Below, piece after piece: positions 1-64,000 of a DNA stretch of 64,000 nt. Each line of letters starts with the position of its first letter. The first letter of the stretch is position 1. Position numbers and translations under genes: made by a program. The DNA comes from Actinomycetota bacterium. GTDB lineage: Bacteria > Actinomycetota > UBA4738 > HRBIN12. The stretch is from NCBI GenBank assembly GCA_040881665.1, contig JBBECT010000007.1, positions 62,001 through 126,000 of the forward strand, read 5' to 3'. The notes below the pieces were generated by a model. The model ran no database searches. It was given only the letters and a program-made list of their open reading frames with translations, and was not told the origin of the DNA.

Positions 1-2
1 AA

Positions 3-398
3 ACACCGAAAAGCGACACCACGTTGGCGAAGAGCAGACGCCTCGACAAACACGCGAGAGACGGGCTAGGTCAGATCCGCGAATGGCGGGAATGGTTGCA
101 GAACAATCTCGACCAAGCTAAGCGACCGCGCTCGGAGGATGGGTTGGGTCTGTTCGACATGAGGCCGCAGGCTGACGGACTGTTGCTCGTCGGCCGAAGA
201 CACAGGCTAGGGACTGACGCTCGCTCCCTCCGGCGTCAACAGGCTGAGGAGAGCCGCGTGACAATTCACACATACGACTGGCTGATCGAGAGCCTCAGGG
301 GGGCCTTGAGCTACGTAGGACCGCCTGGGGCCAACCCGCATCTGATTCATGACTTGCCCTCGTCTGATGGAGGAAGGACCGATGAGTCGAGGGGATAG
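3..398 (+). CDS. Shedu-like (DUF4263) protein, C-terminal part
   Basis: The reading frame is already open at the left edge, so the N-terminus is missing. The visible ~130 residues match the end of the Shedu/DUF4263 family by eye: a GQIREWREWL stretch, a GLLLVGRRHRL segment, and then a TYDWLIESLRG helix. In Shedu proteins the PD-(D/E)XK nuclease core lies in this C-terminal domain, with its acidic and lysine residues just before the QI..W segment; here they would fall outside the window. Shedu is a single-gene anti-phage system. The stop overlaps the start of the next gene by 17 bases, so the two are probably co-translated. The TTG at 24 is not the true start. Confidence 0.6.
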   Translation, partial: TPKSDTTLAKSRRLDKHARDGLGQIREWREWLQNNLDQAKRPRSEDGLGLFDMRPQADGLLLVGRRHRLGTDARSLRRQQAEESRVTIHTYDWLIESLRGALSYVGPPGANPHLIHDLPSSDGGRTDESRG

Positions 399-1332
399 AG
401 GGAAGCTGACGGACGAGCTATACACCACGTCGAGAACGTTCGCCCGGACTTCGATAACAGCCTACGAAGACGATCAAGACAGCGTCTTCCTCCTGCACGC
501 CGCCACAGCTCTCGAGCAACTCGCCAAAGCGTTCCTAGCATCCCAGCACCCTAGCTTGCTCATCGACAAGGACTTCGACGCCCTCTTGCATGTTGTGGGC
601 TTGCCGCAGGCGGCAAAGCGCCCTCCGTCAAGAATGAGAACAGTAGGCATGGAGACCGCCTTGCAGAGGTGCTCCCTATTCGCACCGGCGCTGATGCGAA
701 TGGACCGGGAGCTGAGCACACTCCGGGAGGTCCGCAACGGGCTAGTGCACCTAGGTCGGTCTGCTGAATCATCGTCAGAGGTGCTCCTTCCCTACCTCCA
801 GGCCACGGACATCCTTCTCGCTGAGCTGGCTCAGGGAAACAAGGCCGACTATTGGGGAGACTCCCATCCATTCGTTACGGCGACGCTTTCGGAGGCGGTG
901 GAATCCAACAGGGAGCAGGTCGAGCGGCTATTGAGCGACAGCAGGGCTGCGTTCACTCGTCGGTTCAAAGGCTCCGACCCTTCATGGAAGGAAGAAGTGG
1001 TCACGATCACCGTGTCAGGGTATGACCTCGACAGACTCGAGCGGCAGCTCTATGAGTGTCCAGCCTGCGGTAGTGACGCCCTCGCTGAAGGTCATATCGA
1101 GCCTGACTATGAATTCGACGAGGAAGTAGACGACGGTCAGTTCGTGGTCCACGCGGACTTGAAAGCGCTCTTCTTCTACCCCCAGAGGCTCCAGTGCAGG
1201 GTCTGCGGACTGCACCTGGACGGCCCACAGCAGATCGATGGCGCAGAAGTGCCTTCAAACTGGGAACTCCCCGACCCCAACCTCGACCAGCTCAATGCGT
1301 GGGAAGCGCGGTGGGCTGACGTGGACTACTAA
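382..1332 (+). CDS. HEPN-like protein with C-terminal zinc ribbon
   Basis: The 316-residue protein has an N-terminal helical region with the HEPN look (ALEQLAKAFL near residue 43, then R118-NGLV-H123). The latter fits the R-x4-6-H motif of HEPN ribonucleases. A C-terminal zinc ribbon is formed by CPAC (C226, C229) and CRVC (C272, C275). The start at 382 was chosen over the ATG at 349 because GGAGGAAGG lies just upstream of it. It overlaps the Shedu-like gene by 17 bases, which suggests translational coupling. HEPN proteins often act as RNases in abortive infection or toxin systems; that role here is inferred from the motif and neighbour. It could also be a non-catalytic HEPN scaffold. Confidence 0.55.
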   Translation: MSRGDRGKLTDELYTTSRTFARTSITAYEDDQDSVFLLHAATALEQLAKAFLASQHPSLLIDKDFDALLHVVGLPQAAKRPPSRMRTVGMETALQRCSLFAPALMRMDRELSTLREVRNGLVHLGRSAESSSEVLLPYLQATDILLAELAQGNKADYWGDSHPFVTATLSEAVESNREQVERLLSDSRAAFTRRFKGSDPSWKEEVVTITVSGYDLDRLERQLYECPACGSDALAEGHIEPDYEFDEEVDDGQFVVHADLKALFFYPQRLQCRVCGLHLDGPQQIDGAEVPSNWELPDPNLDQLNAWEARWADVDY

Positions 1333-1356
1333 GCCGATAGCGGCCCGAAACCCCTG

Positions 1357-2607
1357 TCACGGATGGCCACTCCCATTCCCTCCGTACGCCGCGCCGAGAG
1401 CGTCGGCTCCCGCTTCGGTCATCTTCTGCAGCACGTGTTGATACTGGTCCGCCGTGAAGCTCGAACTTGAGTGTCCCAACATCGCGCTCGCAACCTTCAC
1501 CTCGACACCCGCCTCGAGGAGCTGAGTCGCGGCCGCGTGTCGGAGTCCGTGGAGACTCAGGCTGCTGGGCAGTCCGGCGTTCTTGGCGATCCGCTTGAAG
1601 GCGTGGGTGAACCCGTCGGGATCGAGCGGTCCCCCGTCACCCCGATCGCACACCAGATCGGCTGTGGCCCATTCGCGGTCACTCCCGATGAGGAGCAAAC
1701 GGCGGCGCTGCTCGGCCCGGTGACGACGCAGGAACGCAACCAGCGCCGGCGGGATCGAGAGTCGGCGGTGGGCGTTCTCGGTTTTCGGCTCGACGAGCTC
1801 GAGCGGTTGACCCGATGCAGGACGCTGCAGCGCTCGCGAGATCGCCAGAGATCCACGTCCCTCGGACGGGAGATCGAAGTCCGACCATGCCAGGCCCAGC
1901 ACCTCACCGCGACGTGCACCCGTGAACGCCGCGATCGTCAACGGTGCGACCCACGGGGTTCCCTCGGCGCGCTGGAGAAGAGTACGCACCTGTTCGGCCG
2001 TCGGGGGTGTCACCTTGCGGCGCGAGCCAACGGGAGATCGCGAGACGCGCGCCACGTTGATGCTGATGAGCCCGGCTCCGGCCGCGTCCTGTAGCGCTCG
2101 ACCCATGAGCGCGCGAGCCTGCTTCTGACTCGACGCTGAGAGCCCGCGTGCAGCCATTGCGTCCATGACGCTGTTGATCTCGGCGGCTCGGACCTTCACC
2201 AGCCGCACACCCCCGATCGCTGGCACGATGTCGTTCGCGATGAGCTGTTCGTACCGTTGGGCGGTCCGCGGCCGAAGTTCCTTTCGCGCGATCCGATCCG
2301 CGAGCCACCGACGTAGGTAGTCACTGATCGTCTCGTCGCTCGGGATCGGATCCCCACCCTGGTCGAGCCTGCGGAGCTCCGCCTCGCGTGCCGCCTCCGC
2401 ATCCTTCTTCAACGCGAACCCCGCCTGCCACCGCTGGCGCCGTTCGGGCCGCGGCTCTGTGAGCGTTCCCCCGCACCGAGGGCAGAGTTCAGCCGGGCGA
2501 CGCTCCACCCATGTCCGCCGGGCGCACTCGTTGCAGCGCTGGGCGAGCTGATCGCCGAGATCCAGGTAGTACTCCCAAGTCGAGCGATGCCGGATGAAGT
2601 TCTTCAC
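1357..2607 (-). CDS. int: Tyrosine site-specific integrase with N-terminal zinc ribbon
   Basis: The 416-residue protein catalyses integration and excision of the element. The catalytic set is visible: R232 in GARRGEVLGL, K275, H353 and R356 in HGLRH, H379 in LGHSS, and nucleophile Y389. Residues ~90-170 look like the SAM-like core-binding domain. The N-terminus carries a C25-x2-C28 ... C42-x2-C45 zinc ribbon where an arm-binding domain is usual. The gene starts with GTG, and its first base is the last base of the upstream regulator's stop codon (TAGTG), so it is probably translationally coupled to that gene. Its 3' end faces the left edge of the window, where attL is expected. Confidence 0.9.
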   Translation of the reverse strand: MKNFIRHRSTWEYYLDLGDQLAQRCNECARRTWVERRPAELCPRCGGTLTEPRPERRQRWQAGFALKKDAEAAREAELRRLDQGGDPIPSDETISDYLRRWLADRIARKELRPRTAQRYEQLIANDIVPAIGGVRLVKVRAAEINSVMDAMAARGLSASSQKQARALMGRALQDAAGAGLISINVARVSRSPVGSRRKVTPPTAEQVRTLLQRAEGTPWVAPLTIAAFTGARRGEVLGLAWSDFDLPSEGRGSLAISRALQRPASGQPLELVEPKTENAHRRLSIPPALVAFLRRHRAEQRRRLLLIGSDREWATADLVCDRGDGGPLDPDGFTHAFKRIAKNAGLPSSLSLHGLRHAAATQLLEAGVEVKVASAMLGHSSSSFTADQYQHVLQKMTEAGADALGAAYGGNGSGHP

Positions 2608-3365
2608 TACGGCTCCTCTCCTTCTTCAGGTTGCGCAGCGTCGCGCTTCCCCGCCACGGTCCCTCGGAATGTCAGTGGGTATCGACGACCACGCTCATCG
2701 CGGCGCGGGTCCTGCCACGGATCCTCCCCCACCTCCTCGAGCAGTCCCTTGCGGCGTGCACGGCGCACGTGTTCAGTGGCCTGCTGAGTCGAAAGACCGA
2801 ACAGCTCTGCGATGTGCTTGCTCGTGGACAACCCGCTGTTGTGAGCGAACCTCCACGCCTTCGCGATCGCTTCATAGTGCTCCATCGAGTAGATGGGGGG
2901 CCGACCACGTCGAGGCTCAGAGACGACGGGTTCGATCAATCTGTCGATCCCAGCGTCCTTGAACGCCTGTCCCCGACTGGCGTAGTCGACAAAGAAGTCA
3001 CCGACGTCCTCACGTTCGGGGATGTCCAGATTTCGCCGGACCTGCTCGCGCCGCCACATTCTTAGGGCGAGATCGACCTCATCCGCGACAAGACGCTTTG
3101 CCTCCTCGATCAACTTGCCAGCGGGCACCTCTTTGATCACCGATGCGGTGACGCCTCGCTGGACGTCGTCCGGACCCGGAAAGTTGCGGAACCCGACATC
3201 GAAGGACCCGCGAAGGTAGCCCCGCACATCGAAGCCAATCGCGACAACCGCGCCTCGCACAAGTCCGAGGCGAACTGCGACAAGCCATTTTCGGCCTCGA
3301 CGGTCCTCCCACTCGATTGGCACCTCCCCGAGATCCGTCACCCCATGACCGTAGTGTTTCACCAT
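2607..3365 (-). CDS. Putative regulator with C-terminal helix-turn-helix
   Basis: This 252-residue protein is not assigned to a named family. Residues ~165-210 read as a helix-turn-helix (SGLSTSKHIAELFGLS followed by a basic recognition-like helix), and a GRPPIYS motif precedes it. The N-terminal half is a mixed alpha/beta region of unknown role. It lies directly upstream of the integrase with a 1-base overlap and is transcribed divergently from the XRE/excisionase operon. It is therefore a good candidate for the regulator of integration or lysogeny, possibly acting at the palindrome 57 bases upstream. That role is inferred from position only. Confidence 0.55.
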   Translation of the reverse strand: MVKHYGHGVTDLGEVPIEWEDRRGRKWLVAVRLGLVRGAVVAIGFDVRGYLRGSFDVGFRNFPGPDDVQRGVTASVIKEVPAGKLIEEAKRLVADEVDLALRMWRREQVRRNLDIPEREDVGDFFVDYASRGQAFKDAGIDRLIEPVVSEPRRGRPPIYSMEHYEAIAKAWRFAHNSGLSTSKHIAELFGLSTQQATEHVRRARRKGLLEEVGEDPWQDPRRDERGRRYPLTFRGTVAGKRDAAQPEEGEEP

Positions 3366-3421
3366 TCACTATGCAAGGGCGGCGCAAGATTAGACCACGC
3401 TACAAGCCTCTGAGTAGGTAC

Positions 3422-3442
3422 TATGGTGTAAGGTACACCATA
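3422..3442. promoter_or_regulatory. Perfect 9-bp inverted repeat, probable operator
   Basis: TATGGTGTA, a 3-base AGG spacer, then TACACCATA form a perfect dyad. It lies in the only sizeable divergent intergenic region of the element, between the int regulator (start 3365, minus) and the XRE gene (start 3494, plus). This is where a lysogeny-type switch would sit. Either flanking HTH protein could be the ligand. Confidence 0.6.
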
Positions 3443-3493
3443 ACGCGGCCCTCTACTGTTGAAAGCCCCCGGCGAGGGATCCACTCTCTCCGC

Positions 3494-3733
3494 ATGGTTA
3501 CTTCGATAGACGACCTTGCCGAATTGCAGGCAATCCACGACTTGATCCGAAGCGGTGGCGCCCGCGCGCTTCGCGTCCGTGCCGGAAGGTCGCTCGGTGA
3601 GCTCGGACGCAGCATCGGAACCGACGCCTCGCAGATCAGCCGTTGGGAAACAGGCCGAACGATGCCACGCCCGGCAAATGCGAAGCGTTATGCGGCGGCG
3701 TTGCGCGTTCTCGGGTGGGAGCGCCTGCCATGA
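3494..3733 (+). CDS. XRE-family helix-turn-helix regulator
   Basis: The 79-residue protein is a single Cro/C1-type HTH domain. RAGRSLGELGRSIGTD and ASQISRWETGR form the two helices plus the ISRWE(T)G signature, and MPRPANAKRYAAAL closes the fold. There is no separate oligomerisation domain. The ATG at 3494 was chosen because it begins just before the conserved fold; the longer frame from 3317 would run through the operator. It is the first gene of a plus-strand chain (XRE, excisionase, 131-residue protein, primase) in which each gene overlaps the next. It probably controls that operon through the palindrome at 3422-3442. Confidence 0.75.
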   Translation: MVTSIDDLAELQAIHDLIRSGGARALRVRAGRSLGELGRSIGTDASQISRWETGRTMPRPANAKRYAAALRVLGWERLP

Positions 3734-3942
3734 ACCTCGCAGAACTCCGCGAGAGCGGTCTTGCAACGATTTCCATCGAGCAGGCCGTGGAGCCGGGCCT
3801 TCTGCACCTTTCGCGCGGCCTCGGCTACAGGTTGGCGCGCAGTGGACAATTGCCCGGCGCAATTCGCCTTGGTCGCCGCTGGAGGGTATCGGTGCCAGCT
3901 CTCATTCGCGCGCTCGAGAGAGATAGCGAGGCGGCCAGGTGA
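3730..3942 (+). CDS. xis: Excisionase-like DNA-binding protein
   Basis: The 70-residue protein resembles the excisionase/MerR-type winged HTH (HTH_17). It has a helix entered by SRGLGYRLARSGQLPG, then AIRLGRRWRVSVPALI, which is the usual strand-turn-helix that ends such domains. These proteins act as recombination directionality factors or as small regulators. The start ATG overlaps the stop of the XRE gene (ATGA), and its own stop overlaps the next start. It sits across the operator from the integrase, the usual place for an excisionase. Confidence 0.7.
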   Translation: MNLAELRESGLATISIEQAVEPGLLHLSRGLGYRLARSGQLPGAIRLGRRWRVSVPALIRALERDSEAAR

Positions 3943-4334
3943 GAACAACAATCCTGGAGCGAGTCGCGGAATACCGAACGACGAGTCGCAGGATCGTGTC
4001 GGCACCGTCATCGTTGAAGAAGCGCTGCCAGGTTCTGCTCGAACTTGTCGCAGCGCTCGCGGATGAAGACGACGAAGCTACGCGTGAATGGTGCCGCCAG
4101 GCGATATGGGAGGAGTCGCGGGCGTTCCTGGGGCTCGGGGATCCGGAGCCCGCTGGCGGTCCTAGCGATCCTTGGGCACGGAAGCAACGAGCGATCCGCG
4201 CGGAGGGGTTCTCTACCTGCCCGAGGTGCGCGGCAAGGATCGCAACCGACGAGGAACTGCGCCGTCTCAGCGTCTCGTGGGTGCGCTGGGCACAGGAGAC
4301 CTCAGCGCGGGAGAGGGCGGTGCGCGATGCGTGA
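3939..4334 (+). CDS. Small element protein with CxxC motif, unknown function
   Basis: The 131-residue protein was not recognised. The N-terminal half is helical (ERVAEYRTTSRRIV; LLELVAALADEDDEATREW). Residues ~95-100 contain a single CPRC pair, which may bind zinc only as a dimer or with other ligands. It starts with GTG overlapping the excisionase stop by 4 bases and ends 8 bases inside the primase gene. It is thus translated as part of the replication operon and may be a primase accessory protein; this is inference from position. Confidence 0.5.
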   Translation: MRTTILERVAEYRTTSRRIVSAPSSLKKRCQVLLELVAALADEDDEATREWCRQAIWEESRAFLGLGDPEPAGGPSDPWARKQRAIRAEGFSTCPRCAARIATDEELRRLSVSWVRWAQETSARERAVRDA

Positions 4335-6186
4335 CATATCCGAGATCGCGATCGAGGCCTACTCTCCGGCGGCCGTGGCGGAGGAGCTGGTCGTCCCGCC
4401 TCCGTCCAACCCGATGGCTGTCGCCAGCATGTTCCTTGAGAACGACTACACCAAGAACGGTACGGTGCTCCTCCGCCACCACCGGAACACCTTCCACGGC
4501 TACGACGGGGTGAGCTGGCCGGAAATCGAAGAAGCACGCCTTCGGGCTGACGTGTATCAGTGGCTCGCTCCAGCGAAGTACTGGAAGACCACCTCGAAGC
4601 TGCCCGAGCTCGTGGAATTCGAACCCACTCAGCGAAAGATTCGCGACTTGATCGAGGCGATCAAGGCACACTGTCACCTCGACGGTCACGTTGCACCGCC
4701 GGCATGGCTTGACGGCACCACCGACGTCGACGTCGTGCCGATGGCGAATGGGCTACTGAGCGTCGGGACGCGCGAGCTCCTGCCGCATACGCCTGACTAC
4801 TTCTCACCCTACGTGCTGCCCTTTGACTACAAACCGAATGAGCCGAATCCGTCCCGGTGGCTCGCATTCCTTGAGGAGCTATGGCCCGATGAGCCGAATT
4901 CGCGCGAGACGCTCGCGGAGATCGTCGGCTACATCCTCGGGGGTGGAACGGCGCTGCAGAAGATCTTTCTCGTGGTCGGGCCGAAGCGCTCCGGCAAGGG
5001 CACGATCGGCCGCGTACTGACCGGGTTGCTGGGCTCGCACAACGTCGCCGCTCCCACCCTGTCGGGCATGACCACGAACTTCGGCCTCCAGCCGCTGATC
5101 GGACGACCCCTGGCCCTCGTTAGCGACGCGCGACTCGGAACGCGAGCCGACGCGTCGGTTGCGGTCGAGCGGCTCCTATCGGTGTCGGGCGAAGACTCGA
5201 TCACTATCGACCGCAAGTACCGCGACCCTTGGACAGGCCGACTACCGAGCAGGTTCCTGGTGATGACGAACGAGATCCCGAGGTTCACAGACTCCTCCGG
5301 TGCCCTCGCCTCCCGGTTCGTCATCCTGACCATGTCCAAGTCGTTTCTCGGTTGTGAGGACCCGATGTTGACGGACCGGCTCCTGGCCGAGTCGCCGGGC
5401 ATCCTCAACTGGGCCCTCGACGGTCTTGAGCGACTGCAGGGCCGCGGCTACTTCGAGCAGCCTGCTTCGGCCGCGTCGGCCCTCGAGCGCCTCGAAGACC
5501 TAGCGTCGCCGGTCGGTGCGTTCGTCCGGGATTGCTGCGTGGTCGACTCGGCCCAAGAGGTCACGAAGGACGCGCTGTGGTCGGCCTGGAAGGACTGGTG
5601 CGCGGATCAGGGGCGGGATCGACCGGGGACCAAGGCAGTGTTCTTCCGGGACCTCGCCGCCGCATACCCGGGTATTCGGGCACACCGGAGACGCGAGGCG
5701 AGTTCCCGCGTCCACGTGTACTCGGGGATCGGACTCCGTGGTCCCGATGATCCAGACGAAGAGTGGGCACAACAAGGAAGTGAACCTCTGACCACCCCTG
5801 ACCAGGGCCATGAACAGCGGGAGCCCGTTGTCCCGCATAGAACCGCGGTCAGGGGTCCGGACCCGATCGAGACGATGCAAACTCCAAGCTCAGAGGGGGT
5901 GGTCAGGGGTGGTCGGGGGTCGGACGCACTGTATCCGTCCGACGAGGCACGGGTCCGGGTCGACCCTGCCTCCAACGACCCACACGTCGTCGTTCCTGGT
6001 GAGCAGGACCTCGTCCAGTACCAAGAGCCCGACTCGAGGCCCTCCGGGACCCTCGAGGTCACCCCACCGTGGAGGCTCACCGGCGATGATTCCGAAGCCT
6101 ACGAGACCCTTGAGCGATACCTTGGCCCGCTCTCATTCGACGCCACGGATGGCGGTCGAACCAGGATTGCGGAGCCAATCTCATGA
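4327..6186 (+). CDS. D5-type primase/SF3 helicase (P4-like replication protein)
   Basis: The 619-residue protein matches the D5_N plus SF3 helicase architecture of plasmid, phage and satellite replication proteins. The Walker A loop is GPKRSGKGT (~218-226), and the sensor segment is VMTNEIPRF followed by GALASRF. The N-terminal polymerase-type primase domain of P4 alpha is absent, so priming may come from the host. The last ~150 residues are low-complexity and contain the DNA repeats listed separately. The start at 4327 overlaps the preceding gene by 8 bases; a longer frame from 4045 would lie almost wholly inside that gene and is rejected. It probably unwinds the element's origin after excision. 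Confidence 0.8.
   Translation: MRDISEIAIEAYSPAAVAEELVVPPPSNPMAVASMFLENDYTKNGTVLLRHHRNTFHGYDGVSWPEIEEARLRADVYQWLAPAKYWKTTSKLPELVEFEPTQRKIRDLIEAIKAHCHLDGHVAPPAWLDGTTDVDVVPMANGLLSVGTRELLPHTPDYFSPYVLPFDYKPNEPNPSRWLAFLEELWPDEPNSRETLAEIVGYILGGGTALQKIFLVVGPKRSGKGTIGRVLTGLLGSHNVAAPTLSGMTTNFGLQPLIGRPLALVSDARLGTRADASVAVERLLSVSGEDSITIDRKYRDPWTGRLPSRFLVMTNEIPRFTDSSGALASRFVILTMSKSFLGCEDPMLTDRLLAESPGILNWALDGLERLQGRGYFEQPASAASALERLEDLASPVGAFVRDCCVVDSAQEVTKDALWSAWKDWCADQGRDRPGTKAVFFRDLAAAYPGIRAHRRREASSRVHVYSGIGLRGPDDPDEEWAQQGSEPLTTPDQGHEQREPVVPHRTAVRGPDPIETMQTPSSEGVVRGGRGSDALYPSDEARVRVDPASNDPHVVVPGEQDLVQYQEPDSRPSGTLEVTPPWRLTGDDSEAYETLERYLGPLSFDATDGGRTRIAEPIS
5784..5920. repeat. Five-copy decamer array (GGTCAGGGGT), candidate iterons
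   Basis: The decamer GGTCAGGGGT or a one-mismatch copy occurs five times: a tandem pair on the minus strand (5784-5793 GGTCAGAGGT, 5794-5803 exact), one plus copy (5847-5856 exact), and a tandem plus pair (5901-5910 exact, 5911-5920 GGTCGGGGGT). The gaps are 43 and 44 bases, so the layout is symmetric about the single copy. It lies in the low-complexity 3' end of the replication gene, where the protein sequence tolerates repeats. This resembles an iteron origin; function is inferred. Confidence 0.6.
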
Positions 6187-6188
6187 TC

Positions 6189-6214
6189 GCGGCGGCCCGT
6201 CCGGGCCCGGCCGC
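6189..6214. terminator. GC-rich hairpin after the primase gene
   Basis: GCGGCGGCCC, a GTCC loop, and GGGCCCGGCCGC form a strong stem with a two-base bulge just after the primase stop. There is no T-tract, so it may be a weak or Rho-assisted terminator, or only an mRNA-stabilising hairpin. The rest of the gap to 6352 shows no gene. Confidence 0.35.
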
Positions 6215-6352
6215 GACCCCTCGGCACCCCACCTTGCCCCGCGACCCATCGGAGCAGCGAACTACGAATTCGTCGGGCATTCCATCGCCGCAGGTCGCGG
6301 GGGTCGGAATTGCCCCGTGTCAACGGCGGGTCAACGACCCAGGTGCCGCAGC

Positions 6353-7273
6353 ATGAGCGCCCGGTGCAGGGCCCACAGTTCCCGCTCAGGCGACCCGTGC
6401 AAGGCGTATGCGATGGCTGGCACGACCGTCTGTGCTGCCCACGGGGGCAAGGCTCCTCAAGTCCGGCTGGCCGCGCGTCGCCGCTTGGCCGGGCAAGACG
6501 CGGCTCGGATGCTGGCCGATGTGCAGGTCCAGCCGGTCGACGATCCAATCATCGAGCTCCAGGCGTTGGCCGGCGAGGCATTGGCCTTGAAGTCGTTCTT
6601 CGCCGACCGGGTGGCAGCCATCGAGCGCACCTCCTCGGCGGAGGATCGCGTGGGGCTCGACACCCTCGCCCAGCTGAAGACGATCAACGCTGCAGCAGTG
6701 ACGGTCATGCGCGATGCCCGGGCGAGGCAGGATCTCGACGCCGTGCTCGGCGCGTCCGATCGCATTCTCTCCCAGCTCCGCGACCAGGGGCGGCTCCTGG
6801 CCAGCCTGAGCCAACCGCCGCAGGTGCAGGCCGAGTTGGATCTCTACCTCGCGGCTCTCGATCGAAGCGAGCGCTTCCTGCGCGATCTCGCGGCCCTGGG
6901 CCTGGACGAACGCCGTGTGCGCCTCGCCGAGCGGCAGGGGGAACTGGTAGCCGACGTGTTGCGTGCGTCGATGGCCGCAGTCCTGGTCCTGGTCCGCGAG
7001 TCCCTTGCCGCCGGCACCTTCACGCCAGAACGCCTCGAACAGATCGAACGCGAGGAGGCCCCGGCGATCATGCGGGGAAAGCTCCTCCTGGCACTTCCCT
7101 CGGGCCATCCCCGTCCGTCCGGTTCGGCCGAAGGCGAGCGGGCGAAGGAGCGGCAGCGCGAGCACGGGGCAACCGCACCCGGGCGACCCGCAGACAACAC
7201 TGGCGACCGTTCGTCGCAAGTGTCCCGCTCCTACGAGGAACGCACGGACGTGAAGGTCGGATCCGATGGCTGA
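6353..7273 (+). CDS. Small-terminase-like protein with HGG zinc finger
   Basis: The 306-residue protein begins with a compact Cys/His cluster: C5, H8, C16, C27, H30 followed by GGKAPQVR. Such 'C..HGG' fingers are common at the start of phage small-terminase-like and related phage proteins. The middle (~60-230) is long and helical, probably coiled-coil, as expected for a protein that forms an oligomeric ring. It overlaps the large terminase start by 8 bases. The start at 6353 was taken because the homologous finger begins there; the frame from 5810 overlaps the primase. The terminase-small role is inferred from the neighbour and finger, not from a recognised family. Confidence 0.5.
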   Translation: MSARCRAHSSRSGDPCKAYAMAGTTVCAAHGGKAPQVRLAARRRLAGQDAARMLADVQVQPVDDPIIELQALAGEALALKSFFADRVAAIERTSSAEDRVGLDTLAQLKTINAAAVTVMRDARARQDLDAVLGASDRILSQLRDQGRLLASLSQPPQVQAELDLYLAALDRSERFLRDLAALGLDERRVRLAERQGELVADVLRASMAAVLVLVRESLAAGTFTPERLEQIEREEAPAIMRGKLLLALPSGHPRPSGSAEGERAKERQREHGATAPGRPADNTGDRSSQVSRSYEERTDVKVGSDG

Positions 7274-8891
7274 TAGACCACACCCGTTCGAGATCGCAGC
7301 CGGGTTGATCTCGCCGCAGCCGGATCCGTTCGCCGACCGCTACTGGTCCGACCCCGCCGCCTTCGCTCGCGAGTGCATCTCCTGGCCCGATGGAACCGTG
7401 CTTGCCGACTTCCAGGGCGAGATCCTGACGAGGCTCGTGAAACACCGCCGACTCGCGGTCCGGGGACCGCACGGGTTGGGAAAGACCGCGACCGAGGCAA
7501 TCGCGGTGCTCTGGTTTGCCCTAACACGTGACGCTGCTGGAACGGACTGGAAGTGTCCGACAACCGCGGGCGTGTGGCGGCAACTCGAGAAGTTCGCCTG
7601 GCCGGAGATACATCGATGGGCAGGACGGCTCAACTGGCGGCAGATTGGACGCGACCCGTTCACTCGTCACGAGCTTGGCGTCCTGACATTGAGGCTCCGA
7701 CACGGTGAAGCGTTCGCGCTGGCGTCGGACGATCCGGCTGCGATCGAAGGTGCGCACGCCACACAACTGCTCTACGTCCTCGACGAGGCCAAGGCGATCC
7801 CCGCGGCAACCTACGACGCCACCGAAGGTGCGTTCGCGGGAGCCGGTGACGACACGGAGTCGCAGGCGTTCGCCCTCGTGACATCGACTCCCGGTGAACC
7901 CTCGGGTCGCTTCTACGCGATCTCCCGGCGCGAACCGGGGCTTGAAGATTGGAGCGCCTACCACGTCAAGCTCGATCAGGCGGTCGAGGCAGGTCGTATC
8001 TCGCGCAGCTGGGCGGAACAGCGCCGCGTTCAGTGGGGGTCCACATCTGCGGTGTTCCAGAACCGTGTCCTCGGGGAGTTCGCCTCGAGCGCGGAGGACA
8101 CGATCATTCCCCTCGCGTGGGTGGAGGCAGCGACTGAACGGTGGCCCACGGCGCACCCGGATTGCGGCTGGAACGAGGGCGAACACAGCGGCTGTCGGTC
8201 CGCTCCGGCGGGCAAGGTGGTCGTGGGAGTCGATGTCGGTCGGGGTGGCGATCGGAGCGTGTTGGCGCTGCGCCAGGGAGACTCGATCGACGAGCTGCGC
8301 CGATCGTCAAGTGCCGATCTGATGCACACTGTGGGGCGTGTGCGGGGCGTGCTAGACGCCTACGGGGGCCAAGCGGTCATCGACGTGATCGGCATCGGCG
8401 CGGGCGTTGTCGATCGTCTCCGAGAGAACGCGAAGCTGCGGCCTCGGATCCATCCGTTCAATGCCTCTGCCGGTACCAGCGTGCGCGACCACAGTGGCGA
8501 GCTCCGGTTCGTGAACCTCCGCGCGGCCGCATGGTGGCGCCTGCGAGAGCTGCTTGACCCGACAGGTGATCGCGAGATAGCGCTTCCGCCCGACGACAGC
8601 CTCATCGGGGACCTCTCCGCGCCCCGCTGGCGGGTCACATCCGCAGGCAAAATCCAAGTCGAGTCGAAGACTGAGATTCGCAAACGGCTCGGGAGGTCCA
8701 CCGACGACGGCGACGCGGTCGTGATGGCCTTCTGGGGCCAGGGGGCTCGGCGCCCACAGTTCCGCATCGCGTCTTCGGCGCGACCAACACGGGTAGGAGC
8801 TCGCAGACGCTACTCGCTGCCGCGAGTCGCCAGTGTCGGTCCTTGGCCCACCGATCCAACTCGTGATGCGATCGGAAGGCGCATCCAATGA
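7266..8891 (+). CDS. terL: Phage terminase large subunit
   Basis: The 541-residue protein has the two domains of TerL. The ATPase has Walker A GPHGLGKT (67-74) and Walker B LLYVLDE (168-174, with D173 and E174). The C-terminal RNase H-like nuclease opens with VVVGVDVGRGGDRSVLAL (first catalytic Asp near 323) and ends near STDDGDAVVMAF, a fitting late Asp motif. TerL cuts concatemeric DNA and pumps it into proheads. No portal, capsid, protease or tail gene follows; the next gene is a convergent restriction gene. The element may therefore divert packaging into a helper phage's particles, as satellites do. Confidence 0.8.
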   Translation: MADRPHPFEIAAGLISPQPDPFADRYWSDPAAFARECISWPDGTVLADFQGEILTRLVKHRRLAVRGPHGLGKTATEAIAVLWFALTRDAAGTDWKCPTTAGVWRQLEKFAWPEIHRWAGRLNWRQIGRDPFTRHELGVLTLRLRHGEAFALASDDPAAIEGAHATQLLYVLDEAKAIPAATYDATEGAFAGAGDDTESQAFALVTSTPGEPSGRFYAISRREPGLEDWSAYHVKLDQAVEAGRISRSWAEQRRVQWGSTSAVFQNRVLGEFASSAEDTIIPLAWVEAATERWPTAHPDCGWNEGEHSGCRSAPAGKVVVGVDVGRGGDRSVLALRQGDSIDELRRSSSADLMHTVGRVRGVLDAYGGQAVIDVIGIGAGVVDRLRENAKLRPRIHPFNASAGTSVRDHSGELRFVNLRAAAWWRLRELLDPTGDREIALPPDDSLIGDLSAPRWRVTSAGKIQVESKTEIRKRLGRSTDDGDAVVMAFWGQGARRPQFRIASSARPTRVGARRRYSLPRVASVGPWPTDPTRDAIGRRIQ

Positions 8892-8948
8892 GGCGGACGC
8901 CATCCCTACGCGCGTCAACCGTCGCACTTCTTCATATCGGAGGGGTCA

Positions 8949-11465
8949 TTATCCCCCGGCGCCTTCACTCAAGTCCTGCGGAGCGAAGACCAACTCAAGC
9001 TCACCGACATCCGTTGCGCTCAGCTTCCTGTACTCCGTCTGTGGCACCTTGAAGTAAGTCCACGGCGTTCCTGTCAACAGGGTGGCGTTCTCACACCAAA
9101 TTGCCGCCGCTCGATCCTTGTGTGCAACATCTACATCCTCACGGCCCTTGGTCTCGACTAGGAGATGCTGATCCCCAGGCTTTCGGCAAACGAAGTCCGG
9201 TTCGTAGAAGCGAAGGTTGCCAACCGAGTCCGTGTACTCGATGAAGAATCCAAACTGGCTCGGAAGCTTTGCGAAGGAGACAACGTCCTTCGCGTTCTCC
9301 AGGAACTCTGCGAAGTCACGCTCGAACTGGTTGTCGCAAGGCACCAGGTTGAACACGCACTTCTTGGCGTCGAAGGTCGGGCGCGAGTACGGGAAGGGTG
9401 GTGTCTCGGATAGCTTCCTCCCTTCGCTTAGCAGCTCAGGAGCGAGTTCTTCGATAACCAACCCGCGCAGGGCTTGAGAAAACGCCTTGATGGTTACGTA
9501 CTGGGCCACGGGAGTTGAGATGGCGCGGATCATCACCGGGGTGCCGAGCTCCACTGTGTTACCGAAGGCTTTCGTCTCCAGGAACTCGCGTACCTTTGGT
9601 GCCAGCGCCGAGAACTGTGAAGGCAGCTTTACGTCATTCGCGATCCGCCTGGAGTAGTAGCTGATGACTTCCTCTGCCGTCTGTGGCTGAGGAATCGTGT
9701 AGTCGCGTTCCACGAGCTTCTGGAGGCTGATGATGTCGTAGCCCTCGTACTTGAACCTCTGGGCAGCCGCATCACCGTCGCTCTCAGGAAACACAGGGCT
9801 CTGGAACTGCGAGACATCGAGACCGGCGATTTCCTCAGTCAGCGTCTTCTTGCGAGACAGAATCGGACTCAGCACTGGGACGGCGATGTCGTGCTCCATC
9901 CTCTCTTCAGCGGGGAAGATGGTCGTGATGACGAGCTTGTCTTTCTTAAGATCGAACTCCTGAACCGCGATGTCTTCGTCCTTCTCAAGCTGGTCGATGA
10001 ACTTCAGGAAAGGGCCGTTGCCAATGACATCGACCCGCTCGACGTAGGTGGACGCAACCCCTCTGAACATCAGCCGCAGCCCACGACCGATGGCCTGCTC
10101 CGGAAGGATGTTGGCCGAGGCTGTGAAAGGCCTGAGCCCCACCACGACGGTGACGCTCTGAACATCCCAGCCCTCGCGGAGCATGAGGACGCTAACGATC
10201 GCGTTGACCGGACTCTCCCCCTCGTCAACCTGCCGCGCGACGGCCCTAGCTCGGTCGAGGTCCTTCTTCGAGACTTGCCCCTGATTGTTCGTGTGAATGA
10301 TGAGCAGCTTCTCGTCCCCGAACTCTTCCGGGTACTTGGTCCGCAGGTACTCGCCCACGTCCTCGGCGTCCGCAGTAGTGTTCATCATCACGAACATGAT
10401 GGGTTTCTTCTTGACTTGCTTGAGTTGGTCGCGGTACTCGCGCCACCGTTCCACGCCAGCGGTCAAGTACGCCCTGTACCGCACGCTTGCGACATCTGAA
10501 GGCTGATCCTTCATTCCAGCCGCTACGCCCTTCATGGGGCGCTTCACAACACTGTCCAGGATCGCCTGCTTCAGGGGGTAGTCGAAGACCGTCCAGGTGA
10601 ACAGGCCGCCCTTCGCGTACCTCGGTGTCGCGGAGAAGTCCAGTTGTGAAGTGATGCCGGGACCGAGGTCGGCGTTTAGGGTCCGGATCACCTTGTTCCA
10701 TTCGTTCTCTTCGTCGTGGGTGTGGTGTGCCTCATCGTTGACGACTAGGCACGGCGCGTCGCGGGCGAGGATGCGACCACAGAAGTCCTCGCTATCCGTG
10801 AGTTGCGTCGGTGGCTTCGGGCCGAGTACAGCTGTGAGATCGGCAGGCTCGTTCGTGTCCTCCTTGGAGCCCCTCCCCCCATACAGTTGGTCGATATTCG
10901 TAAGGAACATGGAGCCCTGCGAAGAAGGACCTTCTGCATCCCCGCGCATGAAGAAGCTCATGTCCCAGAACACCGACAGCGGGGGCGGGATGATGGGGTC
11001 CGTTCGGAAGACGCGTCCGCCTTCGAAGTCAAGTCTGAGGCGCTCGAATACGATCACGTTGGGCGCTATGACTAGGAACGTCTTAGCAAAGTCATCCCTT
11101 CCTTCCGCGACGGCGTTGAAGTAGTGCCAGGCGACCGCGAGCGCCATCACCTTCGTCTTGCCACTTCCGGTCGCCATCTTGATGCTGTACCTAGCGAAGT
11201 CGTCACGGTTGAGGAGAGCGATGTCCGGCTGGCCCGTGACGAAGGTTTCGAGCAGTTCCTTATGGCGACGAACCTTGACGACCTCGTAGAGATATATGAG
11301 CGTCTCGATTGCCTCGCGCTGAAAGTGGTGATATCGGAACATTGAGCCGGACTGGAGTCGGTGATCAGTTCCGAACCAGTGATTGAGGAGCGTCCGCGTT
11401 GTGTCAGTCACTCCCTTGTAGCCAGAAGATCGCCACTCTTCGACTGCCAATCTGATGGCTGGCAC
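8949..11465 (-). CDS. res: Type III restriction endonuclease, Res subunit
   Basis: The protein (838 residues from the GTG at 11465) is an SF2 translocase-nuclease that cleaves after collision at unmodified type III sites. Motifs seen are Walker A MATGSGKTK (~98-106), the DEAH box in NDEAHH (~244-249), helicase motif VI-like EQAIGRGLRLMFR, and a C-terminal PD-(D/E)XK nuclease (EPDF then LVETKG). The frame stays open upstream to the mod stop, and good sequence (ESLLEAKVSTAP) precedes the GTG. A CTG at 11492-11494 after AGGAG could be the true start. It lies 71 bases downstream of mod on the same strand. Confidence 0.85.
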   Translation of the reverse strand: MPAIRLAVEEWRSSGYKGVTDTTRTLLNHWFGTDHRLQSGSMFRYHHFQREAIETLIYLYEVVKVRRHKELLETFVTGQPDIALLNRDDFARYSIKMATGSGKTKVMALAVAWHYFNAVAEGRDDFAKTFLVIAPNVIVFERLRLDFEGGRVFRTDPIIPPPLSVFWDMSFFMRGDAEGPSSQGSMFLTNIDQLYGGRGSKEDTNEPADLTAVLGPKPPTQLTDSEDFCGRILARDAPCLVVNDEAHHTHDEENEWNKVIRTLNADLGPGITSQLDFSATPRYAKGGLFTWTVFDYPLKQAILDSVVKRPMKGVAAGMKDQPSDVASVRYRAYLTAGVERWREYRDQLKQVKKKPIMFVMMNTTADAEDVGEYLRTKYPEEFGDEKLLIIHTNNQGQVSKKDLDRARAVARQVDEGESPVNAIVSVLMLREGWDVQSVTVVVGLRPFTASANILPEQAIGRGLRLMFRGVASTYVERVDVIGNGPFLKFIDQLEKDEDIAVQEFDLKKDKLVITTIFPAEERMEHDIAVPVLSPILSRKKTLTEEIAGLDVSQFQSPVFPESDGDAAAQRFKYEGYDIISLQKLVERDYTIPQPQTAEEVISYYSRRIANDVKLPSQFSALAPKVREFLETKAFGNTVELGTPVMIRAISTPVAQYVTIKAFSQALRGLVIEELAPELLSEGRKLSETPPFPYSRPTFDAKKCVFNLVPCDNQFERDFAEFLENAKDVVSFAKLPSQFGFFIEYTDSVGNLRFYEPDFVCRKPGDQHLLVETKGREDVDVAHKDRAAAIWCENATLLTGTPWTYFKVPQTEYRKLSATDVGELELVFAPQDLSEGAGG

Positions 11466-11536
11466 ACACGGCGCGGTCGAAACCTTGGCCTCGAGCAGGC
11501 TCTCCTGACCCCGCGACTTCCTTTCGGTAGACAGAG

Positions 11537-13333
11537 TCAGTTCACCTCGATCACGATCGTCTTCGTCGTGTCGTTGCCGAGAATGTCGATAACCTTCACG
11601 ACAATCCGATAGGTGCCAGGAGCCGAATACGCATGGCTAGTCTGGACATCTAGCTTCTCGTTGTGGCGGGAGCGGAAAGCCTGCCACTCATTGTGGAATG
11701 CGTCGCCCTTGTTGTCCCAGTCCACGGCCCAGTAGTCGATCCACTCGGACCATTTCTTGATCCTGTTTTGGACGTCCTCCGGCACGTCGTCCACCGGTAT
11801 GACAAAGTTGGTGAGCTTCAAGGTTACCGTCTGCTTCTTGACACTCGCATTAACGGCCAACGCGGCCAGTTCAAAGAAGAGCACATCACCTTGCTCAACC
11901 GCGCGCTTGTCGAGAACCTCCCGCGGGATCCTGACGAAGTGAAGCGAAATGTTCGCTTCGGCCGCCTTTTGCGAGGCGACCTCATGGACCTCGAATGCGA
12001 AGTCCCATCCCAACACATCGATTGCAGCGGGGTTCCCTTTGGCTGGACCGACTGCCCTACTCGCTTCAACGATGATGTTGGTCACGTCGCTCATCGTTAC
12101 GGGCGCGTCAACCGAGCCGACATGAACCATCGCACCCGATTTCACCCCGTGAATCCATGCGGAGCCTTCCAAAGACGTCGCCTTGTATAGATCCAGTATG
12201 AGCTTCCTATAGGCGACCGTTCGTGCCTCGGCATCCGAGCCGAACTCCGACTCCTGCCAGAGCTGACGTTCGTACTTTCCGAGGTTCTGCACTTCGAACG
12301 GCGTGACATTTTCAACGCGTAGTAATCGCTTCCTCGTCGTGTGGACAGAGAATCGGCTTAGGTCGCAGGCTATCCAGCGTCGCCCCAACAACTCGGCCGC
12401 TTCGGCAGTAGTCCCGCTGCCCACAAAGCAATCGAGAACCAAATCGTCCTCTCTTGACGAGGCTCGGATGATCCGTTCCACGATGGATCGGCGCTTCTGC
12501 GTCGGGAAGCCAAGATTCTCGGTCCGGTCGGCTGGTTGCAGCATGGGCACGCGCCACACATCGTCCGCCGTCCGCTCGTCGGTCTCTTGATATACGACGT
12601 GCCCTTGCTCATCCTTGGTGTTGACGAGCTTTCCCTCCTTCGAGTCCCACTCTCTCCGAAGCTGCTTGACCTTTCCCTCTGGACGCTTTTCCTTCTGGGG
12701 CGTGAACGAGTACTCATCGGACTTCGAGTACCAGAAGATCACGTCGTGGTTCGATGCGAACCTATTCACATTCCCTTGAAACTTGTTGTAGTAGTGCCAG
12801 ACGATCTCGTTCCGAAAGTTGTCCTGCCCAAACACCTCATCCAGAATGGCCTTCGCATAATGCCCGACGTGCCAATCCAGATGAACGTAGATGGACCCGT
12901 TGTGAGAGAGCAGCTCGTACAAGTACTGGACTGAATCAGCGAACCAGATCAAGTAGCTGTCGAGCCCCTTCCCCCATGTGTCTCGGTATGCCTTGACCTC
13001 GATGAGAGAGGGCTCCTTAACGAAATCATCTCCGTTCAGTCGAACAGGAAGAGAGAAGTCCTGTCCGCTCGCGAAAGGCGGATCGATATAGACAAGGTCG
13101 ACGCGCCCTGCGAACTCCGGTAGCAACGAGGGAAGCACGTACTTCTTGTCACCCCAGATGAGGCGGTTCCGCCACTCTGGGTCCTTGCTGGCGGAGTAGA
13201 GATCGAGAGCGTGCTGCCGTTGCTGCGCCGACTCGTTCACTGTTTCGACGGTCTGGAACGGGAGAGCGGCCTTCAGAGGCGCTCTTCGGTGTCCACCAGC
13301 ATCGTATTTGCCCTCCCACACCAGTTCTGCCAA
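11537..13333 (-). CDS. mod: Type III DNA methyltransferase, Mod subunit
   Basis: The 598-residue protein is an amino-methyltransferase of the beta class. The catalytic DPPF motif (D84-F87) comes first, and the AdoMet-binding FVGSG motif (in VLDCFVGSGTTAEAAELLG) comes ~220 residues later. The target recognition region lies between them, as in type III Mod proteins. The C-terminal ~200 residues are the Res-interaction part. Mod alone methylates adenine at a short asymmetric site and, with Res, forms the restriction complex. The gene is first in the mod-res operon and its promoter should lie in the 330-base gap upstream. Confidence 0.85.
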   Translation of the reverse strand: MAELVWEGKYDAGGHRRAPLKAALPFQTVETVNESAQQRQHALDLYSASKDPEWRNRLIWGDKKYVLPSLLPEFAGRVDLVYIDPPFASGQDFSLPVRLNGDDFVKEPSLIEVKAYRDTWGKGLDSYLIWFADSVQYLYELLSHNGSIYVHLDWHVGHYAKAILDEVFGQDNFRNEIVWHYYNKFQGNVNRFASNHDVIFWYSKSDEYSFTPQKEKRPEGKVKQLRREWDSKEGKLVNTKDEQGHVVYQETDERTADDVWRVPMLQPADRTENLGFPTQKRRSIVERIIRASSREDDLVLDCFVGSGTTAEAAELLGRRWIACDLSRFSVHTTRKRLLRVENVTPFEVQNLGKYERQLWQESEFGSDAEARTVAYRKLILDLYKATSLEGSAWIHGVKSGAMVHVGSVDAPVTMSDVTNIIVEASRAVGPAKGNPAAIDVLGWDFAFEVHEVASQKAAEANISLHFVRIPREVLDKRAVEQGDVLFFELAALAVNASVKKQTVTLKLTNFVIPVDDVPEDVQNRIKKWSEWIDYWAVDWDNKGDAFHNEWQAFRSRHNEKLDVQTSHAYSAPGTYRIVVKVIDILGNDTTKTIVIEVN

Positions 13334-13662
13334 TTTCCGCCGCCTCTCCTCAACCGTGCCTCAGGCCTTGTGCCAGGCTGGATGCGATCCGGCATGCCTG
13401 ACCTACCCCTCAACCTCGGCCGCCAGGATTGCATACTTGCGAACGCGTCGATGTGACCCTCGACTGGGTAGCGCCTAGCCTTCACCCGCTTCGACTCACG
13501 CCCCCTCGGCACCGTGGCGATCGCGCTCACCCTCGGTGCTGTGGCAGCCAACGGCCTCGAGGCCGCACCGTTTCGGCACGGGCGCGGACGCTCACCTCGC
13601 GAGTGGATCCGGGTGGGTCTCCAGATTGCGAGGACGATCACCGCGTGGTGAGCCGTCGCTGG
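13334..13662. other. Intergenic region with possible membrane-protein relic
   Basis: No intact gene is seen here. It should hold the mod promoter on the minus strand. On the plus strand, bases ~13475-13651 encode an open stretch without a start that contains a hydrophobic segment (GTVAIALTLGAVAANGLEA) and ends in RSPREWIRVGLQ. It reads like the tail of a decayed membrane protein, but the evidence is weak. Confidence 0.25.
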
Positions 13663-14178
13663 TCAACGCGGATCGCCAACACGCCTTTGTAGCTCTGCCT
13701 CGTCGCAGCGGAAGTCGTCGACGTCCCTGCCGCTGTTGTTCTTGATCTCCTGCTTGATCGCTCCGATCTTCTTCTCACGTTGTTCACGAGAGGAGAGCCG
13801 CCAGATCTGCGGACGGCCCGGGTAGTGCCGCTTCGCGACGTGGGGAAGCTGTGTAAGTAGCAGGCCCGTCGCCACTACGGGGTCGTGTCCTGTCCGCTCG
13901 CATGCGACTACTGAGAACTTCGTCTGCTCGACTACGGCGACCACCTTTGGGTTGGCGAGCATCGAGGGATCGTTCGTGATCAATCCGGCTGCGCCGCGTT
14001 GCGCCAGCCCGAGGATAACTTGCCAGTCCTCCACGTCGGCGGTGAGATCCGCCGCGAACTCGCGGAGAGGAACGATGGTCAGATCCACGAGCCCTAGGGC
14101 AAGCGTCTCGCGGAGAAGTGGCTCTGGGAAGTTCTGGTCAAGGACGAATGGCCCGTCTTCAGGCCGCGGTCGCCGCAT
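13663..14178 (-). CDS. PIN-like (DUF5615-type) toxin
   Basis: The 171-residue protein opens with a FVLDQNFPEPLL strand-loop typical of PIN-like DUF5615 proteins, with D14 as first acidic residue. A second acidic segment, TADVEDWQVILGLA, and then GLITNDPSML follow. PIN domains are metal-dependent RNases. The ATG at 14178 was chosen over the annotated-length start at 14235 because the fold begins there; it overlaps the upstream DUF433 gene by 20 bases. This pairing, a DUF433 protein then a PIN-like protein on one transcript, is a known toxin-antitoxin arrangement. Toxic activity is inferred. Confidence 0.65.
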   Translation of the reverse strand: MRRPRPEDGPFVLDQNFPEPLLRETLALGLVDLTIVPLREFAADLTADVEDWQVILGLAQRGAAGLITNDPSMLANPKVVAVVEQTKFSVVACERTGHDPVVATGLLLTQLPHVAKRHYPGRPQIWRLSSREQREKKIGAIKQEIKNNSGRDVDDFRCDEAELQRRVGDPR

Positions 14179-14839
14179 CAAGATTCGCCCTGAGCTGATC
14201 CTCCAGATCGACCGCATCGCCGACGTTCTGCTCACTCAGGAACGGATAGAGCTGCAATACGTCACCGACCTCAAGGCCGCGCGACTTCAGGGAGGCCAGA
14301 TCTTGCGTTGGGACCCGGGTCCCCCTCACGTGCGGCTCCCCGGAGAGCTTTCCTGGGACGATCCGCAGAGTGGGCCGCGGCTCGACGAGATCGGGACGGT
14401 CTTGTCCGTCTTCGCTCTCGAACGGCCGGACCAAGTTGACTCGGCTGTTGACTCTCTCCTGCGTCAGCCCCTTCCCCAGGTTGATCCACATCCGGTCATC
14501 GCCCACGAAGACGAGCTTCCCGCCTGGCTCCACGAGCACCTCGACTCCGTCACTCATTAGGTGCTCGCCGAGGTGCTCGGCGCGAGACAGTTCCGCTCGG
14601 ATCCTGCTTATGGATGTCTTCGGAATCCGCACCGACTCAGCGTCCTGTTCGTGGCGAAGCCAGTCGACGAGGCGAAGCACGAGCAAGTCCGCGAAGGACC
14701 AACGCATGACGCGGCTATGAGACACGGATGGAACGATGAGCTTGGTATGAGCCCAGTGGTAGACCGTCCTCTGGGGCACACCAGCGAGCGAGGCAGCTCG
14801 GTCCGCCGGATAAGCCGCTGTCAAGGAAGCAATGACCAT
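14159..14839 (-). CDS. MerR-like HTH plus DUF433 antitoxin
   Basis: The 226-residue protein has an N-terminal MerR-type winged helix (YPADRAASLAGVPQRTVYHW), a helical middle, and a C-terminal DUF433 domain (GEPHVRGTRVPTQDLASL, then LQLYPFLSEQNVGDAV). DUF433 domains are the antitoxin or DNA-binding part of operons with PIN-like toxins. It overlaps the toxin gene by 20 bases, so translation is coupled. The ATG at 14839 was chosen because upstream residues look non-coding. The HTH suggests that it represses its own promoter, the usual control in type II systems. Confidence 0.7.
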   Translation of the reverse strand: MVIASLTAAYPADRAASLAGVPQRTVYHWAHTKLIVPSVSHSRVMRWSFADLLVLRLVDWLRHEQDAESVRIPKTSISRIRAELSRAEHLGEHLMSDGVEVLVEPGGKLVFVGDDRMWINLGKGLTQERVNSRVNLVRPFESEDGQDRPDLVEPRPTLRIVPGKLSGEPHVRGTRVPTQDLASLKSRGLEVGDVLQLYPFLSEQNVGDAVDLEDQLRANLDAATAA

Positions 14840-14983
14840 CCGACCGCATGCTACAGGGTGCAGCCCCGCGGGGGCGGCAGGTGTTGCCGGTTCCTCGATC
14901 CACAACTGGCCACGTTCCCGTCAAGGACGGCGTAGGTATCGGATAGATCCGCGCCATGCGGGAGGGATGATGGAGGGCGAGGA

Positions 14984-15346
14984 TTGGGGATACTTGGAGG
15001 ACGCCCTCCACCTGAATGGCGACGGACAGATCCCCTCGACTTCGGTCGAGTTCCGAAGGAGTACCGAGATGCGTGGAGCGCATTCGAAAGCTGGTGCAGT
15101 TCTAGAGGTGCGAGCGCACTACCTGCCAGCGTCGGAACGGTACTTGCGTTCCTCGACGACACGTCCGGGGATTCGGTAGTAAGAGCTCTAGCGGTCTACA
15201 TGGTCAACAAGAAGCACGAGGAAGTGTATTGGCACGTTGACGCGAATCCTGTGAGATCGCTAGACGCGCTTCCACGACACGACGTTCGCTGGCTCAGCGT
15301 GAGGGCGAAGCGCAGGCCATCTGCGAGCACCGGTTGCCCAGACTGA
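14984..15346 (+). pseudogene. Possible remnant of a tyrosine recombinase N-terminal domain
   Basis: The frame encodes ~120 residues. The middle (EYRDAWSAFESWCSSRGAS, ALPASVGTVLAFLDD) resembles the SAM-like core-binding domain of tyrosine recombinases, which has the pattern W..F..WC...G...LPA....V..YL. No catalytic domain follows, and the frame ends after an unrelated tail. It is read as a truncated recombinase relic inside the island. It could instead be a small orphan protein. The TTG start is uncertain. Confidence 0.35.
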
Positions 15347-15487
15347 GCTTCCGCACGACTGGCTCCCATGAAATTGCCGGGGGCGAACACCACGAGAGGG
15401 GTCTACATGTGGCCATTCTGTGCGCGCTGACGCGCCGCCCTTGCTCTCGCTCCCGTGACTATGTGACCGTCGGCCGGAGGAAGAACG

Positions 15488-16539
15488 ATGGGAGAGTTGA
15501 ACGTCTCCGAGACCCCCGGCCAGCGCGAGCGAAGATCCATCCTGCGTGCCGCCGCGTTGGCGGTGTTCGCGGTCGCTGTGCTTGTCGCGGTCCTCCTGTG
15601 GAGTGACGCCGCCACGGATCCAGCGTCCCGCTTCGATCCGTCGGCCCCTCGCCTACTCATGTCCTGCGGAGGCGGCGAGACCTCGGTCGAGGCCTCGCGG
15701 GTCGAAGTCCAGCCGCAAGGGCTCGTGCTGGCCGTGAGCGGGGCAAGCGACGGAGACCGGGTCTCGTTCTTCCCCGAGGTGGGACCCGACGTCGTCGTCT
15801 CCCTCATGGAGCAGGACGACGGAATCGCCCAGGCTCAGGTGGCGTTGCGTGGGACAAGGGCCTGGTGGAGTGCGGGGACCGCCAGCAACCGACGGATGCG
15901 GCCGTCCCGTTGTTCGTGGCGAGCCCGCCACGCCCGATGCTCGACCTCGACTGTGAGCTCGCTCGGGACGCGGACATGGGCTCCCGCTGGGCGCGCCCGT
16001 TCTCGGCGAGGGAGAACCCGATTCCCGACGCCATCTACCGGGCGATCCCCGGGATCGAACAGACCGATCGGATCGAGGGGCTCTCGACTGCCCCATCCGA
16101 TTACGGAACCGGCAACGTGGTCCGGGGCGGCGAACTCGTGGCGTCCTTCGAGCTGCTCCGCTACGGGGGGACATGGTTCATCGGCCAGATGATTCCCTGT
16201 GCCTCCTCCGGGATCGATGAGCCGCCCGAGGTAGGTTCGTTCTTCGCGACGAGCCTGATCGCAACCTCCTACGAGCTTCCGGGGATGCCGCGATGTGATC
16301 CCTACACACAAGACTGCGCGGTGCTCTACGTGACCGCGACGTGGTACGAACATCGCACCGACGAGGAGGTGAAGCTCCTCGCGGAGGCTCCCTGGGCGGC
16401 GTGCGAGCCGAGCCAGCCGTACGGATGTCCGCCCAAGCCGGAGGTAGCAGTGATCCAGGTGCTCGTGTCTCCCGAGCACTTCCAGGCGTTCGTCGACCGA
16501 GAGCGGTGCGGTGCCGCCCAGACTTCCCCGTGCCGCTGA
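15488..16539 (+). pseudogene. Frameshifted gene for a membrane-anchored secreted protein
   Basis: Two overlapping frames appear to be halves of one ~350-residue protein. The first (from 15488) has an N-terminal membrane helix (AALAVFAVAVLVAVLLW) and an extracytoplasmic beta-rich part up to about EQDDGIAQAQ. The second continues from about 15838 (AWDKGLVECGDRQQP) to 16539, rich in Cys and Pro. The join near 15835-15850 needs a frame change, so this is a frameshift mutation or a sequencing error. The family was not recognised. The SD-like GGAGGAAG before 15488 supports that start. Confidence 0.5.
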
Positions 16540-16560
16540 GGTGTCTGACGACATCGCGGA

Positions 16561-16850
16561 CTAATGCGCGAGCCGAAGCTCGTGAACCATCTTCGCCACG
16601 TCTTCGAGCGCCGCGAGGCTCCGCGTGATCTCAGGACAGCGAGTGTGGCGCCCCAGAGCGCGAACAGGACGATGATCACGAACCTCGAGGCGGGCGGCGG
16701 AATCTCGACCGTCAGGAGGAACATCCCGCCCGACCGAGACCTCGTACGTGCACGTGTTCCCAGGAGGAATCCAGCCCCAGGAAGGTTCGCCGTCCTTCAG
16801 GCTGGCTGCCAGAATCATTTCCTACGTCAAGTTCGTGAAAGTTCCAATTG
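16561..16850 (-). pseudogene. Probable decayed small membrane protein
   Basis: On the minus strand one frame gives DGEPSWGWIPPGNTCTYEV, and an overlapping frame continues with TVEIPPPASR and a hydrophobic helix (FVIIVLFALWGATLAVL). Together they look like a small actinobacterial membrane protein with a PPG..C motif, broken by a frameshift near 16730. Nothing else coding is seen between 16540 and 16888. Confidence 0.3.
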
Positions 16851-16888
16851 CAACCGAGACCGTCTCGCGCTCGCTCACCCACCAAGCG

Positions 16889-17587
16889 TCATGCGCGCGC
16901 AGCTTCCGCGGGCGAGCCCCTACTGCCCGACATCCAGACAAGCGCATCGAGGACCCGGAGGAGCGATACCGACCCCTCTAAGCGAGCCGGCAGGAGGTGG
17001 TGTAACTCACTCAGCCTGGTCACTAGTTGTGGCCTCAGCTGCATCGCCGCACGATATGCAGACCAGTAGTTGGTGCCCGGCGGCAACACCACGCACTTCT
17101 TCACCACATCGTCTGTCACGGGTACAAGGTTCGGTCGCTTGCGGGCAAGCAGCTTGCTCGTCCTCGTATCGGCCATCCCGACACCTAGCTCGTGCGCCCA
17201 GGTGCGGATCAACTCCCAGGCAGCATTGGCCGTGTCGAGCACATTGTCACCTGCTACCCACAGCTCAAGGTTAGGCGTGGCGGCGAGCAGGGCCTGCAGC
17301 CGATCTCTTAGGGCATCGTTGTGAAGGAGATCCCGTGCGAGCAGACCAGGAATCACTTCACCGAGCATCGTGACAGCGACGAGATCATGGCAGCCAATCT
17401 CGTTGGCCGGGTGAGCGGTTCGATCAAGGTAGTCAAACCAGGGTCCGGAAAACGCGCCCGAGGGGTTGAAGTACTTACGCACGAGGTTCTCAGCGTCTGT
17501 CCTTGCCAGGGTGTGCTCAAGCTGATCGGCGACGTTCACGACCGCCTCTTCCGCTACCTCCCACGCAGGATTCATCCTCGCGACCAT
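16889..17587 (-). CDS. DUF6308-family protein, function unknown
   Basis: The 232-residue protein resembles the DUF6308 family found in actinobacteria: FDYLDRTAHPANEIGCHDLV near the N-terminus, TSKLLARKRPNLVPVTDDVV in the middle, and a C-terminal SLLRVLDALVWM. It is predicted cytoplasmic with no signal or membrane segment. The start at 17587 (or the ATG at 17575) is preferred over 17923 because the longer frame overlaps the divergent gene. Members often occur singly on islands; no function is established. Confidence 0.6.
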   Translation of the reverse strand: MVARMNPAWEVAEEAVVNVADQLEHTLARTDAENLVRKYFNPSGAFSGPWFDYLDRTAHPANEIGCHDLVAVTMLGEVIPGLLARDLLHNDALRDRLQALLAATPNLELWVAGDNVLDTANAAWELIRTWAHELGVGMADTRTSKLLARKRPNLVPVTDDVVKKCVVLPPGTNYWSAYRAAMQLRPQLVTRLSELHHLLPARLEGSVSLLRVLDALVWMSGSRGSPAEAARA

Positions 17588-17705
17588 AGTCCGACTCGGC
17601 GAGCGTTCGCGACAGCGGCCGGGAGCTCCTTCGATGCGCGTAGGTGGTTCCTCCCCGGTTTGAGACGCGTTGCGTCGAATGCAACGGCCGAGATAGCGTG
17701 ATGGC

Positions 17706-18275
17706 ATGAGCGACTTGCCTCCTATGCCGGCCCCCCAATATCCTTCGCCAACTCCGAGGACGGGCGGGCCACACACGCCGGCTTGGGTCGCAGTTGCGGC
17801 CCTTCTAGTCGGTGGGGGAATCGGGTACGCAGCTGGCGCCTTGACCCAACCGACTCCCGAGTCGCCTGAGACTGTTTCAGCATCGTCGCCGGGATCTGAC
17901 GCGGTCGTCACTGTGCCCCCCACACTGACGGAACCGTCATCTCCCTCGCCAGACGCCGATACCGAGCCGGAGGGCAGGTATCAGCTCTCAAGCTGTGACT
18001 GGGCCGGCAACTACGGTCAACGAGGCTTCGTAGGATCAACCAAGGTAACCAACAACGGCGACGTGGAACTGCACGCCGACGTAACTTTCTCGTGGCTGAT
18101 GGGAGATGGAACGAAGATGGCCGCTGAGCCAAAGGACGTGACGGTAAACGCGGGGGCCAGCAAGATCGTGTTCTTCACAGCTCCGGCAAACCTGAACAGC
18201 GTATCGGTCTTCCAAGCCCATCCCAATTACGGTCGCTCAAGCAACTGCAAGACCAAAGCCACCATCACCGGCTGA
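17706..18275 (+). CDS. Membrane-anchored extracytoplasmic protein, unknown
   Basis: The 189-residue protein has a short proline-rich cytoplasmic N-terminus, one transmembrane helix (VAVAALLVGGGIGYAAGAL, ~28-46), a Ser/Pro/Glu-rich linker, and a C-terminal ~95-residue beta-sandwich-like domain. That domain has a Cys near each end (SSCDWAG and SSNCKTK) that could form a disulfide. Its NNGDVELHADVTFSW segment resembles FxLYD-type surface domains. It is divergent from the DUF6308 gene with a ~120-base shared upstream region. Confidence 0.6.
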   Translation: MSDLPPMPAPQYPSPTPRTGGPHTPAWVAVAALLVGGGIGYAAGALTQPTPESPETVSASSPGSDAVVTVPPTLTEPSSPSPDADTEPEGRYQLSSCDWAGNYGQRGFVGSTKVTNNGDVELHADVTFSWLMGDGTKMAAEPKDVTVNAGASKIVFFTAPANLNSVSVFQAHPNYGRSSNCKTKATITG

Positions 18276-18366
18276 GCAGACGACGACTGCTTCTTCTCTC
18301 CCGTAGGCGGCTCTCGAGGGGCAGTCTGAGGCTGACCCAGCTCAAGTCCCGGCGACGACAGTCTCG

Positions 18367-18568
18367 GCGAGGGCTCCGCGCTCCACTTCTCCGCGACCTC
18401 CTACGTTCGCGGCGACTTGGCGATCGGACGAGCCCGCGTGCAGGTGGGAGCAGCAGGGCTCCGGAGGACGGTCCGTACGACGTCTACCTCGTCCGAGGAA
18501 ATCAGACCTTCATCCCCGGTCACGGAGCTTCCGGATCCACTCCCCTTGCGAACCTTCATCGACCGTGA
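18367..18568 (+). pseudogene. Relic of an unidentified gene
   Basis: Two adjacent frames give protein-like sequence with no start: GEGSALHFSATSYVRGDL with a continuation to about 18455, then after a frame change PYDVYLVRGNQTFIPGHG ending at a stop at 18566-18568. They look like the tail of a broken secreted protein. The rest of 18276-18586 shows no gene. Confidence 0.3.
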
Positions 18569-18586
18569 CCTCAGCAAGCAGTCGTC

Positions 18587-19765
18587 TCACGAATAGGATC
18601 GAAGCCAGCGTCCCTCAGTGACGAACAGGCGTCCTGCTGCGATGGCCATGGACTCACCCGGAACAGCGTCTAGAACAGCGCCCGTCTCCGCCGAGATCGC
18701 GACGACTCGGTCTGTCTCAGGATCGAGCCCGTACACTACGCCGTTGGCTGCTATCGCCTCAGTGAACGTGCTACCTATCCGCCACAGCTCCTCGCCGGTG
18801 CCCACATCCCGTGCGACGAACCCGTCCGCCGCCTGCAGGAAGACCGTCCCGTCGAGTACGGCAGCCACTCGAGTCTCAGGAGAGGACCATCGGATCGAAC
18901 GATCCATGGGGTTGAGAGCAACCACTCCCTGCGATCCGTTCAAGAACAGCGCGTAGAAAGTTGCGGCGTCCAGCGAAAGAGCCGAGGGAAGCCGCCAGCG
19001 CCAGCGAATCTTCCCACCCGAGAGCTTCCGCGCGACGAGGCGTCCGCCTTCGATCGTGTAGACGGTCGAGCCGACCGCAAGGACTCCGCCGGGCTGGGTA
19101 CCGCTGAAGCGGAAAGGCATGTCACCCAGCGGGGTGCGATCCCACTTGACCTGTCCGGTCGAGGCATCTCGCGCCACGAGTTTCCAGGGCTCTTCCCCGT
19201 ATGCGCCGTAGGGCCCGTGTGCGGAGACCAGGCGATCGCGATGCAGCGCGAGCCCTCCGCTTGCGTATCCAGAGCCCCACACCGGGCGACCGTCCGTCAG
19301 CCGGCGCGCGTGCACCCCACCGGGATCGCTCTGCGAGCACGAAGCTCCGGTGAGGACATGCGAGCTCGTCACGTGGGGCTTGACGTAGGGGCATCCCTCG
19401 CCCGCGGTCCTCCACAGGACCCTCCCCGTGGACAGATCGACCCGCAAGAGAACGGGATCCTCATCCGGATCCCCTCGGCCGTCACGAAGCATGTACAGAT
19501 AGGCGCTCCCGCCCACGATTGCGGGAGGACCCCAGAGTTCCTCTCGGAACCTGCGGCTCCCAACGAGCTCCAAGGCTTCGGCCTCGGCAGCGCCAAGCTC
19601 CTGTTCGTTAGCGTTCCCGTGGGTCTGACCCGCATCGAACCCGGGTTGTGGCCAGTCAGACGCGATCGGTGCTCCCGCCCAGAGCCTCGGCGCGACTCCC
19701 AGGGAGATCGCAGCGATCACGGCGACGACAACCCACCTCTTGCCGACTCCGACCCCGTTCCCCAT
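18587..19765 (-). CDS. Secreted PQQ-repeat beta-propeller protein
   Basis: The 392-residue protein begins with a signal or anchor helix (WVVVAVIAAISLGVAPRLWA), followed by a beta-propeller made of PQQ-like repeats. Blade signatures recur: GRVLWRTAG, GQVKWDRTP, GKIRWRWRL, RSIRWSS and GEELWRIG. This BamB/PQQ_2 fold usually acts in protein interaction; the tryptophan-docking motifs alone do not show that PQQ is bound or that it is a dehydrogenase. It is extracytoplasmic. It stands alone, transcribed away from the toxin-antitoxin genes. Confidence 0.75.
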   Translation of the reverse strand: MGNGVGVGKRWVVVAVIAAISLGVAPRLWAGAPIASDWPQPGFDAGQTHGNANEQELGAAEAEALELVGSRRFREELWGPPAIVGGSAYLYMLRDGRGDPDEDPVLLRVDLSTGRVLWRTAGEGCPYVKPHVTSSHVLTGASCSQSDPGGVHARRLTDGRPVWGSGYASGGLALHRDRLVSAHGPYGAYGEEPWKLVARDASTGQVKWDRTPLGDMPFRFSGTQPGGVLAVGSTVYTIEGGRLVARKLSGGKIRWRWRLPSALSLDAATFYALFLNGSQGVVALNPMDRSIRWSSPETRVAAVLDGTVFLQAADGFVARDVGTGEELWRIGSTFTEAIAANGVVYGLDPETDRVVAISAETGAVLDAVPGESMAIAAGRLFVTEGRWLRSYS

Positions 19766-20014
19766 GAAGTCGAGGCTAGGCTGAGGGTGCCGCGTGGGTC
19801 AACCGTGAGCGGCTTCCGTGGGACGGCAGGAACTCGATCCGGGATTCGTCCCCGAGCGGCGGGTCGCTTCTCCCCGCCGCGCCTTTGTGGCCGGCCGTCC
19901 ACTCCTCCCTAACAGCCTGGGGATCTGCCTCACCCGAACCCGCAGGTCAGGATGCCGAGATGGGCCGACTCAGGCGGGCAGGCGTCGTTGCCGAATACAA
20001 TCGGAGAGACCGTG

Positions 20015-20050
20015 ATGCGACGACTTGCCCCCTTCGTTTATGCCCATTGA
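20015..20050 (+). promoter_or_regulatory. Possible 11-codon leader before the Panacea gene
   Basis: ATG at 20015 follows GGAGAG with a 6-base spacer and encodes 11 codons ending at 20050, overlapping the Panacea ATG (20040) by 11 bases. The Panacea start itself has no good ribosome site, so reinitiation from the leader could set its translation. A TACAAT hexamer lies at 19996-20001. This is a weak inference. Confidence 0.25.
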
Positions 20051-20741
20051 GGATGACCTCCTCTGGTATCTGACTTGGCGAGTCAGTCATGAAGAGGGGG
20101 TTCCAGCCAAGACGCGACTGGTCAAGCTGATCTACCTGGTCGACTTGATGAACGTTCGGGACCAGGGGGAGCAGGTGACGTCGTTACGCTGGATCTTCTA
20201 TCACTACGGGCCGTGGGCGCCAGAGATCGAGGATGTAATCGGTCGGCAGATCGGGAACACGATCGACACGACTGGATCTCGTGACTTCTTCGGGGAACGC
20301 ATGTTTGTGTACCGCGTCCAGTCCTGGCCTCCGGACACCCTCCTCGAGGATCGCATCCGTCGCTACTGCGACCTTGTCTGCCAGCAATGGGCAGTGGAAG
20401 ACCTCAACGATCTCCTGTCGTACGTCTACTTCGAAACCCCTCCTATGGTCGGTGCTGTTCGAGGTGAGTCACTAGACCTCAATCGCGTTCGATCGGTGGA
20501 GTGGCCTCCCTGGTACAAGCCCCTCCAACCGCCGGAGCTTGACGAGCGCTGGACTGGCCGCCGCGCGGACTGGCACCGACAGTTTGACGAGGCGTTCCCG
20601 ATGGCAACGCTCTCCCGCGCTCCGAGACGCGATGAGGAGCATGAGCGGGCGAACGCCACCGTTGATCAGCCTGAGAGCGATCTCAACGACACGCCCGTCA
20701 GAGGCCGCCTCGTTGTGGACTCAGGATTCGACGAGGCGTAA
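20040..20741 (+). CDS. Panacea-domain (DUF4065/SocA-like) antitoxin
   Basis: The 233-residue protein has the Panacea signature in its first ~90 residues: KTRLVKLIYLVDLMNV and RWIFYHYGPWAPEIEDV. Panacea domains neutralise many unrelated toxins and sit next to them. The C-terminal ~90 residues are charged and probably disordered or toxin-binding. Its stop directly abuts the GTG of the next gene, a PemK-like protein, so the pair reads as a PanAT toxin-antitoxin system. The ATG at 20040 fits the domain start; TTG at 20025 is the alternative. Confidence 0.7.
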   Translation: MPIEDDLLWYLTWRVSHEEGVPAKTRLVKLIYLVDLMNVRDQGEQVTSLRWIFYHYGPWAPEIEDVIGRQIGNTIDTTGSRDFFGERMFVYRVQSWPPDTLLEDRIRRYCDLVCQQWAVEDLNDLLSYVYFETPPMVGAVRGESLDLNRVRSVEWPPWYKPLQPPELDERWTGRRADWHRQFDEAFPMATLSRAPRRDEEHERANATVDQPESDLNDTPVRGRLVVDSGFDEA

Positions 20742-21413
20742 GTGCACGGCTTCATCGAGCCATTCTACGAGCCCTCCAAGACCGGTCATCCGGATGCGAT
20801 CGAGCGGGGGGAAATCTACGAAGACCAACCGATCTACCTCCCAGCGCGCCACGGCCTCAAGATCACCAAGGTGGATCCGATGGATGACAATCGTCTCGAC
20901 CTCGAGATCACAGGCCGCACCGAAGACATCTTCCGACATCCTCCAATCACCCGCCCCAAGCTTCCGAGCGGCGAAGCGCTAATTGTCGGACAGGCGAAGT
21001 GGGCTCGACCTGTCATCGTCCTCGCTGGGGAGGGAGTCGACCTCTTCGCGGGGCCGGGGGTCGTGAAGCCCGCGAACACCTTCCTCTGCGCTCCGGTCTA
21101 CGGCGGTGAGCAATTCTCTGAGGAGATCCGGAGACGCGTTCGAGCCTACGAGTACCCCAACATGTTCTACCTTCCACAATCGACGAACCCTCTCTTTGAC
21201 GAGGGGCTGGTCCGGTTCGACCACATGCAGGCGATTCGACGCTCGGATCTCCGGCGACGCCGATCCGCACGCCTAGCGGACGACGCGCTCGATGCGCTGG
21301 AGGAGTGGCTCTTTCACTACCTGACAGGGCGTTTGCCGGCCGACTCCCTGGTCGCCGAGTACCGGGAGGAGGAACTAGAGAAACTCGACCCGACTAGCGG
21401 GTCATCCACATGA
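20742..21413 (+). CDS. PemK/MazF-like toxin partner of Panacea
   Basis: The 223-residue protein has a central region like the PemK/MazF SH3-like barrel: EALIVGQAKWARPVIVLAGEG, then NTFLCAPVYGGE. It is longer than classical MazF (~110 residues), with ~75 extra residues before the barrel and a helical C-terminal tail rich in Arg and Glu. MazF-type toxins are RNases; the longer form may have another target. The GTG start follows the antitoxin stop with no gap. Toxin identity is inferred from the barrel and from the Panacea neighbour. Confidence 0.55.
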   Translation: MHGFIEPFYEPSKTGHPDAIERGEIYEDQPIYLPARHGLKITKVDPMDDNRLDLEITGRTEDIFRHPPITRPKLPSGEALIVGQAKWARPVIVLAGEGVDLFAGPGVVKPANTFLCAPVYGGEQFSEEIRRRVRAYEYPNMFYLPQSTNPLFDEGLVRFDHMQAIRRSDLRRRRSARLADDALDALEEWLFHYLTGRLPADSLVAEYREEELEKLDPTSGSST

Positions 21414-21460
21414 CCTCGACGCTATTCAAGGCGACCCGGTAGCGCGTCGATCGTTCTCGC

Positions 21461-21880
21461 ATGGGTACGAGGCAATTCCCCCCGGTCGGCACCGAGCTCC
21501 CGAACCCAGTTGAGCGTCCCTACGTGTATGGAAGCCCAGGGACTCCCGTTCTCGAACCGTCCCCGGATGTCATCGACGCCGGCAACGCGCTCTGCGACGA
21601 CATCGGTTCTCTCGGTAAGGCAGCCATCCTGTGCTTCGCTCAGTCGGAAATCCGATTCGTTACCAACCACGGGGACCTGATAGCGCGGTGGACGTACGAT
21701 GAAGTCTCAAGCTTCGACCTGAAGGAGTTGGGCTGGTTCTCCCGCCTCGCATCTGGAGGCAGGATGAAACTCCTCACTCTCCACACCTCTGGAGAAGGGA
21801 TCCTCCGGTTCCGGGTCGGTCGAGAGCTCGCCGAGAACGCCACCTACATCCTTCACAGCTACAAACTCGCTGCGAATTGA
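21461..21880 (+). CDS. Hypothetical protein with PH-like fold
   Basis: The 139-residue cytoplasmic protein was not recognised. Its last ~85 residues alternate short strands (KAAILCFAQSEIRFVTN; LIARWTYDEVSSFDL; MKLLTLHTSGEGILRFRV) and end in a helix (ENATYILHSYKLAAN), the order expected of a PH/GRAM-like domain. It follows the toxin gene by ~47 bases and may share its transcript. It meets the next gene tail to tail with no gap. Confidence 0.45.
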   Translation: MGTRQFPPVGTELPNPVERPYVYGSPGTPVLEPSPDVIDAGNALCDDIGSLGKAAILCFAQSEIRFVTNHGDLIARWTYDEVSSFDLKELGWFSRLASGGRMKLLTLHTSGEGILRFRVGRELAENATYILHSYKLAAN

Positions 21881-22543
21881 TCAACGGCTTGGGCTCTGGT
21901 CCTCCTCCCTAGCTCGAGCCTTGTCCCCCATGGTTCTCGGATCGACAACGAGGTCCGAGTACTCGGCAAGGTCACGGAGGATCACGCCCGTGTCCTCGAA
22001 GGTGAGGATCTCATCTGTTGTCCTGATCCCCTCGTTCGCGAGCCAGACAGGAGTCGTGGCTCCCTCGGGAATCTGTCCAGCCACAATTCGGCTCTCGACG
22101 TGCTTCATGGAATTGTATAGAGCGTTGAGTCGCTGTTCGACCGACCCATCACGCTGCTGGAAGACAGGGTAGGGAGCGGTGAAGTTCTCCTCGGGAAAGC
22201 GCCTGAGGAGCTCGATGCCTTGCCACGCCTGACTGAGAAAGAACTCCCAATGCCGTAGGGCGGTGGAGTACAGGGACACGGACTGGCGGCCCGAGTCCAA
22301 GAACTGGAGGGTCTGTTCGCGGGCGTTCGCGTGTTCGCTGAACGCACCCTCCGCCCGTCGAAGGAAGTTGTACACGATCGCGTTCTGCGGGGGCCGAAAG
22401 CTCCCTCTGAGAATTGAGCTGAGAACGTAGTTGACGAGCCAGTGGCCCGATTGCGTGTCGTGGTCGGACATGTCTGGGATCTCAGCCGATGTGAACTTCG
22501 ACACATCGGGAGCGAGGAACCGATCGAGAGCGTAGTTCGTCAT
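21881..22543 (-). CDS. Hypothetical mostly helical protein at island end
   Basis: The 220-residue protein was not recognised. It is largely helical, with aromatic-rich segments (ALRHWEFFLSQAWQGIELL; LNALYNSMKHVESRIV). A possible HEPN-like helical bundle was considered, but no R-x4-6-H motif is visible. The ATG at 22543 is preferred over 22594 because the extra residues look non-coding. It is the last gene before the integrase-site-like repeats and the tRNA fragment. Confidence 0.45.
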   Translation of the reverse strand: MTNYALDRFLAPDVSKFTSAEIPDMSDHDTQSGHWLVNYVLSSILRGSFRPPQNAIVYNFLRRAEGAFSEHANAREQTLQFLDSGRQSVSLYSTALRHWEFFLSQAWQGIELLRRFPEENFTAPYPVFQQRDGSVEQRLNALYNSMKHVESRIVAGQIPEGATTPVWLANEGIRTTDEILTFEDTGVILRDLAEYSDLVVDPRTMGDKARAREEDQSPSR

Positions 22544-22617
22544 CCCGGACACCGCGCTGACCTCCTTCGGGAGCTGATGAGACCGTCGCCTCATGTCAAC
22601 GCCGTGTCAACGCCCCC

Positions 22618-22730
22618 AACGTCAGGAGCTGTCACGAAAGGTCACACACCGTCAGGACGATGATCGCGGCAGGGCGGCTGAGCTGCGCGAACGCTATCGA
22701 ACGTCAGGAGGCGTCACGAGCCGTCACGAG
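22618..22730. repeat. Direct repeats next to att, candidate integrase arm sites
   Basis: AACGTCAGGAGCTGTCACGA (22618-22637) recurs as AACGTCAGGAGGCGTCACGA (22700-22719) with two mismatches and a period of 82 bases. A further CGTCACGAG copy follows at 22722-22730 and a partial CGTCAGGA lies near 22650. They lie within 125 bases of the tRNA fragment. Paired direct repeats beside the core are typical arm-type sites for tyrosine integrases. No protein fits this stretch. Confidence 0.5.
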
Positions 22731-22740
22731 TGGCGCCCAA

Positions 22741-22785
22741 CTCTTAATCCGCAGGTTCGGGGTTCGAATCCCCGGGGGCCCACCA
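22741..22785 (+). other. attR: 3' fragment of tRNA-Lys(CUU)
   Basis: CTCTTAA is the anticodon loop of tRNA-Lys with anticodon CTT. It is followed by the 3' strand of the anticodon stem, a T-arm CGGGG-TTCGAAT-CCCCG, the acceptor 3' strand GGGGCCC, discriminator A, and encoded CCA. Upstream bases (GGCGCCCAA) do not pair with the anticodon stem, and there is no D-arm or acceptor 5' strand, so this is not a gene. Identity starting in the anticodon loop is where tyrosine integrases often cross over. Confidence 0.75.
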
Positions 22786-22820
22786 CGGCTCTCTTCTGCG
22801 GGTGATAGTTGCGCCTGCGA

Positions 22821-23327
22821 CTACGAGGCCTCCGGGATGGGTGCCCCCATCCCCGTGACGATCAGGGCCCGCAGGCTTCCCTTGATGTAGCCGCTCCACG
22901 CGCTGGAGCAGACGTCGTAGCACTCATAGTCGGGGACCAGGCCGATCTGCGTGAAGACCACCTCGGTCTTGTCGCCCTTCCGGGCGATGTCGAAGGCGAT
23001 CTCGTTGCCGATCCACTCGCGCTTGTCTTCCACGAAACTCATGTAGTTCTCCAGGATGCGCCAGGCGACTCGTTTGCCGGCAACGAGCTCCGTGACCTCG
23101 ATCCTGGAATAGTGCACGGGTTCGTTGTGGAAGATGAACTCGCTGTTCAGCTCGTAGGTCGGGCCTTCGATGTTCGCCGACCACCACCCACGGACATCGT
23201 TGATGGCCTTGAAGGCTTCCTCTGGGGTTTGGTCCACCGTGAAGGCGATGGTGAAATCCGCGCTCTTCACGGCACCGTCGCGGTTGCCTCCGGCCACCGA
23301 GACTCCCTGTTCCGCAGTCCTCTCCAT
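22821..23327 (-). CDS. SRPBCC-domain protein (AHSA1-like)
   Basis: The 168-residue protein fits the START/Bet v1-like SRPBCC fold: FTIAFTVDQTPEEAFKAIND at the first strand and helix, VRGWWSANIEGP, and a final helix with SSAWSGYIKGSLRALI. Such domains bind hydrophobic ligands, and this AHSA1-like branch is widespread in actinobacteria with no fixed substrate. It is the first chromosomal gene after the island end. The divergent side holds the 49-base repeat and an IS remnant. Confidence 0.7.
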   Translation of the reverse strand: MERTAEQGVSVAGGNRDGAVKSADFTIAFTVDQTPEEAFKAINDVRGWWSANIEGPTYELNSEFIFHNEPVHYSRIEVTELVAGKRVAWRILENYMSFVEDKREWIGNEIAFDIARKGDKTEVVFTQIGLVPDYECYDVCSSAWSGYIKGSLRALIVTGMGAPIPEAS

Positions 23328-23494
23328 GATGACGCTCCCCCTTCGTGTTCTTGGACCTGTTGGTACATCCGCCTGAGCCGGACCTGCTCTCGACTGCGAC
23401 TGTCCGTACGACGAACGGCTGTCGTTGATCTGGTCCCCAGGTTGGTCTTGGCGCTTCCGATGGCTCCCTGGGTTCGCGGCGCATCGGTCACCTC

Positions 23495-23543
23495 CATGCA
23501 GACACCACGACGCCGAGAAAATGGGCGCTCACCTTCCGCCCAG
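23495..23543. repeat. 49-bp dispersed repeat, copy A
   Basis: This copy matches 25607-25655 in the same orientation with three mismatches. It starts CATGCAGACACCACGACG and ends CACCTTCCGCCCAG. The end contains TGGGCG and CGCCCA arms around a 9-base loop. It lies just before an IS3 remnant and ~170 bases upstream of an SRPBCC gene start. Confidence 0.7.
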
Positions 23544-23580
23544 ATCCACCCAGCGGCGGCCTCCAGCCGCGATCACGCCG

Positions 23581-23775
23581 GCTGACCCGGACGCCGGACT
23601 ACGCGCCTGGCTGCGGGCGTGGGCCAAGGATCATCCGCGGCGTGGGTTTCGTCCTGCCTACCACGACGCCCGCGCCGAGGGTTGGAACGTCAACCACAAG
23701 AAGATCCAGCTGTGGCGCGGAGAGGGCCTCCGCGTGCCGCAACGGCGCCGACGCAAACGCCTGGGCGCCTCAACG
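23581..23775 (+). pseudogene. IS3-family transposase fragment
   Basis: About 65 residues match the HTH_21 region of IS3 orfB transposases: LRAWAKDHPRRGFRPAYHDA, EGWNVNHKKIQLW, EGLRVPQRRRRKRLG. The catalytic DDE domain and the start are missing, and no terminal inverted repeats were found. It is an inactive remnant. Confidence 0.7.
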
Positions 23776-23836
23776 ACACCGAACCCGCCGACCGCAGACG
23801 CACCGAACGCTGACTGCGGCACCTATGTCACGTGCT

Positions 23837-24451
23837 TCAGGGGGTGGCGGTCGCATACTGCGGGCGCCCGGTGGGCCGGTAGACCTGGATCGCTACCCCC
23901 TTCGGGGTGGCTCGCGAGTCGACCACGTCAAGCGCTATGTCCGGGCCGGTGTCGGGGAATAGCCGCGTGCCCTGGCCGACGACCATCGGGACGGTGAGCA
24001 CGGTGAGCTCGTCGACAAGCTGGTTGTCGAGCAGCGACCGGATTAGGGCACCGCTGCCATGCACCTGCAGCTCGCCTCCCGGCTTGGCCTTCAGCTCGCC
24101 GACGGCGGCCGCAACATCACCGGAGAGAACGGTCGTGTTCGCCCAGCGCGGTTCGGTGAGCGTGGTCGATGCCACGTACTTGGGCCGCGTGTTCAACGCC
24201 TTCCAGATCGGGTGGTCACCCGGATCTGGCCACGTTCCCCAGGAGCCGGCGAAGATCTCGTAGGTGCGCCGGCCGAACAGGAACGCGTCGGCCCGCGAAT
24301 AGACCTCGTTCAGGAACGCCATGGACTCGTTGTCGGCGTACGGCGTGACCCATCCGCCGCGCTCGAATCCGCCGCTGCGATCCTCGTCCGCCCCGCCGAG
24401 TCCCTGCATCACTCCGTCGACGGTGACCATGGTGATGGTCGTCAGTTTCAT
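23837..24451 (-). CDS. Dihydrofolate reductase-like (RibD C-terminal) protein
   Basis: The 204-residue protein has the RibD_C/DHFR-like fold: TMVTVDGVMQG at strand 1, FLFGRRTYEIFAGSW in the middle, and LQVHGSGALIRSLLDNQLVD near the C-terminus. It is a cytoplasmic NADPH-dependent reductase-like protein; the family is broad, and few members have known substrates. The start at 24451 was chosen because AGGGGAG precedes it; the longer frame from 24523 lacks support. Confidence 0.8.
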   Translation of the reverse strand: MKLTTITMVTVDGVMQGLGGADEDRSGGFERGGWVTPYADNESMAFLNEVYSRADAFLFGRRTYEIFAGSWGTWPDPGDHPIWKALNTRPKYVASTTLTEPRWANTTVLSGDVAAAVGELKAKPGGELQVHGSGALIRSLLDNQLVDELTVLTVPMVVGQGTRLFPDTGPDIALDVVDSRATPKGVAIQVYRPTGRPQYATATP

Positions 24452-24754
24452 GGTCGCAGCTCCCCTCTCGCTGAGCTTGTCTTCGTTCGATTCCACTCGG
24501 GCCGCGGCGCCGATCTCATCCATTGCAGCAGAGTCCGTCCGGCCGATTCATTCCGCACCCTCCCCGAACACGGCCCGCACGTCGGCGATACCGTACTCCT
24601 GAGCGGACACCGTGAGCCTGCACCCACCAATGACCGACTCTCACACGAGACGGATCGGTTCACGGGGTCCGGTCAGTGGAAGAGGCGAGCGGGTGACGTC
24701 GAAGCGTTCGCTCCCGCGGCTGTCGTGGGGGCCAAGAAGTGAGCGGCAAAGCCG
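24452..24754. other. Gap without a gene
   Basis: No supported gene is visible on either strand. It holds the promoter region of the DHFR-like gene (minus strand) and lies downstream of the SDR gene. The open frames across it are compositional only. Confidence 0.4.
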
Positions 24755-25549
24755 CTAGTCGTCCAGGCTCCCCATGGTCAAGTTCACAATTGTTCCAGTG
24801 AGCCCGCTCGCCTTATCAGAGGCTACGAAGACCGCCACGTCAGCCATCTCCGCGAGTGTCATGAGCCGTCGCGGGTGGGTCCTGCTTGCGAGCAGCTCTT
24901 GGAACTGTTCCCAGGTCATCCCCGATGACTCGGCGCGAGACTCGAAGAACCGTCTCCTTGATCCGACCGATTCCGGCATCGCCTGTGGCCGCAGACCGAC
25001 CACGCGGATGCCCTGAGGTGCGAGCTCGGCGGATAGCTCTCGAGTGAGTGCCTCCTTGGCGGCCTGCGCCGGACCGTAGCCTCCCGCCAATTGCAGGCCC
25101 GTCCGTGAGTGGAGTGTTGTGACCGTCATGATCACGCCCGATCTGTTCGGAACCATCCGCCGGGCCGCCAGGCGCGCGGTCAGGAAGTACGACCTGGTGT
25201 AGGTCGTGATCGGCAGGGAGAAGCGCTCGACATCCAGCTCGACCAGAGGCACACCCAGGATGTTCGCGTCTGGACTTCCGACCGCGTTGAACGAGATATC
25301 GACGCGGCCCGCCTTATCGATCACGGACCGTAGGTGCTTGTCCACAGCCTGCTCATCGAGAGCGTCGACCTCCGCCGCGCCGGCGGATCCGCCGGCGGAG
25401 ACCACCTCCTGGGCGACACCTTCGACGGGTGCCACGTGGCGCCCGGTGAGATAGAGATCGGCACCCTCGGCCGCAAAGGCGCGTGCAACAGCACTGCCGA
25501 CCGCGCCTCCGGCTCCGTAGATCACCGCAACCTTGTCCTTCAGCATCAT
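24755..25549 (-). CDS. Divergent short-chain dehydrogenase/reductase
   Basis: The 264-residue protein has the SDR Rossmann fold: a GAGGAVGSA nucleotide loop (~11-19), an acidic EVDA segment after strand 3, and NAVGS in place of NNAG. The catalytic area is unusual. The YxxxK motif reads Y-G-P-A-Q, so the lysine is Gln, and the position 13 residues before the Tyr is Thr rather than Ser. It may be a non-catalytic or altered SDR. The C-terminus has the usual LASDKASGLTGTIVNL element. It is divergent from the ECF sigma gene across the second repeat copy. Confidence 0.75.
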   Translation of the reverse strand: MMLKDKVAVIYGAGGAVGSAVARAFAAEGADLYLTGRHVAPVEGVAQEVVSAGGSAGAAEVDALDEQAVDKHLRSVIDKAGRVDISFNAVGSPDANILGVPLVELDVERFSLPITTYTRSYFLTARLAARRMVPNRSGVIMTVTTLHSRTGLQLAGGYGPAQAAKEALTRELSAELAPQGIRVVGLRPQAMPESVGSRRRFFESRAESSGMTWEQFQELLASRTHPRRLMTLAEMADVAVFVASDKASGLTGTIVNLTMGSLDD

Positions 25550-25606
25550 CTCTGGTTCCTCTCTGTGCCCGGATGGTCACACCAACGCGTCGTCAGGGCC
25601 GTCGAA

Positions 25607-25655
25607 CATGCAGACACCACGACGTCGAGAGAATGGGCGCGCACCTTCCGCCCAG
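25607..25655. repeat. 49-bp dispersed repeat, copy B
   Basis: This copy matches 23495-23543 with three mismatches in the same orientation. It lies between the SDR gene (minus, starting at 25549) and the ECF sigma gene (plus, starting at 25727). No IS remnant is seen beside this copy, so the repeat is not simply part of the IS3 fragment. Confidence 0.7.
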
Positions 25656-25726
25656 TCCGCGGCTCGGCCGGTGTCGATACGAGAGGTGGACGAGGAGAGC
25701 GAGAGACGTGACGCTAGGGTGGAGAG

Positions 25727-26731
25727 GTGACAACCGACCTGATCACCAGGGCACGGGGCGGGGACGGCAAGGCGTTCCAAGAGCTGACCGAGCCGTACCG
25801 TCGAGAGCGGCAGGTGCACTGCTACCGGATGCTCGGATCCTTCCAGGACGCCGAGGACGCCCTCCAGGACACGCTGCTGGCCGCCTGGCAAGGCCTCGAA
25901 GGGTTCGAGGGACGCGCCTCGATCCGCACATGGCTCTACCGGATCGCCACCAACCGGTGCCTCAACGCGCTTCGCTCGGCCAGCCGACGCCCGGCCAAGG
26001 AGTGGGACGTGCCTGAGGTTGAACCCCCCGAGCCGACCCGGCTCGGCGAAGTCGCGTGGCTCGAGCCATTTCCCGACGCTCTACTCGAGAGTGCGATCGA
26101 CCTGCCGCTCGGCCCGGAGGCCCGCTACGAACAGACCGAGTCCATCTCCCTGGCCTTCGTGAGCGCTCTTCAGGTCCTGCCACCGCGCCAGCTCGCCGTG
26201 CTCATCTTGCGCGACGTACTCGGATTCCACGCGAACGAGGTGGCAGACATGCTCGAGTCGACCGTCGAATCGGTCAACAGCGCGCTCAAACGGGCCCGCG
26301 CCAACCTGCTGCGCCGGCAGCCGCCGACCGAACGGCGCGAACCGGCACCCGCCCCCGACTCAACCTCCGAGCAGGCGCTAGTAGAAGAGTTCGTCCGCGC
26401 GTACGAGTCCGGCGATCTCGACGCGGTGGTCGCCTTGCTGACCGACGATGTCTTCATCTCCATGCCACCGATCCCGCTCGAATACCAGGGCCGCGACGCC
26501 GTGGCCCGCTTCTACGCCGCCATCATCCACTCGGGACGGAGGTTCGACCTCGTGCCGACGCGAGCCAATGGTCAACCGGCTTTCGGGGCCTACCTGCGCG
26601 CCCCTACCGGCATCCGCCACGGGACCGGGCTCCTCGTCCTCACTCTCACCGGCGAGCGGATCTGCTCCATCACGCGCTTCGACAACAGCGTGCTCCCATG
26701 GTTCGGGCTGCCGCGATCGCTCTCCAGCTGA
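25727..26731 (+). CDS. ECF sigma factor with SnoaL-like C-terminal domain
   Basis: The 334-residue protein has a sigma2 region (CYRMLGSFQDAEDALQDTLL, then GRASIRTWLYRIATNRCLN) and a sigma4 region (LPPRQLAVLILRDVLGFHAN). A C-terminal ~120-residue NTF2/SnoaL-like domain follows (EEFVRAYESGDLDAVVALLT). This architecture belongs to ECF groups regulated through their own C-terminal domain rather than a classical anti-sigma factor; no anti-sigma gene is adjacent. The GTG start follows GGAGAG. It may control the small ligand-binding genes around it, but that is inference. Confidence 0.85.
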   Translation: MTTDLITRARGGDGKAFQELTEPYRRERQVHCYRMLGSFQDAEDALQDTLLAAWQGLEGFEGRASIRTWLYRIATNRCLNALRSASRRPAKEWDVPEVEPPEPTRLGEVAWLEPFPDALLESAIDLPLGPEARYEQTESISLAFVSALQVLPPRQLAVLILRDVLGFHANEVADMLESTVESVNSALKRARANLLRRQPPTERREPAPAPDSTSEQALVEEFVRAYESGDLDAVVALLTDDVFISMPPIPLEYQGRDAVARFYAAIIHSGRRFDLVPTRANGQPAFGAYLRAPTGIRHGTGLLVLTLTGERICSITRFDNSVLPWFGLPRSLSS

Positions 26732-26828
26732 TAGTCAGCAGCACGACCGCGATGTTTCGGGCGTTCGGCCCCAGGATGATCCCAGGGGTGAAACCCCGGA
26801 ACGGGGTTGACAGGATGGACAGCACTTC

Positions 26829-26862
26829 TATAACCTGCCCCTTCTAGAAGGAGCATGTTATA
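26829..26862. promoter_or_regulatory. 34-bp palindrome, probable ArsR operator
   Basis: ATAACCTGCCCCTTCT (26830-26845) is followed with no spacer by AGAAGGAGCATGTTAT (26846-26861), and the outer bases 26829 and 26862 also pair. Fourteen of the 16 positions per arm match. The ribosome site AGGAG lies inside the right arm and the ArsR start is at 26864, so a bound repressor, or the RNA hairpin itself, would block translation or transcription. Confidence 0.7.
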
Positions 26863-26863
26863 T

Positions 26864-27256
26864 ATGTCCGTCGCTCAGATCGAGCTCGATCACGTCTTCG
26901 GAGCGCTTGCCGATCCCACTCGCCGCGAGATCCTCGTGCGGCTGGCCAAGGGAGAGGCGAGCGTTGCCGAGCTGACCGCGCCGTTCAGCGTGTCGCAGCC
27001 CGCGATCTCCCGTCACCTCAAGGTGCTCGAGCGGGCGGGCCTGATCTCGCGGACTCGCAAGGCAACCGCCCGCCTCAGCCACCTCGAGGCCGAGCCGCTC
27101 CGCGAAGCGACCGCATGGTTGCTTCGCTACCGCGAGTATTGGGAAGAGAGCTTCGAGCGGCTCGACGCACTCCTCGCGGCGTTGCAGCACCAACAGACCG
27201 ATCGATCGCAGACCTCCGAAGCGAGGAGCGATCCGGAAGGAAGGGGCAGCTCATGA
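26864..27256 (+). CDS. ArsR-family transcriptional regulator
   Basis: The 130-residue protein is a winged HTH of the ArsR/SmtB type: FGALADPTRREILVRLAKGE, then the recognition helix FSVSQPAISRHLKVLERAGL. It has no CxC metal site, so it is of the non-metal subfamily that is usually paired with AHSA1/SRPBCC genes. The start at 26864 is used because the ATG at 26855 is too close to the AGGAG. It overlaps the next gene by 4 bases (ATGA). Autoregulation through the adjacent palindrome is likely. Confidence 0.85.
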   Translation: MSVAQIELDHVFGALADPTRREILVRLAKGEASVAELTAPFSVSQPAISRHLKVLERAGLISRTRKATARLSHLEAEPLREATAWLLRYREYWEESFERLDALLAALQHQQTDRSQTSEARSDPEGRGSS

Positions 27257-27735
27257 CCGAGATGCAGGTCACCGCGGAGCCCGGGGTTCCGCAGATCCTT
27301 GCCAGCAGGGAGTTCGACGCCCCGCGCGAGTTGGTCTTCCGGGCGTTCACCGAACCGGACCTGCTCGTGGAGTGGCTCGGACCGCGCAAGTACACGATGA
27401 AGGTCGACCGGTACGAGGTCCGCGACGGCGGCACGTGGCGATACACCCACACCGACGCCGACGGCAACGAGTTCGGCTTCCACGGCGTCTTCCACGGCAT
27501 GCCGTCGCCGGATGGCATGGTCCAGACGTTCGAGTTCGAGGGCGCGCCCGGTCACGTCCAACTGGATACCGCCACGTTCGAGGCTCGGGATCGCACGACC
27601 GTCCTTCACGTGAACTCCGTGTTCCAGTCGGTCGAGGCCCGTGATGCGATGTACGAGTCGGGCATGGCCGACGGCATGCGGGAAGGATTCGAGCGCCTGG
27701 ACGACCTGCTGGCCAAGTTGGCTGCGAACAACTGA
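27253..27735 (+). CDS. SRPBCC/AHSA1 protein paired with ArsR
   Basis: The 160-residue protein has the AHSA1-like pattern: ASREFDAPRELVFRAFTEPD, LVEWLGPRKYTM, GGTWRYTHTDADGNEFGFHG, and a final helix (ESGMADGMREGFERLDDLLA). ArsR-SRPBCC gene pairs are very common in actinobacteria, and the SRPBCC protein may bind a hydrophobic ligand sensed by the operon. The ATG overlaps the ArsR stop, so translation is coupled. No substrate can be named. Confidence 0.8.
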   Translation: MTEMQVTAEPGVPQILASREFDAPRELVFRAFTEPDLLVEWLGPRKYTMKVDRYEVRDGGTWRYTHTDADGNEFGFHGVFHGMPSPDGMVQTFEFEGAPGHVQLDTATFEARDRTTVLHVNSVFQSVEARDAMYESGMADGMREGFERLDDLLAKLAANN

Positions 27736-27775
27736 ACGACCGAGAACGAACACCCGATCACGAGGAGGACAGTCG

Positions 27776-28252
27776 ATGCAGAAGGTCACCCCGTTTCTGT
27801 GGTTCGACAATCAAGCCGAGGAGGCCGCGAACTTCTACGTCTCCCTCTTCGGAGACTCGGAGATCACCGACGTCTCGCGCTACCCGGAGGGAAGCCCGGG
27901 TGCCACCGCCGGTCAAGCGATGACCGTGAACTTCACGCTCGCGGGTCAGGAATTCATCGCTCTGAACGGCGGACCGCAGTTCCCGTTCACCGAGGCGATC
28001 TCGCTGTCCGTCAGCTGCAAGGACCAGGACGAGGTCGACCGCTTCTGGGCGCAGCTAACCGACGGTGGCGAGGAGGGTCAGTGCGGCTGGCTCAAGGACC
28101 GGTTCGGCCTGAGTTGGCAGATCAACCCCGACCGGCTGGGCGAGCTGCTGACCGACCCGAACCCCGCACGCTCGCAAGCGGCGATGCAGGCGATGCTGCA
28201 GATGCAGAAGATCGAGATCAAGGCACTGGAGGACGCGGCGAACGCGGCCTGA
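27776..28252 (+). CDS. VOC-family (PhnB-like) protein
   Basis: The 158-residue protein begins KVTPFLWFDNQAEEAANFYV and contains SLFGDSEITDVSRYPEG, the marks of the PhnB / 3-demethylubiquinone methyltransferase-like branch of the vicinal oxygen chelate fold. A C-terminal WQINPDRLGELL strand-helix closes the domain. The PhnB label does not prove a phosphonate role. GAGGAGG precedes the ATG at a good distance. It is the third gene of the ArsR operon, ~40 bases after the SRPBCC gene. Confidence 0.8.
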   Translation: MQKVTPFLWFDNQAEEAANFYVSLFGDSEITDVSRYPEGSPGATAGQAMTVNFTLAGQEFIALNGGPQFPFTEAISLSVSCKDQDEVDRFWAQLTDGGEEGQCGWLKDRFGLSWQINPDRLGELLTDPNPARSQAAMQAMLQMQKIEIKALEDAANAA

Positions 28253-28269
28253 GGCGAGCGCCGGCTCGC

Positions 28270-28761
28270 TCAGTCGTTCAACTCCCTCGAGATCACGTCC
28301 GTCCAGGCCCAGATGGCGTCCCAGTCTCGGAAGTCGCCCTCGGGCGCCTTAACGGCCTTCACGAGCATGCGTTCGCCGAACCCGAGCTTCTCGCGATCCA
28401 GCGCACCGAAGAAGACCTCGTGCCCCCTCGGCTGGAGCAGATCGGTAAGCCTCCCCAGCTGACGGGGCTGCTCCTGCTCGTCCTTGACCTCACTGCCCAG
28501 CGGGCCGCTGCTGAACAGCCACACCGGCACCCGCTGAAGCGCCGCGGTCTGACGCTCGACCAGCGAGGTCGCCTCCTTCATCCACGAACCGGCGTAGATC
28601 GCGCTCCCGATCACCGCCGCGTCGATGTCGCCGATGTCGTCGACTTCTTCTGCCCGGACCGGTGTCGCCTCGTGTCCGTTCTCGCGGAGCCGGTCGGCGA
28701 TGCTCTTAGCTATCCCCTCCGTGGAACCGTGTTTGCTCGCGTAGGCGACCAACACCTTCAT
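28270..28761 (-). CDS. Flavodoxin-domain protein (HemG-like)
   Basis: The 163-residue protein opens with KVLVAYASKHGSTEGIAKSI, the FMN phosphate-binding loop (SKHGST) of flavodoxins, and has GSAIYAGSWMKEA and LFSSGPLGSE as later flavin loops. It resembles menaquinone-dependent protoporphyrinogen oxidase (HemG-type) and related actinobacterial flavodoxins; the heme role is not certain. The ATG at 28761 was chosen because the fold starts there. It meets the VOC gene tail to tail. Confidence 0.75.
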   Translation of the reverse strand: MKVLVAYASKHGSTEGIAKSIADRLRENGHEATPVRAEEVDDIGDIDAAVIGSAIYAGSWMKEATSLVERQTAALQRVPVWLFSSGPLGSEVKDEQEQPRQLGRLTDLLQPRGHEVFFGALDREKLGFGERMLVKAVKAPEGDFRDWDAIWAWTDVISRELND

Positions 28762-28865
28762 GTCGAACCTCCTCGTCGTTGCATGCCTATCGTCTTGCCT
28801 GCGAGCCGTTGCCAAGGAGGTCCAATGGCCCTGCGCCCGTGGGACCTCCGGGCTAGGCTCCGACG

Positions 28866-30017
28866 GTGACCCAGCGACCCATCCCAGACGACGGCCGCGA
28901 TCGACGTCTGATCGAAGCCGGTATGGAGCTCGCGTCGGAGCTCTCCTTGGACACCGTGCTGCGGCGCATCGTCGAGTTGGCCGTGGACCTGACCGACGCC
29001 CGTTACGGAGCGCTCGGCGTGCTGACCGCGGACGGGCGCAGGATCGAGGAGTTCGTCACGGTGGGCGTCTCCCCGGAGCAGCGCGCCGCGATCGGGGATC
29101 CGCCCACCGGTCACGGTTTGCTCGGGGCGCTGATCACCGACGCGGAACCTCTTCGGATACCCGACATCACCACAGACCCGAGATCTGTCGGATTCCCCGC
29201 CAACCACCCCCCGATGCATTCGTTGCTCGGTGCTCCGGTCACGGGTCGTGGACGCGTGTTCGGGAACATCTACCTCACCGAGAAGCGCGATCGATCGGCG
29301 TTCGATGAAGAGGACGAGCGGGTCCTCGTCGTCCTTGCCACGCAGGCGGCGGTCGCGGTCGAGAACGCCCGGCTGCTCGACGAGGCCGACCGAACCGCGC
29401 GGGAGCTCCGGCGCCTCGAGATGCTCGAAGAGCGAGAACGGATCGCGAAGGAACTGCACGACGGCGTGATCCAGTCCTTGTTCGCAGTCGGGATGCGGCT
29501 GCAAGGCTTGGCGGCCGCGTCCTCGGACGCCGGCGAAGCCGGCCGGCTCGAGGAGATGGTGGATCAGATCGACCGTTCGATCCGAGACCTGCGGAACTAC
29601 ATCTTCGGGTTGCGACCCGGCATCCTGGCGGATCGGCAGCTCGACCAGGCCCTCACCGAGCTCGTCAAGGGCCTCAGATCGCGCTCGGACGTCGTGGTCG
29701 TCGTCGAGGTCGAGCCGGCGGTCGCCGCCGACCTCGCACCCCTCGCGGCCGACGTCGTGCAACTGACGCGGGAGACGCTTTCGAACGTCGAGCGGCATGC
29801 GACCGCGTCGACGTGCCGGGTCTCGCTTCGCCGGCAGGGCGTCGACCATGCGGTACTCGAGATCGACGACGACGGGGCCGGCTTCGATCCCGCTCTGCCG
29901 CCGACCGGCATGGGCCTGGCGAACCTCCGCGAACGGGTCGCGGCGCTCGGAGGAACGATCGAGATCGAGAGCATCCCGGGTGAGGGAACGACGGTCCGGA
30001 TGACACTGCCGACATGA
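28866..30017 (+). CDS. GAF-domain sensor histidine kinase (NarL/DevS type)
   Basis: The 383-residue soluble kinase has one GAF domain (~25-170, HSLLGAPVTGRGRVFGN), a HisKA_3 dimerisation helix with phospho-acceptor H198 (IAKELHDGVIQSL), and an HATPase domain (ETLSNVERHA as N-box; DDDGAGFDP and GMGLANLRERV as G boxes). It resembles DevS/DosS but has one GAF instead of two and no membrane segment, so it probably senses a cytoplasmic or redox ligand. The regulator follows ~130 bases downstream. The start is GTG. Confidence 0.85.
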   Translation: MTQRPIPDDGRDRRLIEAGMELASELSLDTVLRRIVELAVDLTDARYGALGVLTADGRRIEEFVTVGVSPEQRAAIGDPPTGHGLLGALITDAEPLRIPDITTDPRSVGFPANHPPMHSLLGAPVTGRGRVFGNIYLTEKRDRSAFDEEDERVLVVLATQAAVAVENARLLDEADRTARELRRLEMLEERERIAKELHDGVIQSLFAVGMRLQGLAAASSDAGEAGRLEEMVDQIDRSIRDLRNYIFGLRPGILADRQLDQALTELVKGLRSRSDVVVVVEVEPAVAADLAPLAADVVQLTRETLSNVERHATASTCRVSLRRQGVDHAVLEIDDDGAGFDPALPPTGMGLANLRERVAALGGTIEIESIPGEGTTVRMTLPT

Positions 30018-30147
30018 AGCTCGTCGATGCAGCTCCCCTCGGGAAGTCCCGCTGGGGCCGGGACCCTCGGCCCTTCGGTCGGTCGTTCGGGTGGACGAGC
30101 ATGATTCCATGGGTGACAGGAGCCCGGCCTGGGAGGCGATCGACGGC

Positions 30148-30828
30148 ATGACCGAGACGAGACATCCTCCGTTGCGCGTGATGCTCGTGGACGACCATGA
30201 GGTGGTTCGCGACGGGGTCCGCGCCATGCTGCAGGCCGAGGACGACATCATCGTCACGGCCGAGGCGGGCACGGTCCGGGAAGCCGTCGACGAGGCCGAT
30301 CGCACGAAGCCGGACGTCGTCGTGATGGATGTCCAGCTCGCCGACGGGAGCGGGATCGAAGCGACTCGGGAGATCCTGGCCGCACATCCTGCCACGCGCG
30401 TGCTCATGCTCACCTCGTTCGCCGACGACGAGGCTCTGTTCGCGTCGATCATGGCCGGGGCATCCGGCTACGTCCTCAAGCAGGTCCGGTCGGGTGAACT
30501 CGTCCGCGCGATCCGCTCGGTCGGCGGCGGCGAGAGCTTGCTGGATCCGGAGGTCACGACCGCTGTGCTCGACCGGTTGCGCAAGGGCAAGCACCTGTTG
30601 AAAGACGAGAAGCTCGCGCGTCTGTCCCCTCAGGAGGAGCGGATCCTTGCGCTCGTCGCCGACGGCAGCACGAACAGGCAGATCGGCGAGGAGCTCCAGC
30701 TCGCGGAGAAAACCGTGAAGAACTACGTTTCGAGCATCCTGTCCAAGCTCGAGGTCGCCCGCCGGGCCGAGGCAGCCGCCTACCTGGCCAGGCACACCGC
30801 AACTCCCGGTTCGATCGAGGTCGAGTGA
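30148..30828 (+). CDS. LuxR-type response regulator (NarL/DevR type)
   Basis: The 226-residue protein has a receiver domain with the acidic pair in LVDDH (~15-16), phospho-acceptor D61 (VVVMDVQLADGSG), and a conserved Lys (YVLKQ). The C-terminal LuxR HTH reads LSPQEERILALVADGSTNRQ, IGEELQLAEKTVKNYVSSIL. It is the cognate partner of the upstream kinase. The ATG at 30148 is used; ATGs at 30109 and 30091 are possible. It may control the DoxX-like gene that follows, as DevR-type regulators control respiration genes, but no binding site was identified. Confidence 0.85.
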   Translation: MTETRHPPLRVMLVDDHEVVRDGVRAMLQAEDDIIVTAEAGTVREAVDEADRTKPDVVVMDVQLADGSGIEATREILAAHPATRVLMLTSFADDEALFASIMAGASGYVLKQVRSGELVRAIRSVGGGESLLDPEVTTAVLDRLRKGKHLLKDEKLARLSPQEERILALVADGSTNRQIGEELQLAEKTVKNYVSSILSKLEVARRAEAAAYLARHTATPGSIEVE

Positions 30829-30957
30829 TCGCCGCCCGCGGGCCGCGGGTCGCGGGCCGTCCAGACGTCCCGACCGAATAGGGCCTTTCGACCCGGGTCT
30901 GCCTCCTCCTCCCGAAGCACACTTGCCCTGACAGACGGAAGCCAGGAGGTGGGACAG

Positions 30958-31581
30958 ATGGAGACAACGACCAGGAACCCCGTCGACATGCCCCCGGCGG
31001 AGCGGCTCGAACCGATCCACACCAGGGGCCTCCAGCGCGTGTTCGCGCTCCTTCGGCTGGGGATGGGCTGGACCTTCCTGTGGGCGTTCCTCGACAAGGC
31101 CTTCGCGCTCGGATTCTCCACCGGTCGCGTGGTGGACGAGGCCGGGGCGACGACTGGGATCGACTTCTTCGGTGACGCGGCCTGGATCAACGGTGCCTCG
31201 CCGACCGCCGGATTCCTCGGCTTCGGGATGCGGGGGCCGTTCGCCGACATGTACCAGACGATCACCGGGTTCCAGATGACCGAGGCCGGCCCCACTTCGG
31301 CCGCGTGGGTCGACTGGATCTACATGGTGTCGATGCTCGCGATCGGGCTCGCCCTGGTCCTCGGGGTCGGCGTGAAGCTCGCGAGCCTCGGCGGCATCGT
31401 CTGGCTGGCGATCTTCTACACCGCGGCGATCTGGCCGGAGAACAATCCGTTCCTCGACGACCACGTGATCGAGGTGATCGTGCTGGCCGGGCTCTTCCTC
31501 GCGAACGCGGGCCGCTACTACGGACTCGGCAAGGTGTGGCAGCGCACCGAGCTCGTGAAGCGCCATCCGATCCTCGCCTGA
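30958..31581 (+). CDS. DoxX-like integral membrane protein
   Basis: The 207-residue protein has about four transmembrane segments: LLRLGMGWTFLWAFLDKAFA, YMVSMLAIGLALVLGVGVKL, LGGIVWLAIFYTAAIWP, and VIEVIVLAGLFLANAGRYYG. The pattern fits the DoxX/TQO small-subunit-like family, linked elsewhere to thiosulfate:quinone oxidoreductase and redox defence. AGGAGGT lies 8 bases before the ATG. It follows the DevR-like gene by 129 bases and a terminator-like hairpin follows it, so it may be its own short unit. Confidence 0.75.
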   Translation: METTTRNPVDMPPAERLEPIHTRGLQRVFALLRLGMGWTFLWAFLDKAFALGFSTGRVVDEAGATTGIDFFGDAAWINGASPTAGFLGFGMRGPFADMYQTITGFQMTEAGPTSAAWVDWIYMVSMLAIGLALVLGVGVKLASLGGIVWLAIFYTAAIWPENNPFLDDHVIEVIVLAGLFLANAGRYYGLGKVWQRTELVKRHPILA

Positions 31582-31612
31582 TCGCACGGGCGCGACCTTC
31601 GGGCGAGCGCAC

Positions 31613-31642
31613 GGAACGGAGCTCCGATCGGGGCTCCGTTCC
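31613..31642 (+). terminator. Perfect 10-bp hairpin terminator
   Basis: GGAACGGAGC pairs exactly with GCTCCGTTCC across a 10-base loop. It lies 32 bases after the DoxX-like gene stop and before the protease gene. The T-tract is poor, as is usual for high-GC actinobacterial terminators. Confidence 0.7.
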
Positions 31643-31731
31643 TGCATTGACCGATCGCGCATCCGGACCTAGGGTTCCCTTTGCACGGGAACGTCGCACC
31701 CCCGTGGGTGCCGAGGGGAAGGAGCACACCC

Positions 31732-32511
31732 ATGCGACGATCGCTCGCGATCTCCGCGGTCATGCTCGCGCTCGTCCTGGCGGCCGGATCCGCTCAGGCG
31801 ATCACGTTCGGGACCGTCGACGAGAACAACCGCTTCGACAACGTCGGCGCGCTCGTCGGCGACTTCCCGGGGGTCGGCCGCCGGGTGATTTGCTCGGGCA
31901 CGCTGATCTCCGAGGACGTGTTCCTGACCGCGACGCACTGCGTCGTCGCGCTCGAGGCCAACGGTTCGACGCAGACGTACGTATCGTTCGCGCCGCAGTT
32001 CAGTCCGACCGACTCGGCGGCGCACCTGCCGGGAACCGCGTTCGGCCATCCCGACTACAACCACGACATGGCCGACCTCCACGACATCGGGGTGGTCGTG
32101 CTCGACGAGGCCGTCGAAGGCATCGAGCCCGCGGAGCTCGCAGACGCCGGGTACCTGCAAGCGCGCAAGTCGACGCTGAAGTCGCAGCGGTTCACGACGG
32201 TCGGCTACGGCCAGGTCCGCGACACGAAGACGGGCGGCCCGAACAGCCTGTTCCCGGGCGGCGGCATCAGACGGTTCACCACGCAGGGGTTCCTCTCGCT
32301 GCAGAAGTCGTGGCTCACCTTGAGCATGAACCCATCCACCGGCAGCGGCGGCACCTGCTTCGGCGACTCGGGCGGTCCGCACTTCCACAGGGGGATCCTG
32401 GTGTCGATCACGATCACCGGCGACTCGGTGTGCCGGGCGACCGACACGACCTACCGGGTCGACACCGCCTCGGCGCGCGCGTTCCTCGACGACTTCGTCG
32501 CGCTGCCGTAG
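31732..32511 (+). CDS. Secreted trypsin-like serine protease
   Basis: The 259-residue protein has a signal peptide (SLAISAVMLALVLAAGSAQA, ~4-23) and the chymotrypsin-fold triad H69 (LTATHC), D118 (HDIGVVVLD), and S213 (CFGDSGGPHF). The oxyanion GDSGG motif is intact, so it should be active outside the cell. There is no propeptide longer than a few residues. GGGGAAGGAG precedes the ATG. Substrate is unknown. It meets the L,D-transpeptidase gene tail to tail. Confidence 0.85.
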   Translation: MRRSLAISAVMLALVLAAGSAQAITFGTVDENNRFDNVGALVGDFPGVGRRVICSGTLISEDVFLTATHCVVALEANGSTQTYVSFAPQFSPTDSAAHLPGTAFGHPDYNHDMADLHDIGVVVLDEAVEGIEPAELADAGYLQARKSTLKSQRFTTVGYGQVRDTKTGGPNSLFPGGGIRRFTTQGFLSLQKSWLTLSMNPSTGSGGTCFGDSGGPHFHRGILVSITITGDSVCRATDTTYRVDTASARAFLDDFVALP

Positions 32512-32517
32512 CGACCT

Positions 32518-33474
32518 TCAGGAACGGATCACGACCGGGGTCCCCAGCGGGATCCCGGTCAGCCGTTCCATCTGCGGGTTGAACACCCGGATGCACCCGG
32601 CCGACACGCGGCGTCCGCGGTCGCCGGACGAAGCCGTGCCGTGGATCGCCATCCGTCCCTCGCCGACCCACTCGGAGATCGGTGCGAGCCCCGACAGTCC
32701 GAGGACGAACGTGCCGTACGGTCCCCCACCGTCGGCCTGCGGAACTCGAGCCCACACGGAGAATAGCCCGCGGGCACTGGGTGCTCCCGGGCGGCCCACG
32801 CCGACGCTGAACGAGGAAACCTGTCGTCCGCCCACGTAGTGGCGCAGCGTGCGCTCGGACAGGTCGACGACGATCAGCTCGTCGCGGGCTACGAGCCGCA
32901 CCGACTCGACGCGGACCCATCCGGTCGTCCCGTTCGGAGCGATCGGGAGCTGGACGCGGACCCACGCCCGTCCCTGGTCGTCGTGCCGCCCCTTCTCGAC
33001 GAGCAGCGGCGCCCGCTGACCCCACGGGTTCTCGACGTCGAACGCGTAGCGCGGTTCGATCGCTCCCGGCCGCCGGTAGATGTCGACGATAACGCGGCGC
33101 GGGATCGCCGCATATGCATGCACGACCGGCTCACCGCCCTCGGGTTCCTCCCCCGACTGGGTCGAGGCCTGTCCCCCGGAACCATCGTCGGCCGGCGGAT
33201 CGTTCGCCGCCGGAGGATCAGCCTCGTCCGGCAAGGGCGCCGGGGCGACGGCGAGCGGCTGGCGCGGGAACGGCGATCCCTCCCCGGGCGATCCCGGAGG
33301 CTCGACTTCGGCGGGACCCGGCAGCGCGCCGCCGGATGCGTCGTCGGCGACCGCGGGAACGCGCGTCGGAGGGGCCGGATCGTCGTCCGTGCACGCGGCG
33401 AGCAGGGCCGACAGGCAGAACACGACGGCGAGCGTGGCCGTCGGGCGAACGCGACGCGTTGGGATGGGGCGCAT
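32518..33474 (-). CDS. L,D-transpeptidase lipoprotein (YkuD)
   Basis: The 318-residue protein is a predicted lipoprotein (lipobox LAAC, C28) with a long Pro/Asp/Gly-rich linker (~30-120), an SH3b-like middle domain, and a C-terminal YkuD catalytic domain. The HGTASSGDRGRRVSAGCIR motif gives H278, S291 and nucleophile C294. These enzymes make 3-3 cross-links in peptidoglycan or attach proteins to it, and actinobacteria have several. The linker would span the cell wall. The ATG at 33474 leaves only 28 bases to the divergent lipoprotein start. Confidence 0.85.
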   Translation of the reverse strand: MRPIPTRRVRPTATLAVVFCLSALLAACTDDDPAPPTRVPAVADDASGGALPGPAEVEPPGSPGEGSPFPRQPLAVAPAPLPDEADPPAANDPPADDGSGGQASTQSGEEPEGGEPVVHAYAAIPRRVIVDIYRRPGAIEPRYAFDVENPWGQRAPLLVEKGRHDDQGRAWVRVQLPIAPNGTTGWVRVESVRLVARDELIVVDLSERTLRHYVGGRQVSSFSVGVGRPGAPSARGLFSVWARVPQADGGGPYGTFVLGLSGLAPISEWVGEGRMAIHGTASSGDRGRRVSAGCIRVFNPQMERLTGIPLGTPVVIRS

Positions 33475-33502
33475 CGGCTCATTATCCGAGAGGATGCCCG
33501 CG
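33475..33502. promoter_or_regulatory. Very short divergent region between two lipoprotein genes
   Basis: Only 28 bases (19 if the ATG at 33494 is used) separate two divergent starts. CATTAT on the plus strand and GATAAT on the minus strand overlap at 33480-33486, so one AT-rich core could serve as -10 in both directions. GAGAGG at 33488-33493 suits the ATG at 33503. Confidence 0.4.
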
Positions 33503-34132
33503 ATGCGTACCCACCCGGTCACGGCCCTCGCGCGTTCGGTGCCCGCGCTCGCGCTGATCGCGTGCCTGGTCGTCGCGTGCACAGGCGATCCGGTCGCACA
33601 GGTCACCGATCTGCGCGCGATCGTCCCGATGAGCGACGACGCCCCCGATGATCTGCGCTACGCCGGGAGGCTGTCCGGTCCGGCGGATCTCGAGGCGTTC
33701 CGCGGCGACCCCGAGGGACGGGAGGCGATGCGGGCAGCCGGCTTCCGATCGGCGTGGACCTCCCTGTTCGCGAGCCCGGACCTGTTGGCGTTCTTCACGC
33801 TCAGCGAACCCAACACCGACCCGCCCGAGGACGCGCGCCTCGTCACGGCCTCGGCGGTGCTGTTCGCCGACGCGGACGGCGCGACCTCGGCGCTCGCCAC
33901 GTTCGAGGAGGAGGCGACCGACGGGATGCGCGATCCGCTGCGCGGCCTCGAACCGGTTCCCGGAGGGTTCGCGCTCGCGGGAGCGCGCGGCGGTCAGCCG
34001 GTGACCGCGACCGGCAGCGTCGCCGGGGAGATCGTCGTGCTCGTGCAGACCCAGGGCTCGGTCCCGCCGGCCACCGCCGACGCGATGCTCGCCGGGATGC
34101 ACGACGCCGCGATCACGGAGACGGCCTCCTGA
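33503..34132 (+). CDS. Predicted lipoprotein, function unknown
   Basis: The 209-residue protein has a lipoprotein signal with lipobox LVVAC (C26) and a ~180-residue extracytoplasmic domain with no recognised family. The domain alternates strands and helices (AVLFADADGATSALATFEEE; GGFALAGARGGQPVTATGSV), much like sensor-type or substrate-binding lipoproteins of actinobacteria. The start at 33503 is preferred because GAGAGG lies 9 bases upstream; 33494 is the alternative. It shares its upstream region with the L,D-transpeptidase gene and may be co-regulated. Confidence 0.6.
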   Translation: MRTHPVTALARSVPALALIACLVVACTGDPVAQVTDLRAIVPMSDDAPDDLRYAGRLSGPADLEAFRGDPEGREAMRAAGFRSAWTSLFASPDLLAFFTLSEPNTDPPEDARLVTASAVLFADADGATSALATFEEEATDGMRDPLRGLEPVPGGFALAGARGGQPVTATGSVAGEIVVLVQTQGSVPPATADAMLAGMHDAAITETAS

Positions 34133-34176
34133 GCCGGCTCGGTCGATCGCCCGGAGAGCCGGGGTAGGCTTCGCTC

Positions 34177-35988
34177 GTGGCGAAACGTCTACCGTCGCTC
34201 GTCGGCCTGGTTGTGGGGCTCGTCGTCCTCGGAACCGCCCCCGCGGGCGCGCAGGTGTTCCCGGGGGAACGGATCGACCGGTACGAGGTCGACATCACGA
34301 TCGAGCGGGACGGGTCGATCGTGGTCGTCGAGACGATCGACTACTTCTTCGACGAGCCTCGCCACGGCATCCTCCGCGATATCCCGACGCGGATCTGGTA
34401 CGACGACACCTACGATCGGGTCTACCCGCTCGAGATCCTCTCTGTCGAGGCGTCGAGCGGCACACCGGCGAACTACGAGCTGGAGGACGTCACCACGCAG
34501 GAGGGTTCCGGGACGCGCCTGCGGATCGGCGACGCCGATCGCACGATCAGCGGCAAGCACACCTACCGGATCCGCTACCGGGTCGAGCGCGCGATGCAGG
34601 CCTTCCCCGACCACGACGAGCTCGTCTGGGACGCGATCGGCCTCGAATGGACCGTCGGTATCGAGCAGGCGATCGTCACGGTGCATGCACCGGTACCGAT
34701 CGAGCGGATCAACTGCTCGAGCGGTCCGTACGGGTCGAACGCGCCGTGCACCGTCGAGCGTCTGGAGGGGCGCACCGCACGGTTCGGAGCGTCGCTGTTG
34801 CCGCCGTTCCAGGGGATGACGGTTGCGGTTTCCCTTCCGGAGGAGGCGGTGGAGGTACCGCCGCCCCTGCTCGAGGAACGGTGGAGCTTCCCGCGAGCCT
34901 TCACCGCGACGCCGGCACGGGTCGGCGGTGGGATCGGCGTGCTCGCGCTGGCGATCGTCGGGTTCGTGGGCCTTGTCTTCCTCCGGGGACGGGACGAGCG
35001 CTACGCCGGGTCACCGGTCGATGTGCTGCACGGGCAGCCGGGAGCACCCGTCGAGGCCGTTCCCGTGCTCGACCGCACGCCGACGCTCGCCGAGTTCGCT
35101 CCGCCGGACGACATCCGCCCCGGCCAGCTGGGGACACTGATCGACGAGTCGGCGAACGCCCTCGACGTGTCGGCGACGATCGTCGACCTCGCCGTGCGCG
35201 GGTACCTACGGATCGAGGAACTGGAGAAGACCTGGATGTTCGGCAAGCCGGACTTCCGGCTCGTCCGGATCTCCGAACCCGACGGCGATCTGCTCGAGTA
35301 CGAGCGGATCCTGCTCACCGGCCTGTTCCGCAGTGGTGAGGTCGTGCAGCTCTCGGAACTCAAAGCGACCTTCTACCAGGAGTTCGAACAGGTCCAGAAC
35401 GCGATGTACCGGGACGCGGTCCGCAACGGATGGTTCCCGGCCAACCCCGACTCGATCCGCGATCGGTGGCGGCTGATCGGGATGGCGCTGTTCCTCGTGG
35501 GCTGCGGGGTGGTGTTCCTCGCCGCGCGCTACACGACGCTCGGCTTGGTCGCGCTGCCCGCGCCGCTGTTCGGTCTGCTGGTCTTCTTCGGCGCGAAGGC
35601 GATGCCCCGGCGCACCGCGAAGGGAACGGCCATGAAGAAGCGCACCGAGGGACTGAAGATGGTGATGGAGGTCTCCGAGGTCGAGCTGTCGCGGTTCGCC
35701 GAGGCGGAGAACATCTTCACGAAGCTGCTCCCCTACGCCGTGGTGTTCGGGATCACCGAGAAGTGGGCGAAGACCTTCGAGCAGCTCGGCGCGATGCCCG
35801 ACACCTCCAGCTGGTACGTCTCGTCGCGACCGTTCGCCTACGCGGCCTTCGCCGGATCGGTCGACGGGTTCACGACACTGTCCTCGGGCGTGGTCGGCTC
35901 CCGGCCGGCGTCGTCGGGTGGCAGCGGGTTCTCCGGCGGTGGATCGTCGGGCGGTGGCGGAGGCGGCGGAGGCGGAGGCTCGTGGTGA
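34177..35988 (+). CDS. DUF2207 membrane protein with glycine-rich tail
   Basis: The 603-residue protein has a signal peptide (SLVGLVVGLVVLGTAPAGAQ) and an extracytoplasmic DUF2207 N-terminal domain (IDRYEVDITIERDGSIVVVE; RHGILRDIP). A transmembrane helix lies near 250, followed by a cytoplasmic helical domain, two more membrane helices near 430-475, and a C-terminal domain ending in a Gly/Ser-rich tail that closes SGGGGGGGGGGSW. This is the standard layout of the family, whose function is not established. The start is GTG. Confidence 0.8.
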   Translation: MAKRLPSLVGLVVGLVVLGTAPAGAQVFPGERIDRYEVDITIERDGSIVVVETIDYFFDEPRHGILRDIPTRIWYDDTYDRVYPLEILSVEASSGTPANYELEDVTTQEGSGTRLRIGDADRTISGKHTYRIRYRVERAMQAFPDHDELVWDAIGLEWTVGIEQAIVTVHAPVPIERINCSSGPYGSNAPCTVERLEGRTARFGASLLPPFQGMTVAVSLPEEAVEVPPPLLEERWSFPRAFTATPARVGGGIGVLALAIVGFVGLVFLRGRDERYAGSPVDVLHGQPGAPVEAVPVLDRTPTLAEFAPPDDIRPGQLGTLIDESANALDVSATIVDLAVRGYLRIEELEKTWMFGKPDFRLVRISEPDGDLLEYERILLTGLFRSGEVVQLSELKATFYQEFEQVQNAMYRDAVRNGWFPANPDSIRDRWRLIGMALFLVGCGVVFLAARYTTLGLVALPAPLFGLLVFFGAKAMPRRTAKGTAMKKRTEGLKMVMEVSEVELSRFAEAENIFTKLLPYAVVFGITEKWAKTFEQLGAMPDTSSWYVSSRPFAYAAFAGSVDGFTTLSSGVVGSRPASSGGSGFSGGGSSGGGGGGGGGGSW

Positions 35989-36007
35989 GCGATCGAGGGG
36001 TCGCGCG

Positions 36008-37252
36008 TCACACCCGGTAGCGGGCCAGCGCGAATCGACCCGCGTTCCCGGGACCCGCGCCGCCGACGACCAGCAGGCGACCGCCCGAGAGCGACGCACC
36101 GTGCGCGTAGGCGCCACCGACGAACCGCGTGGTCGCTCGCCCGTCACCGCCGAACCCGTGGTCGAGCACCCCGTTCGCCCGGTAGCGGACGATCGCGAAG
36201 CGCCACTCGATCGGCTCGACGACCTCGTGCGGTCCGGCGCCGCCGGCCACCACGATCCTCCCGTCGTGTTGGATCGCGACGGCCTCGGCGACCTGCTCCG
36301 AGCCGTGCCGGACGTCGGTGGTCACTCTCCCGTCCCCGCTGAAGGTGCGATCTGGCCTCCCGGCCTTCGTGAACCGCGCCGCCGCGAAGCGGAAGAAGTC
36401 GAACGCGCCGGCGGCCACGATCCGACCGTCGGACTGCACCGCCACGGCGAACGCATCGCCGAACAAGGGTGAGGTCACCTTGCCGTCGCCGCCGAACACC
36501 GGGTCGAGCTCGCCCTCGGGTGTGTAGCGCGCCAGGGCCCAACTCCCGCCGTTCCCGCCCGCGAGCACGATCTTCCCGTTCGACTGGAGCGCGAGTGCCC
36601 GCGCCACTCCCCAGATCCCGTAGGGGGTGATCACCAGACCACCGTCGCCGAACGTGGGGTCCGGTGTGCCGTCGGTCCCGTACCGCACGAGGGCGAACTT
36701 CGGCCGGTTCGTCCCCGCCGACCCGGCAACAAGGATCTTCCCGTCGGGTTGGATCGCGACGCCGTTCGCGATGTCGAAGCCCGGCGTGAGGTCGGTCGTC
36801 ACCACTCCGCCCGTCCCGAACCCCGGGTCCGGCGTACCGCCGGTGTCGTAGCGCACGACGGCGAATCGGTTGCGATCGTCGGCGGTGCCGGCCGCCACGA
36901 TCATGCCGTCGGGCTGGAGCGCAACCGCGCGTGCCTCCCCCGCCCCGATGATCGACGTCGTGACCTTTCCCCCGGAACCGAACGCAGGGTCGAGGGCCCC
37001 CTCGGTCCCGTAGCGTGCCAACCCGAAGTCGGAGCCCGCGACGCCGGCCGCGACGATGCCCCCATCGGACTGCACCGCGACCGCTCGCGCGGCCGCTCCG
37101 CCCGCGAAGGCCGTGGTCACCTTCCCGTCGCCGTCGAAGGAGGGGTCGAGGTCCCCGTCGGCCGCCCACGCGGGGAGCATCTGCGCGGTCATCAACGCCG
37201 CGGCGGCAGCGATCGCCACCATCACCCTTGCCGCACCGATCCGGGTCTCCAC
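36008..37252 (-). CDS. Secreted delta-60 repeat protein
   Basis: The 414-residue protein has a signal peptide (VMVAIAAAAALMTAQMLPAWA) and then about seven ~55-residue delta-60 repeats, each with a GxLDPxFGxxGKVTT-like start and an AVALQPDGKIVVAG-like centre. They form a beta-propeller-like extracellular domain. Function is unknown; members occur in surface and adhesion-type proteins. The long plus-strand frame across this gene is a composition artefact. Confidence 0.8.
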   Translation of the reverse strand: METRIGAARVMVAIAAAAALMTAQMLPAWAADGDLDPSFDGDGKVTTAFAGGAAARAVAVQSDGGIVAAGVAGSDFGLARYGTEGALDPAFGSGGKVTTSIIGAGEARAVALQPDGMIVAAGTADDRNRFAVVRYDTGGTPDPGFGTGGVVTTDLTPGFDIANGVAIQPDGKILVAGSAGTNRPKFALVRYGTDGTPDPTFGDGGLVITPYGIWGVARALALQSNGKIVLAGGNGGSWALARYTPEGELDPVFGGDGKVTSPLFGDAFAVAVQSDGRIVAAGAFDFFRFAAARFTKAGRPDRTFSGDGRVTTDVRHGSEQVAEAVAIQHDGRIVVAGGAGPHEVVEPIEWRFAIVRYRANGVLDHGFGGDGRATTRFVGGAYAHGASLSGGRLLVVGGAGPGNAGRFALARYRV

Positions 37253-37327
37253 CGCTCGCCTCCTCCCCTCGCAGTGTGCGCCCGGGATCGGCCCCGCGGA
37301 AGGGCCGTTCGGCCTGCCGGACCCGGG

Positions 37328-38716
37328 CTACAGACCGTAGGCCTCGAGCAAGCGCAACCACACCTCGCTCACCGTGGGGAACGAGGGCACCGCGTGCCAG
37401 AGGGTCTCGAGCGGAACCTCCGCGACGACGGCGATCGTAGCCGCATGGACGAGCTCCTGGACCTCGGGGCCCGTGAAGGTGGCGCCGATGATGACGCGCC
37501 GGTTCTCGTCGATCACCAGGTGGGAGGTTCCCTTGATGTCGTTGCCGCGGAGGTAGGCGCCCGCGACGTCTCCGGTTCCGACCTGCACGGTCCGCACGCC
37601 GATGCCCCGGTCACGGGCCTCGGCCTCCGTCGGCCCGACGGCCGCGACCTGAGGGTCGGTGAAGGTCACGCGGGGGATCGCTCGGTGATCGGCGATGTCG
37701 GTCGCCTCACGTCCGCCGAGCACGTCGCCCACGATCCGGCCCTGATACTTGCCCATGTGCGTCAACAACGCGAGGCCGGTGATGTCGCCGACCCCGTACA
37801 ACCACTCTCCGTCGACGCCCGCGATCCGGAGTCGCTCGTCGACCTGCACGGGCTCGCCGGGCACGAGGCCGACCGTGTCCAGGCCCACGTCGGTGGTGTT
37901 CGGACGCCGGCCGACCGCGACCAGCAGCTCGTCGCCGCCGATCTCGCGTCCGTCCTCGAACGTCACGGTCACGGCGCCGTCGGGAGCGCGCCGGACGCGC
38001 TGCACACGAGCGCCGGTGATCGCCGCGATGCCCTCGGCCTCGAATGCCTCCGCGACCTGATCGCCGGCGAACGGTTCCTCGCGACTCAGCAGCCGGGGAC
38101 CGCCCTCGATGATCGTGACCTGCTCCGAACCGAGGCGGCGGAACGCCTGGGCCAGTTCCGCGCCGATCGGACCCCCGCCGAGCACGACGAACCGGCGGGG
38201 GATCTGCTTGACGGCCGTGGCGTCGCGGTTGGTCCAGGCGCGCGCGTCCGCGAGGCCGTCGATCGGGGGCATCGCGGGGGTGGTTCCGGCGGCGAGCACG
38301 ACCGCCTTGGTCGCCGTGAGCGTTCGGGTTCCCGTGTCGGTTTCCACCGCGACGCGACGCTCCCCCGCCAGACGGCCGCGTCCGCGCACGAGCTCGATCC
38401 CCTCGGAGTCGAGCCAGGGGGTCTGGGTCGAATCGTTCCAGTCGTTGGTCATGTAGTCGCGCTGGGCGAGCGCGGCCGCCACGTCGATCTCGCCGGTGAT
38501 CGCCTCGGCCACGCCCGGAGCACGCTTCGCAGCAGCCAGGACGTCCCCGGGCCGCACCAAGGCCTTGCTGGGGATGCACCCGTAGAAGGAGCACTCCCCG
38601 CCCACGAGTCGCTCCTCGACGATCGCGACCGAGAACCCGCGAGCGACCGCCCTCCCGGCGGCGTTCTCCCCGGGCGGTCCCGCCCCGATCACGATCACGT
38701 CGAAGTCCTCACCCAT
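37328..38716 (-). CDS. Pyridine nucleotide-disulfide oxidoreductase
   Basis: The 462-residue flavoprotein has an FAD-binding GAGPPGENAA loop, the redox disulfide C42-SFYG-C47, an NAD(P)-binding LGGGPIGAELAQ loop (~178-189), and an FAD GVGDITG motif. The C-terminal interface reads VPSFPTVSEVW, so the catalytic His of the usual HPT..E motif is Phe. This argues against a true lipoamide dehydrogenase or glutathione reductase; it is nearer to the mercuric-reductase-like actinobacterial group, but MerA's C-terminal Cys pair is absent. It lies 80 bases downstream of an alpha/beta hydrolase and is probably co-transcribed. Confidence 0.8.
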   Translation of the reverse strand: MGEDFDVIVIGAGPPGENAAGRAVARGFSVAIVEERLVGGECSFYGCIPSKALVRPGDVLAAAKRAPGVAEAITGEIDVAAALAQRDYMTNDWNDSTQTPWLDSEGIELVRGRGRLAGERRVAVETDTGTRTLTATKAVVLAAGTTPAMPPIDGLADARAWTNRDATAVKQIPRRFVVLGGGPIGAELAQAFRRLGSEQVTIIEGGPRLLSREEPFAGDQVAEAFEAEGIAAITGARVQRVRRAPDGAVTVTFEDGREIGGDELLVAVGRRPNTTDVGLDTVGLVPGEPVQVDERLRIAGVDGEWLYGVGDITGLALLTHMGKYQGRIVGDVLGGREATDIADHRAIPRVTFTDPQVAAVGPTEAEARDRGIGVRTVQVGTGDVAGAYLRGNDIKGTSHLVIDENRRVIIGATFTGPEVQELVHAATIAVVAEVPLETLWHAVPSFPTVSEVWLRLLEAYGL

Positions 38717-38796
38717 CCGTGGCCTCCCTCTTCGTTCTCTCCTGCTGGAGCGTTCCCGTGCGGCCGAGCGTGACACGTTCCACTCTCGCCCATCCG

Positions 38797-39606
38797 TCAC
38801 CGGGTCAGGAACCCGCGGACGGCCGTGTTGAATCGATCCGCCGCCTCGATGTTGCACTGGTGACCGACCTCCGGGAGCACGACGAGTTCGGACCCACGGA
38901 TCCCGCGGTGGAGCTCTTCCGCGACCGTCAGAGGGGACCGGACGTCCTCCTCGCCGTAGAGCAGCAGCGTCGGAACGTCGATCGAGCCGAGCATCCCGCG
39001 TAGATCCGCATCGGCGAGCGCCTCGAGCATCGGCTTGACGCCACCGGGATGGAAGTCGCACATCATGGCCACCGCCTCTTCCACCATGGCATCGGGAGCG
39101 CGATCGGTGAACAGCGTCGGGATCCATTCCCGAACCCACTCCTCCGGCGGAAGCTCCAGTCCTCGTCGCACGCCCTGGATACGCTCGGCGACCACCTCCG
39201 GTGGCAACGAACCGGCCCAGCCCGCGTACGCCGCGGTGAGGACCAGACTCGTGAGCACCGTCGGGTGGCGACGGTAGAGCTCGAGCGCAAGCGTCGATCC
39301 CCAGGACAACCCGACCACGCTGGGTCGGCCGAGATCCAGCGTGGCGACGAACCCGGCCAACACATCGGCGTAGTCGGACATCCGGAACGACACGGGTGGG
39401 TCGGACGATCCGCCGCAGCCAGGTGCATCCCACGCGACGACCGTGAACGCGTCCGACAACCCGTCGAGCTGACGCCGCCACTCGCGGTGATCCGACAGAC
39501 CCCCGTGCAGCAACACGACGAGCGGTCCACTTCCCGATCGCTCGTAGGTGATCGTCAAGCCGGTGCCGTTGATCTTGATCCGTTCCACGAGTACCCGCGG
39601 CGGCAC
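38797..39606 (-). CDS. Alpha/beta hydrolase (paralogue 1)
   Basis: The 269-residue protein has the alpha/beta hydrolase fold: oxyanion HGG (~34-36), nucleophile S101 in GLSWGS, an acidic residue in LLYGEED, and catalytic His in PEVGHQCN. The chain is close to a second copy at 50118-50963 over its whole length. Substrate is unknown; C-C hydrolase or esterase activity is possible. It starts the unit that continues into the disulfide oxidoreductase gene. Confidence 0.8.
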   Translation of the reverse strand: MPPRVLVERIKINGTGLTITYERSGSGPLVVLLHGGLSDHREWRRQLDGLSDAFTVVAWDAPGCGGSSDPPVSFRMSDYADVLAGFVATLDLGRPSVVGLSWGSTLALELYRRHPTVLTSLVLTAAYAGWAGSLPPEVVAERIQGVRRGLELPPEEWVREWIPTLFTDRAPDAMVEEAVAMMCDFHPGGVKPMLEALADADLRGMLGSIDVPTLLLYGEEDVRSPLTVAEELHRGIRGSELVVLPEVGHQCNIEAADRFNTAVRGFLTR

Positions 39607-39720
39607 GATGCCCTGAGAACACTCCGTGCCGGGCCGATCCTACCCCGGCCGTCCCACGTGCTGCTGCGGCGCTCTCGAGAGTCCCCCGTACACCCGTCGG
39701 ACCGAACTTCACTCCGGTCG

Positions 39721-39903
39721 GTCGTCCGTTACTCCGCGCCGACCTTCGTCTGCACGCCGAACACGCTCAGCCAAGGAGGCGACGGCGTGCTCGGAGCCCA
39801 GGCGGGCGAGTCGGCATACCGATCGATCCTCGAACGGGCGGGGTTCACCCGCCGCCGGCCGCTCGACGCCGACTTCAACCTCGTGTTCGAGGCTCGTCCT
39901 TGA
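39721..39903 (+). pseudogene. C-terminal relic of a class I methyltransferase
   Basis: The last 60 codons of a methyltransferase are recognisable: YSAPTFVCTPNTLSQ, LGAQAGE, and ERAGFTRRRPLDADFNLVFE ending at a stop. This matches the tail of actinobacterial SAM methyltransferases that have an N-terminal regulator-like domain. There is no start and no AdoMet-binding region upstream; bases 39607-39720 are not alike. It is a remnant left by deletion. Confidence 0.55.
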
Positions 39904-40028
39904 GCATCGTCGTTCCCGGCAACGCTCCTCGACCGGCCGTGGCCGATGATTTCCGGATCCGATCTGCGTCGGAACGGAAGGATCGACCGTTCCCGCCTGT
40001 TGGAAACCCACGAGGAGGACCAAAACCC

Positions 40029-41402
40029 ATGCGTGCAACCGCGATATCGATCCCGGACATCCGCAACGCCGTAACCGGGCGGGTGATCGCCCCTGAGGAC
40101 GACGGATACGACGACGCACGTACGGTCTTCTACGGAGGGTTCGATCGCCGTCCCGCGGTCATCGTCCGCGTCGCGAACGCGAGGGACGCCGCGCATGTCG
40201 TGTCGGTCGCCCGTGACACGGGGCTCGAGCTGGCCGTCCGCAGCGGCGGGCACAGCGGGGTCGGTCACGGGACGACCGAGGGGGGGATCGTGCTCGACCT
40301 CTCCGACATGAACTCGCTGGACATCGACCCCGGCAGCCGGACCGCGTGGGCGGGATCCGGGCTGACTGCGGCCGAGTACACGGGGGCGGCTGCGGGCCAT
40401 GGGTTGGCGACCGGGTTCGGCGACGCGGGCTCGGTCGGGCTCGGGGGGATCACGCTGGGCGGCGGGGTCGGGTTCCTCGTCCGCAAGCACGGCCTCACGA
40501 TCGACGACCTCCTCGCCGCCGAGGTCGTGACCGCGGACGGGAGAATCCTGCAGACCGACACCGACAGCCATCCGGACATGTTCTGGGCGATCCGCGGGGG
40601 CGGCGGCAATTTCGGTGTCGCGACGCGCTTCCGCTTCCGGCTCCACCCGCTCGATTCGATCGTCGGGGGGATGCTGTTCCTGCCGGCGACCCCTGCGACG
40701 ATCGAATCGTTCATCGCCGAAGCGGAGGCGGCCCCTGAGGAGCTGTCGACGATCGCGAACGTGATGCCCGCTCCTCCGATGCCGTTCATCCCGGAGGAGG
40801 CGCACGGCAGGATGATCATCCTGGCGATGATCGTGTTCGCGGGAGGCGCCGATCGCGGCGAACGTGCCCTGGCGCCGTTCCGCGCGATCGCGACCCCGAT
40901 CGCGGACATGGTCCGGCCGATGTCCTATCCCGAGATGTATCTCCCCGACGAGGAGGACTATCACCCGACGGCGGTCGCGCGCACGATGTTCGTCGACGCG
41001 ATCGATCGGTCGGTCGCCGAGACGATCGTCGAGCACCTCGAGGCGTCGGACGCGCCGATGCGCGTGGCTCAGCTCCGCGTGCTGGGCGGCGCGATGGCCC
41101 GGGTCCCCGCAGACGCGACCGCCTTCGCGCACCGCGACAGCCGGATCATGGTGAACGTCGCGGCCATGTACGAACATCCCGAGGAGAGGGCCACACACCA
41201 GGCCTGGACCACGGACTTCGCCGCGGCGCTGCGCCAGAGCGACACCGGCGCGTACGTCAACTTCCTCGCCGAGGACGGGGAGGAACGGATCCGCGAGGCC
41301 TATCCGGGCGCGACATGGGACCGTCTCCGGTCGATCAAGGCACGCTACGACCCGTCGAACCTGTTCCGGCTGAACCAGAACATCCCGCCGGCCGGCACAT
41401 GA
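40029..41402 (+). CDS. FAD-linked oxidoreductase (BBE-like, PCMH fold)
   Basis: The 457-residue protein has the PCMH FAD-binding domain with RSGGHSGVGHG, where H75 is the likely site of covalent 8-alpha-FAD attachment. It continues with LGGGVGFLVRKHGLTIDDLL and ends with the berberine-bridge-like tail (YVNFLAEDGEERIREAYPGA; ARYDPSNLFRLNQNI). The Cys used for bicovalent FAD in some members is not seen. Such enzymes oxidise sugars, alcohols or secondary metabolites; no substrate can be named. GAGGAGG precedes the ATG. No secretion signal is seen. Confidence 0.85.
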   Translation: MRATAISIPDIRNAVTGRVIAPEDDGYDDARTVFYGGFDRRPAVIVRVANARDAAHVVSVARDTGLELAVRSGGHSGVGHGTTEGGIVLDLSDMNSLDIDPGSRTAWAGSGLTAAEYTGAAAGHGLATGFGDAGSVGLGGITLGGGVGFLVRKHGLTIDDLLAAEVVTADGRILQTDTDSHPDMFWAIRGGGGNFGVATRFRFRLHPLDSIVGGMLFLPATPATIESFIAEAEAAPEELSTIANVMPAPPMPFIPEEAHGRMIILAMIVFAGGADRGERALAPFRAIATPIADMVRPMSYPEMYLPDEEDYHPTAVARTMFVDAIDRSVAETIVEHLEASDAPMRVAQLRVLGGAMARVPADATAFAHRDSRIMVNVAAMYEHPEERATHQAWTTDFAAALRQSDTGAYVNFLAEDGEERIREAYPGATWDRLRSIKARYDPSNLFRLNQNIPPAGT

Positions 41403-41432
41403 GCGGTCCCGGTCCCGCTACCCTGGTCCTGC

Positions 41433-41517
41433 GCGAGAGTGGCGGAACCTGGCAGACGCGTCGGACTTAGGATCCGGTGGGCTATCGCCCGTGGGGGTTC
41501 GAATCCCCCCTCTCGCA
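41433..41517 (+). tRNA. tRNA-Leu(UAG)
   Basis: The acceptor stem GCGAGAG/CTCTCGC, a GGTTCGAATCC T-loop, a long class II variable arm (TGGGCTATCGCCCGT region), and the anticodon loop CTTAGGA give anticodon TAG. CCA is not encoded. The gene is 85 bases long. Confidence 0.93.
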
Positions 41518-41682
41518 CCGCGTGTGACCTGCGAGTCTATTATCGGCGAGTGACGATCGGCCGCCGGAAGGGCTCCTTTGCCCACGCTTGATCACGGCTG
41601 ACGTGTCGTCGCCGTCCGCGACTATTCGCAGCATGCCCAGGTCGAGGATCAGATGCTTGCCAGTTCTTGGGGCCGGCCCTCG

Positions 41683-42490
41683 TCACGCCACGTAGGTGGC
41701 TGCGGAGAAACCTGCGAGACCGGCGTTGCCCGGGCTCGATCCGCCCGCGCCTCCGCTGCCGGGCGTGATCGTCGTGGACGGGTCGACCGTGAGGGTGGAG
41801 GTGCTGTCCGACACGATGCCGATGCTCGGACCGCCGCCCCCCCCCGCCGCCGTGACCTCCCCGGCCGCCATCGCCTCCGGCGCCGCCCCGGCCGCCGTTG
41901 GAGCCGTCGTCCTGCTCGCCCGCACCACCGTAAAGGTTCCCGGCGCCTGCTACGACCAAGTTGTGGCCACCGGTTCCGCCGCTTCCTCCGAGCTGACCGG
42001 CCCCGCCATCGCCGCCTTCCCCACCGCTGCCGGCGATAACGCTCGACGAGTCCGAAAACGCGACCGCCGAGTCCCACACGTAGATGCCGAACGAGCCGCC
42101 ACCCGAGGCGCCGATGGCTTGCCGGGTGTCCACGCTGGAGTCTCGTTGGATCCGACCGATGCCCAACAGTTCGGGATCTCCGGTCCTGCCGATATCCGGC
42201 TCTACCGAGCGGCCGATTCAGCGCGAGGATCCGATCCGGGCAAACCCGACATCTACGAAGTCGTATGCGCTGCGCCCATCGATGATCCAAATGGCACCTT
42301 CACCGGCTGTGATGTGATCGTCGGCTCCTTCGGTGTGTCCTAGATCGAACACCGAAGCTGCGGGGCTCCGCAGGTGGCTCTCCCCCGTGTCTGGGTCAAG
42401 CACGACTACTCCGCGGTCGAGGGCGCGCAAGAAGATCGATCGATCGGGGCCGAAGGTCCATTGGTTTCCTACGGTAGATGCGTTATACGT
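41683..42490 (-). pseudogene. Decayed glycine-rich beta-helix surface protein
   Basis: Three collinear pieces read on the minus strand. The first is propeller-like (DRGVVVLDPDTGESH; AGEGAIWIIDG), ending at an in-frame TGA at 42218-42220. The same frame then continues as GGGSFGIYVWDSAVAFSDSS and a Gly-rich stretch (GGEGGDGGAGQLGGSGGTGG). After a run of nine C bases (41837-41845), another frame gives GPSIGIVSDSTSTLTVDPST and a Gly-rich end at 41683. This resembles beta-helix or PGRS-like exported proteins. One nonsense and one frameshift break it. Whether the first piece belongs to the same gene is uncertain. Bases 41518-41682 show nothing. Confidence 0.5.
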
Positions 42491-42554
42491 TCTGCGTACC
42501 TCCCCGAGTCTGGTCTCAGGCCGGGTCTCCAGGGCCGCAGTGCGGGAAGGAGCC

Positions 42555-45500
42555 ATGCGTCCGATCGTTCGCCGGGCTGTCCTCGCTGCGGCTCTCCTCG
42601 GCGCGTGCCTGTTGGCTGGCGTGGTCGCCGCCACCTCGGCGAGCGCGAGCAGCGCCTCCGTGGTGTCGAGCGGACGCGGCAGCGACCTCAGGTACGTCGC
42701 CGCTGCCGGGGAAGAGAACGGCGTGGTGATCACGCTCAGCGGCAGCACCTACCAGATCATCGACACGGCAGGGATCACGGCCGCGAGCGGATGTGTGCAG
42801 GTGGACGCTTTCACGGCGCAGTGCACCGCGACGATCTCGCGGATCAGCGTGACGCTCGGGGACGGGAACGACTTCCTGCAGAGCGAACCAGCCAAGACCA
42901 CGACGGCCGACGGCGGAACCGGCAACGACACCCTCATCACCGGGGGGGCCGGCGGGACGCTCACGGGAGGGGACGGCGACGACACACTCAACGGACGCCT
43001 CGGAGCCGACGCAATCAGTGGTGGGACCGGCACCGATACGGCTCGCTACGCCAACCACACGGTCGGGATCGTAGTGACCCTGGACGACGTGGCGAACGAC
43101 GGGGCGGTCGGCGAAGGCGACAATGTCGGCAGCGACGTCGAGAACGTGTTCGGAGGTGACGCAGCCGACGTGATCACCGGAGACGCCGACGCGAACGAGC
43201 TCAACGGGGCGTCGGGCAACGACGTGCTGAACGGGCTCGGCGGCGCGGACAGACTGCTGGGCAACATCGGCAACGACACCCTGAACGGTGGAGACCAGCC
43301 CGACTCTCTGGACGGTGGCGCAGGGGCGGACAAGGTCAACGGTGGGTCCCACTCGCTCGACCCCCCCTGCTTCGTCTCCATCTGCGGCTTCGTCGGCGAT
43401 ACGGTCGACTACTCAGCCAGAACCGGGAACGTCACGGTGATCCTCGATGGCACTGCAGCCGACGGCGAGGGGTCCGGCGCGGAAGGCGACAACATCGGCA
43501 GCGACGTCGAGCACATCCTGACCGGCCCGGGCAACGACATCGTCCAGGGGCTGAGCGGCTCCGACGTGAACAACCTGTTCGAGACCGGACCGGGCAACGA
43601 CCAGCTGGTCGGCGGCGGCGGCATCGACCTGTTGGACGATGGGATCGGGGACGATCACCTCGATGGAGGCTCTGGAAACGATCATCTGTTTGCCCGCTTC
43701 GGTGAAGACGACCTCGAGGGTGGGAGCGGTGCCGATACCGTCGACTACGGATCTCGAAGCGAAGACCTGGTGCTCTATCTCACCGGCACGTCGATCAGCG
43801 GCGAGAACTGCTTCGGAGGTCCGGATTGCGAGCGTGATCTCATCCGCTTGGATATCGAGAACCTCACCTCGGGATCGGGAGACGACGTCATCTCCGCCGA
43901 CGGCGACGACAACGTGATCGTGGACGGGTTCGGGGAGGACGAGGTGGCCGGCAACGGCGGCACCGACACGATCGACTACTCCTCGCGTGCCGACCGCGTC
44001 AGCGTCTCTCTCGGCGCTGCGGAGGGTGACGGCGTTGTCGTCGGCGCGGGGGCCGACGCGGACCGGCTGACTGATTTCGAGAACGCCACGGGAGGAGCCG
44101 GTGGGGACACCCTGGCGGGTACCGGATCGTCGAACGTGCTGGACGGGGGCCCGGGCAACGACAACCTCTACGGAGACCCGACCGGTCCGGGCGACGACGA
44201 CATCCTGATCGGAGGAGCGGGAGACGACCGCCTCGAGGCGATGGTTGGCGACGACGATCTCGACGGTGGGGGCGGCGACGACACACTGCTGGGCGATGTC
44301 GGGTCCGACACCCTGGCGGGTGGCAGCGGCAACGACCTCATCGCCCCGTCGTTCGATCCCGACGTGTACACGGGCGGCAGCGGTGTCGACACGCTCTTCT
44401 ACGGCGTGGTGGGGAGCAACGTGGGAGTCGAACTCTCCCTCGACGGGGTTGCGAACGACGGGTTCCCTGGCGAGCAGGAGAACGCACCATCGGACATCGA
44501 AAACCTCGTCGGGACCAGCCGCGCGGATGTCCTGGTCGGCAACGCCGCTGACAACGTGATCAATCCAGGCAGGGGCGCCGACACGATCGACGGACTTGGA
44601 GGGATCGACACGGCCACCTACGGCGGACGCTCAAGCCCGGTGACCGTAACGATCGACGGCCTCGCCAACGACGGTGAAGACCTCGGCACCGAGGGCGACG
44701 ATGTCGGAACGGACGTGGAGAACGTCGTCGGTTCCGATCAGGACGACGATCTCACCGGATCCGCGGGACCCAACGTGCTGAACGGGGCAGCGGGAAACGA
44801 CCTCCTCGACGGAGCCGGAGGAGCTGACGGCTTCGTCGGTGGCGACGGCACCGATACGGCGAACTACTCGGCGAGAGCCGCCGGGGTCACTGTCGCGATC
44901 AACGGGCTGGCCGACGACGGGCAGACGGGCGCGGGGGAACAGGACAACGTCGGTCTCGACGTCGAGAACGTGCTCGGCGGATCGGGGGGCGACGTGCTCG
45001 TCGGCAGTGCCGGGCCGGATTCGCTCGCCGGCGGTCCGGGCGCCGACCAGTTGGACGGCAGCGGCGGGGACGATTCGTTGCGCGGCGACCTCGGTCCCGA
45101 CGTGTTCGGAGGCGGCACAGGCATCGACACCGCGGACTACTCGGGGCGGGTCACCGGCGTGACCGTCAGCCTGGACGGCTTGGCCAACGATGGCGAGTCC
45201 GCGGGAGCTGAGGGCGATCAGATCCTCGGCGACGTCGAGACGATCCGCGGTGGTTCGGGTCCCGATGTCATGACCGGAGGTTCCGGACCGGACACGCTCT
45301 TGGGCCTGGCGGGCGCAGATCGATTGGACGGTGCCGGGGAGGACGACCTGCTCGTGGGTGGCACGCAGGGCGACGTGCTGGTCGGCGGCGCGGGTGGCGA
45401 TACGGCCGACTACTCCGAGACCACCCGCACTGCGGCAGTCACCGTTCGCATCGACGGACTCGCGAACGACGGGAACGCGGGTGAAGGAGACGACGTCACG

Positions 45501-46913
45501 GGGGATGTCGAGACGATCGTCGGCACACGGTTCGCCGACAACCTTCGCGGCGGACCGGGACCGCAGACCTTGGTCGGCGACGCGGGTGCCGACAGTCTGG
45601 AGGGCCTCGCGGGACCCGACGTGTTGTCCGGTGGCGCCGGCATCGACACGGCCGACTACGCGGAACGAACGGCTCCCGTGCACGTAGACCTCGCGACGCA
45701 GGTCGGAGGAGAGATCGGCGAGCTGGACACGATCGGCACGGACATCGAATCGGTGGTCGGGGGATCCGGTGACGACTTCATCTCCGGGTCCGTGAGACCG
45801 GAGACGCTCTCCGGAGGTCTCGGCGCGGATCAGATCGCAGGGGGGTCGGGCAACGACGGCCTCATCGGCCAAGCCGGTGACGATCGGCTGGATGGTGGGC
45901 CGGGTGTGGACGACCTGCTCGGCTCCGAGGGCGTCGACACACTCGACGGAGGGCTCGATGCGGATCGTCTCGTGGGTGGCACCGACGTCGACTTCGCCGA
46001 CTACGCCGATCGCACCGAGCCGGTCACCGCATCGCTGGACAGCGTTCGCAACGACGGCACCGCGAACGAGAGCGACTTGATCTCATCCGATGTTGAAGGG
46101 ATCGTCGGAGGCAGCGGGGCAGACGTGCTCACCGGAGGTGCGGGCGCCGACGAGTTGCTCGGCGGCATCGGCGGTGACTCCCTCAACGGTCTGGCGGGAG
46201 ACGATCGGTTGGACGGTGGCGTCGGCGGCGACACGTTCGTCGGAGGTGTCGGTTTGGACGCCGTCGACTACTCGGACCGTTCCGGCCCGGTGGCCGTTTC
46301 GATCGACGGCATGCTCAACGACGGGGAGGGGGATGGGGCTGAAGGCGACAACGTGGGGATCGACGTCGAGTCGGTGATCGGTGGCGCGGGTGCCGACTCG
46401 ATCACCGGAGGGTCCGGCGCCGAGACGCTCGTCGGCGGTGCCGGTAACGATCAGCTGGCGGGGCTCGGAGGTGCCGACCTGCTCCAGGGGGGCGGCGGCG
46501 CCGACACGCTGGACGGAGGAGCCGATGCCGACGTGTTCTCGGGCGGGCTCGGGAAGGATCTCGCTTCGTACGCGGCTCGGACCGCGGCGGTGTCCGCGAC
46601 GATCGACGGGCTCGCGAACGACGGTGAATCGGGCGAGGGCGATTTGATCGGATCCAACATGGAGCGGGTCACCTCCGGTTCGGGCGCGGACGTGCTCGTG
46701 GGCAACGGCAAGGCCAACACGCTCACGGGGGGAAGCGGGAACGACCTCATCACGGGAGGGCTCGGCAAAGACAAGGTGTCGGGAGGCGGAGGAAGGGACA
46801 CGATCGACGCCGAGGACGGCTTCAAGGACAGCGTGGCATGCGGTCTCGGCACCGACAGGGTCAGCGCCGACCCGACGGACGTCGTCGCCGGCGACTGCGA
46901 AACCGTGACCTGA
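42555..46913 (+). CDS. Large secreted RTX-like calcium-binding repeat protein
   Basis: The 1452-residue protein has a signal peptide (VLAAALLGACLLAGVVAATS) and then GGxGxD-type nonapeptide repeats to the end. These are grouped into about 13 modules of ~85-110 residues. Each pairs a nonapeptide block (GGAGNDQLAGLGGADLL) with an insert like DYSARxxxVTVxxDGLANDG...DNVGxDVENVxGG. Three modules are variant. The C-terminus is the usual DSVACGLGTDRVSADP...DCE end with two Cys. Such beta-rolls bind calcium outside the cell. No type I secretion genes are nearby; the Sec signal suffices. AAGGAG precedes the ATG. The size suggests a surface or adhesion role. Confidence 0.85.
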   Translation: MRPIVRRAVLAAALLGACLLAGVVAATSASASSASVVSSGRGSDLRYVAAAGEENGVVITLSGSTYQIIDTAGITAASGCVQVDAFTAQCTATISRISVTLGDGNDFLQSEPAKTTTADGGTGNDTLITGGAGGTLTGGDGDDTLNGRLGADAISGGTGTDTARYANHTVGIVVTLDDVANDGAVGEGDNVGSDVENVFGGDAADVITGDADANELNGASGNDVLNGLGGADRLLGNIGNDTLNGGDQPDSLDGGAGADKVNGGSHSLDPPCFVSICGFVGDTVDYSARTGNVTVILDGTAADGEGSGAEGDNIGSDVEHILTGPGNDIVQGLSGSDVNNLFETGPGNDQLVGGGGIDLLDDGIGDDHLDGGSGNDHLFARFGEDDLEGGSGADTVDYGSRSEDLVLYLTGTSISGENCFGGPDCERDLIRLDIENLTSGSGDDVISADGDDNVIVDGFGEDEVAGNGGTDTIDYSSRADRVSVSLGAAEGDGVVVGAGADADRLTDFENATGGAGGDTLAGTGSSNVLDGGPGNDNLYGDPTGPGDDDILIGGAGDDRLEAMVGDDDLDGGGGDDTLLGDVGSDTLAGGSGNDLIAPSFDPDVYTGGSGVDTLFYGVVGSNVGVELSLDGVANDGFPGEQENAPSDIENLVGTSRADVLVGNAADNVINPGRGADTIDGLGGIDTATYGGRSSPVTVTIDGLANDGEDLGTEGDDVGTDVENVVGSDQDDDLTGSAGPNVLNGAAGNDLLDGAGGADGFVGGDGTDTANYSARAAGVTVAINGLADDGQTGAGEQDNVGLDVENVLGGSGGDVLVGSAGPDSLAGGPGADQLDGSGGDDSLRGDLGPDVFGGGTGIDTADYSGRVTGVTVSLDGLANDGESAGAEGDQILGDVETIRGGSGPDVMTGGSGPDTLLGLAGADRLDGAGEDDLLVGGTQGDVLVGGAGGDTADYSETTRTAAVTVRIDGLANDGNAGEGDDVTGDVETIVGTRFADNLRGGPGPQTLVGDAGADSLEGLAGPDVLSGGAGIDTADYAERTAPVHVDLATQVGGEIGELDTIGTDIESVVGGSGDDFISGSVRPETLSGGLGADQIAGGSGNDGLIGQAGDDRLDGGPGVDDLLGSEGVDTLDGGLDADRLVGGTDVDFADYADRTEPVTASLDSVRNDGTANESDLISSDVEGIVGGSGADVLTGGAGADELLGGIGGDSLNGLAGDDRLDGGVGGDTFVGGVGLDAVDYSDRSGPVAVSIDGMLNDGEGDGAEGDNVGIDVESVIGGAGADSITGGSGAETLVGGAGNDQLAGLGGADLLQGGGGADTLDGGADADVFSGGLGKDLASYAARTAAVSATIDGLANDGESGEGDLIGSNMERVTSGSGADVLVGNGKANTLTGGSGNDLITGGLGKDKVSGGGGRDTIDAEDGFKDSVACGLGTDRVSADPTDVVAGDCETVT

Positions 46914-47003
46914 CGAGGCAGCGAAGGGACGGGGGGAAGGTGGGGAAACCCTGTACCCGGCGCGCATGAATCGGGCAGCGGTCGAGCCTGACTTGGGCGA
47001 CCC

Positions 47004-47447
47004 CTATCCGGTGAGGAGAGCCTCCTTCCGCGTTGCCATGCGGTCGCCGAGCCGCTCGATCTCGTCAGCATCGAGTACCTGCTCGGCCTGCTTAAACATC
47101 TCATCTTCTTCTTCCTCGATGTGGTGCTCGATGTTCTCCTTCATGACGGTGAACTTGGCTCCCCAGCGCTCATCATCAGGCGGTGTCTGCTCGATCTCGT
47201 CCATGATTTCGTCGACGACGTGGTGCTCCTCGTAGGCTTCCAGTGTGATCTCCTTGGTCTTCGCGTGCTCCTTGAGTGCGGGATAGAAGATCTCCTCTTC
47301 GATGGTTTCGTGCACCGAGAGGTCGTTCTTGATTCGCGCAAGAAGCTCCTGCCTGGTCTTCACCCCACGCTCGGTCGTGCCGTCGATCTTCTCCAGCAAC
47401 TTCTTCAATGCTCGGTGGTCATCCTTCAGGAGCTTGATTGCGTCCAT
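47004..47447 (-). CDS. Hemerythrin-domain protein
   Basis: The 147-residue protein is a four-helix hemerythrin-like domain with iron ligands in the expected order: DDHRALKKLL (first His), VHETIEEEIFYPAL (His and Glu), EEHHVVDEIM, and ENIEHHIEEEEDEMF. Such proteins bind a diiron site and sense or handle O2, NO or iron. It is cytoplasmic. The ATG at 47447 starts just before helix 1, and upstream residues look non-coding. Confidence 0.85.
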   Translation of the reverse strand: MDAIKLLKDDHRALKKLLEKIDGTTERGVKTRQELLARIKNDLSVHETIEEEIFYPALKEHAKTKEITLEAYEEHHVVDEIMDEIEQTPPDDERWGAKFTVMKENIEHHIEEEEDEMFKQAEQVLDADEIERLGDRMATRKEALLTG

Positions 47448-47776
47448 GCCACTCTCCGTTCTCGCTTTCGCTTCGAACACAAGGAGTTCCCCGGCAACGG
47501 GTCACCAAACCCACCATCACTCGCTAGATCGTGAGAGCAGTGGCGATGGAGCCCGAGGCGAACCGTCGAGCCCTAAATCGAGACGGTTGCACCGCAAGTA
47601 CCTGCGGTAGGAGAGCCATGCTAGGAGCCCGCGTGCAGCGGGGACTGGTGAGCTCACCCCGTCGATCCCTGGTCGATCGCCGACAGGCGGCTAGCACCAG
47701 GGCCCTGCGAACGTCGCCCTCGTGTGTGACCTTCAGACCACGGTCGCCCGGCGCCCAGTTTCGGTCAACGCCCGCG
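47448..47776. other. Gap without a gene
   Basis: No gene is supported on either strand. It holds the upstream region of the hemerythrin gene (minus) and the downstream side of the secreted protein gene. No clear terminator or operator was seen. Confidence 0.4.
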
Positions 47777-48304
47777 TCAGGCGCGCAGGCGCTCCACGGT
47801 GAGATGCCAGTCATCGAGCGTGAAGAGCGTGTCAGGTCCGGACACGGAGGCTTGCACCTTGACCCTATGGACCCCTGGGGCGAGTCCCCCAAGAGACCTC
47901 TCTACGGACAGGCTCTCGTATTCGAACTGCTCGTTCATCGCCGTGTCGAACGCGAAGTCTTCGGAGGTCGAGGGCTCCGCCTCGACGCCGTCGATCAGGA
48001 CCCGGACCCTGCAGTATTGGAGAGTTCCGCCGGGCAATCTGCGGCACGAGGACTCCGCAGTGAATCGAGCGAGGATCGCAGCTTCCTGCCCAGGTGGAAC
48101 TCGTATCGTGGTTGTGGCTCCCTGCGGGTCGATCCAATCCTGCGACGTGGTCCCCAGCAGTCCCGACGTATTCCGCACGAGCTTGACCCGCGTCGGCGAC
48201 CCCGCAACCGTTGTGGATCCGGGATCACCCCCGATCGCCGCGTTCGCACCGATCACGATCAGCCCGCCGACGACCGCTGCCAGAAAGACCTTCGCCGGAA
48301 CCAT
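47777..48304 (-). CDS. Secreted hypothetical protein
   Basis: The 175-residue protein has a signal peptide or anchor (VFLAAVVGGLIVIGANAAIG) and a beta-rich domain (SRVRVLIDGVEAEPS-like strands; LAPGVHRVKVQASVSGPDTL) that ends in a TLDDWHLTVE strand, like a small jelly-roll. Two Cys (SSCRRLP, QYCRVR) could form a disulfide. GAGAGGAG precedes the ATG at 48304; the longer frame to 48469 is unlikely. The family was not recognised. Confidence 0.55.
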   Translation of the reverse strand: MVPAKVFLAAVVGGLIVIGANAAIGGDPGSTTVAGSPTRVKLVRNTSGLLGTTSQDWIDPQGATTTIRVPPGQEAAILARFTAESSCRRLPGGTLQYCRVRVLIDGVEAEPSTSEDFAFDTAMNEQFEYESLSVERSLGGLAPGVHRVKVQASVSGPDTLFTLDDWHLTVERLRA

Positions 48305-48550
48305 CTGATGCTCCTCTCGACGGGGCTTCGTTCCGCAACAGTCGTCCTTCGTTGTCCCGCGTGTCAACAGCCTTAGGGGAACGCAGATCGGCGAGCGGAA
48401 AACACCCCTACCCGTGGACACTGCCATGCTGCTCGAAGAGGAACGCACCTCCCGACCCGACGCAACCACGAGGACGAACTGTCCCCGCGTGGAACATCTC
48501 GAGGTTGCCCGGCAGCACTCATCCTCGACGAGGATCCGGACGCTGGGCTA

Positions 48551-48877
48551 CTAGGCGCCGGGCGCTCGGTACTTCACGTGCTCGGCCTTGCGCAGCGCGT
48601 CCATCGTTTCGTCGATGGTCAAGAGGACGGTCGTATCGAACGAGCTCATCGCACCGCCGCTACCGATCGCCAGCGCAACCGCGGCCATTGAGACGTTGTC
48701 GGGGGCCTCCCACAGCGTGTAGCCGTCGTGCGTACCGAAGGCGTACCAGAATCCATGAAGTCTCCCGCCGACCGACTCGATGTAGGACTGAGCCGCTTTA
48801 CGCCGGTCCTCTGGGTTGCCGATCAGCCGAGCCCATGTCTCCGGTGTGTAGTTGAACCTCGATAGATAGAGCGGCAT
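48551..48877 (-). CDS. GYD-domain protein
   Basis: The 108-residue protein matches the GYD family, a dimeric alpha/beta-barrel-like ferredoxin fold: PLYLSRFNYTPETWARLI, then FGTHDGYTLWEAPDN, then VLLTIDETMDAL. It is cytoplasmic. The family is often found beside stress or catabolic genes, but its ligand is unknown. It stands alone here, ~90 bases before the end of the flavin monooxygenase gene. Confidence 0.75.
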   Translation of the reverse strand: MPLYLSRFNYTPETWARLIGNPEDRRKAAQSYIESVGGRLHGFWYAFGTHDGYTLWEAPDNVSMAAVALAIGSGGAMSSFDTTVLLTIDETMDALRKAEHVKYRAPGA

Positions 48878-48971
48878 CGTCCCTGCCTCTCGTTCGCCGA
48901 TCCGCGCGAGTCACCGTTGCGCCTCGCAGTCTAGCCCGCCTTCGCACGACGAGCCGCCCGGCTCGGTGCGG

Positions 48972-50078
48972 TCATCGCTGCCCGTTTCCCGCGATATGGT
49001 TCGCCACGCGCTTCGCGTCCCGGCCGACGCCGGTGATCGTGTCCGAGGTCGCCGCGTAGAGGAATTTGAGACCCACGAAGTAGAGGCCCGGCTGGCTCCC
49101 GACGACTCCACGCTCGTGCTCCGGGTCTCCTCGCTCATCGAACACCGGCAGGTCGATCCACGAGAAACCCGGACGGAACCCCGTGCACCAGATAACGTTC
49201 GAGACGTCGAGGGTCCTTCCGTCGTCCAGCTGCGGAAGACCGTCCTTGACGCCCTCAACCCTGCCCACACGTTCGATGCCCGCCGCGACGAGATCCTTGG
49301 GTTTCACCCGCACGAGCGGCGCGGCGCTGGCAAGGAACTTGGGACGGAGCTTCCTGCCCATCGGAGTGCGAACGGTGAGCACGTGCTGGCCGACGAACCG
49401 CACGATCCGCAGCAGGACGAACCGGGCGATCGCCGTCTCGATGCGGAAAGGAATGTGAGCAGACTCCTTCCCGGCCATCCATGTCCGATGATCCCGCGAT
49501 ACCTCGATGCCGATGTCCGCTCCGGAGTTGCCGGCGCCAACGATCAGCACCCCCCCGTCCTGCAGCTGCGACGGGTTCCGGTATTCGAAGGAATGCATCT
49601 GCACGATCCCGGGATCGAGCTCACCCACGAACACCGGTGGCTGGGCATCCTGGTAGTTCGCCATCGCGACGACAACGTTCTCCGCTTCGAACCGCTGGTC
49701 GCCGGCGGAGACGACGAATCCGTTCTGATCCCGCGAGAGGCGGTCGACCCGGACGCCCGCGCGGACCGGCAACCGGAACCGTTCCGCGTACGTCTCGAGG
49801 AAGTCGGCCATCGCGTCCTTCCCGACGAACTCGCCGCCTGGGGCCGGGAAGCGCATGCCGGGAAGCCCATTGATCCGTGCGGGCGTGAACAGCAGCAGGG
49901 AATCCCACCGGTTCCTCCAGGAGTCGCCGACGTGCCCGTTGGCCTCGAGGATCACGAATGACCCACCGCGGTCTCGCAGATAGTGCCCGACGGCCAGACC
50001 TGCCTGTCCTCCGCCGATGATGACGGTCTCGAACCGAGCGACATCCTCGCCCGTCGTCTCGATGCGCCCTTCGCTCAT
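48972..50078 (-). CDS. Flavin-containing monooxygenase-like oxidoreductase
   Basis: The 368-residue protein has two dinucleotide folds: FAD loop VIIGGGQAGLAVGHYL (~19-34) and NADPH loop VLIVGAGNSGADIGIEV (~176-192). A GDSWRNRWDSLLLFTPA segment between them matches the FMO/CzcO-like family. An ATG-type CTGFRP motif and a final YFVGLKF complete it. It probably oxygenates a small molecule or acts as a flavin reductase. It lies 39 bases downstream of hydrolase paralogue 2 on the same strand and is probably in one operon with it. Confidence 0.8.
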   Translation of the reverse strand: MSEGRIETTGEDVARFETVIIGGGQAGLAVGHYLRDRGGSFVILEANGHVGDSWRNRWDSLLLFTPARINGLPGMRFPAPGGEFVGKDAMADFLETYAERFRLPVRAGVRVDRLSRDQNGFVVSAGDQRFEAENVVVAMANYQDAQPPVFVGELDPGIVQMHSFEYRNPSQLQDGGVLIVGAGNSGADIGIEVSRDHRTWMAGKESAHIPFRIETAIARFVLLRIVRFVGQHVLTVRTPMGRKLRPKFLASAAPLVRVKPKDLVAAGIERVGRVEGVKDGLPQLDDGRTLDVSNVIWCTGFRPGFSWIDLPVFDERGDPEHERGVVGSQPGLYFVGLKFLYAATSDTITGVGRDAKRVANHIAGNGQR

Positions 50079-50117
50079 CTTTCCCCTCGCTGCGGGTACT
50101 CCCTGCGTGCTGGCAGC

Positions 50118-50963
50118 TTAGTGGGCGCGCAGGAAGGCGCGCAACGCGGCGTTGAAGCGATCGGCTGCTTCCATGTTGCACATGTGCCCGACCTCCGGAA
50201 GCACGACCAACTGGGAGCCGGGGATCTTGCGGTGCAGCTCCTTGGCAACCGGTAGCGGTGAGCGCGCGTCTTCTTCCCCGTACAGCAGCAACGTAGGCAC
50301 CCCGATCCGTGGGAGCACCTCACGCAGATCCGCTTCGGCCATCGACAGGAGCATCGTCATCACCGCATCCGGACGGAAGGCCGACATCATCGCTACCGCT
50401 TCCTCGATCGTGTCGTCGGGAGCGCGGTCGGTGAACAGCGTCGGGATCCACTCCTCTCGCACCCACTCCTCGGGAGGCCTACGGAGTCCGCGGTGCACCC
50501 CCTGGATCCGCTCCGCGACCTGCTCAGGCGCGAGGGACCCGGCCCAGCCCGCGTACGCAGACACGAGCACGAGGCTGTTCGGAACGGTCGGATGACGACG
50601 GGTCAGCTCCAGGGCAACGGTCGAGCCCCACGACAGCCCGACGAGATGAGGTTGGCCGAGATCCAGCGCCGCGACGAAGCCTGCGAGAATGTCGGCGAAG
50701 TCCGGCATCCGGAATGATGCCGGCACATCGGACGATGCGCCGCAGCCCGGTGCATCCCACGCGACGGTCGTGTATCCGTCGGAAAGTGGGCCGAGCTGGC
50801 CCCGCCACTCTCGGCGGTCCGAAATGCCTCCGTGCAGCAACACGACGAGGGGACCGGTCCCCGCTCGGTCGTAGGAGATCGTCAATCCCTCAACGTCGAT
50901 CCGCTCCAATGTCTCCCACCGCCTCGCTCGGATTGCTCGTAAGTGTCCGCTGCCGAGCAGCAT
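50118..50963 (-). CDS. Alpha/beta hydrolase (paralogue 2)
   Basis: The protein (~281 residues) keeps the same motifs as paralogue 1: HGGISDRREW, GLSWGST nucleophile, YGEEDARSP, and PEVGHMCNMEAADRFN. The two are alike over nearly their full length, differing mostly at the N-terminus, so one arose by duplication or transfer. The first ~18 residues look non-coding, and a TTG near 50910 could be the start. It leads the operon that continues into the monooxygenase gene. Confidence 0.8.
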   Translation of the reverse strand: MLLGSGHLRAIRARRWETLERIDVEGLTISYDRAGTGPLVVLLHGGISDRREWRGQLGPLSDGYTTVAWDAPGCGASSDVPASFRMPDFADILAGFVAALDLGQPHLVGLSWGSTVALELTRRHPTVPNSLVLVSAYAGWAGSLAPEQVAERIQGVHRGLRRPPEEWVREEWIPTLFTDRAPDDTIEEAVAMMSAFRPDAVMTMLLSMAEADLREVLPRIGVPTLLLYGEEDARSPLPVAKELHRKIPGSQLVVLPEVGHMCNMEAADRFNAALRAFLRAH

Positions 50964-51072
50964 GCCATCACGCGAACGAACCGGTTCCTCGATCAGTGGA
51001 ACCGGTCAGTCAGCGCCCGGATCCGCGTGATCGGACTACTGTTCGACGGGAACCGACGGAGGGAGCGGACGG

Positions 51073-51279
51073 ATGCCGAGGCGCACGCGGTACACGGTGG
51101 ACCAGGACACGAACGGCAGGTGGCAGGGGAAGCGGGGTAGCGACGTCGTGGTCTCTGGCGCGACCAAGGCGGATGTGGTCAAGAAGACGATCGCGACCGC
51201 GAAGAAGGACGACGCGTCGCAGGTCGTCATCAAGGGCCGCGACGGTCGCATCCAGGAGGAGCGCACCTACCCGCGGTAG
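51073..51279 (+). CDS. DUF2188 small protein
   Basis: The 68-residue protein matches DUF2188: a TVDQDTNGRWQGKRGSD start, then KADVVKKTIATAKKDDAS and VVIKGRDGRIQEERTYPR. It is basic and cytoplasmic. The family is short and of unknown role, sometimes called a general stress-type protein. GGAGGGAG precedes the ATG at a good distance. Its 3' end overlaps the convergent GNAT relic by 13 bases. Confidence 0.8.
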   Translation: MPRRTRYTVDQDTNGRWQGKRGSDVVVSGATKADVVKKTIATAKKDDASQVVIKGRDGRIQEERTYPR

Positions 51280-51605
51280 GCGCGAGGATCGTCCTCGATC
51301 GGGTGGCGCCTGCGCCAGCGATCGTCGGTGATCGAGTACACGACGGCCTGGAACACGATGCCGTCGTCCTCTACCTCGGCTTCGTGGTCAAAGGTCATCC
51401 CGAGACGACGCATCACGGCGAGGCTCCGCACGTTGGGCCGGTCGGTGATCGAGACGGAGTGCTCCGCGGTGAGGGCGCCGCCGAGGTAGCGCGCCACCTC
51501 GGGGTGGGCGTTGAGCGCCGCGTACGGTGCGAGATCGTCGCGGAGGAACGTCCGCAGCAGCAGGCGTGGCGTGGTGAGGACCACCTCGCCGCTCCATTCC
51601 ACCAT
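51267..51605 (-). pseudogene. GNAT acetyltransferase with central deletion
   Basis: The 112-residue frame starts like a full RimJ-type GNAT (TTPRLLLRTFLRDDLAPYAAL, VARYLGG). It then jumps, without a stop, to the C-terminal part (NVRSLAVMRRLGMTFDHEAE, VVYSITDDRW). The ~60-70 residues in between, which hold the acetyl-CoA-binding Q/RxxGxG/A loop, are gone. The family is usually ~170-190 residues. The frame is intact but the product should be inactive. An in-frame deletion in the genome or an assembly collapse would explain it. Confidence 0.6.
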
Positions 51606-51653
51606 CGCTCCGTGCCTCCCTCAGCCGCGCGACGGGTGATCTGGTGCAGCCCC

Positions 51654-52988
51654 CTACGCGGGCAGGACCGACAACAGCTGCCACTCGCCATCGATCCCCT
51701 TCAGCTGATGCATCCCTCGATCCTCGAACGACAGATCCGAGCCGACGACGAGATCCTTGACCGTCCTCGACACGAGGACCTCTCCGTCCGCGGCGTCGGC
51801 CATGATCCGCGCGGCCAGGTGCACGGCCATACCGCCGACGTCGTTCCCGCGCAGCTCCACCTCCCCGGTGTGGATGCCCGTTCGGATCGTCAGGCCCAGC
51901 GGCTGCAGCCGTTCACGGAACGAGGTCGCGAACCGGATCCCCCTCCCCGGGCCGTCGAAGGTCGCGAGGACGCCGTCTCCCGTGGTCTTCACGAGGTGTC
52001 CACCGTTCGCGGCGACCAGTCGCCCCGCGATGTCGTCGTGCATGTCGAGCACGCTGCGCCAGCGCGTGTCCCCCATCTGTTCGAGCCGTTCCGTGGAGTC
52101 CACGATGTCGGTGTAGAGCACGGTCGACAGGACGCGGTCGGTCGAGGCGGGCGGCGTGACGCCGGTGAGGAACCGCTCGATCGCGTCCAGTGCGTCGTCC
52201 GGTCGTTCCCAGAACAAGGGACCGTCCGACCCGGGAAGCTCGGCCAAGGTCGCACCCTCGATGTGGTCGGCGAGGTAGCGCCCGTGCTCGACCGGCATGA
52301 AGCGGTACGACGAGCGATGCAGCACGAGGGTCGGAGTGTGGATCGCGGGGAGGATCGCCCGCGCGTCGGCCTTGAACATCGCCTTGAAGTACGCGGCGGC
52401 CGCGGCGGGCCCGGAGATCGAGCGCGTCTTCCTCGCGTACCAGGCGCGGAACGCGGGGTCGTCGGCCCGGCTCGGGACCTGGAGCACGACGTGCTCCTCC
52501 CCACCCCAGCGGTCCGCCATCGTGCGGTTCAGTTCCTCTGCGACCTCGGACGGCACGCCCATCGGATAGTCCTCGTCGGCGATGTACTTCGCGCCCGTAT
52601 TCACCAGGACCAGGGCGGTCGTGCACTCGGGCTTGGTCGACGCGAACAGCATCGCCATCGGCCCGGCGTCGTAGATCGCCATGATCGCCGCCCGCTGGGA
52701 CCCGACGTCCTCCATCACGCAGTCGAGTTCCTCGATGAACGACTCCCACGGTGGGAGCGCATCCAGCGGCAACGGATCTGACGCACCCGTTCCGCGACGA
52801 TCGAACCGGATCACGCGGACGAACGAGGCGAGGCGCCGGAGGAACATCTCGGCCATCGGATCGTCCCAGTCGCTGTCGAACGCGCTGAAGCTCCCGGCCG
52901 TCACGACCAGATCGACCGAACCCGAGCCGAACACCTCGTAGGCGATCCGATCCGAACCGAGGCGCGCGTAGCCCGTATCGCGCTCCAT
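51654..52988 (-). CDS. Alpha/beta hydrolase fused to class III adenylate cyclase
   Basis: The 444-residue protein has an N-terminal alpha/beta hydrolase domain (~1-275) and a C-terminal class III nucleotide cyclase domain (~283-444). The cyclase keeps metal Asp in VLYTDIVDSTERL, the TTGDGVLATFDGPGRGI hairpin, and TGIHTGEVELRGNDVGG, so it may make cAMP. In the hydrolase part, the nucleophile elbow reads AIYDAGPM, with Asp in place of Ser. The hydrolase may be a ligand-binding sensor or use Asp. No membrane segment is present. It is divergent from the ECF operon. Confidence 0.85.
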   Translation of the reverse strand: MERDTGYARLGSDRIAYEVFGSGSVDLVVTAGSFSAFDSDWDDPMAEMFLRRLASFVRVIRFDRRGTGASDPLPLDALPPWESFIEELDCVMEDVGSQRAAIMAIYDAGPMAMLFASTKPECTTALVLVNTGAKYIADEDYPMGVPSEVAEELNRTMADRWGGEEHVVLQVPSRADDPAFRAWYARKTRSISGPAAAAAYFKAMFKADARAILPAIHTPTLVLHRSSYRFMPVEHGRYLADHIEGATLAELPGSDGPLFWERPDDALDAIERFLTGVTPPASTDRVLSTVLYTDIVDSTERLEQMGDTRWRSVLDMHDDIAGRLVAANGGHLVKTTGDGVLATFDGPGRGIRFATSFRERLQPLGLTIRTGIHTGEVELRGNDVGGMAVHLAARIMADAADGEVLVSRTVKDLVVGSDLSFEDRGMHQLKGIDGEWQLLSVLPA

Positions 52989-53061
52989 AGGGGGTCATCA
53001 TGGCAGGCGTCGTGGTGGGCGGAGCGAACCGATCCGATGCCCGACAGCGACAGGGAGGGTG

Positions 53062-53589
53062 ATGACGGTCCGCGCAGACGGCGACGACGCGCTCCTGCAG
53101 GCGGTGGCCGGCGGAGATCGCGCAGCGCTCGATGCGCTGTACCGGCGGCACGCGCCGTGGCTGCTCGTGCGCCTGTCCCGGCGGTACGCGGACCCCGGCG
53201 TGGTGGAGGAAGTCGTGCAGGACACGTTCGTCGCGGTATGGCGCGGCGCGGGCCGCTACAAGGGAACGGGAGAGGTCGCGGCGTGGATCTGGGGCATCGG
53301 GATCCGGCGCCTGATCGACCGGCTCCGACGGGCTCCCGCCCCGCTGGCCGTTCCGGCCGCCGATGACGCGGTCGTGTCCGCGGAGGACGAAGTGCTCCAG
53401 GGCATCGAACACGGCGACCTCGGCGTCGCGCTCGGGCGGCTGTCGCCCGAGTTGCGCGCCGTGCTGCAGGCCACGGTTTTGGATGGACTCACCACGAAGG
53501 AGGCGGCGACCTTGCTCGGGATCCCGCAGGGAACGGTCAAGACCCGCGCCTCGCGCGCGCGGCAGGAGTTGCGGAGGTCGCTGGCATGA
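53062..53589 (+). CDS. ECF RNA polymerase sigma factor
   Basis: The 175-residue protein has sigma2 (LYRRHAPWLLVRLSRRYADP, VVQDTFVAVWRGAGRYKG) and sigma4 (LSPELRAVLQATVLDGLTTKE, GIPQGTVKTRASRARQELRR). It is followed with a 4-base overlap by its anti-sigma factor, then by an ABC exporter, so it probably controls the latter. It is preceded by GGGAGGG; a GTG at 53059 is an alternative start. The genes from here to 56801 form one operon. Confidence 0.85.
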   Translation: MTVRADGDDALLQAVAGGDRAALDALYRRHAPWLLVRLSRRYADPGVVEEVVQDTFVAVWRGAGRYKGTGEVAAWIWGIGIRRLIDRLRRAPAPLAVPAADDAVVSAEDEVLQGIEHGDLGVALGRLSPELRAVLQATVLDGLTTKEAATLLGIPQGTVKTRASRARQELRRSLA

Positions 53590-54419
53590 GCACATGGCAC
53601 GCGGACGAAGCGCTGCTCGCTCGCTACGTCGAGGCGGAGCTGGACGACGCGCGCGCATCTTCGATCGAGAGCCACCTGATGGGGTGTGAAGGCTGTCGCG
53701 AAGCGGTGGCGACGATCGTCCCTCCGCAACGCCTCGATCGGATCTGGGCGGGCGTGGTCGACACGCTCGACACCCCTCGACGCGGCGTGGTCGAACGGGC
53801 ATTGGTGCGGCTCCGGGTACCCGATCATGTCGCCCGCCTGCTCGCCGCCACTCCCTCGCTGCGCCTGTCCTGGCTCGCAGCCGAGGTCTTCGTGCTCGTG
53901 TTCGCGGTGATCACCGCGAACACGGCGAGCGGCCCGAACGAGGAGCTCGCCCTGTTCGTGTTCCTCGTGATCGGAGCGTTGCTGCCCGTCGCCGGGATCG
54001 CCGTCGCCTTCGGGCCCGGCATGGATCCGACCTACGAGATCGGCGTGGCCGCTCCGATCCGCGCCGATCGGCTGCTGTTGCTGCGCGCGGCCGCGGTGCT
54101 CGTGACCTCGATCGCGATCACCGGGTGCGGCGCGGCGCTGCTCCCCGCTCTCGACGCGGGCATCGCCGCCGCATGGTTGCTGCCCTCCCTCGGGCTGTCC
54201 CTCGCCGTGCTCGCCCTCGGCACCCGATTCGCGCCACTGACCTCCGCCCTCGGCGTCACCTGCACGTGGCTCGTGACGGCGGCGGTCGCGGCGGCCGGGG
54301 CCGGTGATCGGATGATCGCGTTCCGCTCCGTCGGACAGTGGGTGTCCGTCGTCGTCATCGTCGCTTCGGCCACGCTGCTGGTCCGCCGACGCTTCGCCTA
54401 CGAAAGGATCGCTCGATGA
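53586..54419 (+). CDS. Membrane anti-sigma factor with zinc-binding domain
   Basis: The 277-residue protein has an N-terminal ZAS domain: H30-x3-C34-x2-C37 (SHLMGCEGC), followed by ~100 residues and six transmembrane helices (~95-270). A six-helix C-terminal part is more than the usual one helix, so it may itself sense a signal in the membrane. It is expected to hold the ECF factor inactive until that signal arrives. Both ends overlap neighbours by 4 bases (ATGA). Confidence 0.75.
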   Translation: MSTWHADEALLARYVEAELDDARASSIESHLMGCEGCREAVATIVPPQRLDRIWAGVVDTLDTPRRGVVERALVRLRVPDHVARLLAATPSLRLSWLAAEVFVLVFAVITANTASGPNEELALFVFLVIGALLPVAGIAVAFGPGMDPTYEIGVAAPIRADRLLLLRAAAVLVTSIAITGCGAALLPALDAGIAAAWLLPSLGLSLAVLALGTRFAPLTSALGVTCTWLVTAAVAAAGAGDRMIAFRSVGQWVSVVVIVASATLLVRRRFAYERIAR

Positions 54420-55282
54420 GCGCACCGACGGTTGAGATCGACGACATCCGCAAGCGGTTCGGCCGCACGGCGGCTCTGGACGGGATGAGCTTCGCGGCGG
54501 CGGGCGGGATCACCGGTCTTCTCGGGCCCAACGGGGCGGGCAAGACGACCCTGCTACGCATGATCGCGACCGTGCTCGCGCCCGACGACGGGCGTCTCAG
54601 CCTCCTAGGGCGTGACCCGTCGGTCGCCGGTGATCGTCTCGCGATCCGCCGGCGACTCGGGTATTTGCCGCAGGAACCCGGGTTCCATCGATCGTTCACG
54701 GCCTTCGAGTTCGTCGACTACGTCGCGATCCTCAAGGAGATGACCGACCGGCGGGCGCGACACGACGAGGTGCGCCGGGTGCTCGAGATCGTCGGACTCT
54801 CGGGGGTGGCGGATCGGAAGATCAAGGCGCTCTCCGGCGGCATGCGGCGCCGCGTGGGGCTGGCTCAGGCCCTGTTGCGCGGTCCCGAGCTGCTCGTCCT
54901 CGACGAGCCGACCGCGGGGCTCGACCCGGAGCAGCGCCTGCGGTTCCGCGAGCTCGTCTCGGACCTGGCGTCCGACACGACGGTGATCCTGTCGACCCAT
55001 CAGACCGAGGACGTGGCCGCCCTGTGCCAGCGCGTCGTCGTGATGCTCGATGGCGGCGCTCTGTTCGAGGGCACACCCGGCGAGCTGGCGGCCGTGGCCG
55101 AAGGGCGCGTGTGGCTGGCCGCCGATCGCGGTGACGATCCTCGCCTGTCGTGGCGAACGCCCGAGGGCGCGCATCGCAACATCGGGGAGGCACCCGCGGG
55201 GGCCCACCTCGTGCCGCCCACGTTGGAGGACGGCTACCTGCTGCTCGTCGGCGATCGTGGCCACGGACAGGTGGCTGCCTGA
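54416..55282 (+). CDS. ABC transporter ATP-binding protein
   Basis: The 288-residue protein has Walker A GPNGAGKTT (37-45), Q-loop LPQEPGFHR, signature ALSGGMRRR, Walker B LLVLDEPTAGLD, and switch His in STHQTED. It is of the DrrA/NatA-like exporter type with a C-terminal regulatory tail. It couples to the two permease genes that follow. The ATG overlaps the anti-sigma stop by 4 bases. Confidence 0.9.
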   Translation: MSAPTVEIDDIRKRFGRTAALDGMSFAAAGGITGLLGPNGAGKTTLLRMIATVLAPDDGRLSLLGRDPSVAGDRLAIRRRLGYLPQEPGFHRSFTAFEFVDYVAILKEMTDRRARHDEVRRVLEIVGLSGVADRKIKALSGGMRRRVGLAQALLRGPELLVLDEPTAGLDPEQRLRFRELVSDLASDTTVILSTHQTEDVAALCQRVVVMLDGGALFEGTPGELAAVAEGRVWLAADRGDDPRLSWRTPEGAHRNIGEAPAGAHLVPPTLEDGYLLLVGDRGHGQVAA

Positions 55283-56076
55283 TGGCCGTCTCGCTGCGTT
55301 CCGCGATCGACGATGCCCGGGCGTCCGCGATCCCTTCGTCCGACGCGTTCCCGGCGTGGCGAGTGGTCGTCGCGCTCGGGCGCATCGAGGCGCGACGCAT
55401 GCTCCTGCATCCGGTGCTCCTGCTGACGTTCGCCTTCTCGACGCTGATGCTCAGAGCGTTGATCGGTGCCGGACCGGACACCGGCATCGCCGCGTGGCTG
55501 GTGGCGGCGGTCGCGCTCGGCCTGCTGATCGGGGTCGTTCTGACGGCGAACGTGGCCGCGCTCCGGCCGCGCCGAGACCGGGTCGACGAGCTCTACGGCT
55601 CGCTCCCCGCGCCGACCGAAGCACGAACGGCGGGGGTGTTGGGCGGGATGCTCCTCGGCCCGGGGGTCCTGGCGGTCCTCGTCGGCGGGCTCGCCTACGC
55701 GACGCTGGGCTCCGTGGCAAACCTCGAGGAATACATCGACACGTTCATGGCGGCGCAGTTCGTCCTGTCGGTGGTCGCACTCGGGACGGTGGGGGTGGCG
55801 CTCGCTCGCTGGGTTCCCAGCCTGCTCGGCGGTCCACTCGTGATCGCCGCGCATGTGTTCACCGGCGTGATCTGGATCGTGCCGTGGATCGTTCCGACCA
55901 CGACCGGGATCGATGTCGGTTGGCACCTGGTGTACCTGCTGGCCGTTCCGATCTTCTGGTCGGCGCTGGCGTTCGCTCGCGATCGCCGAACCGCGATCCG
56001 GTTCGCCGTCGCGGGCTCGATGTTCGCCCTCGCGGTCCTCGCCGCGGTCCTGCAGACCCCCGCGGACGGGTACTGA
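55282..56076 (+). CDS. ABC transporter permease 1
   Basis: The 264-residue protein is all-helical with about six transmembrane segments (AAWLVAAVALGLLIGVVL; GVLGGMLLGPGVLAVLVGGL; VFTGVIWIVPWIV; FAVAGSMFALAVLAAVL). A conserved LYGSLPAPTEARTAGVLGG loop lies between helices, as in ABC-2-like exporters. It follows the ATPase with a TGATG overlap. The cargo is unknown; it may be a lipid or peptide antibiotic, given sigma and anti-sigma control. Confidence 0.8.
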   Translation: MAVSLRSAIDDARASAIPSSDAFPAWRVVVALGRIEARRMLLHPVLLLTFAFSTLMLRALIGAGPDTGIAAWLVAAVALGLLIGVVLTANVAALRPRRDRVDELYGSLPAPTEARTAGVLGGMLLGPGVLAVLVGGLAYATLGSVANLEEYIDTFMAAQFVLSVVALGTVGVALARWVPSLLGGPLVIAAHVFTGVIWIVPWIVPTTTGIDVGWHLVYLLAVPIFWSALAFARDRRTAIRFAVAGSMFALAVLAAVLQTPADGY

Positions 56077-56801
56077 TGCAGCGCGGACGGATGATCCGCG
56101 CGCTGGTCGGTCCGAACATCCGAACGATCCGATGGCTCCCTCTCTCGCTGATCGCGCCGCTCGGAGCATGGATCGTGCAGGCGGGAGCTCGTGATTCCGG
56201 CAACCCCGACGCCGTGGCCCTGCCGGTCGCCGTCGCGCTGCTCGGCGTGTGGCTCTGCCTCGTGTTCGAGGACCCCGCCGAGGAGGTGACCTCCTCGGCC
56301 CCGGTCTCTCTCCCCCTGCGCCGAGCGATCCGCGCCGCTATCGCGATCCCGCCGACGCTGGCGGTGTGGTTCGTCTACTCGTGGATCGGACCGTTGAGTG
56401 GGCCAACGGCAGCGACCGTCACCTGGCTCGCGGCAGTGGTCGTGCTCTCCCTCGCGGCGGCAGCCACGGCGACGCGCATCGTTCCTTCCGAACGCTCGGG
56501 GATGGTCGCGGCCACCGGGATGGCGACGCTGCTGTTCGGTCTGCCGATCGGGCTGGCCGTGATCGGCGACCGCCCGCCGACGATCGATCCATCGAACGTG
56601 CCCGTCGGCGAGCCGATCGTGTATTGGTCGGCGTTGATCGCATCCGCGATCGCGATCGGGCTCGTCGCACATCGCGACCCTGCGCACCGTTGGGGGATCC
56701 GAAAGCATCGCCACCCTACGGCGGGGCCCGACCATCGGCCGAGAGCGCCGATCCGTCCGGTCGTCGAAACACCGGCTGGCCGTCGACGAGCTCGAGCCTG
56801 A
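56076..56801 (+). CDS. ABC transporter permease 2
   Basis: The 241-residue protein has about six transmembrane helices (LPLSLIAPLGAWIVQAG; VALPVAVALLGVWLCLVF; ATVTWLAAVVVLSLAAA; TGMATLLFGLPIGLAVIG; WSALIASAIAIGLVAH) and a basic C-terminal tail. It overlaps the preceding permease gene by one base (TGATG). The two permeases differ in length and sequence and may form a heterodimer. Its last 86 bases overlap the convergent HNH gene. Confidence 0.75.
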   Translation: MQRGRMIRALVGPNIRTIRWLPLSLIAPLGAWIVQAGARDSGNPDAVALPVAVALLGVWLCLVFEDPAEEVTSSAPVSLPLRRAIRAAIAIPPTLAVWFVYSWIGPLSGPTAATVTWLAAVVVLSLAAAATATRIVPSERSGMVAATGMATLLFGLPIGLAVIGDRPPTIDPSNVPVGEPIVYWSALIASAIAIGLVAHRDPAHRWGIRKHRHPTAGPDHRPRAPIRPVVETPAGRRRARA

Positions 56802-57918
56802 ACCCGCCCGGTCGATGGACCAGCCGGTGGTGGGGCCGGCAGAGCAGGAGCAGGTTGCTCGTCGCCGTCGATCCGCCGTCCGCCCAGTGCTGGACGTGGT
56901 GGGCGTCACACCATGTGTGCGGGCGATCGCAGCCGGGGAACCGGCACTGCACGTCGCGAACGACCACCGCGCGCCGCATCGACGGCGGCACGATCGGGGT
57001 GCGACGGCCGACGTCCAAGGGCTCGGAGCGACCGGCGGTGACGACCCGCATCACGGACGCGTCGCAGGCGAGACGCCGCGCCGTGGGTGGAGAGGCCGGA
57101 CCCACGTGGTCGAACTCCCCGGCGGGCGCCGTCGCGTCGGCCAACGTGGCGAGTGCCGACGCGTCGACCGTCAGCGTGATGTGTGGGCGTTCACCGGCGA
57201 TCTGCGGGCGATCGCACCGGTCGAGGAACCCACGACAGATCTCGCCGAGCGCATCCGCCCGGCGCCGTGCCGGCGTTCGCGACCCGCCGTCGCCGGAACG
57301 GACTTCGGCATCCGTTGCGGCGCGAAGGGCGGTGAGCAGCGACTCCCCCGTCTCGGGATCGAGGTCGCCGTCGACGCGCACCATGCCCTCGAACGTCACC
57401 GATGCGTGAAAGTGCCGTCGCCGACGGAGGGACTGCTCCCGATCGATCGGGCGTTCGCGTTCGACACGTTCACGCCAGTGCGCGATGGCACGTTTGAGCT
57501 GAGCAAGTGGCTGCGTGCGAGCGGCTTCGACGAGCACGTCCTCGACCTGAGCGAACGCCGGCGGGTCGACCTCGCGCGCAGCGACGAGGGCCCGCGCGGC
57601 GGGCATCGAGAGCCCGCCCTCCTCGAGCGCGCGACGCGTGGTTCCCATGTCGCCCAGAGACCGCGCCGTGCGCACGGCCTCTCGCGCGGATCCCCACGAG
57701 ACCCGGAACCGGTCGACCAGCCACACCACAACCGAGAGGTGCCCGTCGCGTCGGTGGATCCCCCGTCGATCGATCTCGGCGATACGACGGAGCCGCTCGA
57801 GCTCGATCTGCTCGCTGGCGCGCTGCATCTCGGTGAAGTTCTCCTCGATCAGCGCGTCCGGCATCTCCGCGAGCGTCTCCGCCCGCAACGCCTCGACCGC
57901 CGATCCAAGCTCGCTCAT
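56716..57918 (-). CDS. DUF222/HNH endonuclease (13E12-type)
   Basis: The 400-residue protein has the DUF222 N-terminal region (ELERLRRIAEIDRRGIHRRD; GSAREAVRTARSL) and a C-terminal HNH nuclease with zinc ligands: CRFPGCDRPHTWCDAHHV, then LLCRPHHRLVH. This is the 13E12 family, abundant in actinobacteria, often many copies per genome. The role of the family is not settled; it may cut DNA during stress. It is complete here. The start at 57918 is preferred over 57990 because upstream residues look non-coding. Confidence 0.85.
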   Translation of the reverse strand: MSELGSAVEALRAETLAEMPDALIEENFTEMQRASEQIELERLRRIAEIDRRGIHRRDGHLSVVVWLVDRFRVSWGSAREAVRTARSLGDMGTTRRALEEGGLSMPAARALVAAREVDPPAFAQVEDVLVEAARTQPLAQLKRAIAHWRERVERERPIDREQSLRRRRHFHASVTFEGMVRVDGDLDPETGESLLTALRAATDAEVRSGDGGSRTPARRRADALGEICRGFLDRCDRPQIAGERPHITLTVDASALATLADATAPAGEFDHVGPASPPTARRLACDASVMRVVTAGRSEPLDVGRRTPIVPPSMRRAVVVRDVQCRFPGCDRPHTWCDAHHVQHWADGGSTATSNLLLLCRPHHRLVHRPGGFRLELVDGQPVFRRPDGSALSADGRAPP

Positions 57919-58048
57919 CACACTCCTCCCCGGCCGCGTGCCCGGCCGCGTGTTCACTGTCCCGAACGTACGTTCGATAGCGTAGACCACCCCGCCGACA
58001 CCCTCGTGTACCGCTGAACAGGGACCGGAGCGTGGTTCGATACCCGAC

Positions 58049-59152
58049 GTGGCGGACGAGCGCGCGAGGAGGATCGAGAACTACGAACGGCAGTTCCGCC
58101 GTGCGGGATTGCCGAACCTGATCGAGGACTATTCCCCGAGCGAGGACATCTTCACCCGCGCTCTCCCGTTCTTCGGTCTCGTGTTCGTGCTCGAGCTCCT
58201 CAACGCGCTCAACTCCGAGTACGCGGTGTGGGCGAACGTCCTGTTCTTCGCAGGCGCGGTTGCGATCGCCGTGGTCGCGCTCGGGATGGCCAACCGGGCG
58301 CGCGGCCGCGCGTTCCTCAGCCGGCCGGAGCGGGTGGGCGTCCCGGAGCTCACGGTGTTCGTGGTCGTTCCCGCGTTATTGCCGCTGGTGTTCGGCTGGC
58401 AGTGGCGGAGTGCGCTCGTCACGTTGGCGGCCCAGATCTGCATCGTCGGCATCACCTACGCGGTGATCGGACTCGGGCTGTTCTCGATCGTGCGCTGGGC
58501 GGGGGCTCGGTTCGTCGAGCAGTTGGAGGCGTCGCTGCAGCTGCTGGTCAAGGCGGTTCCGCTGTTGCTGTTCTTCGCGCTGGTGATGTTCTTCACGACC
58601 GAGATCTGGCAGGTCTTCACCTCCGCCGCCGCCGCGCGCTACTGGACCGCGATCGCGCTCTTCGTCCTGCTCGGCCTCGGGTTCCTCTGGGTGCGGATCC
58701 CCGCATCGGTCCGCGATCTCGAGCGCGAGGTGGGCCTCGGCGACCGCCCGCTGCGCCCTCGTGCGCGGATCAACGTCGCGGTCGTGATCCTCGTGAGCCA
58801 GTGCCTGCAGATCCTCTTCGTGATCGCGGCCGTGTGGCTGTTCTTCGTGATCCTCGGCGCGCTGCTGGTCACGGCCGACGTGCGTGAAGGGTGGCTCCTC
58901 GTCGAGGATGACGTCGTGCTCCTGGTGCCCTTCATCGGCGACGGGGGCGTTGCCGTCACCGGGCAGCTCCTCCGGGTGGCCACCGGGGTCGCCGCGTTCG
59001 TCGGCCTGTACTACGCGGTCCAGATGCTCGTCGACGCTGCCTATCGCGACCAGTTCATCGATCGCGTGACCGACCAGATGCGGGACACGTTCGCCGCGCG
59101 CAACGACTACCTCCGACTCCTCGCAGTCGGGGCCCCACGGAACCGGCGCTAG
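58049..59152 (+). CDS. Multi-pass membrane protein, unknown function
   Basis: The 367-residue protein has an N-terminal soluble part of ~50 residues and about seven transmembrane segments (FFGLVFVLELLNAL; FFAGAVAIAVVALGMA; ELTVFVVVPALLPLVFG; AQICIVGITYAVIGLGLF; VPLLLFFALVMFFTTEIW; AIALFVLLGLGFLWV; ILFVIAAVWLFFVILGALLV). A C-terminal helical tail follows. It was not recognised. The start is GTG. It is monocistronic and divergent from the HNH gene. Confidence 0.65.
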   Translation: MADERARRIENYERQFRRAGLPNLIEDYSPSEDIFTRALPFFGLVFVLELLNALNSEYAVWANVLFFAGAVAIAVVALGMANRARGRAFLSRPERVGVPELTVFVVVPALLPLVFGWQWRSALVTLAAQICIVGITYAVIGLGLFSIVRWAGARFVEQLEASLQLLVKAVPLLLFFALVMFFTTEIWQVFTSAAAARYWTAIALFVLLGLGFLWVRIPASVRDLEREVGLGDRPLRPRARINVAVVILVSQCLQILFVIAAVWLFFVILGALLVTADVREGWLLVEDDVVLLVPFIGDGGVAVTGQLLRVATGVAAFVGLYYAVQMLVDAAYRDQFIDRVTDQMRDTFAARNDYLRLLAVGAPRNRR

Positions 59153-59296
59153 GCCGCTCCCGACACCGCTTGCACGGTGTTCGCCCGACCCGTGGGCGGC
59201 AGCGCCGCTGCGTTTGCGCATCAACGGCACCCGTGCCACGCTGGCTGGGTCGGTGCCCGTTGTCCCGTCGGCCCCAACCGCGAGGAGGCGATCTGC

Positions 59297-59701
59297 ATGG
59301 CCGAACACCCCAATGCCACTCTGATCCGTGAGAGTTTCGGCGCGATGGAACGCAGCGACATGCAATGGTTCGATCAGCACATGGCTGACGACGTCGTGTG
59401 GCACACCGGAGGGAACAGCAAGGCCGCCGGCGAGACGCGAGGCAAGGACGCGGTCGCCCAGATGATGTCGGCGATGGACCCGTCCACGATGAAGGCCGAC
59501 GTGCACGAGATCCTCGCGAACGATGATCACGCGGTGGTGATGGGGACGGCGACGGTCACCGCGCCCAGCGGCGCCTCGGCAACCTACAACTACGTGAACG
59601 TGTTCCACATCGCCGACGGCAAGCTCACCGAGGCCTGGGGGATGGCCGAGAACGACGCGATCACCGACCCCATCTGGGACGAGTTCGCGCCGCCCGCCTG
59701 A
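59297..59701 (+). CDS. SnoaL-like / NTF2-fold protein
   Basis: The 134-residue protein has the NTF2-like cone fold of the SnoaL/limonene-epoxide-hydrolase-like group: NATLIRESFGAMERSDMQWF, DDVVWHTGGNSKAAG, then strands AVVMGTATVTAP and NYVNVFHIADGKLTEAWG. Such proteins are isomerases, hydrolases or non-enzymatic binders; the residues here do not decide. GAGGAGG precedes the ATG at 59297, and the longer frame from 59177 is not supported. Confidence 0.75.
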   Translation: MAEHPNATLIRESFGAMERSDMQWFDQHMADDVVWHTGGNSKAAGETRGKDAVAQMMSAMDPSTMKADVHEILANDDHAVVMGTATVTAPSGASATYNYVNVFHIADGKLTEAWGMAENDAITDPIWDEFAPPA

Positions 59702-59716
59702 CACGAGACCCGATCG

Positions 59717-60337
59717 TCAACCCGGCGACGGGTTCGGCAGCGTCGGTGCGAGCTGCTCGATCAGCCGGGCCATCGTCTCCATCACGTCGAAGACTGCGTC
59801 CGCCTCCGAGCGTTCGGGGTCGAGCCGCGACATCAGTTCGATCCCGAGGAACATCGCCGCGATCGCGTATGCCGCCTGACGCGGTGGCACCGCCGACGCG
59901 ATCGGGTAGTTCCCCGCCGCCCGGCTGAGCGCCTCTTCCACGAGCACGATCCACTCGTCGAAGCGGTCGAGCAGGACGCCGCCCTGTTCGGGGTCGGTCG
60001 CCGCAGCCATCAACTGTGTGACCGCGGTAACCGACCCGCTCGCAAGATCCTCATGGTGCAGGCGCCGCGCGACATCGACCAGATCCGACAGGGACGAGAC
60101 CCGGGACACGGCCTCCCGGTAGGCGGCGACCTGCTGGCTCGACACCCGGCCGAACGCCTCCATCAGCAGCTCGTCCACCGAGCCGAAGTGGTAGAAGATC
60201 AGCGCCTGATTGAACCCGCCGCGGCGAGCGATCTCCCGGGCGGTGGTGTCGGCGAACCCCTCATCCCGCACGGTCTCGATCGCCGCGTCGATGATGCGGT
60301 CCTTCGTTTCGCTCCCCCGGCGGGACGCCGCGCTCAC
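59717..60337 (-). CDS. TetR-family transcriptional regulator
   Basis: The 206-residue protein has the TetR DNA-binding domain in its first ~55 residues: ETKDRIIDAAIETVRDEGFA, TTAREIARRGGFNQALIFYH. The rest is a helical ligand and dimer domain. It is the last gene of a three-gene unit and its GTG overlaps the DCC-type gene stop by 4 bases (GTGA). The double palindrome at 61218-61246 upstream of the unit is the probable operator, so it would autoregulate. The much longer frame beginning at 61228 is the readthrough of upstream genes in another frame. Confidence 0.85.
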   Translation of the reverse strand: MSAASRRGSETKDRIIDAAIETVRDEGFADTTAREIARRGGFNQALIFYHFGSVDELLMEAFGRVSSQQVAAYREAVSRVSSLSDLVDVARRLHHEDLASGSVTAVTQLMAAATDPEQGGVLLDRFDEWIVLVEEALSRAAGNYPIASAVPPRQAAYAIAAMFLGIELMSRLDPERSEADAVFDVMETMARLIEQLAPTLPNPSPG

Positions 60338-60756
60338 GGATCCCACCGCATCTTGGCCTCGTCGCACCACGACACGCGCGGATCCTTCGTGTCCAGCAGC
60401 GCTCCCCACCGGCTGCGTCGCTTCGACACGTAGAGGAAGAAGCGCTCGGCCGACCGAGCCCACCCCGGACGGGACAGGCGGAACGCCTGCGAGCGGAACC
60501 GCGCGGTGGCCCACAGACACATCAGGAACGCTCCGGGCCCGACCCACACCCGGCCGCGCTCGTCCACGACGACGAGCTCGTCGCCGAGCCACGGCAGCGC
60601 GCCGAACCGGCGCCGCGCCGTTCCGGATCCCGCCGGGAGCAGCTCCACCGGCACGAGACACCGCTGCCCCGCGAGCCAGTCCCGGCATCGCACGCAGAAC
60701 CCACACCGTTCGTCGTACACGACCGTAAGCCGGGTACTCGTATCGGCGCCGCGCAT
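60334..60756 (-). CDS. DCC-type thiol-disulfide oxidoreductase (DUF393)
   Basis: The 140-residue protein matches DUF393, named after its N-terminal DCC motif: VVYDERCGFCVRCRDW, with redox Cys pairs CGFC and VRC. The middle contains WLGDELVVVDERGRVW and the C-terminus PGWARSAERFFLYVSKRR. It may move electrons to membrane substrates. It ends at the TetR start with a 4-base overlap and begins 6 bases after the membrane gene. Confidence 0.8.
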   Translation of the reverse strand: MRGADTSTRLTVVYDERCGFCVRCRDWLAGQRCLVPVELLPAGSGTARRRFGALPWLGDELVVVDERGRVWVGPGAFLMCLWATARFRSQAFRLSRPGWARSAERFFLYVSKRRSRWGALLDTKDPRVSWCDEAKMRWDP

Positions 60757-60762
60757 CGTCGC

Positions 60763-61182
60763 TCACTCCTCGTCGGCCGCGGGAACCGGAGGAACGGTCA
60801 CCGCGGGAGGAACGGGAAGCGGCAGGTGCCGCTGCTCGCGCCGCGCCCGGATCCGCCAGAACACGAACACGTTGATGAAGTGCACCGCCGCGAGCGTCAC
60901 GAGCAGCAGGGCCATCCGGTTCACCAGGAACGTCATGGCCTCGAAGGGATCGAGCTCCCGCGACGCACGGAGGATGAACAGCGCGTACCCCAGGTTGAAC
61001 ATGTAGAACCCGACCACGAGCAGCCGGTTGACCGCATCCGCGAGCTCGGGCTTGTCCACGAACACGTCGTGCAGGAACGCGGTGCCGCTGCGGAACAATG
61101 TCCGGGCGAGCCATACCGTGAGTCCGATCGCGACGACCACATAGAGCACCGAGACCACGATCGCGTTGCCGTCGGTCCTCAT
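60763..61182 (-). CDS. Small membrane protein of the TetR operon
   Basis: The 139-residue protein has about three transmembrane helices (VVSVLYVVVAIGLTVWLA; LLVVGFYMFNLGYALFIL; MALLLVTLAAVHFINVFVFW) and a basic, then Pro/Val-rich tail. It was not recognised. It is the first gene after the operator and probably works with the DCC oxidoreductase in the membrane. The start at 61182 leaves 35 bases to the operator. Confidence 0.65.
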   Translation of the reverse strand: MRTDGNAIVVSVLYVVVAIGLTVWLARTLFRSGTAFLHDVFVDKPELADAVNRLLVVGFYMFNLGYALFILRASRELDPFEAMTFLVNRMALLLVTLAAVHFINVFVFWRIRARREQRHLPLPVPPAVTVPPVPAADEE

Positions 61183-61217
61183 TCGTCCCCTCCCTCCCGA
61201 GCGCTCTCGATCTCTCT

Positions 61218-61246
61218 TGAGCGCTCACTTTGAGCTTACGCTCAAA
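61218..61246. promoter_or_regulatory. Double palindrome, probable TetR operator
   Basis: TGAGCGCTCA (61218-61227) is a perfect 10-bp palindrome. TTTGAGC-TTAC-GCTCAAA (61229-61246) is a perfect 7-bp inverted repeat with a 4-base spacer. Both share TGAGC half-sites. They lie just upstream of the membrane-DCC-TetR unit. This looks like a site for two TetR dimers. Confidence 0.75.
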
Positions 61247-61270
61247 CCATACGCTGAGACGGAAAGGGTG

Positions 61271-61678
61271 TCAACCGGACCGCATCACGTCGAGATCCAC
61301 GCGGGTGGACACGCCGTCCACCTCGAAGTGGGCTCCGACCTGCCAGATCCACCAGTCGTCCGTCGGACGCTGCAGCAGGCGGGCGATCCACAAGAGCCGG
61401 CCGGTTCGTTCCTTCACCGGATAGCGCTCCTCCCAGGCGCCCTCCACATAGAGGACGGCCCGCTCGCCGGTCGGCTCCTCGACAGCAGCCATGAAGGCGT
61501 CGACCTCGCGCGCCACGGACGCCGGCTCGGGGCGGGCGGCGCAGTTCCCGGCGAACTCGAGGTCGATCGCGGGCGGGAGCGCGCCCGGATCCTCGGGCAC
61601 GACCCGCAGGAAGTTCCGGGCCTGCTCGGTTCCCGGCGTGCACAAGGTGAAGAAGTGGAACGCGCCGCGAGCAAGCGA
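61271..61678 (-). pseudogene. N-terminally truncated GH25 lysozyme
   Basis: From 61678 to the stop at 61271 the frame matches the second half of a GH25 muramidase: RGAFHFFTL, EQARNFLRVVPEDPGALPPA, then the IDLEFAGNC strand with the D-x-E catalytic pair, and GRLLWIARLL...WWIWQVG. The first half of the barrel with its early catalytic Asp is missing, and upstream codons are unrelated. It has no plausible start, so it is a truncated pseudogene. It lies just beyond the TetR operator. Confidence 0.6.
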
Positions 61679-61931
61679 CGGCGTGACCGGCTCATGTCGA
61701 GCGTCATGCGGGGACGATAGCCGTGCGAGGCAAGCGTGACAGGAACCTGACCGGAAGCGGCGAGATCGTCACGATCCGATGCGTCCGGATATGCGTGGAC
61801 CGCTGTTAGGCTCCTCGGTGTCCGCCGAAAGGAAGCCCGACCACCGGGTGATCGACTCCGCGTCGGTGCGGCGAAGCCCCATGCGGGACCGGCCTCGATG
61901 CCGGTCTCACCACCGACGAGAGGACTCCCCG

Positions 61932-62909
61932 TTGACGGACGTACGCCCGCTCTCCCCGATCGACCTGCTCGGCGAACTCGAGCCCGTGCTCGCCCGGAAC
62001 TTCGACCGACACCTGGCCTCGACCGGTGAATGGTTCCCGCACGAGTACGTGCCGTATGAGCTGGGACGCAACTTCGAGCTCGAGCCGTGGAAGCCGCAGG
62101 ACAGCGGACTCTCCGACATCGGGCGGGTGGCGCTCGAGGTCAACCTGCTCACCGAGGACAACCTCCCCTACTACCACCTGAACCTGTGGGATGCGTTCCG
62201 CAGGAACGAGGCGTGGGGCGAGTGGCTGCGCCGATGGACTGCCGAGGAGGGACGGCACTCGATCGTCCTTCGCGACTACCTCACCGTGACGCGGGGCGCC
62301 GATCCGCGCGAGGTCGAGCGCGGCCGGATGCAGATGGTGCAGCTCGGCTACGACCCCGAGTGGAGCCGCCTCGGTCCCCTCGACACCGTCGTGTTCACCA
62401 CGTTCCAGGAGCTCGCGACGCGCATCTCACACCGCAACACGGGCGAGCTCACGCGGGACCCGATCGCGCGCCGTATCACACAGCGGATCGCCACCGACGA
62501 GAACCTCCACTACGTCTTCTATCGCGACATGGCCGCGGCGGCGTGCGAGCTCGATCCGTCGTCGATGGTGCTCGCGATCCGCCGGCAGGTGCGCGATTTC
62601 GCGATGCCGGGCGCTGACATGCCCGAGTTCCGCGCGAAGGCGAAGGCGATGGCGGCGGCCGGCGTGTACAACTTCCGGATCCACCACGACCAGGTGCTGC
62701 TGCCCGTGCTGACGAACCACTGGCGGATCGAGCACCTCGACGGGCTGACCGACGAGGCGAAGCAGGCGCGTGAGGACGTCTTCGCCCACCTGGACAAGCT
62801 CGACCGTGTCGCGTCCCGTCTCGACGAGCTTGGTGCTCCCGTGCTCGGCGTGGAGGCCGAGGCCGAACCCGAGGCCGAACGCGCCCCCCCGGCCACCGCC
62901 CGACGTTAG
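61932..62909 (+). CDS. Acyl-ACP desaturase (DesA type)
   Basis: The 325-residue soluble enzyme has the diiron ligands of acyl-ACP desaturases: TEDNLPYYH (E75, H82), EEGRHS (E105/E106, H109), and the second pair in TTFQELATRISHRN and ATDENLHYVFYRD. It introduces a double bond into ACP-bound fatty acids with O2, and actinobacteria such as mycobacteria have DesA proteins of this kind. The TTG at 61932 is chosen because the conserved N-terminus starts there and GAGAGGA precedes it; upstream in-frame residues look non-coding. Its end overlaps the convergent gene by 4 bases. Confidence 0.85.
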   Translation: MTDVRPLSPIDLLGELEPVLARNFDRHLASTGEWFPHEYVPYELGRNFELEPWKPQDSGLSDIGRVALEVNLLTEDNLPYYHLNLWDAFRRNEAWGEWLRRWTAEEGRHSIVLRDYLTVTRGADPREVERGRMQMVQLGYDPEWSRLGPLDTVVFTTFQELATRISHRNTGELTRDPIARRITQRIATDENLHYVFYRDMAAAACELDPSSMVLAIRRQVRDFAMPGADMPEFRAKAKAMAAAGVYNFRIHHDQVLLPVLTNHWRIEHLDGLTDEAKQAREDVFAHLDKLDRVASRLDELGAPVLGVEAEAEPEAERAPPATARR

Positions 62910-64000
62910 CTGTCGAACCCGAGCCCGAACGCGTCGAGGACCCGGAGCCAGGGACCTCTCGTGCCACGCTCGTCCGCGCGCGCGAGGGCCCGCCGCGTGA
63001 GCTGGACGCCGAGCCACCGGAACGGCTCGGGCGGGAACGGGATCGCCCTCTTCCGAACGAGGGCGAGCTCGGTGCGCTCCGTCTGCAGGTCGTCCAGCAG
63101 GTCGAGCGCCGTCGCCGCGCCGAACCGGGACGCGCCTACCCCCAGTCCCGTGTAACCGACCGCGTAGGCGACCCGCCCACCGTGCGAGGAGCCGAACGTG
63201 ACGCAGAACCGCGTGCACGTGTCGATCACACCGCCCCATCGGTGGGTGAACCGGATCCCCTCCAGCTGCGGGAAGGTCTCGAAGAAGTTGCGTTCGAGCA
63301 CGTCGAAGGTCTCCGGACGCTGGTCGAACTCCGGACGGACGCCGTTGCCGAAGTGATAGATCGCGTCGAACCCACCCCACAGGATCCGATCGTCGGAGGT
63401 GAGCCGGAAATAGTGGAACCGGTTGGACGCGTCGGCCAATCCCTGCCGGTTCGCCCAGCCGAGGCTGTCGCGCTGTGCGGTCGTCAAGGGCTCGGTGACC
63501 AGGATGTAGTCGTAGACCGGCACGATCCGCCGATCGATCGCGCGAAGCGTTCCCCGGAATCCGTTCGTGGCGAGCAGCACCCGTCGGGCCCGAACGCGGC
63601 CGGGTCCCGCCCCCACCACCATCCCGGGACCGTCGCGTTCCATGCCCCGGACGCGCGTCCCCTCGTGGATCCGCACGCCGAGCTCCAACGCCGCGTCGCG
63701 CAAACCCCACGCGAGTCGCGCCGGATCGACCAGTGCGAGGCCGTCCCGTTCCCACAGGCCCGCGAGCAGCGCGGGCGAGCGCACCTGCGCCTGCAGCGCG
63801 TCCCCCTCGAACAACTGGGCGTCGTAGCCCAACCCGACGAGGAGCTCGTGCATCTCGCGCAGGTACTGGACCTCGTGCGGTCGGCGCCCGACGGTCATCT
63901 CACCCGTGTGCTCGGCATGGGCGTCCACCCCGTACCGATCGAGGCTCGCGAAGAGCTGGCCGAAGTTCTCGCGCCCGAGCCGCTCGAGGGTCTCCAGCTC
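62906..64000 (-). CDS. DAO-type FAD oxidoreductase, partial at right edge
   Basis: The visible 364 C-terminal residues belong to the FAD-dependent DAO family, close to gamma-glutamylputrescine or glycine oxidases: ATNGFRGTL, YDYILVTEPL, DDRILWGGFDA, THRWGGVIDTC, and the C-terminal FAD loop AVGYTGLGVGASRFGA. The frame is open at the right edge, so the N-terminal GxGxxG FAD loop is outside the window; the ATG at 63928 is internal. It oxidises an amine or amino acid; substrate is unknown. Confidence 0.8.
   Translation of the reverse strand, partial: ELETLERLGRENFGQLFASLDRYGVDAHAEHTGEMTVGRRPHEVQYLREMHELLVGLGYDAQLFEGDALQAQVRSPALLAGLWERDGLALVDPARLAWGLRDAALELGVRIHEGTRVRGMERDGPGMVVGAGPGRVRARRVLLATNGFRGTLRAIDRRIVPVYDYILVTEPLTTAQRDSLGWANRQGLADASNRFHYFRLTSDDRILWGGFDAIYHFGNGVRPEFDQRPETFDVLERNFFETFPQLEGIRFTHRWGGVIDTCTRFCVTFGSSHGGRVAYAVGYTGLGVGASRFGAATALDLLDDLQTERTELALVRKRAIPFPPEPFRWLGVQLTRRALARADERGTRGPWLRVLDAFGLGFDS

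Follow-up and report, generated by a model that had tools for sequence, protein, structure and literature searches.

An array of five decamers in the 3' end of an SF3 helicase gene is very probably the replication origin of a small mobile element, of the same kind as the crr region of P4, and would be bound by the helicase that this gene encodes. The array lies in a 64,000-nucleotide stretch of DNA, here called the window, and the features that bear on it are collected in Table 1. We further consider it reasonably likely that the P4-family helicases of phages, plasmids, satellites, and archaea share one origin design, in which mirrored tandem sites one helical turn apart lie directly 3' of the winged-helix codons and are read by the wing. 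The wing and its sites would be exchanged together, as a single specificity cassette by which an element's replication identity is rewritten, and the "stem-loop" of the plasmid pRN1 would be the same thing.

The element (1357-8891) is small and is called satellite-like because it contains an integrase, two small regulators, a helicase, and a terminase large subunit. No capsid genes were seen nearby. Its ends were not found, in that positions 1-3000 and the rest of the window share no att-like direct repeat of at least 16 nt, and no tRNA was found near the integrase. The adjoining segment (8949-13333) holds two large minus-strand open reading frames that resemble, by eye, the res and mod genes of a type III restriction-modification system.

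Table 1. Positions in the window of the element's genes, the winged helix, and the decamer sites
Feature	Position	Strand	Remarks
Tyrosine integrase of the element	1357..2607	-	
HTH (XRE-type) regulator	3494..3733	+	
Small HTH_17 protein, excisionase/regulator-like	3730..3942	+	E 6.9e-6, just under the Pfam cut-off
SF3 helicase, phage/plasmid primase P4 family, 619 aa	4327..6186	+	TIGR01613, D5_N, DUF5906
C-terminal RFX-like winged helix, ~residues 392-470, proposed site reader	5500..5736	+	AlphaFold, Foldseek, HMM
Wing, ~residues 450-466	5674-5724	+	
Whole array, proposed origin/cis-required region of the element	5784..5920	.	
Left tandem pair, ACCTCTGACC ACCCCTGACC	5784..5803	-	spacing 10 bp
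Site 1	5784-5793	-	one mismatch
Site 2	5794-5803	-	
Site 3, central single, GGTCAGGGGT	5847-5856	+	
Right tandem pair, GGTCAGGGGT GGTCGGGGGT	5901..5920	+	spacing 10 bp; inverted relative to the left pair
Site 4	5901-5910	+	
Site 5	5911-5920	+	one mismatch
GCACTGTATCC, directly 3' of the array	5926..5936	+	codons ALYP
Terminase large subunit	7266..8891	+	phrog_2

The decamer array and the helicase

The five decamers were confirmed where the preliminary description had placed them, three of them exact and two with one mismatch, and the gaps flanking the central copy are 43 and 44 nt. The word itself is not rare. At up to one mismatch it has 7 matches in the window against 5.6 expected, and the exact decamer occurs 8 times in the 2.46-Mb genome (3 in the array and 5 as singletons elsewhere), compared with 7 times for the reversed control pattern. 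It is the clustering of the decamers, rather than the word, that is significant. The 15-mer TGACCACCCCTGACC has two genome-wide occurrences at up to one mismatch, both in the array, and synonymous codon resampling of the helicase tail gave five copies in none of 3000 trials, with a maximum of 4 that was reached in 43 trials. The earlier judgment that chance is unlikely is thus upheld. The peptides encoded at the decamers are EPLT, TPDQ, AVRG, VVRG, and GRGS. Selection on the protein cannot make the decamers, because the tandem copies fall in different codon frames and the array uses both strands.

The helicase matches the TIGR01613 profile with 170.2 bits against a cut-off of 108.7, and its predicted fold matches the SaPI and D5-type primase-helicases. 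No primase family was detected in the 619-residue protein or in the 131-residue product of the upstream gene. The winged-helix domain is predicted by AlphaFold with a pLDDT of about 90. Among the Foldseek matches listed for it, only those to the DNA-binding domains of RFX5 (8zjr) and RFX1 (1dp7) are significant; the RFX match was also found by a sequence profile (HMM), and the P4 origin-binding domain itself is not among the 50 matches listed. RFX1 uses its wing to read the major groove of DNA (PMC8998557). The origin-binding domain of P4 has been assigned to the RFX1 fold group (PMC10516667).

Layout of the sites in related loci

Relatives of the helicase were found in bacterial genomes, viral contigs, plasmids, and phages. 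The preliminary description had suggested looking for the same decamer at the same place in related elements. The word is absent from the relatives examined, none of which keeps the decamer array itself, and many of them have the tandem-inverted layout instead. Conservation was therefore sought as layout rather than as sequence. When clusters of 9-mers were searched for, most relatives proved to have a repeated word of their own at this position. A strict test was then defined, which calls for two copies 9-12 bp apart and two inverted copies within 250 nt, and it was applied to the 600 nt surrounding the winged-helix end. The strict layout was found in 45 of the 70 related loci, no more than about 450 nt from where the winged-helix domain ends, and in none of 700 Markov simulations of random sequence. 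In 400 kb of flanking control sequence, 7 clusters pass the test, several of which are themselves arrays. On a graded score, 49 of the 70 loci rank above all of their shuffles (20 per locus). The strict layout is absent from 25 of the 70 loci, some of which have weaker arrays.

The 45 arrays are located inside the reading frame (13), after the stop codon (24), or across it (8), and thus it is the DNA layout that is conserved and not the peptide. The site word differs between elements and mostly fits xxxGNNYCA. Of 78 arms, 75 have a spacing of 9 or 10 bp, which corresponds to roughly one turn of DNA, and the spacing is equal in both arms of 36 of 39 arrays. In many arrays the two arms have unequal copy numbers, central copies are present, or an arm contains 3-7 copies in tandem. 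L003 and L011, which have one and the same sequence, are the nearest relatives; at the corresponding position they carry two copies of ATCCCGGCCC, one of GGGCCGGGGT, and two of GGGCCGGG(A/G)T. The symmetry emphasized in the preliminary description holds for the mirrored outer pairs, which are conserved, but not for the exact centring of the middle copy, which is off-centre in L003. Loss of the decamers beside a retained protein had also been put forward as evidence against function. The decamer does change, yet the layout persists beside the same domain, and so the loss of the word is the wrong test. The segment GCACTGTATCC was considered as a conserved downstream motif and rejected, since it is identical only in the L003/L011 sequence and the other relatives are without it.

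The circular plasmids L021 and L022 both carry an array. L022 is a 27-kb circular Pseudonocardia plasmid with a primase-polymerase, a P4-family helicase, the array, and a terminase gene. Loci L020 and L080 have no downstream array; instead, an eight-copy GTGTCACCG array lies upstream, about 1.7 kb before the end of the helicase. In the Bradyrhizobium plasmid L026, which also has a major capsid gene and is phage-plasmid-like, an array of TGTTGCCGT lies 1283 nt after the helicase.

Covariation and exchange of wing and sites

Mutual information over all columns was diffuse (winged helix-turn-helix against the rest, p 0.03), and for this reason partial Mantel tests and tree-based pairs were used. 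With the ATPase part of the protein held constant, the distances between sites correlate with those between wings (r 0.31, p 0.0005; 46 loci with hand-curated site registers). The corresponding value for the helices of the winged helix-turn-helix and the sites, from the same number of loci and again with hand-curated registers, is 0.10 (p 0.12). Residue 461 is R or K in 17 of the 18 loci with G at core base 1, and Q in all 19 loci with A at this base; overall, Q goes with A or T there. Q at residue 454 is confined to loci with G at core base 2, where it occurs in 5 of 6. The association of residue 461 involves 9-10 changes on the tree. About 5 of 7 independent tree pairs agree in direction and almost none are opposed, with a median p of 0.06, these pairs being too few for significance alone. 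In the sequences compared, the correlation of site and wing is partly phylogenetic.

As far as the recognition helix, the genes of three sister Streptomyces pairs share 81-93% identity. In the same pairs, the wing is 68-76% identical and the first 200 nt beyond it, which hold the array, 34-53%. L075 and L074, which are less closely related and have the same sites, are 82-85% identical throughout the wing and array. Streptomyces L075 has GGCCCA sites and the wing RPRAPSGERIATY, and Streptomyces L069 has TCTCA sites and the wing RPRDEHGRQVLTY. The pattern in the three sister pairs is most simply explained by a joint replacement of wing and array. One crossover can replace the reader together with its sites, because the array is directly 3' of the wing codons and, in many relatives, lies within the coding sequence.

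Origin function, alternatives, and known origins

The earlier proposal of an origin recognized by its own helicase is supported by the comparative evidence, namely a layout kept beside the same protein domain, and the array is accordingly described as a putative origin. In the proposed mechanism, the C-terminal RFX-like winged helix of the helicase, and chiefly its wing, would bind the decamers. At each tandem pair, two helicase molecules would sit on the same face of the DNA, separated by one helical turn, and the facing pairs would seed two helicase rings of opposite orientation. Opposed rings are known for other SF3 initiators. The rings would then melt the DNA between or beside the pairs, and replication would start. 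We infer direct binding, the loading of hexamers, and origin activity of the array. The DNA between the arms is 64% G+C and not AT-rich; no AT-rich melting region was found there, and the arrays of the family display no trend toward one.

The helicase might instead bind the array to limit replication or the expression of downstream genes, with replication starting elsewhere. P4 offers some precedent for such a copy-number control site or autoregulatory operator, since its crr is a cis region separate from its ori and is not the start point, and the array here is located between the helicase gene and the downstream genes. However, no second array or promoter-proximal copy at up to one mismatch was found in the element, and the annotated origins of the phages Sfi21, Sfi11, and A2, as well as the transplantable element of pRN1, share the position and the layout. 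We regard this explanation as unlikely. Slightly less likely still is a hairpin or cruciform, formed by the 21-nt arms and itself recognized, as proposed for pRN1. The two arms (5784-5804 and 5900-5920) are 90% complementary, the array strand folds better than shuffled sequences (z -3.6), and the equal spacing of the two arms across the family is in keeping with a stem. A mutation in the pRN1 stem is rescued only by a mutation that restores the symmetry (PMC4234260). The arms are nevertheless internally periodic, each with two units of 9-10 bp, which a hairpin does not need, and the unequal, central, and multiple tandem copies of many arrays are not those of a simple stem. Core mismatches are uncompensated outside Streptomyces (10 in pairing copies and 12 in non-pairing copies), although one Streptomyces group displays mirrored differences. 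Hairpin formation at the RNA level is unsupported by the types of mismatch, which show no preference for G-U on the transcript strand (11, compared with 18 on the other strand).

Two other explanations carry far less weight. The sites could belong to another DNA-binding protein, either the XRE or the HTH_17 protein encoded beside the helicase, or to a helper phage. This is quite improbable, given that loci from different phages, plasmids, and genomes, gathered by the helicase alone, have the array beside it, and that wing and array covary and are exchanged together. The prospect that the repeats arose by chance or from a low-complexity coding sequence is negligible. The tail of the helicase is indeed poorly ordered in the predicted model, and the one-mismatch decamer is common in the window, but this explanation is refuted by the codon resampling, by the different frames and strands of the copies, and by the 24 relatives with the same layout after the stop codon.

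The recognition of mirrored sites by the wing would provide a sequence rule for finding origins in a very large group of mobile elements, few of which have had their origins mapped so far, and it predicts which wing residues set the identity of the origin. It makes the choice between a hairpin and paired binding sites testable for elements such as pRN1. It also offers a reason for origins that are found at the end of, or inside, the initiator gene: reader and sites are linked and can be swapped by one crossover.

Any claim that the array is unlike known systems has to be corrected, because the P4 crr, the origins of Sfi21, Sfi11, and A2, and pRN1 are close precedents. This kind of origin is already known. 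What appears to be new is the rule of a reader-plus-site cassette, together with the interpretation of the pRN1 stem as paired sites; no prior statement of either was found in the open-licence literature. The P4 crr, like the array here, is directly 3' of the gene for a P4-family SF3 helicase (alpha), and has two tandem sites at 9-bp spacing, followed after a gap of about 36-43 bp by inverted sites. Its iterons are at 4314 and 4323 (+) and at 4366 and 4384 (-), in a region read in two copies. P4 itself failed the strict test because its second pair is 18 bp apart, and a DNA query of plasmids with the P4 crr returned no matches. Alpha has a C-terminal winged-helix origin-binding domain, as is predicted for the helicase here. 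The differences are that alpha has a fused primase, which is absent here, and that the P4 crr follows the stop codon, whereas the array is inside the reading frame. P4 has two cis regions (ori and crr), and no second cluster at up to one mismatch is present in the window. The type I iterons of P4 are GGTGAACA-like, compared with GGTCAGGGGT here and different words again in the relatives.

In the Streptococcus phages Sfi21 and Sfi11 and in the Lactobacillus phage A2, the annotated origins start where the helicase ("primase") gene has its 3' end and, like the array, have inverted tandem pairs with spacings of 8-12 bp. These origins differ in their AT-rich spacer, in their repeats (TTAGTTAC or ACGGGAGGAT), and in being located after the gene and not inside it. 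Among solved helicases, PriRep1 of SaPI (7ola) is nearest in sequence (E 3e-23) and ranks with the best matches in fold, but it has a fused primase that the helicase here is without. SaPI origins have iterons around an AT-rich stretch, and such a stretch is absent from the array. Phage lambda likewise has its origin iterons within the gene for its initiator, O; however, O is not a helicase, and the iterons are longer and in direct orientation. Classical iteron plasmids of the Rep_3 type have long direct iterons and a WH1-WH2 Rep protein, in contrast to the 10-bp sites in mixed orientation and the SF3 helicase of this element.

The archaeal plasmid pRN1 of Sulfolobus (L085) has a 100-bp stem-loop, 54 bp 3' of its helicase gene, that is required for replication and works when moved, and that was described by its authors as lacking an iteron structure (PMC4234260). 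We find that its 21-nt arm TTATGTCCATAGTGTCCAACT consists of TGTCCA twice at a spacing of 9 bp, inverted in the other arm (5084-5104 and 5163-5183), and for this reason the stem can be read as paired binding sites. Its helicase, ORF904, has a fused primase, whereas the element described here is from a bacterial genome and its helicase is without one. The arms of pRN1 nonetheless have the same length as those of the array, and the layout is the same.
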